The notes beneath the pieces were generated by a model. It ran no database searches. It was not told the origin of the DNA and saw only the letters and a list, made by a program, of their open reading frames with translations. This document shows, piece after piece, positions 1-64,000 of a stretch of 64,000 bases of DNA. Each line of letters starts with the position of its first letter. The stretch's first letter is position 1. The position numbers and the translations under genes were made by a program. This stretch comes from Campylobacterales bacterium (GTDB lineage: Bacteria > Campylobacterota > Campylobacteria > Campylobacterales > Sulfurimonadaceae), in NCBI GenBank assembly GCA_016938735.1, contig JAFGUB010000005.1, positions 1 to 64,000 on the forward strand. Reading direction: 5' to 3'.

Positions 1-63
1 AAGCAACTCGCTGGTTATGATTGGATTCTGGAGCAGTGGAATGGTATTAATGGAAATTTATAG
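1..63 (+). CDS. C-terminal end of an unidentified gene, possibly an antitoxin
   Basis: An open frame enters from the left edge and stops at TAG 61-63. The visible C-terminus reads ...YDWILEQWNGINGNL. Only 20 residues are visible, so no family can be assigned from the sequence. The next gene starts 8 bases later and looks like a RelE/ParE-type toxin. In type II toxin-antitoxin pairs the antitoxin usually comes first, so an antitoxin is the contextual guess. The gene is cut by the window edge. Confidence 0.35.
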   Translation, partial: KQLAGYDWILEQWNGINGNL

Positions 64-71
64 GCCGTTTT

Positions 72-347
72 TTGGTTTGGTATAATGGAGTCGCTAAGCG
101 TCGAGAGTTTTGGAACAGCTATTTCGAGTTAAGTGCCGTCGAAAAGCGGCACGCTAAAAAAGCGTATCGCTTGTGCTTGGACAATCCTTACCATCCCTCT
201 TTACGGTTTAAGTGCATCAACGCCGCACAAAATATCTGGTCGGTACGCATCTCTTTGGGGCTTCGTGCCTTGTGTCTTTACGAACATGGTACGGTTACGT
301 GGTTTTGGATCGGAGATCACAACCGATATGAGCGTTTTTTCGGATGA
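72..347 (+). CDS. RelE/ParE-superfamily toxin-like protein
   Basis: A 91-residue basic protein with the layout of the small RelE/ParE/HigB toxins: an alpha-helical N-terminal half (FELSAVEKRHAKKAYRLC), then beta strands (WSVRISLGLRALCL) and the typical ending WFWIGDHNRYERFF, where 'GDHxxY' is common in this superfamily. Most members are ribosome-dependent mRNA endonucleases or gyrase inhibitors; which applies here cannot be read off. The start is TTG 72 without a good ribosome-binding site, so the true start is uncertain. It follows a truncated upstream gene by 8 bases, which fits an antitoxin-toxin order. It is transcribed toward gmhA but is probably a separate unit. Confidence 0.6.
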   Translation: MVWYNGVAKRREFWNSYFELSAVEKRHAKKAYRLCLDNPYHPSLRFKCINAAQNIWSVRISLGLRALCLYEHGTVTWFWIGDHNRYERFFG

Positions 348-402
348 GTCTGACGCGGTGTTAAAGTAGTTTTTGCAAGGACTCTTCATAAGGTTGTGCG
401 GG

Positions 403-408
403 TAAAAT
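403..408 (+). promoter_or_regulatory. Candidate -10 element of the gmhA operon
   Basis: TAAAAT lies 8 bases before the gmhA ATG at 417. A transcript starting about 7 bases after it would have almost no leader. No convincing -35 is visible, which is usual for Campylobacterota sigma-70 promoters. Confidence 0.35.
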
Positions 409-416
409 TGCGTACC

Positions 417-1007
417 ATGAAAGCATACATCACCTCCCAAATCGCGGATTCCGCCGCGACCAAACAGAAGATTTTAGAAAACGACGCCCTGCTAGGCGTC
501 ATCGAGCAGGTTGCCAAAGCTTGTGTGCGGGTCTACCGCAGCGGCCGTAAAACCCTGCTGGCGGGCAACGGCGGTTCGGCCGCCGATGCGCAGCATATCG
601 CTGCGGAGCTGGTGGGGCGCTATGGGTTTGACCGTCCTTCGCTCCCTTCGCTTGCGCTCACGACCGACACCTCCAACCTCACCGCCATCGGTAATGACTA
701 CGGCTATGAGCGCGTCTTTTCACGCCAGCTTGAGGGGATGGCGCAGGAGGGGGATCTCTTTATCGGTATTTCCACTTCGGGCAATTCGCCCAACGTCATC
801 AACGCTTTTGAGAGTGCTGCGTCCAGAGGTGTCACCACTGTAGCACTGGTCGGACGCGACGGCGGGAAGATGGCCGCGATGGCCGACTTCGCCATCGTGG
901 TGCCCTCAAACGCTACGCCGCGCATCCAAGAATCACACATCCTTATCGGCCATATTCTCTGCGACATCATCGAAAAAGAGCTTTTCGGCGGGGGCGTGGG
1001 TGCGTAA
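417..1007 (+). CDS. gmhA: Phosphoheptose isomerase GmhA
   Basis: Sedoheptulose 7-phosphate isomerase, the first cytoplasmic step to ADP-heptose for the LPS inner core. The 196-residue length fits the family. It has the SIS-domain sugar-phosphate loop (AGNGGSAADAQHIAAEL), the DTSNLTAIGNDYG segment, the second phosphate-binding loop GISTSGNSPN, and the TPRIQESHIL helix carrying the catalytic Glu and His. ATG 417 was preferred to an upstream GTG at 396 because homologues begin close to this Met. It overlaps gmhB by 8 bases, so the two are co-transcribed and probably translationally coupled. The rest of the pathway (hldD, hldE) lies 4 kb downstream in the same direction. Confidence 0.95.
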   Translation: MKAYITSQIADSAATKQKILENDALLGVIEQVAKACVRVYRSGRKTLLAGNGGSAADAQHIAAELVGRYGFDRPSLPSLALTTDTSNLTAIGNDYGYERVFSRQLEGMAQEGDLFIGISTSGNSPNVINAFESAASRGVTTVALVGRDGGKMAAMADFAIVVPSNATPRIQESHILIGHILCDIIEKELFGGGVGA

Positions 1008-1509
1008 AGCGCTCTTTTTGGACCGCGACGGGGTGATCAACGTCGATCACGACTATGTCTATAAACCTGAAAATTTTGAGTTTATCGACGGTATTTTCGA
1101 TCTGGTGCGCCGCTTTCATGAGGCGGGCTATCTGATCATCGTGGTGACGAACCAATCGGGCATCGCGCGGGGGATGTACAGCGAAGCGGAGTTCTTACAT
1201 GTAAGCGCGTGGATGCAGGCGCAGTTTACAGCGCGCGGCGGCTTGATTACCGAGGTTTTTTACTGTCCGCACCATCCCGAATTTAGCGGTTCGTGCCGCT
1301 GCCGCAAGCCAAGCAGCGGCATGCTGATTGATGCGCAAAAGAAGTATGATCTTGACATGAGCCGCTCTTTGCTTATCGGCGACAAAGAGCGCGACATCGA
1401 AGCGGCCATCGGCGCGGGGGTGGAGGATACGATCCTCTTTACATGTAAGCCAAACGTCACCACCAAAGCCCGCCGCGTCATTGGCGATTTAAGTGAAGTG
1501 CCATGCTGA
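1000..1509 (+). CDS. gmhB: D-glycero-beta-D-manno-heptose 1,7-bisphosphate 7-phosphatase GmhB
   Basis: HAD-superfamily phosphatase of the ADP-heptose pathway, acting between the kinase and adenylyltransferase activities of HldE. Visible are the nucleophile motif FLDRDGVIN near the N-terminus, the motif II VVTNQSG, the family-specific zinc loop CPHHPEFSGSCRCRKP and the late acidic motif IGDKERDIEAA. Length (169 residues) is normal. GTG 1000 is the start that directly precedes the DRDG motif. It overlaps gmhA at the front and the next gene at the back. Two exact TTACATGTAA palindromes lie inside it (1195 and 1439), read in two different frames. Confidence 0.94.
   Translation: MRKALFLDRDGVINVDHDYVYKPENFEFIDGIFDLVRRFHEAGYLIIVVTNQSGIARGMYSEAEFLHVSAWMQAQFTARGGLITEVFYCPHHPEFSGSCRCRKPSSGMLIDAQKKYDLDMSRSLLIGDKERDIEAAIGAGVEDTILFTCKPNVTTKARRVIGDLSEVPC
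1195..1204. repeat. Highly iterated palindrome TTACATGTAA (family entry)
   Basis: First of 29 exact copies seen in the window. Start positions: 1195, 1439, 1611, 5026, 8825, 11039, 15422, 19365, 21284, 21707, 22083, 22152, 27852, 30077, 30464, 34967, 37328, 39382, 45309, 47079, 49553, 50798, 53200, 54593, 54654, 55077, 55242, 60830, 63642. Single-mismatch copies keeping the TACATGTA core: 2733, 7120, 8087, 9534, 17628, 17828, 24357, 24760, 28845, 31876, 36785, 37878, 41278, 59091, 59503. The base before is mostly C or T and the base after mostly A or G, so the extended form is YTTACATGTAAR. This first copy encodes Leu-His-Val in gmhB. The count was made by eye and could miss a copy. Confidence 0.93.
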
Positions 1510-1985
1510 TTCTCAACACCGGCGGCACCTTCAACAAACGCTACAACCCCATCAGCGGCGCGCTGGAAGTTCCCTTTGACAACCGCGCCGTCGAAGCGAT
1601 CCTCAAAGCCTTACATGTAAAGGATATCTCCGTAGCGGGAGCGGTCTATAAAGATTCACTCGATATGGACGCAGAGGATCGCAAAGCCATCGCCCGTATC
1701 GTGATGGCCTCTAGTGAAGAGCACATCGTCATCATCCACGGTACCGACACGATGCACTTAAGTGCCGCCGTGCTTGCAGGGGTGCTTGAGGGCAAATGCG
1801 TGGTGCTCACCGGAGCGATGGTGCCTTACAGCATCGATGCGACCGAAGCGTCGGCCAATCTGGGGTTGGCGATGGGTTTTGCGCAAAACGGTGCGCATGG
1901 GGTCTATATCTGCATGAGCGGTATCGTTGCGCCGCATGATGGAATCATTAAAAACCGAACGCTTGGGGTGTTTGAACGTGTCTAA
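1503..1985 (+). CDS. Half-length asparaginase-domain protein
   Basis: Matches the N-terminal catalytic domain of type II L-asparaginase/glutaminase. The first threonine motif is NTGGTFNKRY, the second is VIIHGTDTMHLSAA, and VVLTGAMVPYSI follows. Classical enzymes are about 330 residues with a second domain that completes the active site of the neighbouring subunit. This protein is 160 residues and stops after the first domain with no sign of a frameshift, so it is a naturally short form. Whether it is an amidohydrolase cannot be told. ATG 1503 overlaps the end of gmhB and its end overlaps the GTG start of ccoI, placing it firmly in the operon. One exact palindrome (1611) encodes Leu-His-Val. 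Confidence 0.8.
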   Translation: MLILNTGGTFNKRYNPISGALEVPFDNRAVEAILKALHVKDISVAGAVYKDSLDMDAEDRKAIARIVMASSEEHIVIIHGTDTMHLSAAVLAGVLEGKCVVLTGAMVPYSIDATEASANLGLAMGFAQNGAHGVYICMSGIVAPHDGIIKNRTLGVFERV

Positions 1986-4362
1986 AGTCGCCTGCGATCA
2001 CTGCCATCTGGAGTTTGACGAAGGGGTAATGATCGAAGAGGGCGCGCACCGGTTTTGCTGCAAAGGGTGTCAGGGGGTCTTTCATCTGCTGCAAACCGAG
2101 GGGCTGGATAGCTTTTATGAAAAGCTCGGTGATGCCAAGCTCGCCCCGCCCACACAGCAGTTTGAGTCCAGCGACAACTTTGACACCCCCGCCTTTTACG
2201 AGCGCTTTGTGACGCACAACGACGAGGGCTTTTGTGAGGTCTCGCTCATTATCGAGGGGATCCACTGCGCGGCGTGCGTGTGGCTCAATGAAAAGGCGCT
2301 GCACCGTCTTGATGGGGTCATCGAGGCCGATATCAACTTCACTACCAATAAAGCCCGCATCGTCTGGAGCGATGAGACGATCAAGCTTTCGCGCATCATC
2401 GACACCATCCGCGCCATCGGCTACGACGCCTTTCCGTATGACCCCTCTTTGCAAGAGCAGCGCGCCAACCGCGAGCGCAAGGATTACTATCTGCGCATGG
2501 CGGTGGCCGGTTTTGCGCTGATGAATATGATGTCGATCTCCTTTGCCCAGTACCACGGCTATTTTTCGGGCATTGAGGGGGATATCGTCACCATTCTCAA
2601 TATGGGTGAGTGGGTGCTCTCTACGCCGGTGCTGCTCTATAGCGGCTGGGTCTTTTTTAGAGGTGCCTACTACGGGCTGCGCAACCAAGTGGTCAATATG
2701 GATCTGCTGGTGGCCACGGGCGCGGTAACGACTTACATGTACTCGATCTACATCACCGCGATGAAGCTGGGCGAAGCCTATTTCGACTCGGTGACGATGA
2801 TTATCGCTTTTGTCCTTTTTGGAAAGTTTCTGGAGGTGCTCAGCCGCAAAAACGCCGCCGATACCCTTGATGTGATCACCAAATACGTTCCCAGCGAAGT
2901 GATGGTCGTCGAGAACGGCGAGATGCGCTCGGTCAAGGTCTCTGAGGTGCGCATCGACGATGTGGTGGCACTGCGCGCGGGTGAAAAGGCGGCACTTGAC
3001 GGCATCGTGACTGAGGGCGAGGGGAGCATGGATGAATCAAGCCTCACGGGCGAGAGCGTGCCGATCTACAAAACTGCGCTCTCTTCGATCATCAGCGGCA
3101 GCGTGAGCATCGACGCCGCGCTGCGCTACCGCGTCACCCGCGATTTTGCCCACTCGACGCTGAGTCATCTGATGGCGCTGCTGGAGAACGCGATGCGCCG
3201 CAAGCCGCGTATCGAGGAGCTGGCCAACCGCATCTCCGAGCGCTTTTCCAGTACCATTTTGCTGCTGGCGCTGCTCACCTTCGTAGGGTGGTATTTCTGG
3301 CCGCACGACTTCAACACCGCGCTGATGGTCGGGGTGTCGGTCATCATCATTGCCTGCCCCTGCGCGCTCGCTCTGGCTACCCCGGTAGCGACGCTGGTGG
3401 GGCTGGGACTCGGAGCGAAGCGGGGGATTTTGTTCAAAGCGGCGGCGCAGCTTGAGACGCTTTCGCAGATCGATACCGTAGTTTTTGATAAGACGGGTTC
3501 GCTCACCGAGGGGCGTTTTGGCGTCTGTGCGCAGTGGCTCGAAGACGAGCGCGACGCCGCAGTGATCTACGCCATGGCCAAGCTCTCCAAACATCCCGTC
3601 TCCAAAGGGGTGGCGCGCGCGCTTGAGGCGTATGATCGGCACTTAAGCGTCGATGGCTTTGAGGAGATCGCGGCCCTTGGAGTGCGTGCCCATTATGAGG
3701 GGTGCGAGCTCATCGGCGGCAATGCGCGCCATCTGGCGGCGTATGGTATCAAGACGCCGCCGCTGGAGCGCAGCGCCTTTTATGTAGGCAGCGAAGGCAA
3801 ACTGCTGGCGTGGTTTGAGCTTGAAGACACCATCAAAAGCGACGCCCCGGAGGCGCTGGAGTACTTTCGCAAGGCGGGGATTCAGATACGGATGCTCACG
3901 GGCGATCATGAGGCCGCTGCGCGCCGCGTGGCGTCATCGCTGGGGATCGAGCAGTTTGCCTATGAGCAGCGCCCCGAAGCAAAAGAGGCGCTTGTCGCCG
4001 CGTTGCAAGCGGAGGGGAAAAAGGTGATGATGGTAGGCGACGGGATCAACGATATTCTGGCACTTTCGCGCGCCGATATCGGCATCAGCATGGGCCAAGG
4101 CAGCGATATCGCCATCGAGGTGAGCGACGTGGTGCTGCTGCACGATTCACTCGCTTCGCTGATCGAAGCGCACCAAATCGCTAAAACGACCTACCGCCTG
4201 ATTCGCCAGAATCTGGGCCTCTCGCTGATCTATAATGCCATTACGATTCCGCTGGCGATGGCGGGCTACATCATTCCGCTGGTGGCGGCGGCGTCGATGT
4301 CGCTGAGCTCCATCTTGGTGGTACTTAACTCAATGCGGATACGCTATAGCTGGAGGAGATGA
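1978..4362 (+). CDS. ccoI: Copper-translocating P-type ATPase CcoI (FixI), cbb3 oxidase assembly
   Basis: P1B-type ATPase of 794 residues. It begins with a Cys-rich segment (CDHCHLEF, then FCCKGCQGVF), followed by a heavy-metal domain with IEGIHCAACVWL. Membrane helices follow, with the ion site CPC at residues 460-462, the phosphorylation site DKTGSLTEG at Asp504, the SKHPVSKG 'HP' motif and MVGDGINDILAL. The N-terminal Cys cluster and the directly following ccoS identify the CcoI/FixI branch, which supplies copper to cbb3 cytochrome oxidase, rather than a general CopA exporter. GTG 1978 is chosen because it overlaps the previous stop and directly precedes the Cys cluster; an ATG at 1927 would need a long overlap. 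The ccoNOPQ structural genes are not in the window. Confidence 0.92.
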   Translation: MSKVACDHCHLEFDEGVMIEEGAHRFCCKGCQGVFHLLQTEGLDSFYEKLGDAKLAPPTQQFESSDNFDTPAFYERFVTHNDEGFCEVSLIIEGIHCAACVWLNEKALHRLDGVIEADINFTTNKARIVWSDETIKLSRIIDTIRAIGYDAFPYDPSLQEQRANRERKDYYLRMAVAGFALMNMMSISFAQYHGYFSGIEGDIVTILNMGEWVLSTPVLLYSGWVFFRGAYYGLRNQVVNMDLLVATGAVTTYMYSIYITAMKLGEAYFDSVTMIIAFVLFGKFLEVLSRKNAADTLDVITKYVPSEVMVVENGEMRSVKVSEVRIDDVVALRAGEKAALDGIVTEGEGSMDESSLTGESVPIYKTALSSIISGSVSIDAALRYRVTRDFAHSTLSHLMALLENAMRRKPRIEELANRISERFSSTILLLALLTFVGWYFWPHDFNTALMVGVSVIIIACPCALALATPVATLVGLGLGAKRGILFKAAAQLETLSQIDTVVFDKTGSLTEGRFGVCAQWLEDERDAAVIYAMAKLSKHPVSKGVARALEAYDRHLSVDGFEEIAALGVRAHYEGCELIGGNARHLAAYGIKTPPLERSAFYVGSEGKLLAWFELEDTIKSDAPEALEYFRKAGIQIRMLTGDHEAAARRVASSLGIEQFAYEQRPEAKEALVAALQAEGKKVMMVGDGINDILALSRADIGISMGQGSDIAIEVSDVVLLHDSLASLIEAHQIAKTTYRLIRQNLGLSLIYNAITIPLAMAGYIIPLVAAASMSLSSILVVLNSMRIRYSWRR

Positions 4363-4580
4363 TGGACAGTTGGGTGATTGCTCTGATGCTGGGAGCTTCG
4401 ATATTTTTGGGCGGGCTGGCGCTGATCGCGTTTTTGTGGGGGATCAAGAGCGGGCAGTTTGACGATGAGAAGAAGTTTCTCAATCAGGCACGGTTCGACG
4501 GTGACGACGATCTACAAGAGGCGGCAGAGCAGGAGCGGAAAAAAGAGACTTTGAAAAAGAGGAGCTATAAACCGGAGTAG
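4362..4580 (+). CDS. ccoS: cbb3-type cytochrome oxidase assembly protein CcoS
   Basis: A 72-residue protein with one N-terminal membrane helix (about residues 4-26), then the family signature FLWGIKSGQFDD and a charged tail. CcoS is needed for cofactor insertion into cbb3 oxidase and is classically encoded next to ccoI. Two tandem ATGs occur at 4359 and 4362; GGAGG at 4352-4356 is better spaced for 4362. The start overlaps the ccoI stop, which indicates coupling. It is the last gene of the gmhA-gmhB-asparaginase-ccoI-ccoS unit and converges on a cytochrome c gene. Confidence 0.92.
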   Translation: MDSWVIALMLGASIFLGGLALIAFLWGIKSGQFDDEKKFLNQARFDGDDDLQEAAEQERKKETLKKRSYKPE

Positions 4581-4582
4581 TC

Positions 4583-4603
4583 TTCACCGCCAAAGGCGGT
4601 GAA
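4583..4603. terminator. Hairpin between convergent ccoS and cytochrome genes
   Basis: TTCACCGCC, loop AAA, GGCGGTGAA form a perfect 9-base-pair stem exactly between two convergent genes. There is no clear T-run on either side, so it may act as a modest bidirectional terminator or a 3'-end stabiliser. Confidence 0.5.
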
Positions 4604-4610
4604 AGAAGCC

Positions 4611-4907
4611 TTACTTGAGGCCTGCTACGTAAGCGGCAACCGCTTCGATATCCGCATCAGAGTAAGAAGCCACTTGGCCTTTCATCAGTGCGCCCATACC
4701 ATTTTTGTTGAGGGTACCCGCTTTGTAGCCTTTGAGGCTTGTAGCGATCGTTGCAGCGTCCATGCCCTGGATAACGGCAGATTTACCAAGAGCAGCTTTT
4801 TCAGCATTGGCACCGTGACACGCAGCGCATTTTTTGTACAGAGCAGCACCATCAGCAGCCATCAGCGAAGCGCCGGCAACAAGCAAAGAAAGAGCGATTT
4901 TTTTCAT
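4611..4907 (-). CDS. Small periplasmic class I cytochrome c (c553-like)
   Basis: A 98-residue protein with an N-terminal signal peptide (MKKIALSLLVAGASLMAA), one heme-binding CAACH shortly after the predicted cleavage site, and the distal Met region KNGMGALMKGQ followed by the C-terminal helix YSDADIEAVAAYVAGL. This is the pattern of the c553-type electron carriers that feed cbb3 oxidase in Campylobacterota. The start at 4907 was chosen because the signal peptide begins there and a GGAG lies just upstream. The gene is monocistronic, with its own TATAAT at 4942-4947 on the minus strand. Its position beside ccoI-ccoS suggests a shared respiratory role. Confidence 0.9.
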   Translation of the reverse strand: MKKIALSLLVAGASLMAADGAALYKKCAACHGANAEKAALGKSAVIQGMDAATIATSLKGYKAGTLNKNGMGALMKGQVASYSDADIEAVAAYVAGLK

Positions 4908-4941
4908 TGAGTTCTCCATGAGTGATTTTTGAAAACCTTGA

Positions 4942-4947
4942 ATTATA
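4942..4947 (-). promoter_or_regulatory. -10 element of the cytochrome c gene
   Basis: Perfect TATAAT on the minus strand, 35 bases upstream of the cytochrome start codon. No obvious -35. Confidence 0.6.
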
Positions 4948-5011
4948 GTTGGAGAAATCTTAATACGCACTAAGCGGGGGGGGTGTAAAAGAGGGTTAAA
5001 CTAGCTTTAGC

Positions 5012-5017
5012 TACAAT
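5012..5017 (+). promoter_or_regulatory. -10 element of the hldD-hldE operon
   Basis: TACAAT lies 30 bases before the hldD ATG. An exact TTACATGTAA palindrome (5026-5035) starts 8 bases after it, placing the palindrome at or just after the expected transcription start. Confidence 0.5.
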
Positions 5018-5025
5018 AACCCACT

Positions 5026-5035
5026 TTACATGTAA
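5026..5035. repeat. TTACATGTAA in the hldD leader
   Basis: Non-coding copy between the -10 box at 5012 and the hldD start at 5048. Confidence 0.85.
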
Positions 5036-5047
5036 GCCAAGGAACCC

Positions 5048-6055
5048 ATGCGTTACATCGACGACTCTCTGCATCAAAAAATGATTTTAATTACCGGAGG
5101 TGCCGGTTTTATCGGCTCCAATCTTGCTTTTTACTTTCAGCGCGAACATCCCGGATCGCGGGTGGTGGTGCTCGATAGCTTTCGCAGCGGCGAAACGCTT
5201 AGCAACGGTAATCTCAAGAGTTTTGGCCATTTCAAAAACCTGATCGGTTTTGAAGGCGAGGTGATCAGCGGCGATATCAACGACCCCGCCGTTTTGGTGC
5301 GGCTGCTCAACGACTATCGTTTTGACTACATCTTCCATGAGGCGGCCATCTCCGACACCACGGCGCTGGAGCAGGATCTGATGATCCGCACCAATGTCAA
5401 TGCCTTTAAAGACCTGCTCGATCTGGCCGTTGCGCACAAAGCCAACATGATCTACGCCTCGTCGGGTGCCACCTACGGCAACGCCGCTTCGCCCCAGCGT
5501 GTGGGCGCGGAGGCGCCGCAAAACGTCTACGGTTTTTCCAAGCTGATGATGGATCATCTCGCCCGCAGCTACATGCAACGCGAGGAGATCAGCATCGTGG
5601 GGCTACGCTACTTCAACGTTTACGGCGCACGCGAATACTTCAAAAACAAGACCGCTTCGATGGTGCTGCAGTTTGGTCATCAGCTTCTTGGCGGATCCAA
5701 TCCGCGACTTTTTGAAGGCTCCGATCAGATCAAGCGCGATTTTATCTATATCGAAGACATCGTCCAGGCCAACATCCGCGCGATGCATCCACGCCACAGC
5801 GGCGTTTACAACGTCGGTACGGGCAAGGCCAGATCATTTCAGTCGATTGTGGACATCTTGCAGCGCGAGCTGGGAACGGCGCTTGAGTGCGAATACATCC
5901 CCAACCCCTTTATCGGTCGGTATCAGTTTCACACCGAGGCCGATATCGCCTCTACGCGCGAAGCGCTGGATTATGCGCCGCGTTTTGAGCTTGAAGCGGG
6001 GATTGCTGATTATGTAGGCGAAATCCGCCGTTTGTTTGACGAGGAGCAGCGCTGA
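5048..6055 (+). CDS. hldD: ADP-L-glycero-D-manno-heptose 6-epimerase HldD
   Basis: Extended short-chain dehydrogenase/reductase that epimerises ADP-D-glycero-D-manno-heptose for LPS core assembly. The 335-residue protein has the NAD(P)-binding loop ITGGAGFIGSN, the central SSGATYGN serine region, the catalytic YGFSK Tyr-Lys pair, and the family segment LRYFNVYGAREYFKNKTASM. The C-terminal QIKRDFIYIEDI also fits HldD. ATG 5048 is preceded by AAGGA. It overlaps hldE by one base, so the last two pathway genes are co-transcribed. Confidence 0.95.
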   Translation: MRYIDDSLHQKMILITGGAGFIGSNLAFYFQREHPGSRVVVLDSFRSGETLSNGNLKSFGHFKNLIGFEGEVISGDINDPAVLVRLLNDYRFDYIFHEAAISDTTALEQDLMIRTNVNAFKDLLDLAVAHKANMIYASSGATYGNAASPQRVGAEAPQNVYGFSKLMMDHLARSYMQREEISIVGLRYFNVYGAREYFKNKTASMVLQFGHQLLGGSNPRLFEGSDQIKRDFIYIEDIVQANIRAMHPRHSGVYNVGTGKARSFQSIVDILQRELGTALECEYIPNPFIGRYQFHTEADIASTREALDYAPRFELEAGIADYVGEIRRLFDEEQR

Positions 6056-7488
6056 TGGAGCGTTTGGCTCAGAGTGCACCGCATATTTTGGTGGTGGGGG
6101 ATCTGATGATCGATCACTACCTTTGGGGAAGTTGCGAGCGTATCTCGCCCGAAGCACCCGTACAGGTGGTCGATATCGCTAAAGAGACCAAGGTGCTCGG
6201 CGGTGCGGGCAACGTGATCAACAATCTGGTGACGCTGGGTGCGCGCGTGAGCGTAGGCAGCGTCATCGGCGCGGATGAGAACGGCGCGGAGCTTAGCGAG
6301 ATGCTGCGGCGCGTGGGCGTCTCTACTGAAGCGCTGATCGTGCAAGAAGGGCGCAAAACCAGCAAAAAAAGCCGCGTCATGGCTGCTCATCAGCAGATCG
6401 TGCGTATCGACAGCGAATCCAAAGAGCGCATTGATGACGTCGCTGCGTCTCGTTTGCTCGGCGCATTGGAGCCGCTGATCGGCACATCGGATATGGTGGT
6501 GCTCTCAGACTACGGCAAAGGGGTGCTGAGCGAAACGGTAGCGCAAGGGGTGATCACCTCTGCCAAGCGCTGCGGGGTGCGGGTGCTGGTTGATCCCAAG
6601 GGGCGCGATTACCGCAAATACAGAGGTGCGCATCTGCTCACCCCTAATAAAAAAGAGGCCATCGAGGCCAGCGGTATCGCCATAAAAGATGACGCAACGC
6701 TTGAAGCGGCGCTGCTGTGGCTCAAAGAGCAGTGCGCTTTGGATTACTCCATGATCACCCTCTCTGAAGACGGGATCGCGGTCTATGATGGCAAGGTACG
6801 GCGCTTTCCGACCGTGGCGCGTGAGGTCTTTGACGTGACGGGCGCGGGCGATACGGTGATTGCGTCGCTGGCGTTTGCGCTGTGCGGGGGACTGGGGATC
6901 GACGAGGCGGCCAAGTTTGCCAACCTTGCGGCGGGCGTGGTTGTGGGCAAGATCGGTTCGGCCACCATCACCCTTGATGAGATCGTCGCGTATGAATCAA
7001 GCCTGCACCAAAGCAGCTCCGAAGCCCACATCAAGCGTCTGGATCAAATCGTTCGTATTGTTGAATCGGCCAAGCGCGAGGGGAAGCGTATCGTCTTTAC
7101 CAACGGCTGTTTCGATATCTTACATGTAGGGCATGTGAAGTACCTCCAAGAGGCCAAAAGCTACGGCGATATGCTGATCGTGGGGCTTAACGCCGACGTC
7201 TCGGTGCGGCGGCTCAAGGGCGAAAGCCGCCCCGTCAACGGCGAAGCCGACCGTGCTTATTTGCTGGCTGCGCTTGAGGCGGTCGATTATGTGGTGGTAT
7301 TTGAGGAGGAGACCCCTTATGAGCTCATCAAACGGATCGCGCCGGACATTTTGGTCAAAGGGGGCGATTATGAGGGCAAAGCGGTCGTAGGGACGGAGTT
7401 TGCCAAAGAGTTGCGGTTGGTGCGTTTTGTCGATGGCAAAAGCACCACGGCGACCATAGCTAAAATACAGGAGTCATATCGATGCTAA
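6055..7488 (+). CDS. hldE: Bifunctional heptose 7-phosphate kinase / heptose 1-phosphate adenylyltransferase HldE
   Basis: A 477-residue fusion. The N-terminal ribokinase-like domain (about 1-315) contains GGAGNVINN, LVDPKGRDYRKYRG and the catalytic DVTGAGDTVIA. The C-terminal nucleotidyltransferase domain (about 340-477) contains TNGCFDILHVGHVKYL with the HxGH motif, and ends with a GKSTT segment. The two activities phosphorylate heptose 7-phosphate and, after GmhB, attach AMP. It overlaps hldD at the front and the YfaZ-like gene at the back. The HxGH region is encoded by a one-mismatch version of the palindrome (7120-7129). Confidence 0.96.
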   Translation: MERLAQSAPHILVVGDLMIDHYLWGSCERISPEAPVQVVDIAKETKVLGGAGNVINNLVTLGARVSVGSVIGADENGAELSEMLRRVGVSTEALIVQEGRKTSKKSRVMAAHQQIVRIDSESKERIDDVAASRLLGALEPLIGTSDMVVLSDYGKGVLSETVAQGVITSAKRCGVRVLVDPKGRDYRKYRGAHLLTPNKKEAIEASGIAIKDDATLEAALLWLKEQCALDYSMITLSEDGIAVYDGKVRRFPTVAREVFDVTGAGDTVIASLAFALCGGLGIDEAAKFANLAAGVVVGKIGSATITLDEIVAYESSLHQSSSEAHIKRLDQIVRIVESAKREGKRIVFTNGCFDILHVGHVKYLQEAKSYGDMLIVGLNADVSVRRLKGESRPVNGEADRAYLLAALEAVDYVVVFEEETPYELIKRIAPDILVKGGDYEGKAVVGTEFAKELRLVRFVDGKSTTATIAKIQESYRC

Positions 7489-8072
7489 AAATCATGGCGC
7501 TGCCGCTGCTCGCGGCAACGACGCTGATGGCGTTTCACACGGCGGAGCTCAATATCAACGATAAAGATTTTGAGGGCTCGATCCTTTTTGACATGGGGCA
7601 GTTCAACCACACACTGATGCCCGATACTACCTTCTTCGGACTACGCTATCTCAAAGGAAGCGAAGACCACAGCGACCTGCACAAGACTGAGGCGCTTGTG
7701 GACGCTTCGTTTTTGCTACAGCGTCCCGTAGGTAGTTCCAGTGGCGTTGTGGTTGGCATGGGGGTGAAGTACGTCTATCTACAGATCGCCGATGAGGAGT
7801 TTTCGGCGCTGCCTCTAGGGCTGCATCTGCGCTACGCGTTGCCTCTAGGTATCGGCGTACCGGTCTATACCGGAGCACAGTTTTACTACTCGCCGCAGGT
7901 GCTCACCTTTAACGAGGGCAAAAACTTTATCGAATACCGCGCATTTGTGGATGTCGAGATGATCGAGCGGGGGCATATCGTAGCGGGTTATCGTAATGTC
8001 GATACCAACTTCGATGCGGATGACGTCAATTACAACCGCTCCTGGTTCGCGGGTTTTCGCTTCGAGTTTTGA
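7482..8072 (+). CDS. YfaZ-like outer membrane beta-barrel protein
   Basis: A 196-residue protein with a short signal peptide (MLKIMALPLLAATTLMA), alternating hydrophobic strands throughout, an internal GYRNVDTNF segment resembling YfaZ-family proteins, and a C-terminal phenylalanine (FAGFRFEF), the usual signal for outer membrane barrel insertion. Function of the family is unknown. It overlaps hldE by 7 bases and the following ABC ATPase by one base, so it is part of the heptose operon; an envelope role is plausible but not shown. Confidence 0.7.
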   Translation: MLKIMALPLLAATTLMAFHTAELNINDKDFEGSILFDMGQFNHTLMPDTTFFGLRYLKGSEDHSDLHKTEALVDASFLLQRPVGSSSGVVVGMGVKYVYLQIADEEFSALPLGLHLRYALPLGIGVPVYTGAQFYYSPQVLTFNEGKNFIEYRAFVDVEMIERGHIVAGYRNVDTNFDADDVNYNRSWFAGFRFEF

Positions 8073-8668
8073 TGGGCGAGATTCGCTTACATGTAGAGGC
8101 GCTGCGCTTTGGCTATGTGCCCGAGCGGCTCTTGTTTGAGGGCTTTGATCTGAGCCTGCGAGAGGGAGAGCTCAAAGCGGTGGTGGGCCCTTCGGGTTCG
8201 GGCAAGAGTACCCTTTTTGAGCTGATTTTGGGGCAGCTAAGACCCCAGGGCGGAGTGATCCGCGCCGCGCGGATGTCGCAGGTCTTTCAAGATCCCTACA
8301 GCTCGTTTCATCCTAGCTACACCCTGCTTGAGCAGATCGCCGACGTAGCGCCGCTGGAGGGGATGGAGGCGTATCTGGAGCAGATGGAGCTAGAGCCTGC
8401 GCTGATGCGCCAATGGCCCCATCAGCTCTCCGGCGGACAGTTGCAGCGCGCCTCGATCGTACGCGCCATGCTGATGCGTCCGCAGCTTTTGCTGCTCGAT
8501 GAACCCACATCGGCGCTGGATAACGTGACCCAGCTTCAGGTAATGCAGATGCTGATGCGCCATTTGGATCGTATGGCGATGCTGCTCATCACCCACGACA
8601 CCCATCTGGCGCGCTGGTGCGCTGATGAGATCATCGATATCACTTCAAAAAGTGCGCCGCGAGCGTAA
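8072..8668 (+). CDS. Orphan ABC transporter ATP-binding protein (NikE/DppF-like)
   Basis: A 198-residue ATPase with Walker A GPSGSGKST, Q-loop QVFQDPYSSFHP, signature LSGGQLQRA, Walker B LLLLDEPTSALD and the H-loop THD. The 'QDPYSSFHP' form is typical of the second ATPase of peptide and nickel importers (DppF, OppF, NikE). It lacks the C-terminal oligopeptide-binding extension and has no permease or binding protein in the window. ATG 8072 overlaps the previous stop (TGATG). Its 3' end overlaps the convergent crcB by 29 bases. Substrate unknown. Confidence 0.85.
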   Translation: MGEIRLHVEALRFGYVPERLLFEGFDLSLREGELKAVVGPSGSGKSTLFELILGQLRPQGGVIRAARMSQVFQDPYSSFHPSYTLLEQIADVAPLEGMEAYLEQMELEPALMRQWPHQLSGGQLQRASIVRAMLMRPQLLLLDEPTSALDNVTQLQVMQMLMRHLDRMAMLLITHDTHLARWCADEIIDITSKSAPRA

Positions 8669-9032
8669 AGCCCAGACCGGCCATAAAGATCGTCCCAAAA
8701 AGGTTGAGTGACATGTTGGCGGCGGCCAGTAGATAGTGACCGCCTTGCAGCAACACGAAGCACTCGATGGCGAAGGTCGAGTAGGTGGTGAGCGCACCGA
8801 GGATGCCTGTGGAGAGAAAGGACTTTACATGTAACGAGAAATAGCTCGTGTACATGAAGTAGGCAAAGAGTACACCCATCACCAAAGAGCCCAGCAGATT
8901 GACCCCGAGTGTGCCATAAGGCAGGTCGTGCGGCACGCGCTGGTTGATTGCGCCGCTGAGATAGGCGCGCAGCACCGCCCCGATAAAGCCGCCGCTACCG
9001 ATGGCGAGGATGGTTTGATAGCTCATCATCAT
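8640..9032 (-). CDS. crcB: Fluoride ion channel CrcB/Fluc
   Basis: A roughly 130-residue four-helix membrane protein with the family motifs GSGGFIGAVLRAYLS near the start, PYGTLGVNLLGSLVMGV in the second helix and LSTGILGALTTYSTFAIE in the third. Fluc channels are dual-topology dimers that export fluoride. Three consecutive ATGs (9032, 9029, 9026) make the exact start uncertain. The start lies inside the end of plsC, and its 3' end overlaps the convergent ABC ATPase. It closes the ctpA-pur-plsC run. A palindrome copy (8825) encodes Leu-His-Val here. Confidence 0.93.
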   Translation of the reverse strand: MMMSYQTILAIGSGGFIGAVLRAYLSGAINQRVPHDLPYGTLGVNLLGSLVMGVLFAYFMYTSYFSLHVKSFLSTGILGALTTYSTFAIECFVLLQGGHYLLAAANMSLNLFGTIFMAGLGFTLAAHFLK

Positions 9033-9693
9033 AGATCTTTTGCATCTGGGTATGCAGCCGTTCATACCACCCTTCATCCGCCTTATCGACGCTAAACGCT
9101 TCAAGATAGACGGCGGTGACGGTGCCGGGGGCGTAGTGTTTGGTTTTGATGTTGAAGTGCTCAGAGGTGTGGATCAGCACCACGGGTTGCACGCGCAGCG
9201 CGTATTTTTCGGCCAGCAGCTTCGGGCCTGCTTTAAAAGGGAGCATACGCCCGCCGGGTGCGCGGGTCCCTTCGGGAAAGATGGTGATAACGCGGCCGTC
9301 ATCGAGCCGATCTTTGGCGTCTTTGAGCAGTTTGATCAGAGAGGTTTTGCTCTCGCGCTCGACAGGGATGTCGTTGGGCAGTTTGAGCAGCAGACCGTAA
9401 AAAGGAACGTCGAAGAGCTCTTTTTTGGCGACCCACGCCAGATCCTTGCGGGTGATGGTCTCCATGATTCCGATGTCGATGTCGCTTTGATGGTTGAGTA
9501 CGAACATCTGCACCCCCTCATCTTCGCTCCCTTTTACATGTACGGGGGTGAAGATAAAGAGCCGTATAAACCATGAGCTGATCTTCTGCGCCCATGGCTT
9601 GCGTACGAAGGGGAAGATAAGGATCATCAGCGTCATCCCAATGAAGATGGCCGCAAGGGCGTAGTAGAACTTAAGGCGTGCAACGATCTTCAT
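8995..9693 (-). CDS. plsC: 1-acyl-sn-glycerol-3-phosphate acyltransferase PlsC
   Basis: Lysophosphatidic acid acyltransferase, the second acylation of phospholipid synthesis at the inner membrane. The 232-residue protein has an N-terminal membrane segment (about 10-30) and the acyltransferase blocks NHQSDID (catalytic NHxxxxD-type) and FPEGTRAPGG (substrate phosphate binding). It overlaps crcB downstream and the membrane protein gene upstream by 23 bases. This gene order next to purQ and crcB matches the one I recall from C. jejuni. Confidence 0.93.
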   Translation of the reverse strand: MKIVARLKFYYALAAIFIGMTLMILIFPFVRKPWAQKISSWFIRLFIFTPVHVKGSEDEGVQMFVLNHQSDIDIGIMETITRKDLAWVAKKELFDVPFYGLLLKLPNDIPVERESKTSLIKLLKDAKDRLDDGRVITIFPEGTRAPGGRMLPFKAGPKLLAEKYALRVQPVVLIHTSEHFNIKTKHYAPGTVTAVYLEAFSVDKADEGWYERLHTQMQKIYDDELSNHPRHR

Positions 9694-10762
9694 CGCGGAT
9701 CCATCCTATCTGATTATTGGGGAGTTTGATCTTGATGTAGTCGTGGGTGCTTCCCTCACGCTCAAAATCGCGCTCCTCTTGCGTCACCTCAAAGACCGTT
9801 CCGCCACGCATCGGCAAGAGAAAAATCGGACTTTGTGCACGCACGCATACCTTTTCGATGGGACCGTACACCCAAACGCCGAAGCCGACGCTCAGCAGCA
9901 GACCCAAAAGATAGAGGAATTTGCGCCGTTGTAACAGTAGCAGTAAAAAGAGCATCCCCGCTCCGGCAGCGCCGTAGAGCTTAAGCTCGGTGTGGCGATG
10001 GTCACGGGGCTTGAGATCGCTTTGGGTGGATACGCTGTCATCATCCACGATGACCGGAACGACCCGCTTTTGGAAGCGTCCGCTGCGCCGCTCGAAAAAG
10101 CTAAATTCGATCAGATCGCTGCTTTTGGGTACGAGCGCGTAGTAGCTAAAGCGGATGGAGTCGGCGTGACTCTGGTTTGACTCAAATCCCTGCTGCGTGC
10201 TGCTTGTAAGACGAAAAGCCGCAAGGTCGCCGCCGGTAAGCGAAGCTTCGAACCAGAGAATATTTTGGGTGTCGTCGTAGGGGTTGGCTTTGTAGCGCTC
10301 GATAGTGAGAAAGTCGGCAATCACCCCGCAGTAATCTTCAGGTGGATTGAGCGCGATCACATCGATGCCGCGTCCTTGCAAGCGGAGTGACTCTCCTTGA
10401 TAGTAGGCGCTGTGGTTGAGTGTCACGGAGATGTCGGGTGTTCGGACGCGATCGCCGGTGACGACAAAAGAGAAGGTATGGTAAAAAAACGGTCCCTCTT
10501 TGCGCTCTTGCGGCGTTTCGCTCAGCAGCCGCACCCCTTCTCCCCCCTCCATGCGATAGCTGATGGAGTCGAAATGGGTTTCGGTGGTAAGGGTTTTGAG
10601 GGTAATATTAAAAAGTTCCCCTTTAAAGAGCGACGAGGGAAGCGAAGCATAACTGCTGTAAAGCGTATTTTGCTCGACCTGCGGGGTATCGCTGTACTCA
10701 ACACTCTCTTGGGCGCCCAGCAGCGCCGCGCAAAGCAGCAAAAGCGCAAGCACCCTTCTCAT
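9671..10762 (-). CDS. Periplasmic/membrane protein with BatD-like N-terminus and C-terminal SH3-like domain
   Basis: A 363-residue protein: signal peptide (MRRVLALLLLCAALLGA), a long beta-rich periplasmic part, two adjacent membrane helices (about residues 265-300) separated by LLQRRKFLY, then a short periplasmic C-terminal part ending NQIGWIRDEDRC that looks like a bacterial SH3 domain. The overall layout recalls BatD-type proteins of aerotolerance operons, but no MoxR or VWA partners are present. It is the equivalent, by position, of the uncharacterised gene between purQ and plsC in C. jejuni. Function unknown. Confidence 0.6.
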   Translation of the reverse strand: MRRVLALLLLCAALLGAQESVEYSDTPQVEQNTLYSSYASLPSSLFKGELFNITLKTLTTETHFDSISYRMEGGEGVRLLSETPQERKEGPFFYHTFSFVVTGDRVRTPDISVTLNHSAYYQGESLRLQGRGIDVIALNPPEDYCGVIADFLTIERYKANPYDDTQNILWFEASLTGGDLAAFRLTSSTQQGFESNQSHADSIRFSYYALVPKSSDLIEFSFFERRSGRFQKRVVPVIVDDDSVSTQSDLKPRDHRHTELKLYGAAGAGMLFLLLLLQRRKFLYLLGLLLSVGFGVWVYGPIEKVCVRAQSPIFLLPMRGGTVFEVTQEERDFEREGSTHDYIKIKLPNNQIGWIRDEDRCTP

Positions 10763-11436
10763 CAGGCGTTTAGAAAACCCTCAAGCATCCGCTTGCCATC
10801 ACTGGAGCCCAGAATGGACTCCATAGCGCGCTCAGGGTGGGGCATCAGGCCAAAGACGTTCTTTTGGGCGTTGCAGATCCCCGCAATGGCATCGACGCTG
10901 CCGTTGGGGTTGGCGATGTTGCCCTGAGCGTCGCAGTAGCGCAGCAGTACCTGATCGTTATCGTAGAGGCTGCGCAGCCCCGCTTCATCGATGTAGTAGT
11001 TGCCGTCGTGGTGGGCGATGGGAATATTGACGATATCGTTACATGTAAAACGGTTTAAAAAGGCGTTGTCCGTCGAGACCACTTGGAGGTGGTGGTGGCG
11101 GGAGAGAAAGTGTAGATGTTCGTTGCGCTTGAGTGCTCCGGGGAGCAGGCGTGATTCGGTGAGTACCTGAAAACCGTTGCAGATTCCCAACACTTTGCCG
11201 CCTTTGTGCGCGAAGTCGATGACGGCTTGCATGATGGGGCTGAAGCGGGCGATCGCGCCGCTGCGGAGGTAATCGCCGTAGCTAAAACCGCCGGCAACGA
11301 CGAGCAGATCGGTGTTGGCAGCGACGGTGTCGTTTTTGTGCCAAAGGATCTGCGTTGTACAACCGAGCTGTTCAAAGGCGTAGCGGGTGTCATACTCGCA
11401 GTTAGTACCCGGAAATTGAACGATACCGACGTTCAT
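10762..11436 (-). CDS. purQ: Phosphoribosylformylglycinamidine synthase glutaminase subunit PurQ
   Basis: Class I glutamine amidotransferase subunit supplying ammonia to PurL in purine synthesis. The 224-residue protein has the nucleophile elbow LGICNGFQVL, GGFSYGDYLRSGA, and the catalytic His/Glu near the end in LMPHPERAME. It overlaps purS by 4 bases and abuts the next gene. A palindrome copy (11039) is read as Thr-Cys-Asn. PurL itself is not in the window. Confidence 0.95.
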   Translation of the reverse strand: MNVGIVQFPGTNCEYDTRYAFEQLGCTTQILWHKNDTVAANTDLLVVAGGFSYGDYLRSGAIARFSPIMQAVIDFAHKGGKVLGICNGFQVLTESRLLPGALKRNEHLHFLSRHHHLQVVSTDNAFLNRFTCNDIVNIPIAHHDGNYYIDEAGLRSLYDNDQVLLRYCDAQGNIANPNGSVDAIAGICNAQKNVFGLMPHPERAMESILGSSDGKRMLEGFLNA

Positions 11437-11675
11437 GGGCGAAGCTCTATGCTGTAGTCTTCAATGACGGTATTGGCCAGCAGGGCTTCGCACATCTGCT
11501 CGACCTCGGCGCGCGCTTTGGCTTCGTCGGTCTCGCTCAGGCTGAGCACAATCTGCTTGCCCACACGCACCTCTTCGACCGAGTCGAACTTGAGTGATCC
11601 GAGTGCGTGGTGTACCGCTTTGCCCTGAGAGTCCAAAACGCCTGCTTTGAGAAATACGTTGACGATTGCTTTCAT
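11433..11675 (-). CDS. purS: Phosphoribosylformylglycinamidine synthase subunit PurS
   Basis: An 80-residue protein with the PurS pattern: VNVFLKAGVLDSQGKAVHHAL, the central VRVGKQIVLSL strand and a helix followed by LLANTVIEDYSIEL. PurS bridges PurQ and small PurL in the three-subunit enzyme. It lies between purC and purQ, overlapping purQ by 4 bases. Confidence 0.95.
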   Translation of the reverse strand: MKAIVNVFLKAGVLDSQGKAVHHALGSLKFDSVEEVRVGKQIVLSLSETDEAKARAEVEQMCEALLANTVIEDYSIELRP

Positions 11676-11683
11676 GTGTGTCC

Positions 11684-12409
11684 TTAAATGGTTCCGTTGT
11701 CGCCCAAAATACGGTTGAGCACCTCTTCATAAGCCACCTTGAGTCCGCCCATTCCTTGACGGAAACGGTCTTTGTCCATCTTTTCTCCGGTTTGCAGGTC
11801 CCAAAAACGGCAGTTGTCAGGGCTGATTTCGTCGGCGAGGATGATGTTGCCCTGTGCATCTTTGCCGAATTCCAGTTTGAAATCAACCAGATTGAGCCCT
11901 TTTTCATGGAAAAACGGACGCAAAATGTCGTTGACCTGACGGGCCATGGCGCGCAGGGTGTCGAGCTCCTCAAAGGAGTTGACCAGATTCAGGATCAAGC
12001 AGTGCTGATCATTAAGCTTGGGATCACCCAGCGCGTCGTTTTTGTAGTCGAACTCAACCAGCGTAAACGGAAGCACGGTGCCGTCGGGAATGCCGAGGTT
12101 TTTACTCAGACTGCCGGTGGCGATATTGCGCACGATCACCTCGATAAGGATGATATCGACGCGCCGATGCAGCATGTGGTTCTCATCAAGCATACGCACG
12201 AAGTGGGTCGGCACTCCGTTTTGTTCGAGCAGTTTAAAGAGCTCCGTAGAGATCTTGTTGTTGAGCGCGCCTTTGCCTGCTTCGCTCGCCTTTTTCAGAC
12301 CGTTAAAAGCGGTCAGATCATCTTTGAACTCCGAAATCAGTAGTCCGGGATCGTCCGTGGTGTAGAGCTTTTTGGCCTTTCCTTCATAGAGCAGTTCGCG
12401 TTTTTCCAT
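11684..12409 (-). CDS. purC: SAICAR synthetase PurC
   Basis: Phosphoribosylaminoimidazole-succinocarboxamide synthase, 241 residues, the usual bacterial length. Visible signatures are the start [16 protein letters not shown], GTGs-type segment [13 protein letters not shown], and the family motif VDFKLEFGK followed by [14 protein letters not shown]. It lies 8 bases upstream of purS and overlaps the ctpA stop by one base. Confidence 0.96.
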
Positions 12410-13749
12410 TATTTTCCTCCTTTTACGATGGTTAGGGCTTTGACAATGCCCACCGCCTCTTTGAGCTGGATATCTTTGTAGAGCATTTCGGGTGTGATGG
12501 CCGTTTTGTTGTCGTCCTCGGTGATGGCGAGATCCTCCTCTGATGGGGCCTCTGGGTCGAACTTCTCCAGCTCGCTCTCAAGATGCTTTTTTAGATCCGC
12601 TTCTTTGATTTTGAACTTGTTCTCGCGGGTGGTCACTTCACCCGGCTCTACTTCGATATCGGGCGTGACGCCCACGGCTTGGATGGTGCGGCCGCTGGGC
12701 AGATAGTAGCGGGCGATGGTGAGCTTGATCGCTTCATTGTCGGTGATGGGCAAAATCACTTGGACGCTCCCTTTGCCGAAGGTCTTTTGGCCTACCAGCA
12801 CGGCGCGTTTATGGTCTTGCAGTGCGCCGCTGACGATCTCTGAGGCGCTCGCACTTCCTTCGTTGATCAGTACAACCAGCGGGGCATCGGTGATGGTCGT
12901 GGAGGTTTTGGCTTTGAAGGTACGGTTTTCGCTTTCATCGCGCCCCTTTTGAGAGACGATCTCCCCTTCGCTGACAAAGAGATCGACCAGATCGACCGCC
13001 TGATCGAGCAGTCCGCCGGGGTTGTTGCGCAGATCAAGAATAATCCCTTTGCGCGTGTCCATCTCTTTTTTGATCGCTTTGGCGACCTCTTCGGCGACCT
13101 TCTTGTCGAAGTTGGTGACCCGGATGTAGAGGATGTCGTCGCCGATATGTTTGGTGTAGACGGACTGGATTTTGATGATATCGCGTATGATTTTGATCTC
13201 AAGCGGATCGTTTTCGCCTTTGCGTACGATGGTGAGGGTGATGGGGGTGCCCGGTTTGCCGCGCATCAGATTGACCGCGTCGTCGATGTTCATACCCAGA
13301 GAAGATTGAGCGTCGATGCGCAGGATGATGTCGCCGGATTGGATGCCCGCTTTATCGGCTGGGGTCCCTTCGATGGGGGCGATGACGGTGAGTGCGCCGT
13401 CACGCATCCCGACCGTGATACCAAGACCGCCGAACTCGCCGTTGGTCTGGATTTTTAGGTTGTCGAAACTTTTGGTGTTGAGGTAGCTGCTGTGGGCATC
13501 GAGGTTGCTAAGCAGCCCCTGTAGTGCCTTGTCCATGATCTCTTCAATGGTGATCGGATCGACGTTGTACTGTTCGACGATGCCTAGAACCTTTGTGAAT
13601 TTGGCCAAAGATTGCAATCTTGAGGCTTCGACGGTAGGTTTAGTCGCCTCTGCGGCAGGTGCGGTGGCAAAGAGTGAAGGGGCAAGGGCGAGTAGCATGG
13701 CGATGATGGCGGTAGCGAAACCGGCATACATAAATCGGGTGTTTTTCAT
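12409..13749 (-). CDS. ctpA: Carboxy-terminal processing protease CtpA (S41)
   Basis: A 446-residue secreted serine protease: N-terminal membrane anchor or signal (about 8-30), a PDZ domain ([10 protein letters not shown] to [11 protein letters not shown]), and the S41 catalytic core with [29 protein letters not shown] (serine) and TFGKGSVQ (lysine). Such proteases trim periplasmic and envelope proteins. First gene of the minus-strand run toward crcB; two tandem ATTATA (-10 on the minus strand) lie upstream. Confidence 0.95.
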
Positions 13750-13779
13750 TGAGTTACATCTTTATATTTGGCTTCGGGA

Positions 13780-13785
13780 ATTATA
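13780..13785 (-). promoter_or_regulatory. -10 element of the ctpA-purC-purS-purQ run
   Basis: TATAAT on the minus strand about 31 bases upstream of ctpA. A second identical hexamer occurs at 13803-13808. The 174-base region between ctpA and zwf is AT-rich and must carry promoters in both directions; the zwf one is not obvious. Confidence 0.5.
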
Positions 13786-13923
13786 GGTCGATAAAAATGA
13801 AAATTATAGGCAAAGGTCGATTAAAAGTTCATTTAGTGCCTAAAGTCTATGCAAGCGTGTAATGTAAATAGAGGAAATTTGTAGTAAGGTTCCACGCACA
13901 AACCATATATTGAGGCGTAAATC

Positions 13924-15387
13924 ATGAGTGAACAGAACAATGTCATTGATATCGTGATCTTCGGAGGGCACGGCGATTTGGCATTTCGCAAGCTGATGCC
14001 GGCACTCTATCACATTGCCAACGAAGGCTTTATCAGCGGCGAGAGCCGTATCATTTCGATGACCAGACGTGCGATGAGCCGCGATGAGCACATCGCGCTG
14101 GTGCGTCAGAAGATGGATGAATTTCTCCCCGCAGAAGAGTTTGACGCGCAGAAGATGGAGTACTTTTGCGAGCGACTTGAGGTGTTGACGGTCGATCTGC
14201 CCGACAGTGCCACGTATGCAGGACTGCAAGAAATGCTCTCGGAGGCCCCCGGGCGCGAGCGGCTCTACTACCTCTCGACCGCACCCGATTTTTTCGGTGT
14301 GATTTGCCGCAATCTAAGCGCCAATGCGCTGGTGAGCGAGGCGTTGCGTGTGGTACTTGAAAAGCCCATCGGACGTGATTTGCACAGCGCTAGGGCAATC
14401 AACGACGAAGTACTGCGCTACTTTGAAGAGAAGCAGATCTACCGAATTGACCACTATCTTGGTAAAGAGACGGTGCAAAACATCATGGCGCTGCGCTTCT
14501 CCAACCGCTTTTTTATGCCGCTGTGGGATGCGAGTAATATCGACCATGTTCAGATTACGGTCAGCGAAGAGGTGGGTGTTGAGGGGCGTTGGGGCTATTA
14601 CGACGACTACGGTGCACTGCGTGATATGATCCAAAACCATCTGATGCAGCTGGTGTGTCTGGTGGCAATGGAGCCGCCGTGTTCGCTCGAGGCCAACGCC
14701 GTGCGCGATGAGAAGGTGAAGGTGCTGCGCAGTCTGCGTCAGATGAATGTCACCGATATCGAGACCAAAACGGTGCGGGCGCAGTATACCGCCGGTAGTA
14801 TCGGCGGCAAGGCGGTACCCGGATACCGCGAAGGCGAAGGGGTTTCTGAGTCCAACACCGAAACCTTTGCCGCGATGCGTATTGATATCGATAACTGGCG
14901 CTGGAACGGCGTGCCTTTTTATCTGCGGAGCGGCAAGCGCATGAGCAAACGCAACTCCGAGATCGTGATTGCCTTTAAAAATGTGCCGTACTCCATCTTT
15001 GCCAACAAAGGGCGCTGTATCAGTCAAAACAAGCTGGTGATCTCCCTTCAGCCTAAAGAGTCCATCACCCTGAAGCTGATGAACAAGATCCCGGGACTTA
15101 CCGAGCAGATGAGATTGCAGCCGGTTGAGCTGGAGCTCAACGCCCCCATCGACGGAGCCAGAAAACCGCTGGCCTATGAGCGGCTGATGCTTGATGTGAT
15201 CCGCTCCAACCCGACCCACTTTATGCGTCTTGATGAGGTAGAAGCGGCGTGGAAATGGGCGGACGTGATTTTGGAGGCGTGGGCTGAGAACGTGGTGCCG
15301 ATGAAAAGCTACAGTGCCGGCACCGACGGCCCCTCTGCCTCCATTGCGATGATCGAGCGCGACGGAAGAAGCTGGCATGAAGAGTAG
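13924..15387 (+). CDS. zwf: Glucose-6-phosphate 1-dehydrogenase Zwf
   Basis: First step of the oxidative Entner-Doudoroff route, producing 6-phosphogluconolactone. The 487-residue protein has the coenzyme loop IFGGHGDLAFRKLMPALY, the substrate/active-site motif RIDHYLGKETVQN with the catalytic His-Tyr region, and WNGVPFYLRSGKRM near the C-terminal half. The first gene of zwf-pgl-edd-eda; overlaps pgl by 11 bases. No counterpart is present in many host-associated Campylobacterota, which lack glucose catabolism. Confidence 0.96.
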   Translation: MSEQNNVIDIVIFGGHGDLAFRKLMPALYHIANEGFISGESRIISMTRRAMSRDEHIALVRQKMDEFLPAEEFDAQKMEYFCERLEVLTVDLPDSATYAGLQEMLSEAPGRERLYYLSTAPDFFGVICRNLSANALVSEALRVVLEKPIGRDLHSARAINDEVLRYFEEKQIYRIDHYLGKETVQNIMALRFSNRFFMPLWDASNIDHVQITVSEEVGVEGRWGYYDDYGALRDMIQNHLMQLVCLVAMEPPCSLEANAVRDEKVKVLRSLRQMNVTDIETKTVRAQYTAGSIGGKAVPGYREGEGVSESNTETFAAMRIDIDNWRWNGVPFYLRSGKRMSKRNSEIVIAFKNVPYSIFANKGRCISQNKLVISLQPKESITLKLMNKIPGLTEQMRLQPVELELNAPIDGARKPLAYERLMLDVIRSNPTHFMRLDEVEAAWKWADVILEAWAENVVPMKSYSAGTDGPSASIAMIERDGRSWHEE

Positions 15388-16078
15388 CGTCAAGCTGCAT
15401 CTCTTTGAGCAGCGGGAATCCTTACATGTAAAGCTTGCGACGCGCATCGCCGAAGCTCTGCGTTTGGCGATCAATGAACGCGGTCGTGCTTTTGTCGCTT
15501 TTTCGGGCGGATCGACACCGCGTCCGATGCTCGAGCAGCTCAGCAGCATGGAGCTGGATTGGGAGAAGGTGACGGTGACGCTGGTGGATGAGCGTTGGGT
15601 CGATATGCACGACGTGCAGAGCAACGAGCGGATGCTGCGCGAAAGTCTGCTACGCAACAACGCCGCCGAAGCGTCGTTTTTGGGACTCAAAAGCGACGAA
15701 GCGACCCCCTATGAGGCCGAAGCGGCGTGCTGCGCGCGTTTTGATGCGATGCGTAGTGAGCTTGACGTAGCGGTGTTGGGGATGGGGAATGATGGGCATA
15801 CAGCTTCATTTTTCCCCGAAGCACAGACCCTCTCAAAGGCGCTGCGCTCACAACAGAGCTGCGTAGCCCTCACCCCGCCTCATGCCCCCTGTATGCGCAT
15901 GACGCTCAGCTTTGCAACACTCTCTCGAAGCCGCCATCTTTTGTTGCATATCGAAGGTGATGAAAAGTGGCGGGTCTATTCGCGCGCCCTGCAGCCCGGT
16001 AGCGTCGAGAGTATGCCGATCCGCGCCTTTTTGCGCGCCGAGACGGCCAAAAAGACGGAGGTGTTTTATGCCGCATGA
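15377..16078 (+). CDS. pgl: 6-phosphogluconolactonase Pgl (DevB type)
   Basis: Hydrolyses 6-phosphogluconolactone. The 233-residue protein has [11 protein letters not shown], the conserved [17 protein letters not shown], and [13 protein letters not shown]. Start and stop both overlap neighbouring genes (zwf by 11 bases, edd by 11 bases), giving a tightly coupled set. A palindrome (15422) near the start is read Leu-His-Val. Confidence 0.94.
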
Positions 16079-17888
16079 GACGCTGGTAACCGTCACCGAA
16101 GCGATTGTGAAGCGCAGTCAAAAGTACCGTAGCGTCTATTTGGAGCGCATGGATGCGGCTAAGGCTAAAGGGCCCGTACGTCAGGCTTTGGGATGCAGTA
16201 ACCTTGCCCATGCCGTCGCCCCGCTGGAGGCTGCGGAGAAAGAGGCGCTATTGCATACGCCGCGCCGCCATATCGCCATCGTCACCGCCTACAACGACAT
16301 GCTCTCCGCGCATGAACCCTATAAGAGTTATCCGCCGCTGATCAAACGCGCCCTCGCCCATGCAGGCACAAGCGCTCAGGTGGCGGGGGCGGTGCCGGCC
16401 ATGTGTGACGGCGTGACCCAGTCGCAGCCGGGAATGGAGCTGAGCCTCTTTAGCCGCGACGTGATCGCTATGGGCACGGCGGTGGCTATGGCGCACAATA
16501 TGTTTGATGCGGGGCTCTACCTGGGGGTGTGTGACAAGATCGTACCGGGGCTGCTCATCGGGGCGCTGCAGTTTGGTCATCTGCCGGCGGTCTTTGTCCC
16601 CGCGGGACCTATGGGATCGGGCATCAGCAACGCCGAAAAAGCCAAGGTGCGTCAGCGCTATACCGAGGGCAAGGCTGATCGCGCCGAGCTGCTGGCGGCG
16701 GAAGCGGCGTCGTACCATTCGACGGGTACATGTAGCTTTTACGGTACGGCCAACTCCAATCAGATGCTCATGGAGATCATGGGCTTGCATCTGCCGGGCA
16801 GCTCTTTTGTGCCCACCAACACGCCTCTGCGCGACGCACTCACCGAAGAGGCTGCGCGCACGGCTTTGAGATTGTGTGATGAGGGCGCGGCACTGGGGCA
16901 GATGCTCGATGAGCGCAGTTTTGTCAATGCCATCGTGGGGCTGCTCGCTACGGGCGGATCGACCAACCACACCATCCACCTGATCGCCATGGCGCGCGCG
17001 GCGGGGATCGTACTGTGCTGGGAGGATTTCGATGCGCTTTCACAGGTGGTGCCGCTGCTGTGCAAGATGTACCCCAACGGATCGGCTGATGTGAACCACT
17101 TCCATCAGGCGGGCGGCATGGGGGTGCTGATGGCTGAACTGCTGCGTGCGGGCTTGCTGCATGAAGAGGTGCAGACCGTCATGGGCCAAGGGCTCTCCCG
17201 CTATCTCTGTACGCCGAGGTTGGAAGAGGGAGTCTTGCGCTTTGACGCGGTACGTGCGCACTCTGCGGATACGTCGGTATTGGGCTCGTGTGCGCAGCCC
17301 TTTGATGCCCAAGGCGGCTTGCGGCTGCTGCGCGGCAATATCGGGCGCAGCGTCATCAAGACCTCCGCGCTCTCAAAAGAGCGTCGCTGCATCGAAGCGC
17401 CGGCGATGATTTTTGAGTCGCAAGAGGCGCTGGATGCGGCCTTTAAAGCGGGTGCGCTGGAGCGTGATTTTATCGCTGTAGTGCGTTTTCAGGGACCAAG
17501 TGCCAACGGTATGCCCGAGCTGCACGGACTGATGAAGCCGATGGGTGTGTTGCAAGATCGCGGATTTAAGGTGGCTATTGTCACGGACGGTCGGATGTCG
17601 GGCGCTTCGGGCAAGGTCCCCTCGGCCATACATGTAAGCCCCGAAGCCGCCAAAGGGGGCGCTATCGCGCTTATTGAAGAGGGTGATACGATTCGGCTTG
17701 ATTGTGATGGAGGGGTGCTGGAGTTGCTTGTCGATGAAGCGACGCTGCGCAGCCGCTCTTCTAAGGTGCGCGATCTTCGCGCCAACCGCTACGGTATGGG
17801 ACGTGAGCTCTTTGGCATCATGCGCCGTACATGTAACGCTGCGGACGAAGGTGCCTGCAGCTTTGACTTACCGGGAGAAGAGAGATGA
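16068..17888 (+). CDS. edd: 6-phosphogluconate dehydratase Edd
   Basis: Iron-sulfur dehydratase of the IlvD/Edd family that makes KDPG. The 606-residue length fits Edd. Fe-S and substrate signatures are [25 protein letters not shown] and [14 protein letters not shown]; the Edd-type C-terminal [15 protein letters not shown] is also present. ATG 16068 was chosen over a frame open further upstream because the coding pattern of pgl covers that region and MPHETL resembles the start of homologues. It overlaps eda by 4 bases (ATGA). Confidence 0.96.
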
Positions 17889-18514
17889 CAGCCAATGAAG
17901 TGTTGATGGTTTCGCCCATCGTGCCTGTGATTGCGATTGAAGATGCCGCGTGTGCGGTTGATCTGGCCCATGCGCTGCTTGAAGGCGGCATCGGGATTAT
18001 GGAGATTACCCTGCGTACCGAAGCCGGCCTCAAGGCCATTGAAGCGGTGGCCTCACACGTCAAAGGGATGTGTGTGGGGGCAGGCACAGTACTTAACTTT
18101 GACCAGTTCGAGCGCGCCGAAGATGCGGGGGCACAGTTTGTGATCAGCCCGGGTGCGACACCTTCGTTGATGCACCACGCCAGCCACAAGAAGATCCCCT
18201 TTATTCTTGGGGTGGCGACACCTACGGAGATCTTGATGGCACAGGAGTACGGCTTTGATACCTTCAAGCTTTTTCCCGCGGAGGTCGTGGGTGGCGTCAA
18301 TGCACTCAAAGCGCTTTATGGCCCCTTTAAATCCACACGATTCTGCCCTACCGGCGGGGTGAATCTGAATAATCTGCGTGAATATCTCGCCCAGCCCAAC
18401 GTCTTGTGCGTCGGCGGAACATGGATTGCGACGCCTGAGCGTATCGCCAAAGGCGAATTTGCCGCCATTACACGCGATGCGAAGGATGCGCTCAATCTTC
18501 TCAAGGTACAATAA
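17885..18514 (+). CDS. eda: 2-dehydro-3-deoxyphosphogluconate aldolase Eda
   Basis: Cleaves KDPG to pyruvate and glyceraldehyde 3-phosphate. The 209-residue class I aldolase shows the catalytic Glu in [15 protein letters not shown], the Schiff-base Lys in [13 protein letters not shown], and PTGGVN. Last gene of the Entner-Doudoroff operon. Its terminal bases also contain a TACAAT that could serve as the galU promoter. Confidence 0.96.
18507..18512 (+). promoter_or_regulatory. Possible galU -10 element inside the end of eda
   Basis: TACAAT overlaps the eda stop codon and lies 30 bases before the galU start. galU may also be read through from the operon. Confidence 0.35.
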
Positions 18515-18542
18515 CGCCCGAAATTTCCCAAAAGGTATGATG

Positions 18543-19361
18543 ATGATCAAAAAGTGCCTCTTTCCTGCGGCGGGTTACGGTACCCGCTTTCTACCCGCAA
18601 CCAAAGCAACCCCCAAAGAGATGTTGCCGGTGCTGACCAAACCACTGATTCAGTATGGTGTCGAGGAGGCGGTTCAAGCCGGTATCACCATGATGGCGAT
18701 CATTACCGGACGCGGCAAACGCGCGATTGAGGACCATTTTGATATTTCGTATGAGTTGGAGCATCAGATTAAAGGGAGCTCCAAAGAGTATCTGCTGGAC
18801 GAAATCCGCTCCCTCATCGATACATGTACCTTCTCTTACACCCGCCAAGTGGAGATGAAGGGATTGGGCCATGCGATTCTGATCGGTGAGACGCTTATCG
18901 GCACTGAGCCGTTCGCGGTGATTCTGGCCGATGACCTTTGTGACGGTGACGTGCTGGAGCAGATGAAACAGCTCTACAACAAGTACCGCTGCTCCATCGT
19001 GGCGATCGAAGAGGTGCCGCGCGAAGAGACCAACAAATACGGTGTCATTGCGGGCAAGCAGATCGAAGAGGATGTCTATATGGTCAATACGATGGTGGAA
19101 AAACCCGCCCCCGAAGAGGCGCCAAGCAACCTTGCCATCATCGGCCGCTATATTCTTACACCCGATATTTTTGATATCCTGCGCGAAACCAAACCCGGCA
19201 AAGGCGGCGAGATCCAGATCACCGACGCACTCATGACCCAAGCCCAGCGCGGCATGGTACTGGCCTACAAATTCAAAGGTAGACGCTTCGACTGCGGCAG
19301 CGTAGACGGATTCGTCGAAGCGACGAACTATTTTTACAATCTGGAAAAGAGCAAACAGTAA
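18543..19361 (+). CDS. galU: UTP-glucose-1-phosphate uridylyltransferase GalU
   Basis: Makes UDP-glucose for polysaccharide and LPS synthesis. The 272-residue protein has the N-terminal nucleotidyltransferase loop FPAAGYGTRFLPATKATPKE, the catalytic Lys region VLTKPLIQYGVEEA, ILADDLC and a late EKPAPEEAPSNLAIIGRYIL. Three tandem ATGs occur (18537, 18540, 18543); AAAGG at 18531-18535 is best spaced for 18543. It follows eda by 28 bases, which links UDP-glucose supply to the sugar oxidation operon. Confidence 0.94.
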   Translation: MIKKCLFPAAGYGTRFLPATKATPKEMLPVLTKPLIQYGVEEAVQAGITMMAIITGRGKRAIEDHFDISYELEHQIKGSSKEYLLDEIRSLIDTCTFSYTRQVEMKGLGHAILIGETLIGTEPFAVILADDLCDGDVLEQMKQLYNKYRCSIVAIEEVPREETNKYGVIAGKQIEEDVYMVNTMVEKPAPEEAPSNLAIIGRYILTPDIFDILRETKPGKGGEIQITDALMTQAQRGMVLAYKFKGRRFDCGSVDGFVEATNYFYNLEKSKQ

Positions 19362-19364
19362 GCC

Positions 19365-19374
19365 TTACATGTAA
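19365..19374. repeat. TTACATGTAA just after galU
   Basis: Exact non-coding copy 3 bases after the galU stop, at the boundary to an AT-richer accessory module. Confidence 0.85.
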
Positions 19375-19417
19375 GCGATTGCTCTACAGGGGGATGCCCC
19401 ACTTGCGGGAGAGATTC

Positions 19418-19726
19418 ATGTTTAATCTTGAGAGAATACGAAAAGATTGTTTTTGGGATTTGGATATCTCAAGCGAAGAGATCAACGCTATGCTGAACAG
19501 TGATGATCATAAAAAAATGACGATGCTTTTTGAAAAAATTTTGCTCAACAGTACGGCACTCTTTCACGATTTGGAACTATTTGATCAAAAAAAGCTAGAA
19601 ACTTTACTTGAAAACTATAAAGTTCCGCAGTTCAACGGGGCGTATGCGTTTAGACGCAAAAATATGGCCGAAGTCTATTTTTTCGATAAACCACTATTAA
19701 TCGATGAGCTAAAATGGACAGCATAG
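19418..19726 (+). CDS. Small partner of AbiEii-type toxin (putative antitoxin)
   Basis: A 102-residue protein with no recognised motif, rich in charged helices (SEEINAMLNSDDHKKMTMLF) and ending LLIDELKWTA. ATG 19418 has GGGAGAG just upstream and is preferred over an upstream ATG at 19379. It overlaps the nucleotidyltransferase gene by 13 bases. In AbiE-like systems the upstream gene is the antitoxin, but this protein lacks the winged-helix N-terminus expected of a typical AbiEi. The pair is more AT-rich than its neighbours, which suggests acquisition. Confidence 0.55.
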   Translation: MFNLERIRKDCFWDLDISSEEINAMLNSDDHKKMTMLFEKILLNSTALFHDLELFDQKKLETLLENYKVPQFNGAYAFRRKNMAEVYFFDKPLLIDELKWTA

Positions 19727-20352
19727 ATTATCAAAAGCTCTATCGTCTGCAAGATGAGGTTTTAAAAGTAGTTTTTCAGACCGAACATGAGTTTTATCTG
19801 ACGGGCGGTACCTGTCTAAGCCGTTTTTATGTCGAGAAGAGATATTCAGACGATTTGGACTTTTTCGCCAATCAATCCCCAAGATACAGCTTTGCCGTCA
19901 AAAACATCAAAAATGCGTTAAAAGCGAAGTTTGACCTCGTAGTCGAAGTTGAGTCAAAAGATTTTACCAGATTTAAAATCGACGATTTATTGCAGGTAGA
20001 TTTTGTCAATGATCTATCATTTCGGTATAAAGAGCCAATCGTTAATGCTGAAGATTATCTTTTGGACACGATTGAGAATATTTTGAGCAATAAAATCACT
20101 GCAGTCATCGGCAGAGATAACCCAAAAGATATATTCGACATCTACCTGATTTGGAAATTTTATACATTTGATTGGCATGAGATGCTTGATGCCGCACACA
20201 AAAAGGCCAGTTTTTCAAATGAAGAGTTGATCATCAGACTAAAAAGTTTCCCCAGAGATTTACTGCAAGAAATCAAAATTGCGGATGAAACTTTTTTGAA
20301 TGATTTTGAGAGAGAATTTCCTTTGATTATTGATGAGATCAATACGATTTAG
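19714..20352 (+). CDS. AbiEii/AbiGii-family nucleotidyltransferase toxin
   Basis: A 212-residue member of the DUF1814-type nucleotidyltransferases. Near the N-terminus it has LTGGTCLSRFYVEKRYSDDLDFF, combining the GG loop and the DxD-type metal site. A second conserved block DIFDIYLIWKF and LSNKITAVIGRDNPKD follow. Family members add nucleotides to targets such as tRNA and act in phage abortive infection or as toxins. It is shorter than classical AbiEii (about 300). Overlap with the preceding gene marks a two-gene module. Base use is AT-richer than flanking housekeeping genes. Confidence 0.78.
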   Translation: MDSIDYQKLYRLQDEVLKVVFQTEHEFYLTGGTCLSRFYVEKRYSDDLDFFANQSPRYSFAVKNIKNALKAKFDLVVEVESKDFTRFKIDDLLQVDFVNDLSFRYKEPIVNAEDYLLDTIENILSNKITAVIGRDNPKDIFDIYLIWKFYTFDWHEMLDAAHKKASFSNEELIIRLKSFPRDLLQEIKIADETFLNDFEREFPLIIDEINTI

Positions 20353-20363
20353 GCGTGTAGCTT

Positions 20364-20576
20364 TTACTGTACGGTAATGCTCACTTCGCCAAGTGTAATC
20401 GTCTCACCCTTGATAATCTTCGCGCGTTTGCGCGTCTCCACTTCACCGCCTCTGAGCACAACCCCGCCCGCGACCAGCGCTTTAGCTTCCCCGCCGTTGT
20501 CGACAAGGTCAAGTACTTTGATCAGTTTATACAGCTCGATGTAAGGCTGCTCACCCAGTTCAAAACGCAGCGTCAT
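20364..20576 (-). CDS. S4-domain RNA-binding protein (YbcJ-like)
   Basis: A 70-residue protein that is essentially one S4 RNA-binding domain: IELYKLIKVLDLVDNGGEAK, then VAGGVVLRGGEVETRKRAKI and a final strand. The GG-EAK and VNG-like turns match the YbcJ group. It probably binds structured RNA or ribosomal RNA; target unknown. ATG 20576 overlaps the stop of the upstream gene (ATGA), so translation is probably coupled. An upstream in-frame extension inside the other gene is rejected. Confidence 0.82.
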   Translation of the reverse strand: MTLRFELGEQPYIELYKLIKVLDLVDNGGEAKALVAGGVVLRGGEVETRKRAKIIKGETITLGEVSITVQ

Positions 20577-21094
20577 GCGGAGGTGTCCAGCACGGCGTAG
20601 CCTAGTTCGGCCATCTTGTCGTCGATCATTTTGGCCGCTTTTTCGATGGTGGCGTAGCTGATGTCGGGGAGTTTGCCGCCCCACATGGATTCGGCTTCCT
20701 TAAAGCCCTGCATGATCCCTTCTCGTCCTGCGCGCATGAGGCTCTCATCGCCGCCTGAACCCATGATCACAAAATCGGCAATCCGCTGCGCGGTCTGGTC
20801 GATACCGAAAAAGCCGTCCTCGCTGACCAGCGCCGAAGCTTCCTCTTTGGAGAGGTCGGCGATGGGTTTGCCCTCGTAGCCGATACCTTGCAAAAACTCC
20901 TGAAACTTCGCATATTCCGCTTCAAAAGGATCTTGATCCAGTGTGCTTTGCAGTTCAAAACTGCTGCTTGAGAAGCTAAAAGCGCTCATCTCAAAGGTAC
21001 TTGACTGCCCTGTATTGGATTCACTGCGCTGCATCTGCGCGACGCTGTAGCCGGCATAGAGCATGTTGGCGCTCAAATTATTGTTGACATTCAT
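20573..21094 (-). CDS. Conserved Campylobacterota protein ('hydrogenase-4 component G'-like, DUF5610-like)
   Basis: A 173-residue soluble protein with a Ser/Gln/Asn-rich N-terminus (FSFSSSSFELQST) and a well-ordered C-terminal half containing FGIDQTAQRIADFVIMG, then GREGIMQGFKEAESMWGGKL and a final helix. The C-terminal pattern matches proteins commonly labelled hydrogenase-4 component G in this phylum, a label without experimental support as far as I know. The Ser-rich N-terminus resembles flagellar export-type leaders. A good GGAG lies before ATG 21094. No hydrogenase genes are nearby. Confidence 0.6.
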   Translation of the reverse strand: MNVNNNLSANMLYAGYSVAQMQRSESNTGQSSTFEMSAFSFSSSSFELQSTLDQDPFEAEYAKFQEFLQGIGYEGKPIADLSKEEASALVSEDGFFGIDQTAQRIADFVIMGSGGDESLMRAGREGIMQGFKEAESMWGGKLPDISYATIEKAAKMIDDKMAELGYAVLDTSA

Positions 21095-21123
21095 GACCGC
21101 TCCTTTTTCTCTATGATCGGCAT

Positions 21124-22227
21124 TTAGCGCGATTGTAGTAGCGTCTGCGCATCCGAAGCGATCTGGCGCTCTTCGTCGGTGGGGATCACCAGCAGCGCAA
21201 CACGGCTTTGCTCACTGTGGATTTGCGTCTGCGACGCGGCGTTTTTGGCTTCATCAAGCTCAATGCCCAGATGCGCTAAACCCTTACATGTAAGGCTGCG
21301 AATCAGCGGTGCGTGTTCGCCGATACCGCCCGTGAAGACCACGGCGTCGACACCCTCAAGCGCCGCCATATAGCTGCCGAGCTGTTTTTTCAGACGGTAC
21401 GCGAACATCTCAATGGCCAGCGTCGCATCGGCACTGCCGCTTTGCATCGCTTCGATGAGCAGGCGCATATCGCTCTCGCCGCCGATGGCCTTAAGCCCGC
21501 TGCGTTTGTTCATGAGCACGTCGATCTCTTCGCCGCTAAAACCGCCGACGCGCATCAGATAAGGTACGATCCCCGGATCAATAGAGCCGCAGCGCGTGCC
21601 CATCATCAGCCCCTCCAGCGGCGTGAGCCCCATCGAGGTGTCCACGCTTCGGCCTTGCTCGATGGCGCAGGCACTCACGCCGTTGCCGATATGCAGCGTG
21701 ATAAGGTTACATGTAAGGAGATCGCGATCCAAAATCTGCGCCGCCTGCGCCGCCACAAAGCGGTGCGAAGTGCCATGAAAACCGTAGCGCCGCACGCCGT
21801 AGCGTTTGTACAGTTCATGCGGCAGCGGATAGCGGTAGGCGTGCTCAGGCATACTCTGATGAAAGGCGGTGTCAAAAACCGCGATGTTGGGCACATCGGG
21901 AGCCAGGGCGCGCGCGGCGATGATCCCCTCTAAGTTGGCCGGATTGTGCAGGGGGGCCAGCGGTGTGAGGGTTTTGATGGCGTCGATAAGCGCGGCGTCG
22001 ATGAGTGCGGGCGCGCTAAAGCGCTCTCCGCCGTGTACAACGCGGTGGGCGATGGCATCGAGTTTGCGCAGTTCGATCCCCTTTACATGTAAGGCCTCTT
22101 GCATCTGAAGAAAAGCGCGGTGGTGGTCTTGCACCTCTTCGATGAGCCCCTTTACATGTAAGGCTTCCCCATCAAAAAGGGTGTATTTGAGCGAGGAGCT
22201 TCCGGCATTGATGACAAGAATATTCAT
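21124..22227 (-). CDS. ackA: Acetate kinase AckA
   Basis: Converts acetyl phosphate and ADP to acetate and ATP. The N-terminal ASKHA-fold signature LVINAGSSSLKYTLF, RVVHGGERFSAP, FHGTSHRFVA, the catalytic FDTAFHQSMPEHAYRYP and FTGGIGEHAPLIRS are all present. At 367 residues it is somewhat shorter than the usual ~400. It lies 2 bases downstream of pta. Four exact TTACATGTAA palindromes fall within its 1.1 kb, the densest cluster in the window. Confidence 0.95.
   Translation of the reverse strand: MNILVINAGSSSLKYTLFDGEALHVKGLIEEVQDHHRAFLQMQEALHVKGIELRKLDAIAHRVVHGGERFSAPALIDAALIDAIKTLTPLAPLHNPANLEGIIAARALAPDVPNIAVFDTAFHQSMPEHAYRYPLPHELYKRYGVRRYGFHGTSHRFVAAQAAQILDRDLLTCNLITLHIGNGVSACAIEQGRSVDTSMGLTPLEGLMMGTRCGSIDPGIVPYLMRVGGFSGEEIDVLMNKRSGLKAIGGESDMRLLIEAMQSGSADATLAIEMFAYRLKKQLGSYMAALEGVDAVVFTGGIGEHAPLIRSLTCKGLAHLGIELDEAKNAASQTQIHSEQSRVALLVIPTDEERQIASDAQTLLQSR
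21284..22161. repeat. Cluster of four TTACATGTAA copies inside ackA
   Basis: Exact copies at 21284, 21707, 22083 and 22152. On the ackA strand they are read as Thr-Cys-Lys, Thr-Cys-Asn, Leu-His-Val and Leu-His-Val. The last two are only 59 bases apart. Confidence 0.88.
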
Positions 22228-22229
22228 GG

Positions 22230-24302
22230 TTACTCTCCTTGGGCTTGAATGGCGGTGATGAGCACCGTATTGACGATATCGGCCACAAGGCAGCCACGGC
22301 TAAGGTCGTTGACGGGTTTGCGTAGGCCTTGAAGCACCGGCCCGATGGCGATGGCGCCGCTGCTGCGCTGAACGGCTTTGTAGGTGTTGTTGCCGGTGTT
22401 GAGATCGGGGAAGATAAAGACCGTGGCGCGTCCGGCGACGGGGCTGTCTGGGAGCTTGGTTTTGGCGACCTCCGCATCGATGGCGGCGTCGTACTGAATC
22501 GGCCCTTCGATGAGCAGATCGGGGCGCTTTTCGCGCACGATCTGCGTTGCGCTACGCACCTTCTCCACATCATCGCCCTTGCCGGAGCTGCCGGTGGAGT
22601 ACGAGAGCATGGCGATGCGCGGCTCAATCCCAAACGACGCGGCGCTTTTGGCTGAAGCAATGGCGATTTGGGCGAGTTCTTCGGCACTTGGGTCTTGATT
22701 GACCGCGCAGTCGGCATAGACCAGCACCTGCGTCTCAAGACATATAAAAAAGAGGCTGGAAACCAGCGAAATATCGGGCGTGGTTTTGATGATCTGCAGC
22801 GCGGGGCGGATGGTGTCTTGGGTGGTGTGAATGGCGCCGCTGACCATGCCGTCGGCGTCGCCCATGTAGACCATCATGGTGGCGAAATAGGTAAAGTGCG
22901 CCATGGCGTCGCGCGCGGCGTCGATGGTGAGCCCTTTGGCTTTGCGCAGCTCATAAAAGCGCTCGATGTAGCCCTCAAGCAGGGGGCTTTTGCAGGGTTT
23001 GATCATTTGCGCACCGCTTAGATCGAGCCCCAGCACGGCGGCTTTGTGGTTGATCTCCCCCGGATCGCCAAGCAAGATGACCTCCACCGCGCCGCGGCGC
23101 AGCAGGATTTCGCTGGCGCGTAAAATGCGCTCATCACTGCTTTCGGGCAGGACGATGCGCTTTTTGTCGCCTCTAGCGCGCTCGAGCAGACCGTATTCGA
23201 ACATCGCCGGAGTGGTGATGCGTGATAGTGCACTGCTCAGGCGACTCTCGATCTGCACGCGGTCGATGCTGTTCATGAAATTACCCATTGCCAGCGCAAT
23301 TTTGCGTTCATCGGCACTACGCATGGTAGCCGATAGGGCGTTAACAGCTGTGATGGTCTGGTAGGTGTCGCCTTGGGTGGTCATGACGGGGATGTTAAAG
23401 AGCGTCTGATCCGACACTAGTGTTACGAACGATTCGCTAGGGCGTAACCCGCCCGTGAGTAAAATCCCTGAAAGCGAAGGGAAGGCTTTAGAGTGGTGGG
23501 CGCTGAGCGTGGCTAAAATGACGTCGAGCCGATCACCCGGGGTGATGATGAGATCGCCTTCGCAGAGGCGCTCTAGTAGGTGTTCGATGTTCATGGCGGC
23601 GATTTTACTCTGGTGGATGATGCGCTCGGTGCCGGAGGGATCGCCAAGCAGCAGTTCGCAGCCAAGGGCGCGCTGTACCTCTGCGAGGGTGGGTTTGTCG
23701 AGTTCGGGGATCTCCGCCATTGCAAAGAGCGGTACGGGTGAGGGGCCGGAGCTTTTGAACCGTTCGAGCGTTTGGGCGTCTAGGCGGTTGATAAAGAGGG
23801 CGAAGTGCTCTAGCGATTCACCCTCGACGGTGGCGCATTCGATGGTAATGTCATGGGAGAGATCGGCGTAGCTGCGGTTTTTGCCGTTGATGACGCTTAA
23901 GTAAGGGCAGCGCAGATTTTTGGCGATGTAAGTGTTGAAATTGAACTCAATCGCCTTGCTAAAGTGCTCACGACTGAGCCCCTCAAGCAGCACGAAATCA
24001 AACTCCGCCTCAAGCTGGCGAAAGCGCGCGATCAGCTCTTCTGTGAGTAGATTCAGCGCACCGCGAGAGAGCATCTCTTCGACCTCTTCGACCAAAAAGC
24101 CGTAGCAAGACTCGCTGCTTTGATCCAGTCGGAAGTGCTCGCGCATAAAACGGATATCCTTGTCATCCGTGCTCTCGACGACGGGGCGGAAAAAGGCGAC
24201 GCGCCCGAAGCGGCTGCGCAGCAGCTCCATCATCCCCATCGAGACGATCAGCGAGCCGGCGTAAGGTTGATGCGAAGCGATAAAAAGCGAGGTAGCGGAC
24301 AT
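22230..24302 (-). CDS. pta: Phosphate acetyltransferase Pta (long form)
   Basis: A 690-residue three-part enzyme: an N-terminal BioD-like P-loop-type domain (about 1-210), a central DRTGG-type domain (about 215-330), and the C-terminal acetyltransferase domain with KKRIVLPESSDERILRAS, MVYMGDADGMVSGAIHTT and LSYSTGSSGKGDD, ending PVNDLSRGCLVADIVNT. Interconverts acetyl-CoA and acetyl phosphate. With ackA it allows substrate-level ATP synthesis from pyruvate produced by the Entner-Doudoroff genes nearby, or acetate assimilation. Confidence 0.94.
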   Translation of the reverse strand: MSATSLFIASHQPYAGSLIVSMGMMELLRSRFGRVAFFRPVVESTDDKDIRFMREHFRLDQSSESCYGFLVEEVEEMLSRGALNLLTEELIARFRQLEAEFDFVLLEGLSREHFSKAIEFNFNTYIAKNLRCPYLSVINGKNRSYADLSHDITIECATVEGESLEHFALFINRLDAQTLERFKSSGPSPVPLFAMAEIPELDKPTLAEVQRALGCELLLGDPSGTERIIHQSKIAAMNIEHLLERLCEGDLIITPGDRLDVILATLSAHHSKAFPSLSGILLTGGLRPSESFVTLVSDQTLFNIPVMTTQGDTYQTITAVNALSATMRSADERKIALAMGNFMNSIDRVQIESRLSSALSRITTPAMFEYGLLERARGDKKRIVLPESSDERILRASEILLRRGAVEVILLGDPGEINHKAAVLGLDLSGAQMIKPCKSPLLEGYIERFYELRKAKGLTIDAARDAMAHFTYFATMMVYMGDADGMVSGAIHTTQDTIRPALQIIKTTPDISLVSSLFFICLETQVLVYADCAVNQDPSAEELAQIAIASAKSAASFGIEPRIAMLSYSTGSSGKGDDVEKVRSATQIVREKRPDLLIEGPIQYDAAIDAEVAKTKLPDSPVAGRATVFIFPDLNTGNNTYKAVQRSSGAIAIGPVLQGLRKPVNDLSRGCLVADIVNTVLITAIQAQGE

Positions 24303-24470
24303 GGAAACTCCTTTGGCTAAAGAGCGTAATGGTAGCGCAGATTGGCACTGAGACGGTTACATGTAGGGGCATCACTCAAAAAATAGTATCTAACGATCAA
24401 TGAAATTCATGATGCACTAAGTCTGTGCGGCGTATGATGCGCTTCAAACCCTCTTTTAAGGAGCTAACCG

Positions 24471-24731
24471 ATGCAAACATGGATCATAGGGGTGGTTGCG
24501 TTGCTGTTGTGTAGCGCGCTTCATGCCGCCTCGGGTAAGGAGCTTGCGACCGGGCTGGGACTCAGTGCAGCGTCAAAAGCGATGAAGCAGTGGGAAGCTG
24601 TTTTTGAGAAGCCCGACAAAATGGCCAAAATGGGGATCGACAAACTCTCCGATGCCGATAAAGCGGAACTCAAATCGTATTTGATCGGTCATGCCGCCGA
24701 TTCCGACCACCCCGAAGCAGCGGGTCTGTAA
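24471..24731 (+). CDS. Small secreted protein resembling a heme-less cytochrome c
   Basis: An 86-residue protein with a signal peptide (MQTWIIGVVALLLCSALHAA) and a mature part of about 65 residues. The ending MGIDKLSDADKAELKSYLIGHAADSD looks like the C-terminal helix of a small class I cytochrome c, but there is no CxxCH, so it would not bind heme covalently. A strong AAGGAG precedes ATG 24471 and TATGAT at 24433-24438 is a possible -10. It is 16 bases upstream of the DUF3373 gene and probably co-transcribed with it. Confidence 0.6.
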   Translation: MQTWIIGVVALLLCSALHAASGKELATGLGLSAASKAMKQWEAVFEKPDKMAKMGIDKLSDADKAELKSYLIGHAADSDHPEAAGL

Positions 24732-24747
24732 CTTGAAGGAGCGAAGT

Positions 24748-26133
24748 ATGAAAAAATATCTACATGTAAGCGTGATTGCCGCCTTGGCGGTGGTCTCTGC
24801 GTCTGCGGATGATGCCGCACTTTTGCAGCGCATTGAAGCGCTTGAGGCCAAGATGGGCGTACTGCAGGAGTACCCTGAGTTTGAAGAGGTCGAAGAGCGT
24901 ATTGACGCCATCGAGCTGGCCACCATGGTCAACAAAATCAACTTCGGCGCCGATTTTCGCACCCGTGTTGATACCTTCGATTATGAGTACGCAGGCGGCA
25001 AAACGGTGTCGCAGAGCAACGTCTGGTCGAATCGTTTGCGCATCACGATGGGCTCAGACATTACCGAGGGGATGAAGTTTACCGGGCGTCTCTCCATGTA
25101 CAAAAACTGGTCGGGCACCGAGATCAACATGCTCTCCGGTGCCGATCCGATGCAAGGGCGCAGACCTGCTGATAGTAGCCTTTTTGTGGAGCGTGCTTAT
25201 GTAGACTGGACACTGCTTGGCGGCGACGTTCCTTTGATTCTGACCATCGGTCGCCAGCCCAGCTCTGACGGCCCTTCGCATCAGTTCAAAGACAACACGG
25301 TGCGCAAAGCGACCTATTCGGCGCTCAGTTTTGACGGTGCGGCGGACGGTATCGTCGCTACGATCGGTCTGGGAGCGACGGGCCTTCCTGAAGCGGCGCT
25401 ACGTTTGGGGTATGGTAAAGGGTATCAAAGCCCCACCTCTTCGATGATGAGCTATCTCGAAAACAGTGCCGTGATTGCGGACTCCAACGTCTTTGGTGCC
25501 TTTTTGGATTTTGGTTTGGGGCTTGAGGGCTCTTTGGTGCAGCTTAGCGCTGTAGGGGTACAAGATGTGGTCTCCAATACGCCTGACAACACCAATATCG
25601 GCGATATGATGCTCTATACCGCCATGATCGAGCTGACCAATATTGCGCAGAGCAATGTAGATCTGTTCGCCCACTACGCCGTTTCGGTCGTATCGCCGAG
25701 CGGCAAAACCGGCTCCATGACGATGGGTGATGGGAGCGTCTATCCGATGGGATTGCTGCACAACACGCCGGGCAACACCGATGAGGAGCAAGGCAGCGCC
25801 TTTTGGGTGGGTGCGCGGTATACCTTTGAACAACTATCGATGCTCAACCGCCCGCGCATCGGTTTGGAATACAATCAGGGCTCAGAATATTGGTTTAGCT
25901 TCACCCAAGGTTCCAACGATATGGCCAACAAGCTTGCCACGCGCGGCAGCGCCGTTGAGGCGTACTATATCCAGCCGATCAACCGTTATGCCAATCTGCG
26001 TTTAGGCGCACAGTGGATCGATTATGAGTACACGGGTTCGGGTTTTCAGATCGGTGCGCCGATGGAGGTCGATGCGGTGGGTGCGCTTGATACCCTCACC
26101 AACGCGTATCTGTTGTTCGATTTGCGTTTTTAA
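24748..26133 (+). CDS. DUF3373-family outer membrane protein
   Basis: A 461-residue protein with a signal peptide ([20 protein letters not shown]), a short coiled-coil ([16 protein letters not shown]), then a long beta-barrel region containing [16 protein letters not shown] and [19 protein letters not shown], matching the DUF3373 family common in Campylobacterota, and a C-terminal aromatic residue (LFDLRF). It probably forms a porin of unknown substrate. ATG 24748 is preceded by GAAGGA. A one-mismatch palindrome (24760) falls in the signal peptide and encodes Leu-His-Val. Followed by a chemoreceptor. Confidence 0.82.
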
Positions 26134-26162
26134 GCCTGCATGAGGCGGCAAAAGGAGGAGGC

Positions 26163-27800
26163 ATGTTCGGTCGTATGAAAATTCGCACCAAAATCTGGGC
26201 GATCGTCTTGTTCGGGGTAGCGGGATTGTTGGCAGTGAGCCTCTTTGCCTTTACCGGATTCAAGGCGTCACAAGAGGGCTTTGAGCAGCTCAAAGAGCAG
26301 CAGCTCAAGTTGATCGAGCGCTCTATGGCGATTGCCGATACGATCTCGAGCATGCAAAACATTCTGCTGACCGCCTCTGCGTCGAAGCTCCAGTTGGAAT
26401 CAGACTATGCGGGGCGTACCAAGTCGCTTTTGGAGCGTGCGCAAGGTGAAATCGACGCGCTAAAAACACTCGCTTCTCTCCCTTCTTTGAGCGCCTTACG
26501 CCCTATTGTCGAGAATGTTGAGACGCGCCTTAAGAGCCTCAAAGTGATCGGTTTGGGAATGGTCGAATCCTATAATGATCCCGACGCCGATGAAGATGAT
26601 CGAGTAGACGCGGTTTCCGGATTTAATTCGGTAGCGCTTAAAACCCGTACCGAGCTCGAGGCGCTGACCGATTTTTCCGCTAAAGCGTTAGAGGAAAATA
26701 CCAAAAAGTTCGGTGCTACCCTTGCGGATTACAAGCGTTATATCCTCTTTGTTTCGGTTTCGACCTTGCTGCTTTTGGTGCTGCTTGGCGGCTGGATCGT
26801 CTCTATGGTGCAGCAGGCGATCAAGGGGCTTCAGGCGACGATGGAACGGGTGATTCAAAGTCGTGATTTAAGCCGCGCCCATCAACCCGAAGGCGAAGAT
26901 GAGATCACACAGATTTATGTAGGCCTCAATGATCTTCTCTCCGCCATGCGCGTCGCGATTGGTGATTCCAAGCGCGCCGGGGAGCGGAATATGGCCTTGA
27001 CGCGAGATATGCAGGAGCGCTTTGGCGTGATGCGTTCAAGAATCGAGGAGACGCACCACAGCGTCGAGCGTGCTTCGGGCTACGGCAACGAGGTCAATAC
27101 GATGATACGAGACAGTATGCATCAGGCAGGAACGCTCAAAGAGGAGATTGCCGATGTGCAGGGCAGTCTTGATAGTGCGAGTCAGAACATCATGGAGATG
27201 ATCGAGCGGATCGGTAAGACGTCGCAGCTTGAAAACGTTCTCGTGGATCATTTGGGACAGCTCAATCAAGATGCGGTGCAGATCAAAACGGTGTTGCAGG
27301 TGATCAGCGATATTGCCGATCAGACCAATCTGCTGGCGCTTAACGCGGCCATCGAAGCAGCGCGCGCAGGGGAGCACGGGCGCGGTTTTGCGGTGGTCGC
27401 CGATGAGGTTAGAAAGCTCGCAGAACGCACCCAAAAAAGCCTTACCGAAATCAATGCCTCCGTCAATGTCATTGTGCAGTCTATCGGCGATGTGAGCGAT
27501 CGGATGAATCAAAACGCTCAGGGCATTCACGCGCTCACCACCCTCTCGAGCGACGTTGAACAGCGGTTGAAGCACACTTTTGACATGATGGACAAAACAT
27601 CGGTGGCGATGGACCGCTCGCTCTCGACGCTGGAGAAAACGGGGCACAACGTATCGCAGATTTTGCGGACGGTAGATGAGATTCATCATGAGCTGCGCCA
27701 AAACGTCGAGAACATCACGGTGATCGACAGCGAGATCGAACAGCTCGGTCAAACAGCCATTCATCTTGATAAACAGTTGGGACAGTTCAAAACCAGTTGA
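26163..27800 (+). CDS. Methyl-accepting chemotaxis protein
   Basis: A 545-residue transducer: membrane helix 1 (about 11-30), a periplasmic helical sensor domain (about 35-190) without a PAS/Cache pattern, membrane helix 2 (193-214), a HAMP-like linker, and a cytoplasmic coiled coil. The signalling tip contains [20 protein letters not shown] followed by [18 protein letters not shown]. The ligand is unknown. GGAGG lies 6 bases before ATG 26163. It is 29 bases after the DUF3373 gene in the same direction, so it may be co-expressed with that porin. Confidence 0.93.
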
Positions 27801-27831
27801 TCGTTACATGAAGCGGTTGGGGGGAGTTTGC

Positions 27832-27837
27832 TATAAT
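27832..27837 (+). promoter_or_regulatory. -10 element of the ABC-F gene
   Basis: TATAAT preceded by TGC (extended -10 form), 35 bases before ATG 27873. The exact palindrome at 27852-27861 lies between it and the start codon. Confidence 0.65.
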
Positions 27838-27851
27838 GGCGCCCAAAATCC

Positions 27852-27861
27852 TTACATGTAA
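27852..27861. repeat. TTACATGTAA in the ABC-F leader
   Basis: Non-coding exact copy starting 14 bases after the -10 box and ending 11 bases before the start codon. Confidence 0.85.
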
Positions 27862-27872
27862 AGAGCGCTTTT

Positions 27873-29477
27873 ATGGTACAAACGATTAACCTCACCAAGC
27901 GGTTCGGCAGCCGCATCCTTTTTGAAAATATCAACCTCAAACTTGACCGCCACAAACGCTACGGCCTCATCGGGGCCAACGGCGCGGGCAAGACCACCTT
28001 TTTGAAAATCCTCAGCGGCGAAGAGCGCGAGTATGAGGGCGAAGTGGTCGTTGAAAACGGTCTCAAAGTGGGCACGTTGGGACAAAACCAGTTCGCTTTT
28101 GAAGAGTTTACGATCCTAGACGCCGTGCTGTACGGCAACCGCCGCCTCTATGACGCCATCAAGGAAAAAGAGCGCCTCTACGCCGAGGGCAACTTCGATG
28201 ACGACAAGGTCAACGACCGTCTCGCCGAGCTAGAGACCATCTGCGTCGAAGAGGACCCCACCTACGAATACGACGTGAACATCGCCAAAATCCTAGAGAA
28301 CGTCGGCATCCCCGTAGAGGAGCACCACAACACGATGAGCTCGCTCAAAAGCTCCGATAAGTTCAAAGTCCTGCTCGCCCAGGTGCTCTATCCCAAACCC
28401 GATGTGCTTTTTCTCGATGAGCCCACCAACAACCTCGACATCGAAACGATCGGCTGGCTCGAAGACGAGCTGCAACGCCATGAGGGGACGATGGTGGTCA
28501 TCTCGCACGACCGCCACTTCCTCAACGCCGTCGTGACCCATATCCTTGACGTGGATTTCCAGAAGATCCGTGAATTTACGGGCACTTATGATGACTGGTA
28601 TATCGCCGCCAACGTGATCGCCAAACAGCAAGAGGCCGACAACGCCAAAAAGCTCAAGGAAAAAGAGCAGCTCGAAGCCTTCGTGCGTCGCTTCTCCGCC
28701 AACGCTTCCAAAGCCAAGCAGGCCACCAGCCGCCAAAAGCAGCTTGAAAAGCTCAAGATCGACGATATCAAACCCTCTAGCCGCCGTGATCCGAGTATCG
28801 TGTTTAAGCCCAAGCGGGTGATGGGGGACGAGGCGCTGGAGGTGGTACATGTAAGCCATAGCTATGGTGATTTAGAGGTGCTGCGCGACATTAGCCTGCG
28901 CATCGAGCCGGGTGAGAAGATTGCGCTGATCGGTGCCAACGGCGTGGGTAAAACCACGCTGGTGAAGATCATCATGGAGGAGCTTAAACCCTCATCAGGC
29001 GAGATCAAGTGGGGCGCGACCATCGAGAGTAGCTACTTCCCTCAAGACACTACCGACAAGATCAAAGGCACGGGCACGCTTTATGACTGGCTGCGCGGCT
29101 TCGATCCCAAGCGCGAAATCTCCGAGATCCGCAACTGTCTGGGGCGGATGCTCTTTAACGGCGAGCAGCAAGAGAAGAGCGTCGAGAAGATCAGCGGGGG
29201 TGAAAAACACCGCATGATGCTCTCTAAAATGATGCTGGAGCAGGGCAACTTTTTGGTGCTTGACGAACCCACCAACCACCTTGACCTTGAAGCCATCGTG
29301 GCGCTGGGCGAGGGGCTTTATGACTTTAGCGGTAACGTCATCTGCGTCAGCCACGACCGTGAACTACTCGATGCCTTTGCCAACCGCATTATTGAGCTGC
29401 ACCGTGACGGTAGCTATATCGACTTCAAAGGAAGTTACGAAGAGTTTGTCGAGGCCAAGGCCAATGGACACCTATAA
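27873..29477 (+). CDS. ABC-F family ribosome-associated ATPase (YbiT-like)
   Basis: A 534-residue soluble protein with two ABC ATPase cassettes: Walker A GANGAGKTTFLKIL and GANGVGKTTLVKII, Walker B LFLDEPTNNLD and LVLDEPTNHLD, signature SGGEKHRMMLSKM. They are joined by a charged linker (about residues 245-320) that contacts the ribosomal E site in this family. No membrane segments. ABC-F proteins regulate translation elongation or protect the ribosome; YbiT-type is the best match by its start VQTINLTKRFGSRILFENIN. It overlaps the next gene by 14 bases. Confidence 0.9.
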   Translation: MVQTINLTKRFGSRILFENINLKLDRHKRYGLIGANGAGKTTFLKILSGEEREYEGEVVVENGLKVGTLGQNQFAFEEFTILDAVLYGNRRLYDAIKEKERLYAEGNFDDDKVNDRLAELETICVEEDPTYEYDVNIAKILENVGIPVEEHHNTMSSLKSSDKFKVLLAQVLYPKPDVLFLDEPTNNLDIETIGWLEDELQRHEGTMVVISHDRHFLNAVVTHILDVDFQKIREFTGTYDDWYIAANVIAKQQEADNAKKLKEKEQLEAFVRRFSANASKAKQATSRQKQLEKLKIDDIKPSSRRDPSIVFKPKRVMGDEALEVVHVSHSYGDLEVLRDISLRIEPGEKIALIGANGVGKTTLVKIIMEELKPSSGEIKWGATIESSYFPQDTTDKIKGTGTLYDWLRGFDPKREISEIRNCLGRMLFNGEQQEKSVEKISGGEKHRMMLSKMMLEQGNFLVLDEPTNHLDLEAIVALGEGLYDFSGNVICVSHDRELLDAFANRIIELHRDGSYIDFKGSYEEFVEAKANGHL

Positions 29478-30306
29478 GGAGTACGTCGGGCTGGGGGTGG
29501 CGAGCAACTTTGCCCTGCACCTGCAGCAAGCAGGCGAAGCGGCGGATTTTAAAGAGGTGGTCACTGATGATCCCAACGGGCCTAAAGGGATGTTTCCCTT
29601 TTATCTGAGCGGTTTTGAGGGGCAGCTAGGGGTTTATCCCCTTAGCGCTGATACGATCATTTTGCCCGAGGGCGAGGCCAATGTGCAGATGGAGCCGGAG
29701 GTGGCACTGCTGTGTGATCTGGAGTATGAGGGTGAGCGGATCGCTTCGGTGACGCCGCGCTATTTTGCTGCTTATAACGACTGCTCCATTCGCAAAGAGG
29801 GAGCGCGCAAGATCAGTGAGAAGAAGAACTGGGGGGCCTGCTCCAAAGGGCTCTCAGAGCAACTCATTCCCATCGAAAAGTTTGAAGCGGGCGGGGATAT
29901 CGACCGTTGGCGCATCGCCTCTTTTTTGCGTCGGCGCGGGGATGTCTTTCGCTACGGCGAGGATGTGGAGCTGGTGGGGTATAGCTACTTTCACGCCAAA
30001 CTGCTCACCTGGATCAAAGATCAGATCAACACACAGCGTGACTTTGGGCCGCTTGAAGACATTCAAAGCTACCTGCTTACATGTAATAAGCCCAAGCAGG
30101 CGATCATCAGCATCGGTGCGACGCGCTACACCTTTTACGGTGAGAGCACCTTCTTGCGCGAAGGCGATGAAGCGATCGTGGTGCTCTACAACGACGACTT
30201 TTGCTGTCCCAACGAGATTCTCAAGCGCGTGGTGAAAAACAACTATGAAGCACATAGCGGTATCAGCTTGCTGCGACAGAAGGTGATCCGTGGCCAAGGG
30301 GAGTAA
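29464..30306 (+). CDS. Conserved protein, DUF5718-like
   Basis: A 280-residue soluble protein of unknown function beginning MDTYKEYVGLGVASNFALHL. Visible conserved stretches are EVALLCDLEYEGERI, AAYNDCSIRKEGARKISEKK and LLTCNKPKQAIISIGATRY. It has a fumarylacetoacetate-hydrolase-like feel (EPEVALLCDLEY, YNDCSIR), but I cannot confirm this. ATG 29464 was chosen because it lies just inside the ABC-F gene end, giving a 14-base overlap; a longer upstream frame would overlap deeply. It overlaps the SUI1 gene. A palindrome (30077) is read Thr-Cys-Asn. Confidence 0.6.
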   Translation: MDTYKEYVGLGVASNFALHLQQAGEAADFKEVVTDDPNGPKGMFPFYLSGFEGQLGVYPLSADTIILPEGEANVQMEPEVALLCDLEYEGERIASVTPRYFAAYNDCSIRKEGARKISEKKNWGACSKGLSEQLIPIEKFEAGGDIDRWRIASFLRRRGDVFRYGEDVELVGYSYFHAKLLTWIKDQINTQRDFGPLEDIQSYLLTCNKPKQAIISIGATRYTFYGESTFLREGDEAIVVLYNDDFCCPNEILKRVVKNNYEAHSGISLLRQKVIRGQGE

Positions 30307-30625
30307 GCTCGATCTTGCTTTTGGCGCCAACTGGGATGAGGGTTGGGCGATGGTGGATGAGGCTGCAACCGGCACTGAGCCGCTGCTACTGGAGCCGCAA
30401 AAGCATCAACTCTATTTCAAACGCGAAAAGCGCCGAGGTAAGGTCGTCACCCTTGTAGGTCCTTTACATGTAAGCCCCAAAAAGTCTCAGGAACTTTTGG
30501 GTGAGCTCAAAAAGAGTCTCGGTTGCGGCGGTAGCTTCAAAGAGGAGTTTATCGAGCTGCAAGGTGAGGTGGAAGTTAAGGCGCGCCCCCTTTTGGAAGC
30601 GCAAGGGTATCGGTTCAAACGATGA
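30290..30625 (+). CDS. SUI1/eIF1-family translation factor (YciH-like)
   Basis: A 111-residue protein whose C-terminal half is a SUI1 domain: GKVVTLVGPL, then LLGELKKSLGCGGSFKEE and IELQGEVEVKARPLLEAQGY. Bacterial YciH is implicated in start-codon discrimination and translation inhibition under stress. The start is GTG 30290, overlapping the preceding gene by 17 bases. A palindrome (30464) in the domain is read Leu-His-Val. Confidence 0.88.
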   Translation: MAKGSKLDLAFGANWDEGWAMVDEAATGTEPLLLEPQKHQLYFKREKRRGKVVTLVGPLHVSPKKSQELLGELKKSLGCGGSFKEEFIELQGEVEVKARPLLEAQGYRFKR

Positions 30626-31416
30626 GGCTGATTGGGACGTTGCTGCTCTTAAGCTTGAGCGTGCACGCCGAGTGGGAACGCTTCGAAAAAGTCGCTGCAA
30701 CGAACGCCGCTATCGCCTCTGCGATTATCGGTTGGGGCGCTCTGGAATGGGACTACGGTCATACTGCGCCGCATGGGCACAACGAGGGGTGGTTCGAGCG
30801 CGATACCAGTAACGGCGGCGCAGACAAGAGCGGCCATTTTCTCATCAACTATATGATGGGTCGCGGTCTCTCAAGCGCCTTTGAATCATGGGGTTATACG
30901 CGCGAAGAGGCCGCTGCGTGGGGGGCGCTGAGCGCTTTTGCGCAGTCTACGCTGGTGATGGAGATCGGCGATTCCACCAGTCTAGAGCACGGCTTTTCCT
31001 ATGAGGACGCCATCAGCAATCTACTGGGCGCGACGGCGGGATATCTGTGGTATCGCTACCCCTCTTTGGCCTCCAAGATCGACTTTCGCGTCGAGTATGC
31101 ACCTGATTGGTCGCAAAAAATAGAGAGCGATTTTACGACTGATTATGAGTCGATGAAGCATCTCATGGCGATTAAGGCATCCGGGTTTGAGGCGCTGCGC
31201 ACGACGTCTTTGCAGTATCTGGAGCTGCACTTTGGCTACTACAGCCGCCATTTTGACCATGACTCTTTGCCGCTTGAGGGAAGAGAGCGTTATCTGTATG
31301 CAGGCGTCGGCATCAACCTTTCGCATCTGCTCTCTCCTGTGCTGGGCGGCTATAGCGGCGTATTCAATTATCTGCAACTTCCCTATACCTACCTTGAAGC
31401 GCGAAAGGAGCGGTAG
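30622..31416 (+). CDS. DUF2279/YfiM-like membrane-associated protein
   Basis: A 264-residue protein with a signal peptide (MRLIGTLLLLSLSVHA) and several amphipathic or hydrophobic helices. The segment GADKSGHFLINYMMGRGLSS, then LVMEIGDSTSLEHGFSYED, matches the DUF2279 family (His and Asp conserved). Family function is unknown. It overlaps the SUI1 gene by 4 bases and is directly followed, with no gap, by another membrane protein. Confidence 0.65.
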   Translation: MRLIGTLLLLSLSVHAEWERFEKVAATNAAIASAIIGWGALEWDYGHTAPHGHNEGWFERDTSNGGADKSGHFLINYMMGRGLSSAFESWGYTREEAAAWGALSAFAQSTLVMEIGDSTSLEHGFSYEDAISNLLGATAGYLWYRYPSLASKIDFRVEYAPDWSQKIESDFTTDYESMKHLMAIKASGFEALRTTSLQYLELHFGYYSRHFDHDSLPLEGRERYLYAGVGINLSHLLSPVLGGYSGVFNYLQLPYTYLEARKER

Positions 31417-32202
31417 ATGATTTATGTCGCGGCAGTGCTCTATGGGCTTGGTTTGGCAACGGTGGTGCTCTGTGCGTGTTGTATGGAGGGGTTGCTAGAG
31501 CAAGCAACGCGCGAAAACGGCCTCTTTGAGACGATCAGCGTGGGGTTGCTGCTGTGGCTCGCTTACGAGGTGTACCGTGGCCGCAAGCGCTTTGGCGCGG
31601 CGTGGATGCGCTACGCTTCCGTGGCGTTTGCCCTGCTGGCCTTTGTAGCGGCGATGGAGGAGATCAGCTGGTTTCAGCACTATCTGGGCTTTGAGAGCGG
31701 TGCGTTTTTTGAGGCGCACAATCATCAACACGAGAGCAACCTGCACAACCTTATCCCCGCCCACATTTTTAGTTCATTCATCTACAGCGGCGTTTACGCC
31801 TTTTTTGTCTTTATACCGCTGATTTTGCGCTTGCATGAGGGGCTTTGGCGGCGTTTTGGTCTGTGGATGCCTGACGTACATGTAAGCCTTGTGACGCTTT
31901 ACGGCTCCTCTTTTCAGGCCTTTTTTTATGATGAGTTCGGGGCGTGGTTTGATATGGCGACGCTTTTTTTCGCACTCACGCTCTTGATCGCCGTTGTGAG
32001 TTTTAAGCAGCTCTGGACGCGTGCATTGGGGCTGCATACGCTCTTTGTGTTGACGGCTTTGGGTGTTTTAATGGCGTCGTATCGGGTCTTTGGTTTTTTC
32101 AATATGCAGTATGAGATCCGCGAGATGTTCGTGGTCTTTGCGGCGCTGCTGTATGTGCGCTTAGTACAACGCAATGCCGGTAAAGCCGCTGCTGCACACT
32201 AA
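31417..32202 (+). CDS. Multi-helix membrane protein with EEISW motif
   Basis: A 261-residue integral membrane protein with about seven helices. Between helices it has AAMEEISWFQHYLGF followed by HNHQHESNLHNL, a Glu/His-rich loop seen in a family of uncharacterised bacterial membrane proteins. The acidic and His residues could bind a metal, but that is inference. Starts immediately after the stop of the DUF2279 gene, so the pair is co-transcribed. No function assigned. Confidence 0.6.
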   Translation: MIYVAAVLYGLGLATVVLCACCMEGLLEQATRENGLFETISVGLLLWLAYEVYRGRKRFGAAWMRYASVAFALLAFVAAMEEISWFQHYLGFESGAFFEAHNHQHESNLHNLIPAHIFSSFIYSGVYAFFVFIPLILRLHEGLWRRFGLWMPDVHVSLVTLYGSSFQAFFYDEFGAWFDMATLFFALTLLIAVVSFKQLWTRALGLHTLFVLTALGVLMASYRVFGFFNMQYEIREMFVVFAALLYVRLVQRNAGKAAAAH

Positions 32203-32242
32203 AATCAAAAAGCGTTTGGTGAAAAGTAGTCAAACGGTGTCA

Positions 32243-32271
32243 AAAAGAGAGACCTGCATGTAATCTCTTTT
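32243..32271 (+). terminator. Weak AT-rich hairpin before the GGDEF gene
   Basis: AAAAGAGA (32243-32250) can pair with TCTCTTTT (32264-32271) around a 13-base loop, with the T-rich right arm acting as the tail. Weak, but well placed after the membrane protein gene. Confidence 0.3.
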
Positions 32272-32274
32272 GGC

Positions 32275-32280
32275 TATAAC
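32275..32280 (+). promoter_or_regulatory. Candidate -10 element of the GGDDF protein gene
   Basis: TATAAC ends 6 bases before ATG 32287, so a transcript starting at the usual distance would be leaderless. Confidence 0.4.
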
Positions 32281-32286
32281 ATCACC

Positions 32287-33774
32287 ATGACGACACAACG
32301 CCTTTATCACATATTGATCCTGTTGTTATTGCTCTTTTTTCTCACAGGACTCTCGTTGCAGCTGTTGTGGCATTTTGAGCTCAAATCTCAAAGCGATTAC
32401 GGTAGGCGAATCGAGCAGATTTCGGCGCTGTTTAAGCAGCTAGGGGATCTGGAGTTTGGCTTTTTTTATGAAAAAGAGATAGGCTATTTCACGCTCCTTC
32501 AAGAGGAGCGCGACGATTTTAAGCACCTCGATGCAATGCCGCTTCATACCGACGCGATGGGAATCGAGCGCGAATATACGCTTGAACAGCGGCACGCAAT
32601 GGATGCCTTCAGTGCGCACACGCGTCGCTACATTGAGCTGCTAGATCGCATCTTGGATCGGCAACGGCGTTTAGGATTAAACCACAATGAAGGGCTTTAT
32701 GGAGCACTACGCGATCATGCCCACGCTTTTGAGGCGGTTGCGGTGCAGCTACACGATGAGCATCTGATGGCGCAGGTGCTGATGCTGCGCCGGCACGAAA
32801 AGGATTTCATGCTGCGCGGACTGGATGAGTACGTAGAAAAATATGACGCGCTCTATCAAAGGCTCCACGACGAGATGCATCTGCCACCGTACGATCAAAC
32901 CCCCGCTTTGTTAGAAGCACTCGAAGGATACCGCAGCAACTGGCTGGAGTTTGTCACGCTTTTTCGTGAGGTTGGGTTTGGTACTTCTGGCGGTTTGACG
33001 GCGCAGACGAAGCAGTTGCGCGGTAGTTTCAAGACGCTACTGCAGCGCCATCAAAGCGCGCAGGCGGTGCATACCCAAAAGCTTGAGGCGGATCTTTCGG
33101 TAGTGGTGCTTTTTAACTACTTTAGCTTTTCGTTGCTGGTGCTGGTAGTGATCTTTTTGCGTAAAGAGGTGGCCCACGCGCAGGAGCGCAACCCGCTCAC
33201 CGGACTCAACGGCAACCGCCGCATCGAAGCACATCTAAAAACACTACTGCACTACCGCTCGCCGCGTCTTGTGATCTACTTCGATTTTGATAACTTCAAG
33301 CCCTTCAACGACCGTTTCGGGTTCAAAGTGGGAGATGAGGCTATTGCCCACTTTGCGCAACTGCTGCGCGATATCTTTGGCAAAAAGGGATATTTTATCG
33401 GACATGTGGGGGGTGATGATTTCATCGTGATGGAGACGCAAGGCGATTTTGATAAAAGCCTCAAAAAGGTGCTGAAAATTCAGCGCCTCTTTGAGGGGTT
33501 TGCGCTGGGTTACTATACCAGCGAGGAGGTGGCGGCAGGTCAGGTACGGATCAAAGACCGTTACGGTGTTGAGCGAGATATGTCACTCTTGCAGGTGAGT
33601 GCGGCGATGTTGCAGTTGCACGCCCAGATTCGTATTCACGACGCCAAAGAGGTCGCCGCACTCATCAACGAGCTAAAGCCGCTCTCAAAAGCCTACGGCT
33701 TCGCGGCGCTGAGTGTCTGGAACCCGGACACTCCTTACATCGAGTATCCTGTGCACGCCGATCAGCTTAGCTGA
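32287..33774 (+). CDS. Membrane-bound diguanylate cyclase-like protein (GGDDF)
   Basis: A 495-residue protein: membrane helix (about 8-28), a periplasmic helical domain to about residue 275, membrane helix (about 276-293), then a GGDEF-type domain with NPLTGLNGNRRIEAHL, IYFDFDNFKPFNDRFGF and the signature as GGDDF (residues 375-379). The second acidic Glu of canonical GG[DE]EF is Asp, so activity is likely weakened or uncertain. No RxxD inhibitory site is apparent before it. The C-terminal ~100 residues continue beyond a typical GGDEF domain. There is no ribosome-binding site between the -10 and the ATG. Its 3' end overlaps the convergent GGDEF gene by 13 bases. Confidence 0.8.
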   Translation: MTTQRLYHILILLLLLFFLTGLSLQLLWHFELKSQSDYGRRIEQISALFKQLGDLEFGFFYEKEIGYFTLLQEERDDFKHLDAMPLHTDAMGIEREYTLEQRHAMDAFSAHTRRYIELLDRILDRQRRLGLNHNEGLYGALRDHAHAFEAVAVQLHDEHLMAQVLMLRRHEKDFMLRGLDEYVEKYDALYQRLHDEMHLPPYDQTPALLEALEGYRSNWLEFVTLFREVGFGTSGGLTAQTKQLRGSFKTLLQRHQSAQAVHTQKLEADLSVVVLFNYFSFSLLVLVVIFLRKEVAHAQERNPLTGLNGNRRIEAHLKTLLHYRSPRLVIYFDFDNFKPFNDRFGFKVGDEAIAHFAQLLRDIFGKKGYFIGHVGGDDFIVMETQGDFDKSLKKVLKIQRLFEGFALGYYTSEEVAAGQVRIKDRYGVERDMSLLQVSAAMLQLHAQIRIHDAKEVAALINELKPLSKAYGFAALSVWNPDTPYIEYPVHADQLS

Positions 33775-34958
33775 CGCAAACAAAAGCGGTTTCGCCCCTG
33801 CTCTTTGGCACTGTAGAGCTCTTTGTCGGCTTCGCCCATGAGCTGATCGCCGCTGAGCCCTTCATGCGCGCGGGCGTATACGACGCCTACGGAGACGGTG
33901 AGATGGTCATGCACTTTGCTTGAGGCGTGCGGGATCTCTAATGCGCGGATGCGCTCGAGTATCTGCGCGGCGACGGTTTTGGCGTTGTGGGCGTCGGTAT
34001 CGACCAGCAATACCCCAAACTCTTCGCCGCCGAGACGAAAAAGGTAGTCTCCTGGGCGTCGCAGCAGTGCTTTGAGGGCAAGTGCGGTCGCTTTGAGGGC
34101 ATTGTCGCCCTCGAGATGACCGTAGGTATCGTTGTACTGTTTGAAGTAGTCGATATCGAGCATCATAAAGACGATGACGCTTTTCGTGCGTTTGGCGCGG
34201 GCGAGCTCGCGTTCGAAAATGATGTTGAAATAGCGGCGGTTATAAAGGGTGGTGAGGGTGTCCGTGTAGGAGGCCTCTTCGAGCTTTTTGTTGGAGCGTT
34301 TGAGCTGCTGTGTCGTTTGCTGCAGGGCAATTTGGGTGCGGTTGATGCTGCGAAAGACCAGCAGGCTTAAAAAGGTAATCATGAGCATCACGCCGATCAT
34401 CACCACGGTGAAGCGAAAGAGGGTGGTGTCGTAGCTTTGCAGCAGCTTTTGGCGCTCAAAGCGGGCAACGTCGTTTTCGTAGCGGATCAGATCGAGCAGC
34501 GCCTGTTGGGTGGGTTCAAGGATTTTGAGCAGGGCGTGTACGGAGGCGTCGGAACAGGAGGTGCCGCAGCTCTCTAACAAGGAGAGCACGGCACGTTCGC
34601 TCGATTCGATTAGCCCGGAAGTATAGTCGATGAAAGGGCGTTCGCCGGGTTCTTTGTAGCTGCTTGCGTAGTCGTGCCAGTTCTTTTTGATCTCGCTTAG
34701 CGCCACGGAGATGCCGTGCAAGGCCGGGAGTTCAGGAGCACGTAGTAGGGTGATCTCGACGCGGTCGCGGTAGAGGTGCAGCATTGTATGCAACTGTGTC
34801 GTCGGCATGAGCGCGCCGAAATAGAGCCGATCGAGCCGCTCTTTCATGCTTTGAATGTTTTGAAAGCCGACGCCCGCAATGATGGCAAGACTGATCAGGA
34901 TAAAAAAGGTGAGGATCAGCAGCTTGGCTTTGAAGCTCAGACGGTGTAAAAAAGACAT
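33762..34958 (-). CDS. Membrane-bound diguanylate cyclase (GGEEF, with I-site)
   Basis: A 398-residue protein with an N-terminal membrane helix (about 11-33), a four-helix-bundle-type periplasmic domain, a second helix (about 180-205), a short coiled coil, then a GGDEF domain: DTLTTLYNRRYFNIIFE, MLDIDYFKQYNDTYGHLEGD and RLGGEEFGVLL. RPGD lies exactly five residues before GGEEF, the canonical product-inhibition I-site, so this should be an active, feedback-controlled c-di-GMP synthase. Start 34958 was chosen for the GGAG at good spacing; that GGAG directly abuts a palindrome copy (34967). Confidence 0.9.
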   Translation of the reverse strand: MSFLHRLSFKAKLLILTFFILISLAIIAGVGFQNIQSMKERLDRLYFGALMPTTQLHTMLHLYRDRVEITLLRAPELPALHGISVALSEIKKNWHDYASSYKEPGERPFIDYTSGLIESSERAVLSLLESCGTSCSDASVHALLKILEPTQQALLDLIRYENDVARFERQKLLQSYDTTLFRFTVVMIGVMLMITFLSLLVFRSINRTQIALQQTTQQLKRSNKKLEEASYTDTLTTLYNRRYFNIIFERELARAKRTKSVIVFMMLDIDYFKQYNDTYGHLEGDNALKATALALKALLRRPGDYLFRLGGEEFGVLLVDTDAHNAKTVAAQILERIRALEIPHASSKVHDHLTVSVGVVYARAHEGLSGDQLMGEADKELYSAKEQGRNRFCLRQLS

Positions 34959-34966
34959 ACGGCTCC

Positions 34967-34976
34967 TTACATGTAA
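34967..34976. repeat. TTACATGTAA upstream of the GGEEF gene
   Basis: Exact copy between divergent genes. On the minus strand it runs directly into the ribosome-binding site (TTACATGTAAGGAG) of the GGEEF gene. Confidence 0.85.
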
Positions 34977-34998
34977 GGCTAAAGCAAGTTTCATGCCA

Positions 34999-35004
34999 TA
35001 CAAT
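34999..35004 (+). promoter_or_regulatory. -10 element of the 104-residue gene
   Basis: TACAAT followed by AAAAGGAG at 35011-35018 and ATG 35024, giving a very short leader. Confidence 0.5.
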
Positions 35005-35023
35005 GTCGAAAAAAGGAGCCCCC

Positions 35024-35338
35024 ATGGCCAAACGCCTCTTCAAAAACGCACGTATCAAGCAGATCGTTCACAATATCGCCGAGGATTTTAGGTTTTCGGG
35101 CGAAGTGGACAGCTACGCACTGCTCTTTTATAAAGCCGACAGCGACGGCGGCGTGAGCGGCGGCGACATCGATAAGATGCTTGAATACGTGACGACGGGT
35201 CTTGGCGAACTCAAAGATAATATCGCTTGGCGCGAGCAGTTCATGAACGAAAATCAAGGCTTTGACGAGATCAAGATGCTTGAAAACCTCAGAACGATTG
35301 AAGAGGAGTATCAGGAGTTGCAGGCGTTTTTGAGGTAG
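35024..35338 (+). CDS. Small conserved-looking soluble protein, unknown function
   Basis: A 104-residue protein beginning MAKRLFKNARIKQIVHNI, helical in prediction by eye, with a Gly/Asp turn (ADSDGGVSGGDIDKML) and an acidic C-terminal helix (TIEEEYQELQAFLR). No family recognised. The AAAGGAG and TACAAT upstream support it as a genuine, singly transcribed gene. It is divergent from the GGEEF gene. Confidence 0.6.
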   Translation: MAKRLFKNARIKQIVHNIAEDFRFSGEVDSYALLFYKADSDGGVSGGDIDKMLEYVTTGLGELKDNIAWREQFMNENQGFDEIKMLENLRTIEEEYQELQAFLR

Positions 35339-35369
35339 AGGGAGCTGTCGGCATCAGTAGTGTTTGAGG

Positions 35370-35375
35370 TACAAT
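35370..35375 (+). promoter_or_regulatory. -10 element of the zeta-toxin-like module
   Basis: TACAAT, 30 bases before GTG 35406, with AAGGAG at 35394-35399 between. Confidence 0.5.
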
Positions 35376-35405
35376 AGCTGCATTGAAGATCGCAAGGAGT
35401 GAGGT

Positions 35406-35963
35406 GTGAGATTAACGATCATCGCCGGTGCAAACGGTAGTGGTAAAACGACTTTTGCCCTCTCCTACGCAAAATTTAGCGGTTTGGAATTTATTAATGC
35501 TGATGAAATCGCCAAAGAGCTCAACCCTAAAGCAATGGAGCATGAAAAGTTCAATGCGGGAAAAATCTTTCTTCGTCGGATCGAAGAACTGCTCAACCAA
35601 AAACAAGATTTGATTCTTGAAACCACGATGAGCGGTAAATACCTGATCAAAATTATTCAAAAAGCCAAACAAAGTGGTTATTTCATCGATATTTTTTATC
35701 TCTATCTCGAGGACGTCATTGATAACCTTGCACGGGTACAAAATCGGGTTTATAACGGTGGTCATGATATTCCCAAAGAGGATATCATCCGGCGATATTG
35801 CCGCAGCAGAAAACTGTTTTTTGAGCAGTACAAAGCAGTGGCGGATCGCTGGTTTCTCTTTTTCAACGCGGATGATGAATTCGAAGAGGTTGCCAACTTC
35901 GCTGACGGTGAGCTTACCGTACTACATGAGCCGTATTACAATACTTTTGTAAAAGGACTATAA
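35406..35963 (+). CDS. Zeta-toxin-like P-loop kinase
   Basis: A 185-residue protein with Walker A IIAGANGSGKTTFAL at the very N-terminus, FINADEIAKELNP (the NAD/DEIA block of zeta toxins), LILETTMSGKYLIK and a basic helix RRYCRSRKLFFEQY that could contact substrate. Zeta toxins phosphorylate UDP-N-acetylglucosamine and poison wall synthesis; relatives act on other small molecules. Start is GTG 35406 with a strong AAGGAG. The stop shares one base with the next small gene. Base use is AT-richer than average here, suggesting acquisition. Confidence 0.8.
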   Translation: MRLTIIAGANGSGKTTFALSYAKFSGLEFINADEIAKELNPKAMEHEKFNAGKIFLRRIEELLNQKQDLILETTMSGKYLIKIIQKAKQSGYFIDIFYLYLEDVIDNLARVQNRVYNGGHDIPKEDIIRRYCRSRKLFFEQYKAVADRWFLFFNADDEFEEVANFADGELTVLHEPYYNTFVKGL

Positions 35964-36166
35964 TGAAGACAATCGAAAATTACAAATTTCGTGACATGAT
36001 CCTAAAAATCGGAAAAAAAGCGGTCAAAGAGGCGCAAGCACGGAGTTTGGCAAACGGTGTGCCGAATGTCTATAGGCGTGACGGCGTGCCCTATTTTCAA
36101 ATGCCCGATGGTGAAATTACTTCAAAAGTTCCGAAAGAGTATGAGGGGATTTATAAAAGGCATTAG
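35963..36166 (+). CDS. Small basic partner of the zeta-like kinase (putative antitoxin)
   Basis: A 67-residue basic protein, helical N-terminal half (FRDMILKIGKKAVKEAQARS) then a beta-like turn ending YFQMPDGEITSKVPKEY. The start codon shares an A with the upstream stop (TAATG), so it is translationally coupled to the kinase. A tiny gene fused to a zeta-like toxin suggests an antitoxin, but the order (toxin first) is the reverse of epsilon-zeta and the sequence is not epsilon-like. No family recognised. Confidence 0.6.
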   Translation: MKTIENYKFRDMILKIGKKAVKEAQARSLANGVPNVYRRDGVPYFQMPDGEITSKVPKEYEGIYKRH

Positions 36167-36167
36167 G

Positions 36168-36761
36168 ATGATGACCAGCAATATAGATGTATTCGCCGAA
36201 AAATTCGAAAACATAAACCTTCACACCAAAAAAATCACCAAAGCCGAATTTGATGACTGCATCTTTGTTTCGTGCGATTTTAGTGAAACTTTTTTCTCCT
36301 CTTGTACTTTTAATGAATGCCGTTTTGACAACTGCAATCTGAGCCTCACAAAATGGACCAACACCAAAATAAGCGGTACAACGTTTACGGGGTGCAAGAT
36401 GATCGGGATTGATTGGACGATGGCGGATTGGAAGAGCTTGCTCTCTGCCAAGGCGCTGCGTTTTGAGGAGTGCATACTCAACGACAGCAATTTTTTTGGG
36501 TTGAACATGCAAGGTCTGGTGCTGCGGGAGTGTCGCGTCAAAGAGATCGATTTTCGTAACGGGTCGTTTCAAAAAGCCGACTTTAGCCTCAGCGATTTCA
36601 AAGGGGCGCTCTTTGGCAATACCCATCTTGAGGGTGCCAACTTTACCGACGCTTCCAATGTGATGATCGATCTGCGTACCAACCATCTCAAAGGCGCGAT
36701 CTTTAGCCGCTATGAGGCGCTCTTTTTGCTTGAAACCATGGGGATTGTGTTGGTGGACTAA
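36168..36761 (+). CDS. Pentapeptide-repeat protein
   Basis: A 197-residue protein built of repeats of the A(D/N)LxX type, for example DFSETFFSSCTFNECRFDNC, FEECILNDSNFF, FRNGSFQKADFSLSDFKGAL and HLEGANFTDASN. Such right-handed quadrilateral beta-helices mimic DNA in Qnr/McbG proteins and protect gyrase. This one resembles the Qnr layout (two repeat blocks) but the target is not known. ATG 36168 (or 36171) follows the previous stop by one base, so it may belong to the zeta-like module. Confidence 0.85.
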   Translation: MMTSNIDVFAEKFENINLHTKKITKAEFDDCIFVSCDFSETFFSSCTFNECRFDNCNLSLTKWTNTKISGTTFTGCKMIGIDWTMADWKSLLSAKALRFEECILNDSNFFGLNMQGLVLRECRVKEIDFRNGSFQKADFSLSDFKGALFGNTHLEGANFTDASNVMIDLRTNHLKGAIFSRYEALFLLETMGIVLVD

Positions 36762-36788
36762 GAGCCAAAATTCAAATTTATGCGTTAC

Positions 36789-36807
36789 ATGTAGCCCTTC
36801 GCTACAT
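36789..36807. terminator. Hairpin between convergent pentapeptide and rhodanese genes
   Basis: ATGTAGC (36789-36795), loop CCTTC, GCTACAT (36801-36807) form a perfect 7-base-pair stem. The left arm is part of a one-mismatch palindrome copy (36785-36794). No T-run follows, so termination is uncertain. Confidence 0.4.
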
Positions 36808-36927
36808 CAACAGCCAGTACAAAAATGCCCACAGCCCGTAAGCGATAAGCGCGATCAGCCCAAAAACCGCCGCGATGCGCAGCAGCAGGGTGAAGAGAAA
36901 GAGCAGGACTTTGCGGTTGGGTTTCAT
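36802..36927 (-). CDS. 41-residue membrane peptide coupled to rhodanese
   Basis: A short frame encoding MKPNRKVLLFLFTLLLRI, then a strongly hydrophobic stretch to FLYWLLM. Basic N-terminus followed by one long or two short membrane helices. Its ATG overlaps the rhodanese stop as ATGA (36924-36927), the arrangement of translational coupling, and the composition matches neighbours. No family recognised. It could anchor or assist the secreted rhodanese or be an unrelated small membrane protein. Confidence 0.6.
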   Translation of the reverse strand: MKPNRKVLLFLFTLLLRIAAVFGLIALIAYGLWAFLYWLLM

Positions 36928-37319
36928 GGCCGATAGGGCAGGATCGGCAGTTTTTGGGTTTTGGCGTAGACCATCCCGCCTTTGAGATTGATGACGCGAT
37001 AGCCGAGATTTTTGTCCAGATAGGTGCTGACGGTACGGGTGCGGCTGCCGGTATGACAGATGAGTGCGAAGGGCTTCTCTTTGGAGACGTAGGGGGCAAT
37101 GGCCTTTAAAAATCCGTCGAGATTATAGCGCCCGCGCTCATCGAAAAACATGACGGGGATCGCTCCTTTGAGCAGCCCTGTCTCTTTCCATTCGCCGGGT
37201 GTGCGGATATCGATGATGGTGACGTTGGAGTCGAGCAGCTCTAGCGAGGGGTACTCATGGATCACTTCGCCAAGCAAAGCGGCGCACCAAAGGGTGAGGG
37301 CGAGGAGTAGTTTGATCAT
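36924..37319 (-). CDS. Secreted single-domain rhodanese
   Basis: A 131-residue protein with a signal peptide (MIKLLLALTLWCAALLG) and one rhodanese domain: NVTIIDIRTPGEWKETGLLKG, then the active-site loop ICHTGSRTRT with its cysteine, and RVINLKGGMVYAK. It should act as a periplasmic sulfurtransferase or redox protein. Coupled downstream to a 41-residue membrane peptide. A palindrome (37328) lies just upstream of its start, between it and the divergent gene. Confidence 0.9.
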   Translation of the reverse strand: MIKLLLALTLWCAALLGEVIHEYPSLELLDSNVTIIDIRTPGEWKETGLLKGAIPVMFFDERGRYNLDGFLKAIAPYVSKEKPFALICHTGSRTRTVSTYLDKNLGYRVINLKGGMVYAKTQKLPILPYRP

Positions 37320-37327
37320 GCAAAGCC

Positions 37328-37337
37328 TTACATGTAA
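37328..37337. repeat. TTACATGTAA between divergent genes
   Basis: Exact copy 9 bases upstream of the rhodanese start, in the leader on the minus strand; also upstream of the 37401 gene. Confidence 0.85.
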
Positions 37338-37371
37338 GATAGCGCGTATTGTACAAAAAAACCTCTCGTGT

Positions 37372-37377
37372 CATAAT
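37372..37377 (+). promoter_or_regulatory. Candidate -10 element of the 121-residue gene
   Basis: CATAAT 24 bases before ATG 37401; AAAAGGGTTCTT follows as a weak ribosome-binding region. Confidence 0.35.
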
Positions 37378-37400
37378 TACGCAAAAACAAAAGGGTTCTT

Positions 37401-37766
37401 ATGCCCCCATCCAAATTCGACGATGCCAAACGCCTACGCTACATCCGCATCCTTGAGCGTTTTAGCCAGAGCATCATCAACTACCTCTTCAAGACCGAAG
37501 CGCCCACCAAAGAGCAGTACCTGCGCAAGGTCGCCAACAACGTAGCCTATTTGCAGCGTACCGAAAAGGCGGCGCTTTATAAAGAGGAGTACAACGCACT
37601 AGAGGGGCTTGTGGCACGCATGATCGCGCTTGCCGAGAGTGAGGAGTCGATAGAAGAGATCAAAAGCGAGCTGCTCTACGCCGCCAACCAGATCGAAAAG
37701 AGCATGAACCGCCGCCGCTACAAAAAAGAGAAACATTCACAAGAGAAGTTTGCGGATTGGGAGTAG
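37401..37766 (+). CDS. Small helical protein of unknown function
   Basis: A 121-residue, highly charged, all-helical protein (SKFDDAKRLRYIRILERFSQ, then EAPTKEQYLRKVANNVAYLQ, and IEEIKSELLYAANQIEKSMN) with a very basic tail (RRRYKKEKH). No family recognised. It is separated by only 2 bases from the convergent Lon-like gene. Confidence 0.6.
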   Translation: MPPSKFDDAKRLRYIRILERFSQSIINYLFKTEAPTKEQYLRKVANNVAYLQRTEKAALYKEEYNALEGLVARMIALAESEESIEEIKSELLYAANQIEKSMNRRRYKKEKHSQEKFADWE

Positions 37767-37768
37767 CT

Positions 37769-40138
37769 TTACCGCCGCGCCCTTGCATTTTTGGCGTAGC
37801 GCTTGAGGGTGCTCATCACCCGCTCATTGACGCTGCCTTTGGGGTAGTGTCCCTCTTTGTCCTTCACCCCCGCCTCGGTACATGTAAGCAGCGCGATTCC
37901 CTCATCGACCGTGCGGACGGCGTGGACTTCAAAGCGTCCTTGCGCGCACGCTTCGCGTATCTTGGGCGGCAGCATCAGATGTTTGACGTTGCTGTGCGGG
38001 ATGAGCACGCCGTGGCGGCCCTGCGGATCGAGCGCCGTGCAGACATCAAAAAAACCTTCGATCTTCTCATTCACCCCGCCGATACTCTGGATGATGCCAA
38101 ACTGATTGACCGAACCGGTGACGGCGAAGTTTTGGCGGATGGGAAGGTTCGAGAGCGAAGAGAGCAGGGCGTAGAGCTCCGCGCTTGAGGCGCTGTCGCC
38201 GTCGATATGGCCGTAGTTTTGCTCAAACGTGAGCGAGGCGCTGAGGCTGAGCGCTATATCGGCGGCGTAGGTGGCCCCCAGATAGGCGCTGAGAATCATC
38301 ACCCCCTTGGAGTGCAGCGCGCCGCCAAGCTCCACCTTGCGCTCAATATCGATGATCTCGCCCTGCCCGATGCGGGTGCGCGCGCTGATGCGTGAGGGCA
38401 TCCCAAAGGCGTAGCCGCCGAGGCTGAGATAGCTTAAGCCGTTGATCATCCCCACTTCGCTACCCGTGACGCTAATGAGCAGATCGCCCTCTTGGATCTG
38501 TGCATACAGTCGGCGCTGCACGCGGCCCATGCGTGCACGTCTCGCTTCAAGCGCGGCGTCGATATGGTGCGTTTGTATGAGGGTCTGTTGCACCGTGCGG
38601 GCGAGGTGATCGCCCTCTTTGAGCAGGTCTGCGAGGCTGCGCATGTGCGTGGAGATGCGCGCGGCATGTTCGGCGTCGCGCGCGCTTTGCTCAATCACCC
38701 GCGCAACCGCAGGGGCGTCAAGCGGGAGCAGGTCGTTGTCGCGCACGACACTGCCGATCATTCGGGCGTAGAGCATGATGTTTTCATGGCTACGCTCCAG
38801 ATCGTCCTCAAAATCGGCGCTCACCTTAAAAAGCTCTCCGAAATCGGGATCAAATTCGTGCAGCAGATAGTAGAGTTCCCGTTCGCCGATGAGCACGACT
38901 TTGAGCTCAACGGGGATCGCTTCGGGATCGAGCGTGGCGGTGTCGATAAAGCCGTATTGACGGTTGAGCGATTCGATGCGCACCTCATGCGACTGCAGCA
39001 CCCGTTTGAGCTCCTCCCACGCGAAGGGTTCGAGCAAAATGCGTCGGGCATCGAGCACCAGATAGCCGCCGCTGGCGCGGTGCAGCGCTCCGGGGGTGAT
39101 CATCGTAAAGTCGGTATAAAGCGTGCCCATGCGGCTGTCGTGTTCGATGCGGCCGATGAGGTTTTGATGAACGGGGTTGTCTTCGTAGATCACGGGGGCG
39201 TGGGCTTCATGGGTGATGAAGCAGTTCACCTCATAGCGCTCAAAGTGCTCCTGCGCGTAGCCCAAAAGCAATCCGGCTTCATCGGCGGCGCTGTTTTTTT
39301 GGATAAACGCGCCCGCATTTTCGATCAGATCCGCTTCTAGGGCGCGTAGATAGCGTGCGCACTTCTCATCCGCGCCGTAGCTTACATGTAAGGACTCCAT
39401 CGCGCTCTTGACACTCTCGCGCGTCAACCCTTCATCCAGCGCATCGAGCTGTTCATCAAGGGCTTTGCCCAGACGGGTGATGTCGATGAGGCGGGTTTTG
39501 ACAATCTGCTCAAAAGCCTGCATGTTGCGTGTGAGCGCACTTTTGGCTTCGCCCTCAAGCGCATCGAACTCTTCGGCGCTGAGTCGTTTGCCCTCATGAA
39601 CGGGCACAAAATTGACCTGCGAGGTGGAGAGGGTGCTCATGGCAACGTCAAAGTCGCGGGCCTGATCAGAGAGGGCGGAGAGAATCTCGTTTTGTTGCTG
39701 CGAGATCTGCGCTTCAAGAGCCGCTTTTTGTTGGTGGTAGCTATCGGATTCAAAGAGCTTGGGCAGGCGGGTTTTGAGCTTGCTCATCAGCGCTTTCATC
39801 GCCTCTTTGAACCCACGGCTCTCACCGGGCGCGAAGCTGAGGGCGATGGGTTTGCGCTCATCGTCGAAGTTGTTGACGTAGCACCATTCGCGCGGGGTTG
39901 GCTCTTGCGCGGCTTTTTCGCCCAGGTGGCGCATGATGAGCGAGTGTTTGCCGCTGCCTGAGGGCCCCATCACAAAGAGGTTGAAGCCCTTGTGCTTCAT
40001 CTGCGTCGCAAAAGCGATCGCTTCGAGCGCACGCTCTTGACCGAAGATGTGGTCCAGCGGTTCGAGCTCCTCTGTGGAGTCGAAATCAAAGAGCGAAGGG
40101 TCGCAAGGGGTGAAGAGCGCATCGGGGTGCAGCGGCAT
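37769..40138 (-). CDS. Lon-like ATP-dependent protease (LonB/YcbZ type)
   Basis: A 789-residue protein with an N-terminal AAA domain (FGQERALEAIAFATQMKH, Walker A GPSGSGKHS), a long helical insertion (about residues 110-260), and a C-terminal S16 protease domain. Its catalytic serine is Ser649 in HIDGDSASSAE and its lysine is Lys692 in GGVNEKIEG. The region SGGYLVLDARRILLEP and LIGERELYYLLHEFDPDF continue the AAA module. This matches the 'AAA family/Lon protease family' (YcbZ-like) proteins, which are distinct from classical LonA. Substrates unknown. A palindrome (39382) is read Leu-His-Val. Confidence 0.9.
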   Translation of the reverse strand: MPLHPDALFTPCDPSLFDFDSTEELEPLDHIFGQERALEAIAFATQMKHKGFNLFVMGPSGSGKHSLIMRHLGEKAAQEPTPREWCYVNNFDDERKPIALSFAPGESRGFKEAMKALMSKLKTRLPKLFESDSYHQQKAALEAQISQQQNEILSALSDQARDFDVAMSTLSTSQVNFVPVHEGKRLSAEEFDALEGEAKSALTRNMQAFEQIVKTRLIDITRLGKALDEQLDALDEGLTRESVKSAMESLHVSYGADEKCARYLRALEADLIENAGAFIQKNSAADEAGLLLGYAQEHFERYEVNCFITHEAHAPVIYEDNPVHQNLIGRIEHDSRMGTLYTDFTMITPGALHRASGGYLVLDARRILLEPFAWEELKRVLQSHEVRIESLNRQYGFIDTATLDPEAIPVELKVVLIGERELYYLLHEFDPDFGELFKVSADFEDDLERSHENIMLYARMIGSVVRDNDLLPLDAPAVARVIEQSARDAEHAARISTHMRSLADLLKEGDHLARTVQQTLIQTHHIDAALEARRARMGRVQRRLYAQIQEGDLLISVTGSEVGMINGLSYLSLGGYAFGMPSRISARTRIGQGEIIDIERKVELGGALHSKGVMILSAYLGATYAADIALSLSASLTFEQNYGHIDGDSASSAELYALLSSLSNLPIRQNFAVTGSVNQFGIIQSIGGVNEKIEGFFDVCTALDPQGRHGVLIPHSNVKHLMLPPKIREACAQGRFEVHAVRTVDEGIALLTCTEAGVKDKEGHYPKGSVNERVMSTLKRYAKNARARR

Positions 40139-40159
40139 GGCAGACCTTTTTTTGCGTTA

Positions 40160-40165
40160 ATGATA
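40160..40165 (-). promoter_or_regulatory. Candidate -10 element of the Lon-like gene
   Basis: TATCAT on the minus strand, 22 bases upstream of the start, immediately preceded by TTGAC. Confidence 0.35.
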
Positions 40166-40232
40166 GTCAAGCCCATTAAATGTAAAGCTTAAGCGGTCGA
40201 TACTGTTTTTATCTTTTGCTAAGGAGTGGACG

Positions 40233-41201
40233 ATGAAGATCGTACACAGCGCGCTGGAGCTCGGCGCAGGGTATCGACAGGAGCGTAGCGTACATGAAGA
40301 GCGCAGTATGCGCGTGTGGGACAATCGAGGCACGCAGCAGGCGCCGCAAGCGTCGGTGCGCAGTGAAGAAGCGGCGCTTAGAGAGCCGCCGCCGCTCGAT
40401 CCAAAGTTGATGGCCATCGTGCGCGCGCTGGAGGCGCTCACCGGCCGTAAGATTCGGCTGGAGGATTTTGAGCAGACGACGCGCCGGCATAGCTTCGAGT
40501 CTCGCTCAAATAGCCCTGAAGCTCCTGAACTTCAAGGGTGGGGCATCGATCTAAACTACAGCAAAATCGAGCAGCGGATGCAAGAACTTGAGGTGTCGGC
40601 GTCGGGGACGATAGCGCTTGAAGACGGCAGACACATCGATTTGGCGGTCGGTTTTTCACTGCGCCATGAGCAGCGCAGTGAAGAGCATCTGAGCTTCAAG
40701 GCAGGCGACGCCCTGATCGATCCGCTCGCGATTGCCTTTGAAGGGGGAATGGTGACGCTCTCAGACCAAAAGATCGCGTTTGATCTGGACAGCGACGGGG
40801 TACAAGATGAGGTTTCGTTTGTGGCGGAGGGAAGCGGTTTTTTGGCCCTTGATCGCAACGCCAACGGCACGATCGATGATGGCGGCGAGCTCTTTGGGCC
40901 GCGTCTGAATGACGGGTTTGCGGAGCTTGCGGATTATGACGAAGATCACAACGGCTGGATCGACGAGGGCGACGCGGTTTTTGATCAACTACTGATTTGG
41001 ACGCGCGACGCTTCGGGCGAAGAGACGCTCTACACCCTCAAAGAGAAAGGGATCGGCGCGATCTATCTGCAAAATACCGAGACGCCTTTTGAATTTCGCA
41101 GCGGCGAAGGGGTGCTGGATGGGCGTCTGCGCGCCACCTCTATCGCCCTGCGCGAGTCGGGCGAGGCGCTCAGTGTGAGCGAACTCGACTTGCGTGCTTG
41201 A
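40233..41201 (+). CDS. Calcium-binding EF-hand/VCBS-like repeat protein
   Basis: A 322-residue protein without signal peptide. Its C-terminal half contains three acidic metal-binding turns in series: FDLDSDGVQDEV, LDRNANGTIDDGGELFG and DYDEDHNGWIDEGDAVFDQL. This arrangement (DxDxDG loops then 'GGELFG') is widespread in uncharacterised proteobacterial proteins thought to bind calcium. The N-terminal part has Gln/Arg/Pro-rich disorder (RGTQQAPQASVRSEEAALRE). A strong AAGGAG precedes ATG 40233. Function unknown; could be secreted by a type I system or act at the flagellum. Confidence 0.7.
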   Translation: MKIVHSALELGAGYRQERSVHEERSMRVWDNRGTQQAPQASVRSEEAALREPPPLDPKLMAIVRALEALTGRKIRLEDFEQTTRRHSFESRSNSPEAPELQGWGIDLNYSKIEQRMQELEVSASGTIALEDGRHIDLAVGFSLRHEQRSEEHLSFKAGDALIDPLAIAFEGGMVTLSDQKIAFDLDSDGVQDEVSFVAEGSGFLALDRNANGTIDDGGELFGPRLNDGFAELADYDEDHNGWIDEGDAVFDQLLIWTRDASGEETLYTLKEKGIGAIYLQNTETPFEFRSGEGVLDGRLRATSIALRESGEALSVSELDLRA

Positions 41202-41250
41202 AATCCTTGAAGTAACCGCAGCGGCTCAGGCGTGATGAATGCGCCGTGAA

Positions 41251-41256
41251 TACAAT
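41251..41256 (+). promoter_or_regulatory. -10 element of the Cys/His-tail gene
   Basis: TACAAT, 25 bases before ATG 41282, followed by AAGGAG. Confidence 0.5.
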
Positions 41257-41281
41257 GCGAAAAAAATTCAAGGAGTTTTAC

Positions 41282-41530
41282 ATGTATACGATTTCAGTAG
41301 AGAAAGAGTGCGGATGCTTCAAACGCAGCGATCTGCAAAACAATATTGCAATGGATAACAAAGACGAGGCGATGATGCGTTCGATCGATATGGTCAACCA
41401 GATGAACGGCGAATTCTGCGGCAAGCACAAGTTCAAGCTGATCGAAGCAGGCAGCAGCTTCGTCATCGCGATGAACGACTCCACTTCACACGGTTGTTGC
41501 GGCGGCGGCTGTTCGAGCCACGCGCACTAA
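41282..41530 (+). CDS. Small Cys/His-tailed protein, probable metal binding
   Basis: An 82-residue cytoplasmic protein beginning MYTISVEKECGCFKRSDL, with a middle helix pair (NKDEAMMRSIDMVNQMNGEF) and ending CCGGGCSSHAH. The Cys-Gly-Cys near the start, a central Cys-Gly-Lys-His and the Cys-rich, His-terminated tail suggest binding of copper, nickel or zinc. Similar short proteins occur in Campylobacterota, but I know of no function. The ATG lies inside a one-mismatch palindrome (41278-41287). It is flanked by its own promoter and a strong terminator, so it is monocistronic. Confidence 0.65.
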   Translation: MYTISVEKECGCFKRSDLQNNIAMDNKDEAMMRSIDMVNQMNGEFCGKHKFKLIEAGSSFVIAMNDSTSHGCCGGGCSSHAH

Positions 41531-41532
41531 AT

Positions 41533-41555
41533 AAAGCCCGAAATTTCGGGCTTTT
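41533..41555 (+). terminator. Rho-independent terminator
   Basis: A perfect inverted repeat AAAGCCCGAAA/TTTCGGGCTTT directly after the 82-residue gene, ending in a T-run. It separates that gene from the sulfur operon. Confidence 0.82.
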
Positions 41556-41657
41556 GGCTACTTTCTTATTTTTTTCTTAAATCGAAAACCTTCCATTCAA
41601 CACAAAACAAACTCCAATCGACACACCCTCTACTACAGGAAAAATAGCCATCGCTTT

Positions 41658-41663
41658 ACAATG
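41658..41663 (+). promoter_or_regulatory. -10 element of the sulfur operon
   Basis: TACAAT 29 bases before ATG 41693, with TAGGAG between. Upstream 41556-41657 is AT-rich with no recognised operator. Confidence 0.5.
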
Positions 41664-41692
41664 TTTTAATTTTTTGAAATAGGAGTAAGACA

Positions 41693-42628
41693 ATGAAAAA
41701 GTTCAATTTGATGTTGCTTTCGGCGGCTGCAGTCATGGCCCTTGGAAGCTCTGCGATGGCCGCAAAGGTTCCCACACCAGATAAAGCACCACAAGGGGCT
41801 AAGATCGCCTCGTTTGAAGATATGCAGCAGATTCAAGCTGATGGCGGGATCGTCTATGATATCCGTTGGCACTACAGCGAGTACGAGTTTGAAGGTCACA
41901 TCCCTGGCGCGGTCTCTGTTCCCTTTACCGAGTGGTCGGCGCTCTCTACCGATTACAACATTAAAGAGGATGTCTTTGACTGGTCTGCCCTTCCCAAAGA
42001 CAAAAATACCCCGATTGCCTTCTACTGCATGGGTGTGAACTGCTGGAAGTCCTACAAAACCGCCGAAGTGGCGGCACAGATGGGGTATAAAAATGTCTAT
42101 TGGTACAAAGAGGGGATGCCAGGTTGGGATAAAAAAGGGTTGCCAGCGAATAACCGCAATGTCACCTATCTGCCTACTGCAAACCTCTTTAGCGGCAAAA
42201 ACAACCCCACCACATGGCTGACCGAGCCTGAAGTGATCAAAGAGTGGATCGACAAGGGCGAGAAGATTAAAATTATCGACCTGCGCTACTGGAGCTTCTT
42301 TGAAGAGGGACGCATCAAAGGTGCATCACAAGTGCCCATTAAAAATCTTCTCTCACGTGATGGCATTCAGCTTCTACCTAAGCCCAAAGAGGGATTCACG
42401 ATTGTGATGGTGAGCGAAAATGGTCAACTGGCTATGGCGGGAGCAGTGGCACTGGCAAATCTGGGATACAAAGTCAAAGTCCTCAATGGCGGTATGGCGG
42501 CATGGGATAAAAAGTTAGGCGGCGCGCACGTTGTCAAGGGGCCACTCGATAACAACTGGCCGGGCAAAAAAGGTTGGGCAGGCCAGAACGTCAAACTGAT
42601 CGGCGAAGTCAAAGTAGAGAAGAAGTAA
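41693..42628 (+). CDS. Periplasmic tandem-rhodanese protein 1
   Basis: A 311-residue exported protein (signal MKKFNLMLLSAAAVMALGSSAMAA) with two rhodanese domains. Domain 1 has GGIVYDIRWHYSEYEFEGHIPG and the loop FYCMGVNCWKSY with Cys112 and Cys117. Domain 2 has KIIDLRYWSFFEEGRIKGAS, but its loop reads MVSENGQLAM, with no cysteine. So only the first domain can carry sulfur as persulfide. It begins an operon with a second tandem rhodanese, a YeeE/YedE transporter, a porin and a DUF302 protein, which points to periplasmic handling of thiosulfate or sulfane sulfur. Confidence 0.9.
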   Translation: MKKFNLMLLSAAAVMALGSSAMAAKVPTPDKAPQGAKIASFEDMQQIQADGGIVYDIRWHYSEYEFEGHIPGAVSVPFTEWSALSTDYNIKEDVFDWSALPKDKNTPIAFYCMGVNCWKSYKTAEVAAQMGYKNVYWYKEGMPGWDKKGLPANNRNVTYLPTANLFSGKNNPTTWLTEPEVIKEWIDKGEKIKIIDLRYWSFFEEGRIKGASQVPIKNLLSRDGIQLLPKPKEGFTIVMVSENGQLAMAGAVALANLGYKVKVLNGGMAAWDKKLGGAHVVKGPLDNNWPGKKGWAGQNVKLIGEVKVEKK

Positions 42629-42638
42629 GGAGCAGCAG

Positions 42639-43625
42639 ATGAAAACCGTAAAAACACTACTCAAAACAGCACTTTTTGGCAGCATGATCGCCGCAAGCAG
42701 CCTCTATGGCAACGCCGAGTTCGATCTTTTGAAGCAGTATGTCGTCGAGCAGAAGCTCGATATGGATAAAGCGATGGACCGCAAAACGTGGATTCCCGAT
42801 GCTGACGGTCTGGTGGAAAATATCAGTGACTACTTTATTCTGGATATCCGCAGCGGCGACGTGGCACCTAAAAACGGCAAGCCCGACTTTGAAGACGGCC
42901 ATATTCCCGGCGCGCACAACACCACTTTTGAAAATGTCCTGAACTATGCCCGTGAACACAAAGCGCCCGATCGCATTTTGGTGGTGAGCGAAGACGGTCA
43001 GGCGGCGGCTGCGGCTGCGGTAGCGCTGCGCATGGCGGGTTATCCCAATACCAAAACGATGAAGTTCGGTATGGCCGGATGGAACAAAAAGTTCGACGTA
43101 TGGAGCGAAAAGCGCGGCAACCTCTCCGAGGGACACAAAAACTGGACCAAAGAGGCAGCACCCGCACCCAAAAAACTAGGAGAGACGCCTGCGCTCAAAA
43201 CCGGCAAGAAAACCGGCAAAGAGATCCTCGAAGCGCAGGTGCAGGCCTTCTTGAAACGCGGCTTCCAGGCGGTGCAGCCTCAGGAGCTTTTGGAGAATCC
43301 GAACAAGTACTTCGTTGTTAATCAGGGCAATGCCAAAGCCTATGGCCAATTTGGCCGCGTCGCCGGATCACAGCAGTTCAATGAGCCGATGATCAATCCC
43401 AAAGATGAGAAGAAATTCGGCAGCATCGAGTTTTATCCTGCGGACAAGCCGATCGTTCAGTACTGCTGGAGCGGTCACGCGGCAATTACGGTGGCCTCTT
43501 GGCTGAACATTTTGGGTTATGACGCCAAAGGCACTGCTTATGGTACCAACGCGCTCTTCTACGACAAAATGACCAAGGCACAGTTCAAAAAACCAGAGGG
43601 TTACGGTTTCGTAACAGGAAAATAA
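42639..43625 (+). CDS. Periplasmic tandem-rhodanese protein 2
   Basis: A 328-residue exported protein (signal ends near ASSLYGNA) with two rhodanese domains joined by a Lys/Pro/Ala-rich linker (about residues 165-195). Domain 1 has YFILDIRSGDVAPKNG but its loop is VVSEDGQAAA, without cysteine. Domain 2 has YFVVNQGNAKAYGQFG and the loop VQYCWSGHAAIT with Cys276. This is the mirror image of the preceding protein, whose cysteine lies in domain 1. A strong ribosome-binding site (AAGGAGCAG) precedes ATG 42639; 10 bases separate the genes. Confidence 0.9.
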   Translation: MKTVKTLLKTALFGSMIAASSLYGNAEFDLLKQYVVEQKLDMDKAMDRKTWIPDADGLVENISDYFILDIRSGDVAPKNGKPDFEDGHIPGAHNTTFENVLNYAREHKAPDRILVVSEDGQAAAAAAVALRMAGYPNTKTMKFGMAGWNKKFDVWSEKRGNLSEGHKNWTKEAAPAPKKLGETPALKTGKKTGKEILEAQVQAFLKRGFQAVQPQELLENPNKYFVVNQGNAKAYGQFGRVAGSQQFNEPMINPKDEKKFGSIEFYPADKPIVQYCWSGHAAITVASWLNILGYDAKGTAYGTNALFYDKMTKAQFKKPEGYGFVTGK

Positions 43626-43634
43626 GGATTGACG

Positions 43635-45284
43635 ATGAGCAAGTTTTGGACGAAACAGTGGTCGTTTATGTGGGCGGGTCTGGCCTTTGGCTTGGCGCAG
43701 ATCTTCTACATGGTCGGCAACTTCTTTCCGGCGTGGGCCGCCGGTAAAACCCCTTCGGTCGAACCGATCACGGTGACAACCGACCTAGGGAAAATGTTTC
43801 GCGGTATGGAGGTCTTCTTGTGTAAAACACTGGGCATCTCTGATACGCAGATTTACGGTACGTCGGTGATGCTCGCGAACGGCGACTGGATTCCGACGGC
43901 GCAGGGGGCTTTTGTGCCCGGCGTGGGCTGGCCGATTGTCGGGATGATGCTCGGCGGTCTTTTGGTGGCCATCATCGAAAGAGAGGGGCGCGGCTGGGCG
44001 AAGTATGACTGGCAGGTCTTGACCATCGCCTTCTTCGGCGGCGCGCTCTTTAGTTACGGCACCCGTTTGGCGGGCGGCTGTACGCTCAACCACCTGCTTG
44101 GCGGCGTGCCGATGATGAATATTCACTCGATGGTTGCGGTAGGCTTTATGTCTTTGGGCGGTTTGGCCGGCTTCTTCTTGATGGGCCTGGTAGACCGCGC
44201 AAAATACTTCAAGCACCAAGAGACTTTGGATTATGCCAAAGAGTCTTATGAGAAGGGCAACTACACCGATTGTGTCTGTTACGATCCTGACTACAAGCCC
44301 AAAAAAGACATGATCCGCTGGCTGGGGATCGCCTTTTCGGTGATCTTTTTCGGTGTGGGGATTGTGGGCGGACTCTTTAACCCCGAGATGTTCCAGTACG
44401 CCAAAGATGCGGCGCACCTCGATCAGCTTAAGGATTTCGGTAAATCGATCGACCATAAAGGTTTGGCTTATGTGCTGCTGACGCTAGCGGCGGGGATCAT
44501 CGGCGGCTTCGGTATGGCCAAATCGGGCTTTGGTACCGAGTGCGGACTGCTCACGGCGGAAGCGCACCACTTCACGACCAAAAACGACACCGTAATGGAC
44601 CGCTTCAATATGCCCAAAATCACTAAAACCCTCTTTAGAGGCATGATGCCGCTGGTGGGGATCTCGGCGATGTGGGTACTGGTTTCGGCCTTTATCATCG
44701 TCACATGGGGCTTTTTGAACTACGAGCACGGCTTTACGGGCGACATCAAGTACGCACTCACTGCAGGCGTGCCCATCGGCGGCTTTATCCTCGGTATGGG
44801 CGCGGTTTTGCTGATCGGTTGTGAAATCCGCTCTTATATGCGCATTGGTCTGGGCTATACCAACACGATGGTCGGTTTTGCGGGATTCGCGATGGGGTAT
44901 ATCCCGTTTACGCTCTACTACAAGGAGCACATGGAGTTCTTCTATGCCACCGATTGGCTCGGCACGGAAGCGGCGATGGCAGCGGGCGAAGCGGGTCTGT
45001 ATCATGTACCGCAGCTCTTTAGCGACAACCACTGGGTGCAAGTGGGCATAGCGATCGTCTGGTTCGTGCTGCTGGTGAAGCTCTTTAAATGGGCCATCAA
45101 CAAAGGGGCGCGCGCTCTGGGTACGACCACCGACGTGATCGCACACAAAAATACCGAGGATGTCCATCGCCTCACCTACGTCGAGGAGCTATACGCTAAG
45201 ACGGCGGAGCGTCTGGGACTGGATGAGTACCAACACTTAAGCGGGTTCGATCACTGGATGAACCGAACCTTCGGCAAAAAGTAG
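43635..45284 (+). CDS. YeeE/YedE-family sulfur-compound transporter
   Basis: A 549-residue membrane protein of the YeeE/YedE (TsuA) family, which imports thiosulfate through conserved cysteines. The equivalent cysteines appear at Cys149 (LAGGCTLNHLLGG), Cys303 (FGTECGLLTAEAHH) and Cys396 (LLIGCEIRSYMRIGLGYTNT). It is longer than typical ~350-residue members: an N-terminal segment with a large loop (about residues 25-90), a cytoplasmic or periplasmic insertion carrying DCVCYDPDYKPKKD, and a C-terminal soluble tail of about 55 residues. ATG 43635 follows AAGGATTGACG. Being third in a rhodanese operon, it probably passes sulfur to or from the rhodaneses. Confidence 0.88.
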   Translation: MSKFWTKQWSFMWAGLAFGLAQIFYMVGNFFPAWAAGKTPSVEPITVTTDLGKMFRGMEVFLCKTLGISDTQIYGTSVMLANGDWIPTAQGAFVPGVGWPIVGMMLGGLLVAIIEREGRGWAKYDWQVLTIAFFGGALFSYGTRLAGGCTLNHLLGGVPMMNIHSMVAVGFMSLGGLAGFFLMGLVDRAKYFKHQETLDYAKESYEKGNYTDCVCYDPDYKPKKDMIRWLGIAFSVIFFGVGIVGGLFNPEMFQYAKDAAHLDQLKDFGKSIDHKGLAYVLLTLAAGIIGGFGMAKSGFGTECGLLTAEAHHFTTKNDTVMDRFNMPKITKTLFRGMMPLVGISAMWVLVSAFIIVTWGFLNYEHGFTGDIKYALTAGVPIGGFILGMGAVLLIGCEIRSYMRIGLGYTNTMVGFAGFAMGYIPFTLYYKEHMEFFYATDWLGTEAAMAAGEAGLYHVPQLFSDNHWVQVGIAIVWFVLLVKLFKWAINKGARALGTTTDVIAHKNTEDVHRLTYVEELYAKTAERLGLDEYQHLSGFDHWMNRTFGKK

Positions 45285-45298
45285 GGCGCTTGTGCGCC
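45285..45298 (+). other. Small hairpin after the YeeE gene
   Basis: GGCGC, loop TTGT, GCGCC. Without a T-run it is not a clear terminator; it may partially attenuate transcription or stabilise mRNA ends between transporter and porin. Confidence 0.35.
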
Positions 45299-45308
45299 TC
45301 AACCACCT

Positions 45309-45318
45309 TTACATGTAA
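45309..45318. repeat. TTACATGTAA upstream of the porin gene
   Basis: Exact non-coding copy, followed by the AAGGAG ribosome-binding site of the porin gene. It is the only exact copy in the sulfur operon region between 39.4 and 47.1 kb. Confidence 0.85.
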
Positions 45319-45332
45319 CAAGGAGATTGACC

Positions 45333-46589
45333 ATGAATGCGAATAAACTTCTTCTATCGGCTCTGGCCGCGGCGACGCTTGCTTCCTCTGCGGTTGCGGG
45401 CCCAAAATTCGAGTATAACGACGGCAAAAGCTCTCTGGAGCTCTTCCAGATGGTTCAATTCTGGGGCATGACCGCTGTGGATGACGACAACGATGATATC
45501 GCCGATCCAAACGATTTATACGTCCGCCGCGGTCGCTTCGGTGCGCGCGGCGCGATCAATCCTGATGTGAGCTATACCGTTTGGTTTGCTTACGACATGA
45601 TCGGTAAAGACGGCAACGACTTTATGATCGGTTCGCCTCAGGACAATACCAACTCCAACAAAGACGTCTATATCTGGGATGCGATGGTGACGTATAAAAT
45701 GAACAAAGAGTTTGCCAATGTCACTTTGGGTTATTTCCGTCCGCAAGTGGGCAAAGAGTCGATCACGTCGGGCTTTCACACCACCAGCTATGAGAAGGGC
45801 CTTTCGAACTTCTTCGTGCGTACCCACCTTGTCGGTCGCGGACCGGGTCGTGAGATGGGGGTTAACGTCGGCGGTTTGACCCTGGGCAACAAGCTCAACT
45901 ATAACTTCGGTCTCTTCAACCCCAACCATACGGGCATCACGGGTGCGACGATGAAAACAGGCACCAACCAGACCGGAACGGTCAAAGAGAACGCATTCAT
46001 GTTCGCGGGCCGCGTAGCGTACAGCATCGGTGACGCCGAGATGGACAAATACAAAATCAGCTACACCACCAACTATTTCGGCAAGCGCAACGGCGTGACC
46101 CTGGCGGTCGAAGGGGCGATGCAAGGCGAGACGGACAAGTTTGAGTCCAACACCTATTACGGCTTTGACGTGTTGGCCAACTTCGGTCAGTTCAACGCCT
46201 CTTATGAGCACAACTTCCTAAGCCGCACCTATACCGACGAGCAAAAAGCGGTGGAAGGATTCAAATTTCAAGACAGCGACGACGTGGTCATGACCGCGCA
46301 CGCCAGTTATAACTTCCCGATCGCCGAGGGCAAGCAGTTCATCGAACCTGCCGTGATGTGGACCCGTTCTGATCTTGACGAGGGCTCTTACTTCGGTCTG
46401 GCCAGCGGCTATAGCAACGGTACCAAGGGCAACGTCACCATCTACAGCGCCGGCGTCAACTGGTACAAAGATAAGATGAAAGAGAAGTACGGGATTCACT
46501 TCGCCAACTTCGACAAGAGCGAAGATATGGACGGCAAAGACGGTGCAGAGCAGTCGGTCGTGACATTGACCGCACAGTTCATCTTTTAA
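45333..46589 (+). CDS. OprP/OprO-like outer membrane porin
   Basis: A 418-residue exported protein (signal ends at SSAVAG) with alternating beta-barrel strands, an early YVRRGRFGARGAINPDVSYT segment typical of phosphate-selective porin O/P-like barrels, FRPQVGKESITSGF, and a C-terminal aromatic (LTAQFIF). In this operon it may admit sulfur oxyanions across the outer membrane, an inference from position. ATG 45333 is preceded by AAGGAG. Confidence 0.85.
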   Translation: MNANKLLLSALAAATLASSAVAGPKFEYNDGKSSLELFQMVQFWGMTAVDDDNDDIADPNDLYVRRGRFGARGAINPDVSYTVWFAYDMIGKDGNDFMIGSPQDNTNSNKDVYIWDAMVTYKMNKEFANVTLGYFRPQVGKESITSGFHTTSYEKGLSNFFVRTHLVGRGPGREMGVNVGGLTLGNKLNYNFGLFNPNHTGITGATMKTGTNQTGTVKENAFMFAGRVAYSIGDAEMDKYKISYTTNYFGKRNGVTLAVEGAMQGETDKFESNTYYGFDVLANFGQFNASYEHNFLSRTYTDEQKAVEGFKFQDSDDVVMTAHASYNFPIAEGKQFIEPAVMWTRSDLDEGSYFGLASGYSNGTKGNVTIYSAGVNWYKDKMKEKYGIHFANFDKSEDMDGKDGAEQSVVTLTAQFIF

Positions 46590-46599
46590 AGGATAAGCC

Positions 46600-47076
46600 A
46601 TGCGTCTGATTCAGGGAATGGTTGTCGGAGCGGTCGTTGCCGCTTTGGCGATCTATATGACCATGATGTCCGTAGCCGGCGATATGATGTTTGTCGAGCG
46701 CGTCTCTCCGTATAGCTATGAAGAGACCATCGCCAAAGTGAAGCAGAGCTACCTTGACAACGGCTGGCAGGTACTCAGCGTCAAAGACAGCAATGAGGGT
46801 TTTGTGAAAAAGGGCAAAGCGTCCGTGGGCAAGATTACCAACATGAAGGTGTGCGCCGATGAGATCGCGTATGAGCTGCTCAAAAACGACGCCAACAAGC
46901 ACATCATTACGATGATGCCCTGCGGTGTGGGTATTTACGAAAAAGGCGGCAAAGTCTATGTCGCCACCATGAATGTCGGGATGATGAAGGGGATGATGTC
47001 TCCTGAAGTTGAAACGATCATGGGGCGCGTCGCGGCTGATACCGACAAGGTGATGCAGGTGCTTGCCAAACGGTAG
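46600..47076 (+). CDS. Membrane-anchored DUF302 protein
   Basis: A 158-residue protein with an N-terminal membrane anchor (about 5-27) and a DUF302-type domain: SYEETIAKVKQSYLDNGW, VCADEIAYELLKND, ITMMPCGVGIYEKGGKVY and MNVGMMKGMMSPEV. DUF302 proteins recur in sulfur-oxidiser gene sets with unknown function. Two cysteines and a Met-rich stretch (MNVGMMKGMM) could bind metal or heme. It is 10 bases after the porin and ends the sulfur operon; a hairpin with T-run follows. Confidence 0.82.
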   Translation: MRLIQGMVVGAVVAALAIYMTMMSVAGDMMFVERVSPYSYEETIAKVKQSYLDNGWQVLSVKDSNEGFVKKGKASVGKITNMKVCADEIAYELLKNDANKHIITMMPCGVGIYEKGGKVYVATMNVGMMKGMMSPEVETIMGRVAADTDKVMQVLAKR

Positions 47077-47078
47077 GC

Positions 47079-47088
47079 TTACATGTAA
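47079..47088. repeat. TTACATGTAA abutting the sulfur-operon terminator
   Basis: Exact copy extended to a 14-base perfect palindrome (47077-47090); its last bases form the left arm of the terminator stem. Confidence 0.85.
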
Positions 47089-47117
47089 GCGTCCTTTGCG
47101 GGCGCTTCGGTTTTTTT
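47087..47117 (+). terminator. Rho-independent terminator of the sulfur operon
   Basis: AAGCGTCC (47087-47094), loop TTTGC, GGGCGCTT (47100-47107; one T-G wobble), then seven T at 47111-47117. Confidence 0.78.
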
Positions 47118-47214
47118 CGCGGGCGGCAGCAGAACTTCGTTTCATTCAGCCTCCTTCACTTAGAACCAAACGCACAAGACACCCACTTCTGCCGTCTGCG
47201 AAAAAAACCGTCGT

Positions 47215-47220
47215 TATAAT
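47215..47220 (+). promoter_or_regulatory. -10 element of the LytS/LytTR pair
   Basis: Perfect TATAAT ending 6 bases before ATG 47227, so the predicted transcript would begin at or next to the start codon. Confidence 0.55.
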
Positions 47221-47226
47221 GCCAAT

Positions 47227-48849
47227 ATGAAGAGGCCTCATTCCGTGATCGATATCAACGCCCAGCAGCAGCGCATCAAGTCTAAAACCTCGATGTACAT
47301 CATCGTGATTACGTTGCTCTTTGGACTCTTTAGTATCGGGTATCTTTTTTTGGAAAAACGCAATGCCCTAGAAAAGTCGCTTGAAGACAATGCCCGCATT
47401 GCCGGCGAATTTTTTTACGCACAGGTGCGCAAAAACACCCAGCTACTCGCCAATGTGAGTGACCGCATGATGCGCGACGAGGTGCTGATAAAGGTCTTTG
47501 TGGCACAGGATCGAGAGGCTTTGGTGCGTGAGTCGGAGCGCTACTTCGATTGGCTGAGGCTACTCAACGCCGACATCAGCAACATGCACTACTATCTGCC
47601 CGATACCGTCTCATTTTTGCGGATGCATAAGCGCGAAGCGTATGGAGATGATCTCTCGTGCATCACCCCCATCGTCACCGCAACCAATAAGACTTTGCAG
47701 CGTCATGAAGGGTATGAGGCGGGGCTTTACGGCTTTTATCTGCGGGTGGTGAGTCCGCTGTTTTATGAACGCCGCCATATCGGTGCGCTGGGGCTGGGGC
47801 TGAACCTCTCAGCCATCATCAGTGAGCTGCAGCAGGTCAACCGCGGGATCTATCTCATTGCGATGGAGCATCAAGACCCCGCGCTCGAAAAGCTGTCGCA
47901 GTTTCACAATATGCAAGATTTCAGCATCTATCAGTCTCCAAAGCGCACCTACATCGCGAAAAAGCGCAGCGATCTTGAGCGTTTTGCACCTCTTTTGAGC
48001 GATGCCGCAAAGAGCACGAGCGAGGTGATCACCTTGCAGAATCGGCGTTATCTCGTTAGCTATGCGATGAAGATCAACAATTTCGAAGAGCAGACCATCG
48101 CCACCATCGTCAGTATCCATGACGTCTCCGACATCTACCGCAAATTCAATGCCGATCTGGTGCGCTCGGTGATTCTCAATATCCTGATGATCGTGTTGGT
48201 GCTGCTGGCGCTTGAGCACGGCTTTAAGCTCTACGGTACCCAGACCCAGCAGCTTTACCGCGAATACGCTCAGACCTCCATGCGTCTGCAGTCGCTCAGC
48301 TCCAAGCTCAATCCGCACTTTCTGGTCAATGCGCTCAACGTCATCTCGGAACTGATGTACTCCAACGTGGCCAAGGCCGAAGAGAATATCGTGCGTCTCT
48401 CGCAATTGCTGCGCAACTATCTCGGAGCCAAAGAGAGTCTTACCTTGCGCGACGAGCTCGACTACACGCTTGATTACTGTTACCTCCAAAACACCCGTTT
48501 CAACGATCTGCACAAAGTGCGCATCAAGGTGAATGATGAGCAACTTTATAATGTAGTGATTCCGAAGTTCTCCATTCAGCTTCTGGTCGAAAACGCCTTT
48601 AAGCACGCTTTGCAGCTCAAAACGCCGATGATCATCAAGATACATGTCTACAGACGGGGCGATAAGGTGGTATTATCGGTCTCGAATACGGGTAAGAAGG
48701 TTGAGCGCATCACGTTCGGTTTTGGCCTGAGCAATCTGCAGACCCGTATCGAGGAGTCGTGCAATGGCTCGATGCGCTATGCACACAAATGCGGTGTGAC
48801 CAACTTTACCCTCTATTTAAAGGAGCCTTGTGAATTTTTTGGTTATTGA
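47227..48849 (+). CDS. LytS/YehU-family sensor histidine kinase
   Basis: A 540-residue membrane kinase: helix 1 (about 24-43), a large periplasmic sensing region (about 50-305, Cache-like in layout), helix 2 (about 317-336), then the HisKA_7-type domain with LNPHFLVNALNVISELMY where His364 is the phospho-acceptor, and ATPase motifs LLVENAFKHALQLK and FGFGLSNLQTRIEE. The ligand is unknown. It overlaps its response regulator by 20 bases. No ribosome-binding site is visible between the -10 and ATG 47227; a GTG at 47245 is an alternative. Confidence 0.9.
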   Translation: MKRPHSVIDINAQQQRIKSKTSMYIIVITLLFGLFSIGYLFLEKRNALEKSLEDNARIAGEFFYAQVRKNTQLLANVSDRMMRDEVLIKVFVAQDREALVRESERYFDWLRLLNADISNMHYYLPDTVSFLRMHKREAYGDDLSCITPIVTATNKTLQRHEGYEAGLYGFYLRVVSPLFYERRHIGALGLGLNLSAIISELQQVNRGIYLIAMEHQDPALEKLSQFHNMQDFSIYQSPKRTYIAKKRSDLERFAPLLSDAAKSTSEVITLQNRRYLVSYAMKINNFEEQTIATIVSIHDVSDIYRKFNADLVRSVILNILMIVLVLLALEHGFKLYGTQTQQLYREYAQTSMRLQSLSSKLNPHFLVNALNVISELMYSNVAKAEENIVRLSQLLRNYLGAKESLTLRDELDYTLDYCYLQNTRFNDLHKVRIKVNDEQLYNVVIPKFSIQLLVENAFKHALQLKTPMIIKIHVYRRGDKVVLSVSNTGKKVERITFGFGLSNLQTRIEESCNGSMRYAHKCGVTNFTLYLKEPCEFFGY

Positions 48850-49546
48850 TGATGAGCAGTTGGCGGCGGATAAGATCAAGCGGCTGCTTGAATCGATGGG
48901 CTACACCCATATCACCACCACGACTTCTGCCGCCGAAGGGGTGGAGATTTGCAAGTACCGCTACTTCGACGTGATTTTTCTGGATATCAACATGCCTGAG
49001 AAGATGGGGCTTGAGGTGGCCAAAGAGATTTTGTACATCAATGCTGCATCGCACATCGTCTTTACGACGGCGTACGATCAGTACGCGCTTGAGTCGTACA
49101 AGATCGGGGCGATTGATTATCTGATGAAGCCCGTGACGGCGGCTGCCTTGCAAGGCTCCATCCACCGCGTGAACCGCTATATCAGCTCGGCTAAGAGTGA
49201 CGCCAATCCTTCTGCGACGATTATGGCCAAAGATCAAGAGAAGATCACCCTGCTGAAGATGGATGATATCTACATCATTACCGCCCATTTAAGCGACACC
49301 TCCGTGCGTACCAAAGAGGGGGAGCTCTTTACCGGCAAGAAGATCTCCGACTTCAACGCCTTCACCTCAAACCGCCAGTTTGTCAAGGTGCACCGCTCGC
49401 AGATCATCAACATCTACAAAATCGCTTATCTCGAAACGATCGAGCAGGGTAAATACCGTATCCACTTTAAAGAGATCGATGAGGTGGTCTATACCAGCCG
49501 CAGCGGCGCACAACTGCTGCGCGAACTCTTTGAACAGATGCTCTAA
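48830..49546 (+). CDS. LytTR-type response regulator
   Basis: A 238-residue regulator: receiver domain with acidic pair (IDDEQLAADK), phospho-acceptor Asp52 in VIFLDINMP, FTTAYDQYALESY and IDYLMKPVT; then a LytTR DNA-binding domain with ISDFNAFTSNRQFVKVHRSQIIN. Start GTG 48830 lies within the kinase gene. It probably binds paired direct repeats upstream of target promoters, which I cannot identify here. Confidence 0.92.
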   Translation: MNFLVIDDEQLAADKIKRLLESMGYTHITTTTSAAEGVEICKYRYFDVIFLDINMPEKMGLEVAKEILYINAASHIVFTTAYDQYALESYKIGAIDYLMKPVTAAALQGSIHRVNRYISSAKSDANPSATIMAKDQEKITLLKMDDIYIITAHLSDTSVRTKEGELFTGKKISDFNAFTSNRQFVKVHRSQIINIYKIAYLETIEQGKYRIHFKEIDEVVYTSRSGAQLLRELFEQML

Positions 49547-49552
49547 AAAAGG

Positions 49553-49562
49553 TTACATGTAA
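49553..49562. repeat. TTACATGTAA overlapping a start codon
   Basis: Exact copy whose final A is the first base of ATG 49562. Confidence 0.85.
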
Positions 49563-49885
49563 TGAACTTTCTCAAACAAGAGGGCTTGATGGTGATGGCG
49601 GCGTTGTTGCTGCTTTTCCCGATGCTTTTTTCTATCGGCGAGGGGCTTTATGAGATTCTCAAAACTGTGGTGTGGCTCATTTTTTGGGTCTATCTCTTTC
49701 GTACCTACCGCGAGGAGCGACGATGGATGGCGCTCTTTGCCCTGCCGGTGCTGATCTACAACCCCTTTTTCGTGTTGGCGTTTTCGCCTGAGTTGTGGGC
49801 GTTGCTGCACGGCTTTTTCTTTGTGCTAAGCTTCTTGTGGCTGCTTAAAAAGCTGCGCCCGATTTTACTTCAAAAGGAGTCGTAA
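49562..49885 (+). CDS. Small three-helix membrane protein
   Basis: A 107-residue membrane protein with three to four hydrophobic helices, motif FALPVLIYNPFFVLAF and a basic end (KKLRPILLQKES). The short YNPFF-containing family is uncharacterised. AAAAAAGG before the palindrome could serve as ribosome-binding site. Its stop overlaps the start of the ribonucleotide reductase gene by one base, so the two are co-transcribed. Confidence 0.65.
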   Translation: MNFLKQEGLMVMAALLLLFPMLFSIGEGLYEILKTVVWLIFWVYLFRTYREERRWMALFALPVLIYNPFFVLAFSPELWALLHGFFFVLSFLWLLKKLRPILLQKES

Positions 49886-51837
49886 TGGTTCAAGCACGCT
49901 TTGAACTTGATGTTACGTTTGTCCGCTCGCTGCGCTCTCAGCGGGCTTTGTTTGGTTTTGGAGGCTTTGGCGAGGCGACTTATTACCGCACCTACAGCCG
50001 GATTAAAAGCGACGGAACGCAGGAGCATTGGGCCGATACGGTCATTCGCGTCGTTGAGGGGGTGATGTCGATCCGCAAACACCATACACTCCAAAACCTT
50101 TTGGAGTGGCGCGAAGAGGAGCAGCAGCAGCGTGCCGGCGCTCTGGCGCAGAGCATGTTCGAGATGAAGTGGCTGCCGCCGGGGCGCGGTCTTTGGGTGA
50201 TGGGCACCGATTATGTCTATGAGCGCGGCGCGGCGGCGCTGAATAACTGCGGTGCGGTAGATACGACCGATCTGGCATTGGCGGCGGACTGGACGATGGA
50301 TATGCTGATGTGCGGGGTCGGGGTGGGCTTTAACACCGCATGGAAGGGGATCGGTGTCTGCCAGCCCGACAAGGCGCGCGGTGTGCGCTATGCGATCCCT
50401 GATTCGCGTGAGGGGTGGGTGGCTTCGGTGCGGCTGCTGATCGAGAGCTACACCAAGGGGAGTGCATGGCTCTTTTTTGATTACGGTGCCATTCGTCCGG
50501 CGGGCGCACCGATTCGCGGATTTGGGGGTACGGCTTCGGGGAGTGCGCCGCTCATTGAGCTGCACGGACGCATCGAAACGGCGCTCGATTGCTTTGTAGC
50601 GGGTGAGATCGACGCCACCCGCACCACCGCCGATATCATGAACGCGATCGGGGCGTGCGTGGTGGCGGGTAACGTGCGCCGCTCCGCCGAGATCGCGCTG
50701 GGATCGGTTGAGGATGAGACCTTTTTGGATCTTAAAGACTACGCCAAAGTTCCCGAACGCGCTGCCATTGGCTGGATGTCTAACAACACCGTCGTGCTTA
50801 CATGTAACGAAGAGTTCGAGAAACTGCCGCTCATTGCGCAGCGTATCCGCAATAACGGTGAACCGGGTATTATGAACCTCATTAACGTTCAGAAGTTCGG
50901 TCGTTACGGCAGAGAGTCGCAAGATCGGGCGTGGCTGGCCAACCCCTGCGCCGAGATTCCACTGGAGAGCTTTGAGCTGTGTAATCTCGCCGAGGTCTTC
51001 CCCTCGCGCTGCAGTAGCGAAGAGGAGTTTTACGAGGTGCTTGAGTACGCGACCTTTTATGCCTCAACCGTCTCGCTGCTGCCGACACACCGCAGCGAGA
51101 CCAACGCCGTGGTGGTGCGTAACCGCCGTATCGGTGTGAGCCTCTCGGGCGTTGCGGACATGCTTGATGCGCTGGGGGCGACGGAGCTCACCAGACGCTT
51201 GCGCCAAGGCTACAAGGTGGTCAAAAGTGCCAACGAGCGCTACGCCGCCGAAGCCGGGGTGCCGGCTTCGATTCGGGTAACGACCGTCAAGCCCTCAGGC
51301 ACTATCAGTCAGCTCGCGGGCGTGAGTTCGGGGATGCACTTTCCGACCTTTCAATACGCCATCCGCCGTATGCGCGTGGGCAACGACGCGCCCATCTGTG
51401 CGGTGCTCAAGCGTGCGGGGGTGCCGCACGAAGCGGATACCTACAGTGCCAACACCACGGTCTTCGAGTTTCCCATCGATCAGGGCAAAACCCGCAAAGC
51501 GACGGCAGTTTCGGCATGGGAGCAGTTTGCCTTTTTGGCGATGCTGCAGCGCGAATGGAGCGACAATATGGTGAGCTGTACGGTCTACTTCGACCCCAAA
51601 ACCGAAGCGCATCAGATCGAGCAGATGCTTGCGCAGTTTGCGCCGGTGATCAAGTCGGTCTCGATGTTGCCCCACAGTGAAGAGGGGGCCTATGCGCAGA
51701 TGCCTTATGAAGGAATCGACCAAGAGGAGTATGAGCGCCGCGTGCGCGCGATGCCGAAGATTGATTGGAGCAGCTTCGGCGGTAGCGACGGGATGGAGTC
51801 ACGTTTTTGTTCTAACGACACGTGCGAACTGGTTTAA
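49885..51837 (+). CDS. nrdJ: Adenosylcobalamin-dependent (class II) ribonucleotide reductase
   Basis: A 650-residue monomeric-type reductase making deoxynucleotides with a B12 radical. The radical-site loop NPCAEIPLESFELCNLAEVF (residues about 354-373) matches the Cys...Glu of class II enzymes; NNCGAVDTTD near residue 120 carries the first redox cysteine; PSGTISQLAGVSSG and a C-terminal FCSNDTCELV provide the shuttling cysteine pair. It lacks the ATP-cone. Class II enzymes work with or without oxygen, whereas many Campylobacterota carry class Ia NrdAB. Its end overlaps the convergent nfeD by 4 bases. Confidence 0.92.
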   Translation: MVQARFELDVTFVRSLRSQRALFGFGGFGEATYYRTYSRIKSDGTQEHWADTVIRVVEGVMSIRKHHTLQNLLEWREEEQQQRAGALAQSMFEMKWLPPGRGLWVMGTDYVYERGAAALNNCGAVDTTDLALAADWTMDMLMCGVGVGFNTAWKGIGVCQPDKARGVRYAIPDSREGWVASVRLLIESYTKGSAWLFFDYGAIRPAGAPIRGFGGTASGSAPLIELHGRIETALDCFVAGEIDATRTTADIMNAIGACVVAGNVRRSAEIALGSVEDETFLDLKDYAKVPERAAIGWMSNNTVVLTCNEEFEKLPLIAQRIRNNGEPGIMNLINVQKFGRYGRESQDRAWLANPCAEIPLESFELCNLAEVFPSRCSSEEEFYEVLEYATFYASTVSLLPTHRSETNAVVVRNRRIGVSLSGVADMLDALGATELTRRLRQGYKVVKSANERYAAEAGVPASIRVTTVKPSGTISQLAGVSSGMHFPTFQYAIRRMRVGNDAPICAVLKRAGVPHEADTYSANTTVFEFPIDQGKTRKATAVSAWEQFAFLAMLQREWSDNMVSCTVYFDPKTEAHQIEQMLAQFAPVIKSVSMLPHSEEGAYAQMPYEGIDQEEYERRVRAMPKIDWSSFGGSDGMESRFCSNDTCELV

Positions 51838-52250
51838 GGCTTTTTTTGGATGATGGCGCGGCCGTGCTCCAGCCGCTCCACAAAGACCTTCTCCCCCTCT
51901 TCAAGCCCCTCTACGTCGGCGTCCCAGTAGGTGCCGCGAAAAAAGACACGCCCTTCTTTGACCACGCCTTCGCCGCCCCCTTCAAAGCTGTCGGTATGAT
52001 GCTCCTTAGAGCTCATAAAGCGTTCCACGAAGCGTGCGCGCAGCAGGTACATCAGCGCCGCGCCGATTCCAAAAGCCCACGCGAGTTGGACGCTGCCGTT
52101 TTGAAAGGCATAGAGCGCGGAGAGGGCGGAGACAAGCACAAAGCCGATGCCGAACCAAAAGAGCACAAACGAGGTCGTGACGATCTCGGCGGCGATGAGG
52201 GCGATGCCAAAAGCGAGCAGATACTGCGGCTCAATGGGCGCGATGATCAT
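51834..52250 (-). CDS. NfeD-like membrane protein
   Basis: A 138-residue protein with two to three N-terminal membrane helices (about 10-35 and 37-70) and a C-terminal OB-fold-like beta domain (KEGRVFFRGTYWDADVEGLE, ending VERLEHGRAIIQ). This short NfeD form is always paired with an SPFH/stomatin protein, as here (2 bases apart). The pair is thought to organise membrane microdomains or quality control. Confidence 0.9.
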   Translation of the reverse strand: MIIAPIEPQYLLAFGIALIAAEIVTTSFVLFWFGIGFVLVSALSALYAFQNGSVQLAWAFGIGAALMYLLRARFVERFMSSKEHHTDSFEGGGEGVVKEGRVFFRGTYWDADVEGLEEGEKVFVERLEHGRAIIQKKP

Positions 52251-52252
52251 CT

Positions 52253-53155
52253 TTAGCTCTTTTTGGTGAGCAGCTCTTGAAGCATGGCCAGAGAGCCGGC
52301 CAGCTCCATCGCTTCATAAGGCACGACGACCTTGTTTTGGCTATCGGAGTTGGCGATGCCGGCAAAAGCGGCGATGCGGTCTTTGGCCAGCATAAATTCG
52401 GCGGCTTTGTGGTTGTTTTGCATCGCTTCGTTGAGCATCTCAATCGCTTTGCGCTGACCATCGGCCACCACCATCTGCTCATAGCGTTTGGCATCGGCCA
52501 TGCGCTCAATCGCTTCGGCTTCGAGTACCACCTTTTGTTTTTGCGCTTCGGCGTCGCGGATCACGGCCTCTTTGTTGGCTTGGGCGGTCAGTTCGATGGC
52601 CCGTTTTTCGCGCTCTGCTTTGAGCTGGGCTTGCATCGCCATCTCGATCTCTTTGGGCACGGAGATGTCGGCGATCTCGACGCGCATTACCTTCACGCCC
52701 CAGTTGACGACGGCGTGGTCGAGTTCGGTGAGGAGTTTGGCGTTGAGCTTTTCGCGTGAACTGAGCGACTCATCAAGCGAGAGCTGCCCGATCTCGCTGC
52801 GCAGCGTGGTCATGGCGAGGTTGGAGATGGCGACTTTGACATCCACGACGTTATAGGTGGCCTCTTTGCCGTCGGCGATCTTGATAAAGACGATGCCGTC
52901 GATGGCGATGACCACGTTGTCGCGGGTGATGACGTGCTGTTTGTCGATGTCGATGATCTGCTCTTGAATGGTGAGGCGGTTGCGCACCGTGTCGATGATG
53001 GGGATGATGATGTGAAAACCGCCGGTGAGTTCACGATGGAACTTCCCCAGCCGCTCAACGACGTAGATGCTTGACTGCGGGACGATGGTGATTCCCTTGA
53101 TGGCCAAGACGATGGCAAAGACGATAATCGCAAAGGGGATGGAGAGCAGTTCCAT
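52253..53155 (-). CDS. SPFH/stomatin-family membrane protein (QmcA-like)
   Basis: A 300-residue protein with one N-terminal membrane helix, then the stomatin signature STIYVVERLGKFHRELTGGF-like segment (SSIYVVERLGKFHRELTGG), LTIQEQIIDIDKQHVITRDN, the SPFH core and a long Ala/Glu-rich coiled coil (NKEAVIRDAEAQKQKVVLEA). It forms oligomeric membrane scaffolds, often controlling an associated protease. Upstream partner of nfeD. Confidence 0.93.
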   Translation of the reverse strand: MELLSIPFAIIVFAIVLAIKGITIVPQSSIYVVERLGKFHRELTGGFHIIIPIIDTVRNRLTIQEQIIDIDKQHVITRDNVVIAIDGIVFIKIADGKEATYNVVDVKVAISNLAMTTLRSEIGQLSLDESLSSREKLNAKLLTELDHAVVNWGVKVMRVEIADISVPKEIEMAMQAQLKAEREKRAIELTAQANKEAVIRDAEAQKQKVVLEAEAIERMADAKRYEQMVVADGQRKAIEMLNEAMQNNHKAAEFMLAKDRIAAFAGIANSDSQNKVVVPYEAMELAGSLAMLQELLTKKS

Positions 53156-53199
53156 AAGTACTCCTAATCAAAGATGGCCTCTATTCTAACACACTTGCC

Positions 53200-53209
53200 T
53201 TACATGTAA
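53200..53209. repeat. TTACATGTAA providing a stop codon
   Basis: The symporter reads it on the minus strand as Tyr-Met-stop, the only gene in the window using the frame that contains the TAA. Confidence 0.85.
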
Positions 53210-54531
53210 CGCTTTTGAAAATAGCGTTGCGACTCCTCGGTGACGACTTTGTGCAGCAGCAGCAGCGCGATGAGGTTGGGCAGGATCATCAGGCCGTTGA
53301 ACAGATCGGAGAGGTTCCACGCCAGCTCTAGCTTGAGCTGCGCACCGATGAAAATGGCGATGACAAACACCAGCCGATACCAGAAAATAGAGCGTGCCCC
53401 CAGCAAAAACTCCATCGCTTTTTCACCGAAGTAGCTCCAGCCGATCAAGGTAGAGTAGGCAAAAAGCAGCGTCGCACTCGTGACCACCAGCGCCCCAAAC
53501 CCGCCCAAAAAGTGCGCGAAACTTTGATACGTCAGCTCTGCTGCGCTCACTCCTTCACCCCACTGCGGCGCCATCAAGATCACCAGCGCCGTGGCCGTGC
53601 AGACGATGAGGGTGTCGATGAAGGTTTGCGTCATGCTCACGAGTGCCTGCTCGACCGGCTCATCGGTTTTGGCGGCGGCTGCGGCGATGGCGGCGGAACC
53701 CATGCCCGCTTCGTTGGAGAAGATCCCCCGCGCCACCCCGTAGCGAATCGCCGCCGCCACGCTTGCCCCCACAAAGCCCCCGCCCGCCGCGATGGGCTCA
53801 AAGGCGTAGCGAAAAATCAAGCCCAGAGCGTCCAGCGCCTCGGCGGGATGGGTGAAGATGACGGCCAGCGCACTGAGCAGATAGGCCGCGATCATAAAAG
53901 GCACCAGCGCGCTTGTAAATCGTCCGATGGAGCGGATGCCCCCTAAAATGACCGCGCCGCTGAGCACCATCATCACCGCGCCGCTCAGCCATGGGGCGAT
54001 GTCGGCTTTGGCCTGAAGCAGTTGCGCGACCGAATTGGACTGCACCATGTTGCCGATCCCAAAAGCGGCAAAGGCCGCAAAGACGGCAAAAGCCACCCCC
54101 AGCCACGGCAGCTTTGCGCCGTAGGTGAGGTAGTACATCGGCCCGCCGCGCGCACCGTGCGGGGTGATTTCGCGGTAGTGGACGGCCAGCAGGGATTCGG
54201 AGTATTTCGTCGCCATTCCCAGCAGACCCACCGCCCACATCCAAAAGACCGCGCCGGGGCCGCCAAGCGTGATGGCGGTGGCCACCCCGACGATATTGCC
54301 GATGCCCACGGTCGCCGCAAGCGAGGTGGCCAGCGCGGCGAAATGCGAAATGTCGCCCTTGGCGTGCGGCTCTTTTTTGAAGATGAGCCGCAGTGCCAGC
54401 GGCAGGGCGCGAAACTGCAGCAGGCGCAAGCGGTAACTTAAAAAAAGTCCGGTGACGACCAGCATGATGAGCGTAGGTACGCCCCACACGAGGTTGGAAA
54501 GGGTGGCGATGAGCGATTCAAAGGCGGCCAT
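53200..54531 (-). CDS. Sodium:alanine/glycine symporter (AGCS, AlsT)
   Basis: A 443-residue transporter with about ten membrane helices and the AGCS signatures ISHFAALATSLAATVGIGNI, GPGAVFWMWAVGLLGMATKY and ARGIFSNEAGMGSAAIAAAA. Probably imports alanine or glycine with Na+. Its final codons and stop (Tyr-Met-stop) are the third reading frame of an exact palindrome copy at 53200. A TACAAT (minus strand) lies 27 bases upstream of the start. Confidence 0.93.
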   Translation of the reverse strand: MAAFESLIATLSNLVWGVPTLIMLVVTGLFLSYRLRLLQFRALPLALRLIFKKEPHAKGDISHFAALATSLAATVGIGNIVGVATAITLGGPGAVFWMWAVGLLGMATKYSESLLAVHYREITPHGARGGPMYYLTYGAKLPWLGVAFAVFAAFAAFGIGNMVQSNSVAQLLQAKADIAPWLSGAVMMVLSGAVILGGIRSIGRFTSALVPFMIAAYLLSALAVIFTHPAEALDALGLIFRYAFEPIAAGGGFVGASVAAAIRYGVARGIFSNEAGMGSAAIAAAAAKTDEPVEQALVSMTQTFIDTLIVCTATALVILMAPQWGEGVSAAELTYQSFAHFLGGFGALVVTSATLLFAYSTLIGWSYFGEKAMEFLLGARSIFWYRLVFVIAIFIGAQLKLELAWNLSDLFNGLMILPNLIALLLLHKVVTEESQRYFQKRYM

Positions 54532-54558
54532 GCAGACTCCTTGATAAAGTGAACGGAG

Positions 54559-54564
54559 ATTGTA
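54559..54564 (-). promoter_or_regulatory. -10 element of the symporter gene
   Basis: TACAAT on the minus strand, 27 bases upstream of ATG 54531; AAGGAG follows before the start. Confidence 0.5.
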
Positions 54565-54592
54565 CGCTGTTGTTGATGAAAGGGCGGCATTG

Positions 54593-54602
54593 TTACATGT
54601 AA
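54593..54602. repeat. TTACATGTAA in the symporter-phosphohexomutase intergenic region
   Basis: Exact copy, first of a pair 61 bases apart within one 140-base intergenic region. Confidence 0.85.
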
Positions 54603-54636
54603 TTCATTCCGGCGTTGCTCACGGGTGAAGTTCGAT

Positions 54637-54642
54637 TATAAT
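54637..54642 (+). promoter_or_regulatory. -10 element of the phosphohexomutase gene
   Basis: Perfect TATAAT 29 bases before ATG 54672. The palindrome at 54654 starts 11 bases after it, mirroring the arrangement at hldD and the ABC-F gene. Confidence 0.6.
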
Positions 54643-54653
54643 TGCGCCAAACT

Positions 54654-54663
54654 TTACATGTAA
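54654..54663. repeat. TTACATGTAA in the phosphohexomutase leader
   Basis: Exact copy that merges with the AAGGA ribosome-binding site of the next gene. Confidence 0.85.
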
Positions 54664-54671
54664 GGAATCCC

Positions 54672-56030
54672 ATGAGCATCTACCGCGAATACGACATCCG
54701 GGGCATCGTCCCCGAAGAACTCAGCCAAAGCGAAGTGACGAAGATCGGTTATGCCCTCTCTCGCCGCATTGAGGGTGAATATGTCGCAGTAGGCTATGAT
54801 GCCCGTACCCACTCTCCTGAACTATTTGAATACCTAAGCGCAGGATTGTGCGCCGGAGGAAAAACAGTGCTCTTTATGGGGCTGGTGCCCACCCCCGTAA
54901 ACTACTTCGCCTCTTTTCAAAGCTTTGAGGGCATCACTCCATCCGCGTCGGTCATGATCACCGGATCACACAACCCCAGCGAGTACAACGGCTTCAAGAT
55001 CACCGTAGCGCAAGCCCCCTTTTTCGGTGAGGATATTTACGCCCTCGGACGCGAGATCGCCACGATGCCAATGCCCTTACATGTAAGCCCCAAGATCATC
55101 CCCATTAATGCCAAAGAGCGCTATATCGATTATATGCTCTCTCAGTTTGAGCATCTGCGCACCCTACCTACACGCATCGTCTATGACTGCGGCAACGGCG
55201 CTGCAGGGGTGGTACTCGATGAGATCTTTGAGCGCCTTGGCTTACATGTAAAAGGAATCTACACCAACCCCGACGGTACCTTCCCCAACCACCACCCCGA
55301 CCCCTCAGACGCCCATACCCTTGAAGACATCCAAGCACTTTTGACACAAGAGGGCGATATCGCCTTTGCCTATGACGGTGATGGTGACCGTATCGCGGTA
55401 CTGACTCATAAGTACAACATCAAAGGCGATCAGATGGCACTGCTCTATACGCTTAGCATGGATCAACCCACCGTGATCGGCGAAGTGAAGTGCTCTCAGG
55501 TGATGTATGATGAGCTGGAGCGTCGCGGATGCAAAGCCATCATGTATAAAACAGGCCACTCCAACCTCAAAGTCAAGATGAAAGAGACAGGAGCAGACTT
55601 GGCCTGCGAAGTAAGCGGACATATCTTCTTCAAACACCGCTACTTCGGCTATGACGACGCCATCTACGCCACCCTTCGGATGCTGGAGCTGATCCATGAG
55701 GGAATCGACCTTGACGCAGAGCTAGACAAACTCCCGCAGGTCTACTCCACCGAAGAGATCAAGGTCAAAACCACCGAAGCCGAAAAATTTAGGCTCATTG
55801 ATAAGCTCAAAGAGTTACTGCAAAACCCGCCGCAAGGCTTCCCCGCCATCCGCGATATCATCACGGTGGACGGCGTACGCGTCATCTTCGATCACGGCTG
55901 GGCGTTAGTACGCGCCTCCAACACCACACCCATTCTGGTAACACGCTTTGAATCAAGCGATGAGGCCACCGCCAAGCACTATGAGGCAGTGATGAATGAT
56001 CTGATCGCTCAGGCGAAGGCGGCGCTTTAA
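54672..56030 (+). CDS. Phosphomannomutase/phosphoglucomutase (AlgC-like)
   Basis: Interconverts hexose 1- and 6-phosphates for LPS and polysaccharide precursors. The 452-residue alpha-D-phosphohexomutase starts YREYDIRGIVPEEL and has the phosphoserine loop SVMITGSHNPSEYNG with Ser99, the metal loop AYDGDGDRIAV, and the sugar-binding ACEVSGHIFFKHRYFGYDDA. ATG 54672 follows AAGGA. Together with galU it links the Entner-Doudoroff sugar pool to UDP-glucose. Two palindrome copies (55077, 55242) are read Leu-His-Val. The GH16 gene starts directly after its stop. Confidence 0.93.
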   Translation: MSIYREYDIRGIVPEELSQSEVTKIGYALSRRIEGEYVAVGYDARTHSPELFEYLSAGLCAGGKTVLFMGLVPTPVNYFASFQSFEGITPSASVMITGSHNPSEYNGFKITVAQAPFFGEDIYALGREIATMPMPLHVSPKIIPINAKERYIDYMLSQFEHLRTLPTRIVYDCGNGAAGVVLDEIFERLGLHVKGIYTNPDGTFPNHHPDPSDAHTLEDIQALLTQEGDIAFAYDGDGDRIAVLTHKYNIKGDQMALLYTLSMDQPTVIGEVKCSQVMYDELERRGCKAIMYKTGHSNLKVKMKETGADLACEVSGHIFFKHRYFGYDDAIYATLRMLELIHEGIDLDAELDKLPQVYSTEEIKVKTTEAEKFRLIDKLKELLQNPPQGFPAIRDIITVDGVRVIFDHGWALVRASNTTPILVTRFESSDEATAKHYEAVMNDLIAQAKAAL

Positions 56031-56903
56031 GTGGCGGCGCTGCGGTATCTGTTGGCGCTTTTGAGCGTAGCGGCGCTTTTGGGCGCGGATCAGAGCCGCT
56101 ACACCCGCTTGCTATGGAGCGACGAGTTCAACACCCCTGCCGACACGCCGCCTGATCCGCGCTACTGGAGCCATTTGATCGGCAACGGTATCGGGGAGAT
56201 CGGATTGTATGGCTGGGGTAATTTCGAGATGCAGTATTACACCGACGCGCCAAGCAACGCCTACAGCGACGGAGCGGGCCACATGATCATCGAAGCGCGG
56301 CGGCTAGAGCGTGCGGGCTTTTTGGATAATGGAGATGTCATTGATCAGCTCTGCCCTGAGCGCCCCGCAGGCGGCCCGTGTCGCTATAGCTCGGCGCGTA
56401 TCCACACCCAGGGCAAAGTGGCCTATCGCTTTGGCCGCATCGAAGCGCGCATCAAATATCCGCAGGGTGATGGGGTGTGGCCCGCCTTTTGGATGCTGGG
56501 CAACGACGCCAGTTTTGATCCCCAATCAAGCGGCTACTGGCCGCAGTGCGGCGAGATCGATATCGCCGAGTACTTCAGCGTGCATCGCCATCAGATGGGC
56601 CATTTCTTGTACTATCCCCAAAGCCCGGCTCTGGGGCACGGTGAAGAGGTCAAAGGGAGTGACTTTTCGCTCGATTTTCATACCTACGCGCTGGAGTGGG
56701 AACCGCATGAGATCCGCTGGTATATTGATGGCGTGATGACACAGCGCATTGAGCGCTCTAAGGTCAAGGAGTGGGTCTTTGACAAGCCCTTTTTCCTCAT
56801 TTTCAATATCGCGTTGCACGAGTCGCCCATGATGGGCGATCCTAAAAACACGGAGTTTCCCAAACGCATGGTGATCGACTATGTGCGCTGGTATGCTCCT
56901 TAA
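56031..56903 (+). CDS. Secreted GH16 beta-glucanase-like glycoside hydrolase
   Basis: A 290-residue protein with a signal peptide (AALRYLLALLSVAALLGA) and a GH16 jelly-roll domain: LLWSDEFNTPADT, RFGRIEARIKYPQGDGVWPA, the catalytic CGEIDIAEYF with Glu175, Asp177 and Glu180 (ExDxxE), and NIALHESPMMGD. The bulged E-x-D-x-x-E form is typical of laminarinases and related beta-1,3-glucanases, so a beta-glucan is the likely substrate. Start GTG 56031 directly follows the phosphohexomutase stop. A polysaccharide hydrolase is unusual for this phylum. Its 3' end overlaps the convergent gene by 4 bases. Confidence 0.88.
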   Translation: MAALRYLLALLSVAALLGADQSRYTRLLWSDEFNTPADTPPDPRYWSHLIGNGIGEIGLYGWGNFEMQYYTDAPSNAYSDGAGHMIIEARRLERAGFLDNGDVIDQLCPERPAGGPCRYSSARIHTQGKVAYRFGRIEARIKYPQGDGVWPAFWMLGNDASFDPQSSGYWPQCGEIDIAEYFSVHRHQMGHFLYYPQSPALGHGEEVKGSDFSLDFHTYALEWEPHEIRWYIDGVMTQRIERSKVKEWVFDKPFFLIFNIALHESPMMGDPKNTEFPKRMVIDYVRWYAP

Positions 56904-58216
56904 AGCCCGACTGTCCAGCCTGAACGCCAATCTTGCTCTTTACGGTGAGAGCCTACAAATGCCGCTTCGTCAAAGAAGCCTCCTTGGCTGTTTTGAAGCG
57001 ATGACGGGGTGGTATCAAAGGCGTCTACGCTGCACAATTTGCCCGACTCGAAGCGCTTTTTGACCTCCTCTTTTTCTATGCCGTCACGCGCACCGTAGAG
57101 GTTGCCCTCTTCCTCACCGCTGCCCAGCGCAACGCTTTGGAAGAAGATCGCGTCGGCATCAAGCGTGGCGCGGTCGCGGATGGCGAGCTGGGCGCGCTCG
57201 AAGTTCATGATGACGCCGTTGATGAGGCTAAAGCCGCTGCCGCTGCGCAGCAAGATACCGTTGTCACTACCGTAAGCACCCACGAGCGTAAAGTTGGCGA
57301 GCGTGGGTCTTGTGCGCGGCGCGGCGGCGTGGTTGTCTACGTTGTTGTCCGATTCGATACCGTTGCCCGATTGTGAGGCGCTGAGCGAAAGGGTCTCGGC
57401 GTAGAGGTACTGGATGTTGCCCTGATAACCCAGATCGGTATCGAGCGCATCGTCGCGGTTGCCGATAAGGACGACGTGCTTCATGTTGACGGTGCCGCCC
57501 CACACTTCGATCCCGTCGTCTTTGCCTTTGTAGACCTCAACATAGTCGATGAGCGTGCCTCTGCCCACGCCGCCAAGGCTTAGGCCGTTGATCTCTTTAT
57601 TGCGCGCTACCTCGTCGCCGCCGTATTTGATCACCACATATTTAAGCACACCGCTGTCATCTTCGGGGTTGTCGCCGCCGAAGCGGATGTTGCGACCCGA
57701 AAATTCAAAGGGCTGATCGAGCGTGCCGGTGTTGATGGGGGCGTTGCCTGCGATGACGAGGCCGCCCCAGTCGCCGGGGTTGGGTTTGAGCCCTTTGAGT
57801 TCGCTTTCCGAAGTGAAGACGATCGGGGCGATCTGCGTACCGCGTGCCAGGATCTTCGAGCCGCGGTTGATCACCAGAAAGTCGCCGCCGCCGGTGCCGA
57901 AAATCGTGGCACCCGGCTCTATGCTCAGTGTGGATTGGTAGCTGTTGTCGCCGCCTACGAGCACCTCTCCGCGTAGCTGCCAGTAACGATCCGCGCTGAG
58001 GTGAAGGTCGTTGGTGATGATGTTGGAGAGTTCGCAGACGGGTTTGTTGTGGATGCTATAGCCTGCGTCGCTGGTGCCTGAGGGGCAGAGGGTTTGATGG
58101 TAGGTGACTTGAGTCTGCTTCTGCTCTATGTCGGCCTGAGCCGTTCTGGAGTCATAGAGATAGTACGCTCCGGCGATCGAGAGCACGCCGATCAGGATGG
58201 AACCGATGGTCTTCAT
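56900..58216 (-). CDS. Secreted right-handed beta-helix protein
   Basis: A 438-residue exported protein (hydrophobic start MKTIGSILIGVLSIAGAYYL) consisting of repeated short strands and turns: YQSTLSIEPGATIFGTGGGD, GDWGGLVIAGNAPIN, LSLGGVGRGTLIDYVEVYKG and DDGIEVWGGTVNMKHVVLIG. The DWGGLVIAG pattern is common in secreted parallel beta-helix proteins of bacteria and Bacteroidota. Two cysteines near each end may form disulfides. Function unknown; surface or polysaccharide binding is possible given the convergent GH16 gene. Start 58216 was chosen because GGAG lies upstream and a signal peptide follows. Confidence 0.75.
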   Translation of the reverse strand: MKTIGSILIGVLSIAGAYYLYDSRTAQADIEQKQTQVTYHQTLCPSGTSDAGYSIHNKPVCELSNIITNDLHLSADRYWQLRGEVLVGGDNSYQSTLSIEPGATIFGTGGGDFLVINRGSKILARGTQIAPIVFTSESELKGLKPNPGDWGGLVIAGNAPINTGTLDQPFEFSGRNIRFGGDNPEDDSGVLKYVVIKYGGDEVARNKEINGLSLGGVGRGTLIDYVEVYKGKDDGIEVWGGTVNMKHVVLIGNRDDALDTDLGYQGNIQYLYAETLSLSASQSGNGIESDNNVDNHAAAPRTRPTLANFTLVGAYGSDNGILLRSGSGFSLINGVIMNFERAQLAIRDRATLDADAIFFQSVALGSGEEEGNLYGARDGIEKEEVKKRFESGKLCSVDAFDTTPSSLQNSQGGFFDEAAFVGSHRKEQDWRSGWTVGL

Positions 58217-58346
58217 AGGAGCTCCTTGTGGAATAAATAAGGTCGGATTGTAAAGAGAAAGGATCACGACGTTGTTACAAGCTATCACACATTAATTACA
58301 TCGTCAGCCGCATTAGGGTGTAAGCGCCGTCTGCGCCTGCGGGCGT

Positions 58347-58352
58347 TATAAT
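58347..58352 (+). promoter_or_regulatory. -10 element of pyrC
   Basis: Perfect TATAAT 30 bases before ATG 58383, followed by AAAGGA. The rest of the 166-base region to the beta-helix gene shows no other recognised element. Confidence 0.6.
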
Positions 58353-58382
58353 GTCTTCTTTGATCCGAATAAAGGAACCCTT

Positions 58383-59426
58383 ATGAAAACCCATACCCTT
58401 TTGATGCCGCTGGATATGCACCTGCACCTGCGTGATGGCGTGATGCTTGAGACGGTGGCCCCGCTTTCGAGTTACAGCTTCAGCGGTGCGCTCGTGATGC
58501 CCAATCTGGTGCCGCCCGTGATCACGCTTGAAGCGGTCGTGGCCTACAAGCACCGCATCAACCACGCCATCGGCAAGCTTGATGATCCCGACGAAGAGGC
58601 GCTGATGGCCGATGACTGCTTTGAGCCGTACATGAGCCTCTTTTACCAAAACTACACCCGCGCTTTTTTAAGTACCGTCAAAGACGAGATCGTTGCGATC
58701 AAGCTCTACCCTGCCGGTATTACCACCAATAGTGAAGGGGGCGTCAAGAGCTTCGATCTGGATGCCATGCGCCCCACGCTTGAGGCGATGAGCGATCTAG
58801 GGATCGTGCTTTCGGTACACGGCGAGACGGACGGCTTCGTGATGGACCGGGAGGCGGAATTTATGAGCATCTATGAGATGTTGGCCGTCAACTTTCCCAA
58901 GCTCAAGATCGTGATGGAGCACATTACGACCAAAGCGGCGGTGGAGATGCTAGAGCGCTATGAGAACCTTTTTGCCACCATCACCGCCCACCATCTGCTC
59001 ATCACCCTTGATGATGTGGCAGGGGGGATGCTGCGGCCGCACCTCTTTTGCAAGCCCATCGCGAAGCGACCCGAAGACCGCGAAGCGCTCTTACATGTAG
59101 CCCTTGAGGCGCACCCCAAAGTGATGTTCGGCTCCGACTCCGCCCCTCATCCGCAGCATAAAAAAGAGGCGTGCGGCTGCGCGGCGGGGGTCTTTACCGC
59201 GCCGATCGCGCTGCAGTTGCTGTGTGAACTGTTTGACAAGCACGGCAAGCTCGAAAACCTTCAAGCCTTTATCAGCGACAATGCCCAAAACATCTACGGC
59301 CTCTGCCCTGAGTTTAAAGAGGTGGTGCTTTCGAATAGACCTTTTTTGGTGCCCGAGAAGTACGGCGACGTGATCCCGATGTTTGCGGGCGAGCATATCG
59401 GCTGGACGATCGAAAGTGTCAACTAG
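58383..59426 (+). CDS. pyrC: Dihydroorotase PyrC
   Basis: Pyrimidine synthesis enzyme closing the dihydroorotate ring. The 347-residue type II dihydroorotase has the metal site DMHLHLRDG, the carboxylated-Lys region [29 protein letters not shown], and the substrate/Asp region [13 protein letters not shown]. Its stop overlaps the GTG start of a response regulator by 11 bases, so pyrC is co-transcribed with the two-component genes. Confidence 0.96.
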
Positions 59427-60072
59427 GCTTCTGCTGCTCGAAGACGACGCGCTTTTTGGGGAGAGCTTGTGTGACTACCTTGAGGAGTGCGGCTGCGAGG
59501 TGTTACATGTACGCGACGGCGAGCGGGCGCTTGAGGCGACCTACGCGCAGCGTTTTGACTGCTATCTGCTCGACATCAACGTCCCGCTGCTCGATGGCCT
59601 CTCGCTGCTTGAGTCGCTGCGCAGCGGGCGCGACGCCACGCCGGCGATCTTTCTCACGTCGCATAGCGATAAAAGCGTTCTGTGCGACGCCTTCGAGCGG
59701 GGGTGTGACGACTACCTCAAAAAACCCTTCGACTTAGATGAACTTTGGCTGCGCATTCAAGCGTTGCTGCGTCGCTCTCGGGGTGATTTGCACCGCTGTG
59801 TTGGGGCGCTGTGCGTCGATATGGAGCGCAAAATCGCCACGCTTGAGGGGCGCGAACTGCGGCTTTCGGCCAAAGAGCTCTCCTTGCTTGCGCTTTTGAT
59901 GCGCGAAGCGGGGCTGGTGGTGAGCAAAGAGATGATCGTGGAGGCGTTATGGACGCCTTCTGAGGGGGTGAGCGACGGGGCGATCCGGGTCTATATCAAC
60001 CGCCTCAAGCAGGAGCTTGAGGGCTTTGCGATCGAAAATATCCGTGGGGTGGGGTATCGGCTTGTTCCGTAA
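59416..60072 (+). CDS. OmpR-family response regulator
   Basis: A 218-residue regulator with a receiver domain ([13 protein letters not shown], phospho-acceptor Asp53 in [26 protein letters not shown]) and a winged-helix C-terminal domain ([20 protein letters not shown], ending [22 protein letters not shown]). Start GTG 59416 overlaps pyrC; the stop overlaps the histidine kinase by 11 bases. Target genes unknown; exbB-exbD downstream are candidates. Confidence 0.92.
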
Positions 60073-60898
60073 TTTCACCTGGGTGATTTTGGGCTACTAC
60101 TTCGCCAGCGTCTCTTTAGTACTCGCAGCGCTCTACTTTACGCTTTTTACCCTAAAGATCGATTCGGTGTTTTTGCTTCTGGTGATCGCTGGGGTGCCGA
60201 CGGTGCTTATGGGGATGTTGATGGCCGCACTTGCATTAGAGCCGCTGCGCAGCCACTTTGAACAGCTTGAGCGTTTTACCAAAGAGACGCTGCATGAACT
60301 CAATTTGCCCATTAGCACCATCACCGCCAACACCTCCATGCTGAAAAAAAACACCGTAGACGAAAAAAGCCTGCGCCGACTTGAGCGCATCGAAGAGGCG
60401 ACGGCGATGTTGCGTGCGCGTCATAACGAGCTGAACTATCTGATCAAAAAGCAGATGCAAGTAGAACAGATTGAGCTCTTTGCACTTGATACACTGCTTC
60501 AAACGCGCGTCGATTTTCTCTCGGCGCTCTATGGGCGCTTTGAGTGGAGCGTCGCCATAGAACCCACCCATATCCGCGCCGATGCGATGGGGCTTGCCAA
60601 GGTGATCGACAATCTGATCGAAAACGCGGTGAAGTACTCCGGCGCGTCACGGCGCATCGAGATCGTGCTCCAAGATGCCAAGCTTTGGATCACCGACTTT
60701 GGGGTCGGAATGGATGAGGGGGTTTTGCTGCATATTTTTGACCGCTATTACCAAAACGATGCTACGATGCCGGGTTTTGGAATCGGGCTGCATCTGGTGA
60801 AACGTTATTGTGACCGCCATCGCATCGGCTTACATGTAAAGAGTATTAAAGAGGAAGGCACAACCGTGGTGCTCAATTTCAAAGAGGTGAGGGTGTGA
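60062..60898 (+). CDS. Membrane sensor histidine kinase
   Basis: A roughly 278-residue compact kinase: two N-terminal membrane helices (about 5-30 and 36-58) with a short periplasmic loop, then the H-box FTKETLHELNLPISTITANT (His78), N-box VIDNLIENAVKYSG, LWITDFGVGMDEG and FGIGLHLVKRYCDR. TTG 60062 is the most likely start as it overlaps the regulator's stop; GTG 60044 is an alternative. No distinct sensor domain, so it may sense through its membrane part or a partner. A palindrome (60830) is read Leu-His-Val. Confidence 0.88.
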   Translation: MFRNFTWVILGYYFASVSLVLAALYFTLFTLKIDSVFLLLVIAGVPTVLMGMLMAALALEPLRSHFEQLERFTKETLHELNLPISTITANTSMLKKNTVDEKSLRRLERIEEATAMLRARHNELNYLIKKQMQVEQIELFALDTLLQTRVDFLSALYGRFEWSVAIEPTHIRADAMGLAKVIDNLIENAVKYSGASRRIEIVLQDAKLWITDFGVGMDEGVLLHIFDRYYQNDATMPGFGIGLHLVKRYCDRHRIGLHVKSIKEEGTTVVLNFKEVRV

Positions 60899-61359
60899 TG
60901 GAACAGGCACAGTGGCTTCAAAGCGCGGAGCTGGCGCTTGATTATGGGGTGATGGGTATTTTGGTATTGATGAGCATCGTTTCGTTGTGGCTCTTTATTG
61001 AGCGGTTGATGTTTTATCGCAGCGTGCGCATCGAGGAGTATGAGAGCCGTGAACTGCTTGAACTTGACCTCTCCGACAACCTCTCGACCCTTTCGGCGAT
61101 CGGCGCGAATGCCCCGTATGTAGGGCTTTTGGGGACGGTTTTTGGCATTATGCTCACCTTTTACGCGCTGGGCGAAGCGGGCAGCATCGATCCCAAAAAG
61201 ATCATGACCGGACTCGCGCTCGCGCTCAAAGCGACCGCCATGGGCCTAGTGGTGGCGATCCCCTCGATTGCCTTTTATACGGCGGCACTGCGCAAAATGG
61301 AGCGCATCGTTGCTCATTATGACGCCAAAGCGGAGATGATGAAGCGTGAAGCCGCGTAA
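60898..61359 (+). CDS. exbB: ExbB-type proton-channel protein
   Basis: A 153-residue MotA/TolQ/ExbB-family membrane protein with three helices. NAPYVGLLGTVFGIMLTF and ITGL-like MTGLALALKATAMGLVVAIP carry the family's pore residues. It powers TonB-dependent uptake with ExbD. ATG 60898 overlaps the kinase stop. The short length matches the Campylobacterota ExbB2-type forms. No tonB gene follows. Confidence 0.9.
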   Translation: MEQAQWLQSAELALDYGVMGILVLMSIVSLWLFIERLMFYRSVRIEEYESRELLELDLSDNLSTLSAIGANAPYVGLLGTVFGIMLTFYALGEAGSIDPKKIMTGLALALKATAMGLVVAIPSIAFYTAALRKMERIVAHYDAKAEMMKREAA

Positions 61360-61726
61360 AAAATTCGATTCGATCAACGTCATCCCCTTTATCGACATCA
61401 TGCTCGTGCTGCTGGTGATGGTGCTCACCACCGCCACCTTCATCAAGCAAGGAATCATCCCCGTCGATCTGCCCAAGGCGCAAAAGAGCGAAACACCCAA
61501 AGAGAGTAAAGAGGTGCGCATCAGCGTCACCAAAGGCGGCAAACTCTTTTTTGAAAAAAGAGAGCTCAGCGCTGCAGAGCTTGAAAAGGTACTCTCAAAT
61601 ATCGATAAAAGCCAGACCGTTGTGCTCGCCTCGGACAAAGAGGCGCAGTTTCAGGACTTCGTAACGGTGATGGATATTCTCAAAAAACTGGGTCATGAAC
61701 AGCTATACATCCAAACCAAAGAGTAA
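61346..61726 (+). CDS. exbD: ExbD-type protein
   Basis: A 126-residue ExbD/TolR protein with one N-terminal membrane helix containing the essential Asp in NVIPFIDIMLVLLVM, and a periplasmic domain with VDLPKAQKSE. Start GTG 61346 overlaps exbB by 14 bases. It ends the pyrC-regulator-kinase-exbB-exbD unit. Confidence 0.92.
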   Translation: MKPRKKFDSINVIPFIDIMLVLLVMVLTTATFIKQGIIPVDLPKAQKSETPKESKEVRISVTKGGKLFFEKRELSAAELEKVLSNIDKSQTVVLASDKEAQFQDFVTVMDILKKLGHEQLYIQTKE

Positions 61727-61844
61727 CATATCGCATGTTTATAACATCTTTAATTTTATAATATTATAAAAAATAGACAACGTTACCTTTTCTCTTATAC
61801 ACTAAAATCATAAAGATTCGGTAAACCAAATTTTATTGCTGTGC

Positions 61845-61850
61845 TATAAT
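61845..61850 (+). promoter_or_regulatory. -10 element of the TolC-like gene
   Basis: TATAAT with an upstream TGC (extended -10), in an AT-rich 157-base region. AAAGGAG at 61872-61878 and ATG 61884 follow. Confidence 0.62.
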
Positions 61851-61916
61851 GGATTTGATTGAGGTGACTTTAAAGGAGTTATCATGAAAGTCTTATAGAT
61901 ACTATCGCTGTCGGGT

Positions 61917-63689
61917 GTGATACTCGCGGCGTTTCTGCAGGCTGTGACGCTTGAAGAAAGCGTTAGGGATTTGGTGCGTACCGACCCTGTGGTGCAGGAT
62001 CGCTACCGTCACTACAAACAGGTAGAGGCCGACGTGCGCATCGCTCAGGCGCGCTATCTGCCGACGCTCGATCTGACCACCGGTATGGGCAAGCAGTTTA
62101 TCAACGACCGTTCCGAATATACCGATCTGAGTGATCTAGGCTATGTCAACGTCAAGCTCCGAGGTAATCTAAACCTCTTCAACGGTTTTGGGGATATGCA
62201 CTACATCGATGAGCAGGAGCAGCGGCTCCTTTCGGCGCGGGAGGATCTGCTTAACACCGTCAATCTACAGGTCTACGACCTTATCGAAGCCTATATCACC
62301 GTCTTGAAAAAAAAGCGGGAAGTGGAACTCTCAAGAGAGAATCTCAGCAACCACGAAGAGAGCTATTTTAAAATCGTAGACAAGAGCCAGACGGGTGCGG
62401 GCAAAGCATCCGACCTCTATCAGGCTTCAAGCCGTTTGGCGCTGGCGCAATCCAACCACATGAGCGCCGTCAACGATCTGCGCGAAGCACTTGTGAAATT
62501 TGAGAAGGTCTACGGTAAGGACGTCGATATCGATTTTTTCGAGTACGGCTATAAAGTGCCGGTCGTCGAAGGGAACTTCGAGCGCTTTTTCGATCTTGCA
62601 CGCCAAAACAACAATGCGATCAAAGTGGCGAAACATAATATTGAAGTCAAACGTCAGGCCTACCTTAAAGACCTTCGCTACTTCTACCCCAAACTCGATC
62701 TGGAGGTGAGCGAAGAGTACCTCACCAACGACGACAGGGTCGAGGTTGATCAGTTCAAAGCGACGGTACTTTTTAACCTCTCGTGGCAGCTTTACAACGG
62801 CGGTGCCGATATGGCGCTGCGGCGCAAAAACCTCGAAGCGATGACGCAAGAAAACGAGGCGCTGCGCGAAGCCGAGCGTCAGCTCAAAGAGAAGCTGCTC
62901 TATGCGTGGAACAGTTTTGAAATTCTGGATAAGCAGCGTCAATATCTGCAAACCCATATCGAATACAGCAAAGATACGGTTGATTCCTACGCCGAGGAGT
63001 TTTTGCTGGGCAACCGCCAACTGCTCAACGTGCTTGATGCCGAACGTGAATTTTTCACCTCGCGCAAAGAGAAAAACAATGCCGATTACGATTTTGAACT
63101 CTCCAAATTCCGCATTATGGAAGCAGTGGGGGCGTTTTACGACTACTTCGGCCTCAGTGACACCTTTATCCACGGCTACTACGCCGAGTCGGGCGCGGTG
63201 GATGTATCGGATTATATTTATGAGCAGAACCAGACGCTGCTGACCACCCAAAGCGCGGCCTTTGTGAGTGCGGGCAAGGCCGATGATCAGGTATATGGCT
63301 TTGGCAAACTCTCGGTTGTGTCGATGGAGGATTACAATAGCTCCAAGCAGATGTTTATGCAGCGCACCCAAGCGATTGAGTCTTATGAGCCTCAGCCACA
63401 AAGCGCACAGGAGCTTTCAAGCTATTACGTGAAGCCCGTAGCCGAAGTGAATGCTACTTGCTATTGTCTGCAGATTGCGACACTTTCAAAGATGGATTAT
63501 GACCTGATGAACAAGATCCAATCGGCAACCGGCAGCGATCTGTTTTATAGAGACTCCGTCCGCATTCCCGGGGCGAAAGTGCTCAATGCCGGGCCGTTTG
63601 TGAGTATCGACGAGGCCAAGGCGGTACTTGAAAAGGTACGCTTACATGTAAAGGACGCATTTATCAAAAAATGCGAGGAGTGTCGGTAG
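61917..63689 (+). CDS. TolC-like outer membrane efflux protein, 5' end broken by an amber codon
   Basis: A TolC-family outer membrane exporter (590 residues from GTG 61917). VRIAQARYLPTLDLTTG, NVKLRGNLNLFNGFGD, LVDASDLYQASSRLALAQ-like (AGKASDLYQASSRLALAQS), SWQLYNGGADMALRRK and EFLLGNRQLLNVLDAEREFF are typical; the C-terminal ~80 residues (CYCLQIATLSK to VRLHVKDAF) look like a SPOR-type extension. The natural start is ATG 61884, with AAAGGAG five bases upstream and a signal peptide, but codon 5 (61896-61898) is TAG in frame. Starting at GTG 61917 leaves a truncated signal without basic residues or a ribosome-binding site. It is either a nonsense mutation, a sequencing error or suppressed. It probably exports a large adhesin, given LapG downstream. 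Confidence 0.82.
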   Translation: MILAAFLQAVTLEESVRDLVRTDPVVQDRYRHYKQVEADVRIAQARYLPTLDLTTGMGKQFINDRSEYTDLSDLGYVNVKLRGNLNLFNGFGDMHYIDEQEQRLLSAREDLLNTVNLQVYDLIEAYITVLKKKREVELSRENLSNHEESYFKIVDKSQTGAGKASDLYQASSRLALAQSNHMSAVNDLREALVKFEKVYGKDVDIDFFEYGYKVPVVEGNFERFFDLARQNNNAIKVAKHNIEVKRQAYLKDLRYFYPKLDLEVSEEYLTNDDRVEVDQFKATVLFNLSWQLYNGGADMALRRKNLEAMTQENEALREAERQLKEKLLYAWNSFEILDKQRQYLQTHIEYSKDTVDSYAEEFLLGNRQLLNVLDAEREFFTSRKEKNNADYDFELSKFRIMEAVGAFYDYFGLSDTFIHGYYAESGAVDVSDYIYEQNQTLLTTQSAAFVSAGKADDQVYGFGKLSVVSMEDYNSSKQMFMQRTQAIESYEPQPQSAQELSSYYVKPVAEVNATCYCLQIATLSKMDYDLMNKIQSATGSDLFYRDSVRIPGAKVLNAGPFVSIDEAKAVLEKVRLHVKDAFIKKCEECR

Positions 63690-63698
63690 TACTCACCG

Positions 63699-64000
63699 AT
63701 GCGATGGTTTGGGCTGTGGATCGGCGTGTGGATGCTCTGCAGCTTAGGTGCGGGGCAGGTGGCCTTTACCTCTAAAGCCGTAGAGGCAGTCGTCGCACGC
63801 TATGGAGAGGGGGCGCGTCAAAGGATCGAAGCCTATGACATGCTCATTGGGAGCTTGGCGGATAGGGACGAGTTTGAGAAGCTTATCGCCGTCAATGTTT
63901 TTGTCAATCGTGCCCTTTGGGTATCTGATCGGCAACTTTGGGGAGAGGAGGACTATTGGGCCTCTCCTTTGGAGTTTTTAGGGCGCAACGCCGGCGATTG
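63699..64000 (+). CDS. LapG-type transglutaminase-like cysteine protease (partial)
   Basis: The first 100 residues of an exported protein (signal MRWFGLWIGVWMLCSLGAG), cut by the window edge. The mature start (SKAVEAVVARYGEGARQRIE) and KLIAVNVFVNRALWVSDRQL, then WGEEDYWASPLEFLGRNAGD, match LapG-family bacterial transglutaminase-like cysteine proteinases; the window ends just before the expected catalytic Cys. LapG clips large surface adhesins unless held by the c-di-GMP receptor LapD. It follows the TolC-like gene by 9 bases, so the exporter and protease are co-transcribed. Confidence 0.82.
   Translation, partial: MRWFGLWIGVWMLCSLGAGQVAFTSKAVEAVVARYGEGARQRIEAYDMLIGSLADRDEFEKLIAVNVFVNRALWVSDRQLWGEEDYWASPLEFLGRNAGD

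Follow-up and report, generated by a model that had tools for sequence, protein, structure and literature searches.

The thiosulfate transporter TsuA/YeeE (6LEO, 8J4C; TsuA-TsuB in E. coli) belongs to the same family as the transporter analysed here, hereafter YeeE, and shares with it conserved pore cysteines and a sulfur-carrier context, but the halves of our YeeE are swapped, it has no TsuB/YeeD, and no TusA-family protein was detected in the genome. YedE/FdhT (E. coli YedE, model NF033796) resembles YeeE in the order of the halves, with an hhalign probability of 96% over 241 columns, but identity is about 23%, an extra periplasmic segment, a CxC loop and a longer tail are present in YeeE alone, and no YedF partner accompanies it. 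SoxT1 and SoxT2 of Hyphomicrobium and Paracoccus are YeeE-like importers proposed to bring in SoxYZ-bound sulfane sulfur; they are 330-350 aa long and encoded at sox clusters (PMC11582611), whereas YeeE here has 549 aa and lies on a contig separate from sox. The YTD cluster (yeeE, tusA, dsrE, chp1, chp2) also ties a YeeE-family importer to sulfur trafficking (PMC13047784), but in place of the tusA and dsrE that mark that cluster beside yeeE, the present operon has rhodaneses, a porin and DUF302. Co-localisation of a porin, periplasmic rhodaneses and YeeE is already known from Desulfurivibrio, and the present module is a variant of it: in D. dismutans, a sulfur disproportionator, a porin, periplasmic sulfurtransferases and YeeE/YedE are co-localised and were proposed to import S0/polysulfide, but the accessible text of that source, with which the likeness is one of description, describes no DUF302 or LytTR two-component system there and gives the organism a TusA (PMC12142623).

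Gene content and distribution of the module

The window, that is, the whole 64,000-nucleotide stretch of DNA analysed, comes from a relative of sulfur-oxidizing Campylobacterota. ORFs and Pfam identified five genes on the + strand at 41693-47076, encoding two two-domain rhodaneses, YeeE/YedE, a Porin_O_P porin and a DUF302 protein (Table 1), and the Rhodanese (twice), Sulf_transp, Porin_O_P and DUF302 matches each exceed the curated cut-offs. A sequence-only reading had described these five same-strand genes, closed by a terminator at 47087, as an apparently dedicated sulfur route. All five ORFs were found where it had placed them, with families backed by Pfam, and a terminator-like hairpin is present there; the limit of five genes was too narrow. 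The conserved unit comprises eight genes, as a dCache_3 histidine kinase, a LytTR regulator and a DUF6804 membrane protein travel with the operon. A recent foreign origin was unsupported by composition: GC and GC3 of most operon genes match the window, with those of Rhd1 slightly lower.

Table 1. Features of the module and its surroundings (positions in the window)
Feature	Position	Strand	Evidence
Candidate LytTR operator, direct repeats TCCATTCAA-N12-TCCAATCGA, period 21 bp	41592..41621	+	sequence
Candidate activator-dependent promoter: -35 TACAGG, 17 bp, -10 TACAAT	41634..41662	+	sequence only
rhd1, exported two-domain rhodanese, 311 aa	41693..42628	+	Pfam Rhodanese E=3.5e-30, two stretches
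rhd2, exported two-domain rhodanese, 328 aa	42639..43625	+	Pfam Rhodanese E=8.8e-15
YeeE/YedE-family sulfur transporter, 549 aa, CxC loop and soluble tail	43635..45284	+	Pfam Sulf_transp E=1.2e-16
YeeE loop insertion, residues about 188-225, predicted cytoplasmic, C213-V-C215	44196..44309	+	alignments
Outer-membrane porin, Porin_O_P type, 418 aa	45333..46589	+	Pfam PF07396 E=4.4e-10
DUF302 protein, N-terminal membrane anchor, 158 aa	46600..47076	+	Pfam PF03625 E=6.8e-8
Intrinsic terminator-like hairpin, then T-run	47087..47107	+	sequence
Sensor histidine kinase, dCache_3 and LytS-type His_kinase	47227..48849	+	Pfam; 36% identical homologue beside L013 operon
LytTR response regulator	48830..49546	+	Pfam; 42% identical homologue in L013
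Small DUF6804 membrane protein	49562..49885	+	Pfam DUF6804 E=3.9e-9

The identical five-gene order was found in the Campylobacteraceae MAG SI074_bin141 (locus L013). As identities are 52-78% and that genome is AT-rich (GC about 0.33, versus 0.53 here), the shared order is more than chance. The kinase, regulator and DUF6804 genes flank the operon in both genomes, but on opposite sides, and the DUF6804 protein is 45% identical to the product of L013 7479-7787, likewise the next gene after the regulator. A third YeeE homologue, in genome G522, adjoins a different porin, of OprD type, on a contig of only 3.2 kb, so that rhodanese linkage is not readable there; the same genome yielded no relative of Rhd1, and Rhd2 gave no match in 150 relatives of G522. 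YeeE gave no tblastn match in plasmids, Rhd1 matched only generic plasmid rhodaneses at about 30% identity, and a scan of viral contigs gave no relative. The search for the five-gene order in other Campylobacterota, which the earlier reading had proposed, thus yielded one genome, and the module is very rare and no general trait of the phylum: it occurred in 1 of 397 sampled phylum genomes (1 of 228 for the family). The one scan of genome contigs used short low-degeneracy peptide patterns, which reach close relatives rather than distant ones in other phyla. A module dedicated to sulfur import is still the best reading of the proposed route; its gene order is conserved, although just one further genome was found to share it. 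Adjacent rhodanese genes are induced by S0 in Sulfurovum (PMC10045233), and these might be the same pair as Rhd1/Rhd2.

Conserved cysteines and the CxC loop of YeeE

Both rhodaneses combine a Rhodanese domain, an active-site Cys and an export signal (signal peptides judged by eye from the sequence), as expected of periplasmic rhodaneses. Rhd1, 60% identical to its L013 counterpart, carries CMGVNC (C112, C117) in the N-domain and no Cys in the C-domain, and its only two Cys are both conserved. Rhd2 (57%) has the reverse layout, with QYCWSGH (C276) in the C-domain and an N-domain devoid of Cys, and its single Cys is conserved. The porin and the DUF302 protein are 56% and 52% identical to their counterparts; in the latter, the Cys pair C85 and C108 is conserved, and both Cys are also present in the solved DUF302 1Q9U. 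DUF302 occurs in sox clusters without soxCD (PMC5037610).

YeeE is 78% identical to the homologue in L013 and 84% to that in G522. It scored 61.7 bits against Sulf_transp (PF04143; gathering score 27), and the homologues 75 and 70 bits. Scores were 38-51 bits against the TsuA model NF052577 (cut-off 400) and 40-46 bits against the YedE/FdhT model (cut-off 350), on which two genuine YedE proteins belonging to the same order reached 522-524 bits. By curated score, YeeE is neither TsuA nor YedE. Collinear alignment gave the half order of YedE, swapped versus TsuA; a unique circular permutation was rejected, as YedE has the same order. In alignments with 6LEO/6LEP, C149 of YeeE falls in the C293 motif of TsuA and C396 in the C91 motif, and these two align with YedE C132 and C308. 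C303 lies near YedE C241, where the alignment is offset; as YedE C241 was taken as the counterpart of TsuA C22, the equivalence of C303 and C22 is approximate. In SoxT1B, none of the three conserved cysteines is dispensable (PMC11582611).

The CxC insertion and soluble C-terminal tail that had been reported for YeeE are real and kept in three homologues, and the CxC (C213, C215) is invariant in these 78-84% identical proteins. The loop sits where TsuA reaches its C-terminus, and it is there that Spirochaeta TsuA carries a fused TusA-like domain. As the AlphaFold model of YeeE, built from two sequences, was poor (pLDDT 33), the predicted topology of the loop rests on alignment and charge.

Regulation, TusA and Sox in the genome

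LytS-type kinase and LytTR regulator domains were found in both loci. LytTR sites fit 9-bp repeats with a 12-bp spacer (PMC6193735), a geometry matched by the direct repeats upstream of rhd1, which are thus a candidate LytTR operator. The L013 promoter carries a repeat pair of equal period at an equal 44-bp distance to the -10. Of 1500 dinucleotide shuffles, 3 attained this shared signature at period 21 with a location tolerance of 5 bp, and 16-78 did so when the conditions were relaxed. The promoter that the sequence-only reading had put at 41658 is partly borne out: a plausible -10, TACAAT, starts at 41657, 36 bp upstream of the rhd1 ATG, but the -35 is poor, and a sigma-70 scan of the region gave sites no more numerous than in shuffles.

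TusA (PF01206) was searched across the genome with no match, while the same search was positive in 11 of 14 controls; the TusA-like partner of TsuB type that accompanies TsuA was not found. G429 likewise gave no TusA, but this genome measures just 1.3 Mb. The TusA-domain protein of G522 is a YedF of the selenium type, and in a genome of the same order the TusA-like YedF lies next to an ordinary YedE. The conserved unit encodes neither TusA nor a cytoplasmic rhodanese.

The earlier statement that sox genes are absent is true within the window, but a check elsewhere, as had been suggested, located soxXYZAB on another contig of the same genome, accompanied by genes for an OprD porin and DsrE and by a weak match to DUF302. 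Genes resembling sorAB are also present. No soxC was detected in the genome, whose sole Oxidored_molyb protein is SorA-like, so that a complete Sox system (SoxXYZAB with SoxCD) was not found. As soxB has an in-frame stop, Sox activity is uncertain. With soxXYZAB lacking a detectable soxC, and with sorAB-like genes, it is more likely that the module complements an incomplete Sox system than that it is an alternative in a Sox-less organism.

Proposed function and alternatives

We consider the unit to be a sensor-controlled importer of sulfane sulfur (polysulfide or thiosulfate sulfur), which would be independent of TusA and complement the SoxCD-less Sox system; from the sequence evidence, we give this a probability of roughly 0.55. 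The porin would admit the sulfur compound to the periplasm, where Rhd1 (CxxxxC) and Rhd2 (single Cys) could take up its sulfane sulfur in persulfide form. SoxYZ is a possible further donor, and the DUF302 protein, through its Cys pair, may assist in sulfur handling. YeeE would then move the sulfur across the membrane via the three pore cysteines C149, C303 and C396, and the CxC loop, predicted cytoplasmic, may accept it in place of the TusA-like partner usual for YeeE/YedE. The dCache_3 kinase would detect an external signal, and the LytTR regulator would activate the operon via the repeats.

The role of the loop is where ordinary TsuA/SoxT-like uptake of thiosulfate or sulfane sulfur competes with this scheme: the CxC would be uninvolved, and the cytoplasmic acceptor would be a different one, for instance a rhodanese, glutathione or a DsrE protein. 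A missing TusA alone is no proof of replacement by the loop, a cytoplasmic rhodanese has been proposed as acceptor in the SoxT1A system (PMC11582611), and a DsrE protein is indeed encoded next to the sox genes here. Nevertheless, the invariance of the CxC and its place at the fusion junction of Spirochaeta TsuA, together with a conserved unit that contains no cytoplasmic rhodanese or TusA, render ordinary uptake unlikely.

Export or detoxification, with surplus cytoplasmic sulfane sulfur or sulfide sent to the periplasm and then out by the porin, is improbable; the transport direction is not fixed by sequence, and rhodaneses and porin would suit export too, but those YeeE/TsuA/SoxT relatives that have been characterised are importers (PMC11582611), and the sensor domain is of an extracytoplasmic type. 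YeeE might also be a divergent YedE moving selenium species (or tellurium), with the rhodaneses as selenium carriers, as its half order and collinearity match those of E. coli YedE, a putative selenium transporter, and the best NCBIfam match of the Rhd1 N-domain is the selenoprotein TsoB, whose description includes a UxxxxU motif. In Rhd1, however, Cys occupies both positions of this motif, YeeE scores 40 bits on the YedE model against 522 for a true same-order YedE, and no YedF or Sel gene adjoins in either full locus, which makes a selenium route very improbable.

Beyond the sulfane-sulfur importer preferred here, we tentatively suggest, at less than even odds, that YeeE represents a third YeeE/YedE subfamily with its own cytoplasmic acceptor (the CxC loop) and TusA-independent import, under a LytTR sensor for extracellular reduced sulfur. 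The inner-membrane passage of sulfur atoms and their receivers are poorly understood, and a YeeE-type importer whose conserved CxC loop sits at the site of TusA fusion, in a genome where no TusA was detected, makes the acceptor question addressable in one protein. The linked two-component system could help to identify a bacterial sensor for reduced sulfur outside the cell, and the module may explain how Sox without SoxCD disposes of sulfane sulfur.

Gene content and distribution of the sulfur module

Gene content, linkage and conserved cysteines were observed directly: the five open reading frames proposed by the sequence-only reading, encoding two two-domain rhodaneses (Rhd1 and Rhd2), a YeeE-family transporter, a Porin_O_P porin and a DUF302 protein, were all borne out in position and identity, and a hairpin lies at the predicted terminator. 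A TACAAT box with a poor -35 was located 36 bp upstream of the first ATG. The small Cys-rich protein encoded ahead of the operon promoter generated no family match.

Locations of the features described (window unless a contig or locus is named)
Feature	Location	Strand	Remark
Zeta-toxin-like kinase gene, then pentapeptide-repeat protein	35406-36761		
Small Cys-rich protein	41246-41530		94-aa ORF ending HGCCGGGCSSHAH; own hairpin
TACAAT box	41657		
Five-gene operon	41693-47076	+	rhd1 to DUF302
Terminator hairpin	47087		
Kinase, LytTR regulator, DUF6804	47227-49885		3′ of operon
Sodium:alanine symporter	53200-54531	-	
Sodium:alanine symporter, SI074_bin141	L013:13841-15289	-	
OprD-type porin, G522	L020:29-1471	-	
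soxB, own genome	L023:10286-12061 (contig C47)		one frame, single in-frame TAG at codon 153 (MDSGDT*QGTG)
810-aa protein, own genome	L026:7403-9835 (contig C4)		directly after sorAB-like genes

The YeeE protein, scanned against about 85,000 species genomes, had a single relative (77% identity), in the Campylobacteraceae MAG SI074_bin141, whose locus L013 carries the five genes in identical order, the arrangement to be looked for in other Campylobacterota. Identities from rhd1 to DUF302 were 60, 57, 78, 56 and 52%, although the SI074_bin141 genome is AT-rich. In whole-genome searches, the module was found in 1 of 397 phylum genomes sampled and 1 of 228 family genomes; among 100 SI074 relatives there were two carriers, SI074 itself counted. 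Such a scattered occurrence suggests that the module has moved horizontally or been lost repeatedly. A third genome, G522, encodes a YeeE 84% identical to that of the window, on a 3.2-kb contig whose end falls upstream of YeeE, and a search of that genome for an Rhd1 relative found none. There, an OprD-type porin follows YeeE in place of Porin_O_P, so a porin role is retained by another porin family; this suggests non-homologous porin replacement.

YeeE-family transporter and rhodaneses

YeeE is enlarged as claimed (549 aa), with both the CxC-bearing insertion and the soluble tail. Its halves are in swapped order relative to PF04143 and the thiosulfate transporter TsuA, as are those of YedE, and E. 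coli YedE is collinear with it. As it scores far under the curated cut-offs for both TsuA and YedE, we treated it as a putative third subfamily. By alignment, C149 lies in the motif of TsuA C293 and C396 in that of TsuA C91, while the third conserved cysteine has an approximate, putative counterpart in C303. In the insertion (residues 188-225), C213 and C215 are invariant in three homologues. The helix preceding the insertion aligns with the last TsuA helix, about 18 residues short of the E. coli TsuA end, and in Spirochaeta a TusA-like YeeD is fused after that helix (8J4C/8K1R, 460 aa); the CxC loop is therefore predicted to be cytoplasmic, at the position of the sulfur acceptor. YeeE is the sole Sulf_transp gene of its genome (99.7% complete), in which no TusA-family protein was detectable by a search positive in 11 of 14 controls, whereas YedF adjoins a normal YedE in a genome of the same order.

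Each rhodanese has one domain with an active-site Cys and one without, in mirrored order. The cysteines of CMGVNC (Rhd1, N-domain) and QYCWSGH (Rhd2, C-domain) are the sole ones of each protein, and all are conserved. The Rhd1 N-domain is similar to the rhodanese portion of TsoB, a selenoprotein for which a UxxxxU motif is given (PMC13188914); the spacing equals that of CxxxxC in Rhd1.

Linked two-component system and upstream repeats

In the window the operon is followed by three genes, for a dCache_3 histidine kinase, a LytTR regulator and a DUF6804 membrane protein, which in L013 stand 5′ of it in identical order (kinase 36%, regulator 42% identical). Linkage persisting on opposite sides argues that this block is part of the operon's unit. 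The symporter near the module in both genomes is only 36% identical, and its nearness may be coincidence. Direct repeats with a 21-bp period precede rhd1 in both loci; the second repeat begins 44 bp ahead of the -10 in each, the L013 -10 box being chosen by hand and an alternative candidate there yielding a different distance. Of 1500 dinucleotide shuffles, 3 yielded an equally good shared four-copy signature with this period and location; looser conditions gave 16-78 of 1500. LytTR operators are typically 9-bp repeats with 12 bp between, about 10 bp ahead of the -35 (PMC6193735), a layout that the candidate repeats fit.

Sox and Sor genes and the proposed sulfur route

The statement that Sox genes are missing holds for the window and fails for the genome, where soxX, soxY, soxZ, soxA and soxB lie on a separate contig. 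The soxB TAG means either that the gene is a pseudogene, or that strains vary at this codon, or that the assembly is wrong there. Downstream of soxB are an OprD porin, a SoxH-like protein, a thioredoxin, a weak cytochrome match, DsrE and a weak DUF302 match; DUF302 genes are reported within sox clusters without soxCD (PMC5037610). There is one SoxY. The sole protein of the Oxidored_molyb family resembles SorA and is accompanied by a SorB-like cytochrome, so SoxCD appears absent. The 810-aa protein appears to be a NirB-like FAD/NAD oxidoreductase fused to a [NiFe]-hydrogenase small subunit.

For the substrate, direction and relay of the module, which we infer, the most economical account would have entry via the porin, persulfide capture by Rhd1 and Rhd2, sulfur transfer by YeeE along its pore cysteines and hand-over to the CxC loop, with the operon under LytTR control. 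Co-occurrence of a porin, periplasmic rhodaneses and YeeE/YedE has already been noted in Desulfurivibrio dismutans, with a proposed role in S0 import (PMC12142623). The concept is therefore not new; the novelty lies in the CxC-loop YeeE subfamily, the lack of detectable TusA in the genome, and the sensor linked to the operon.
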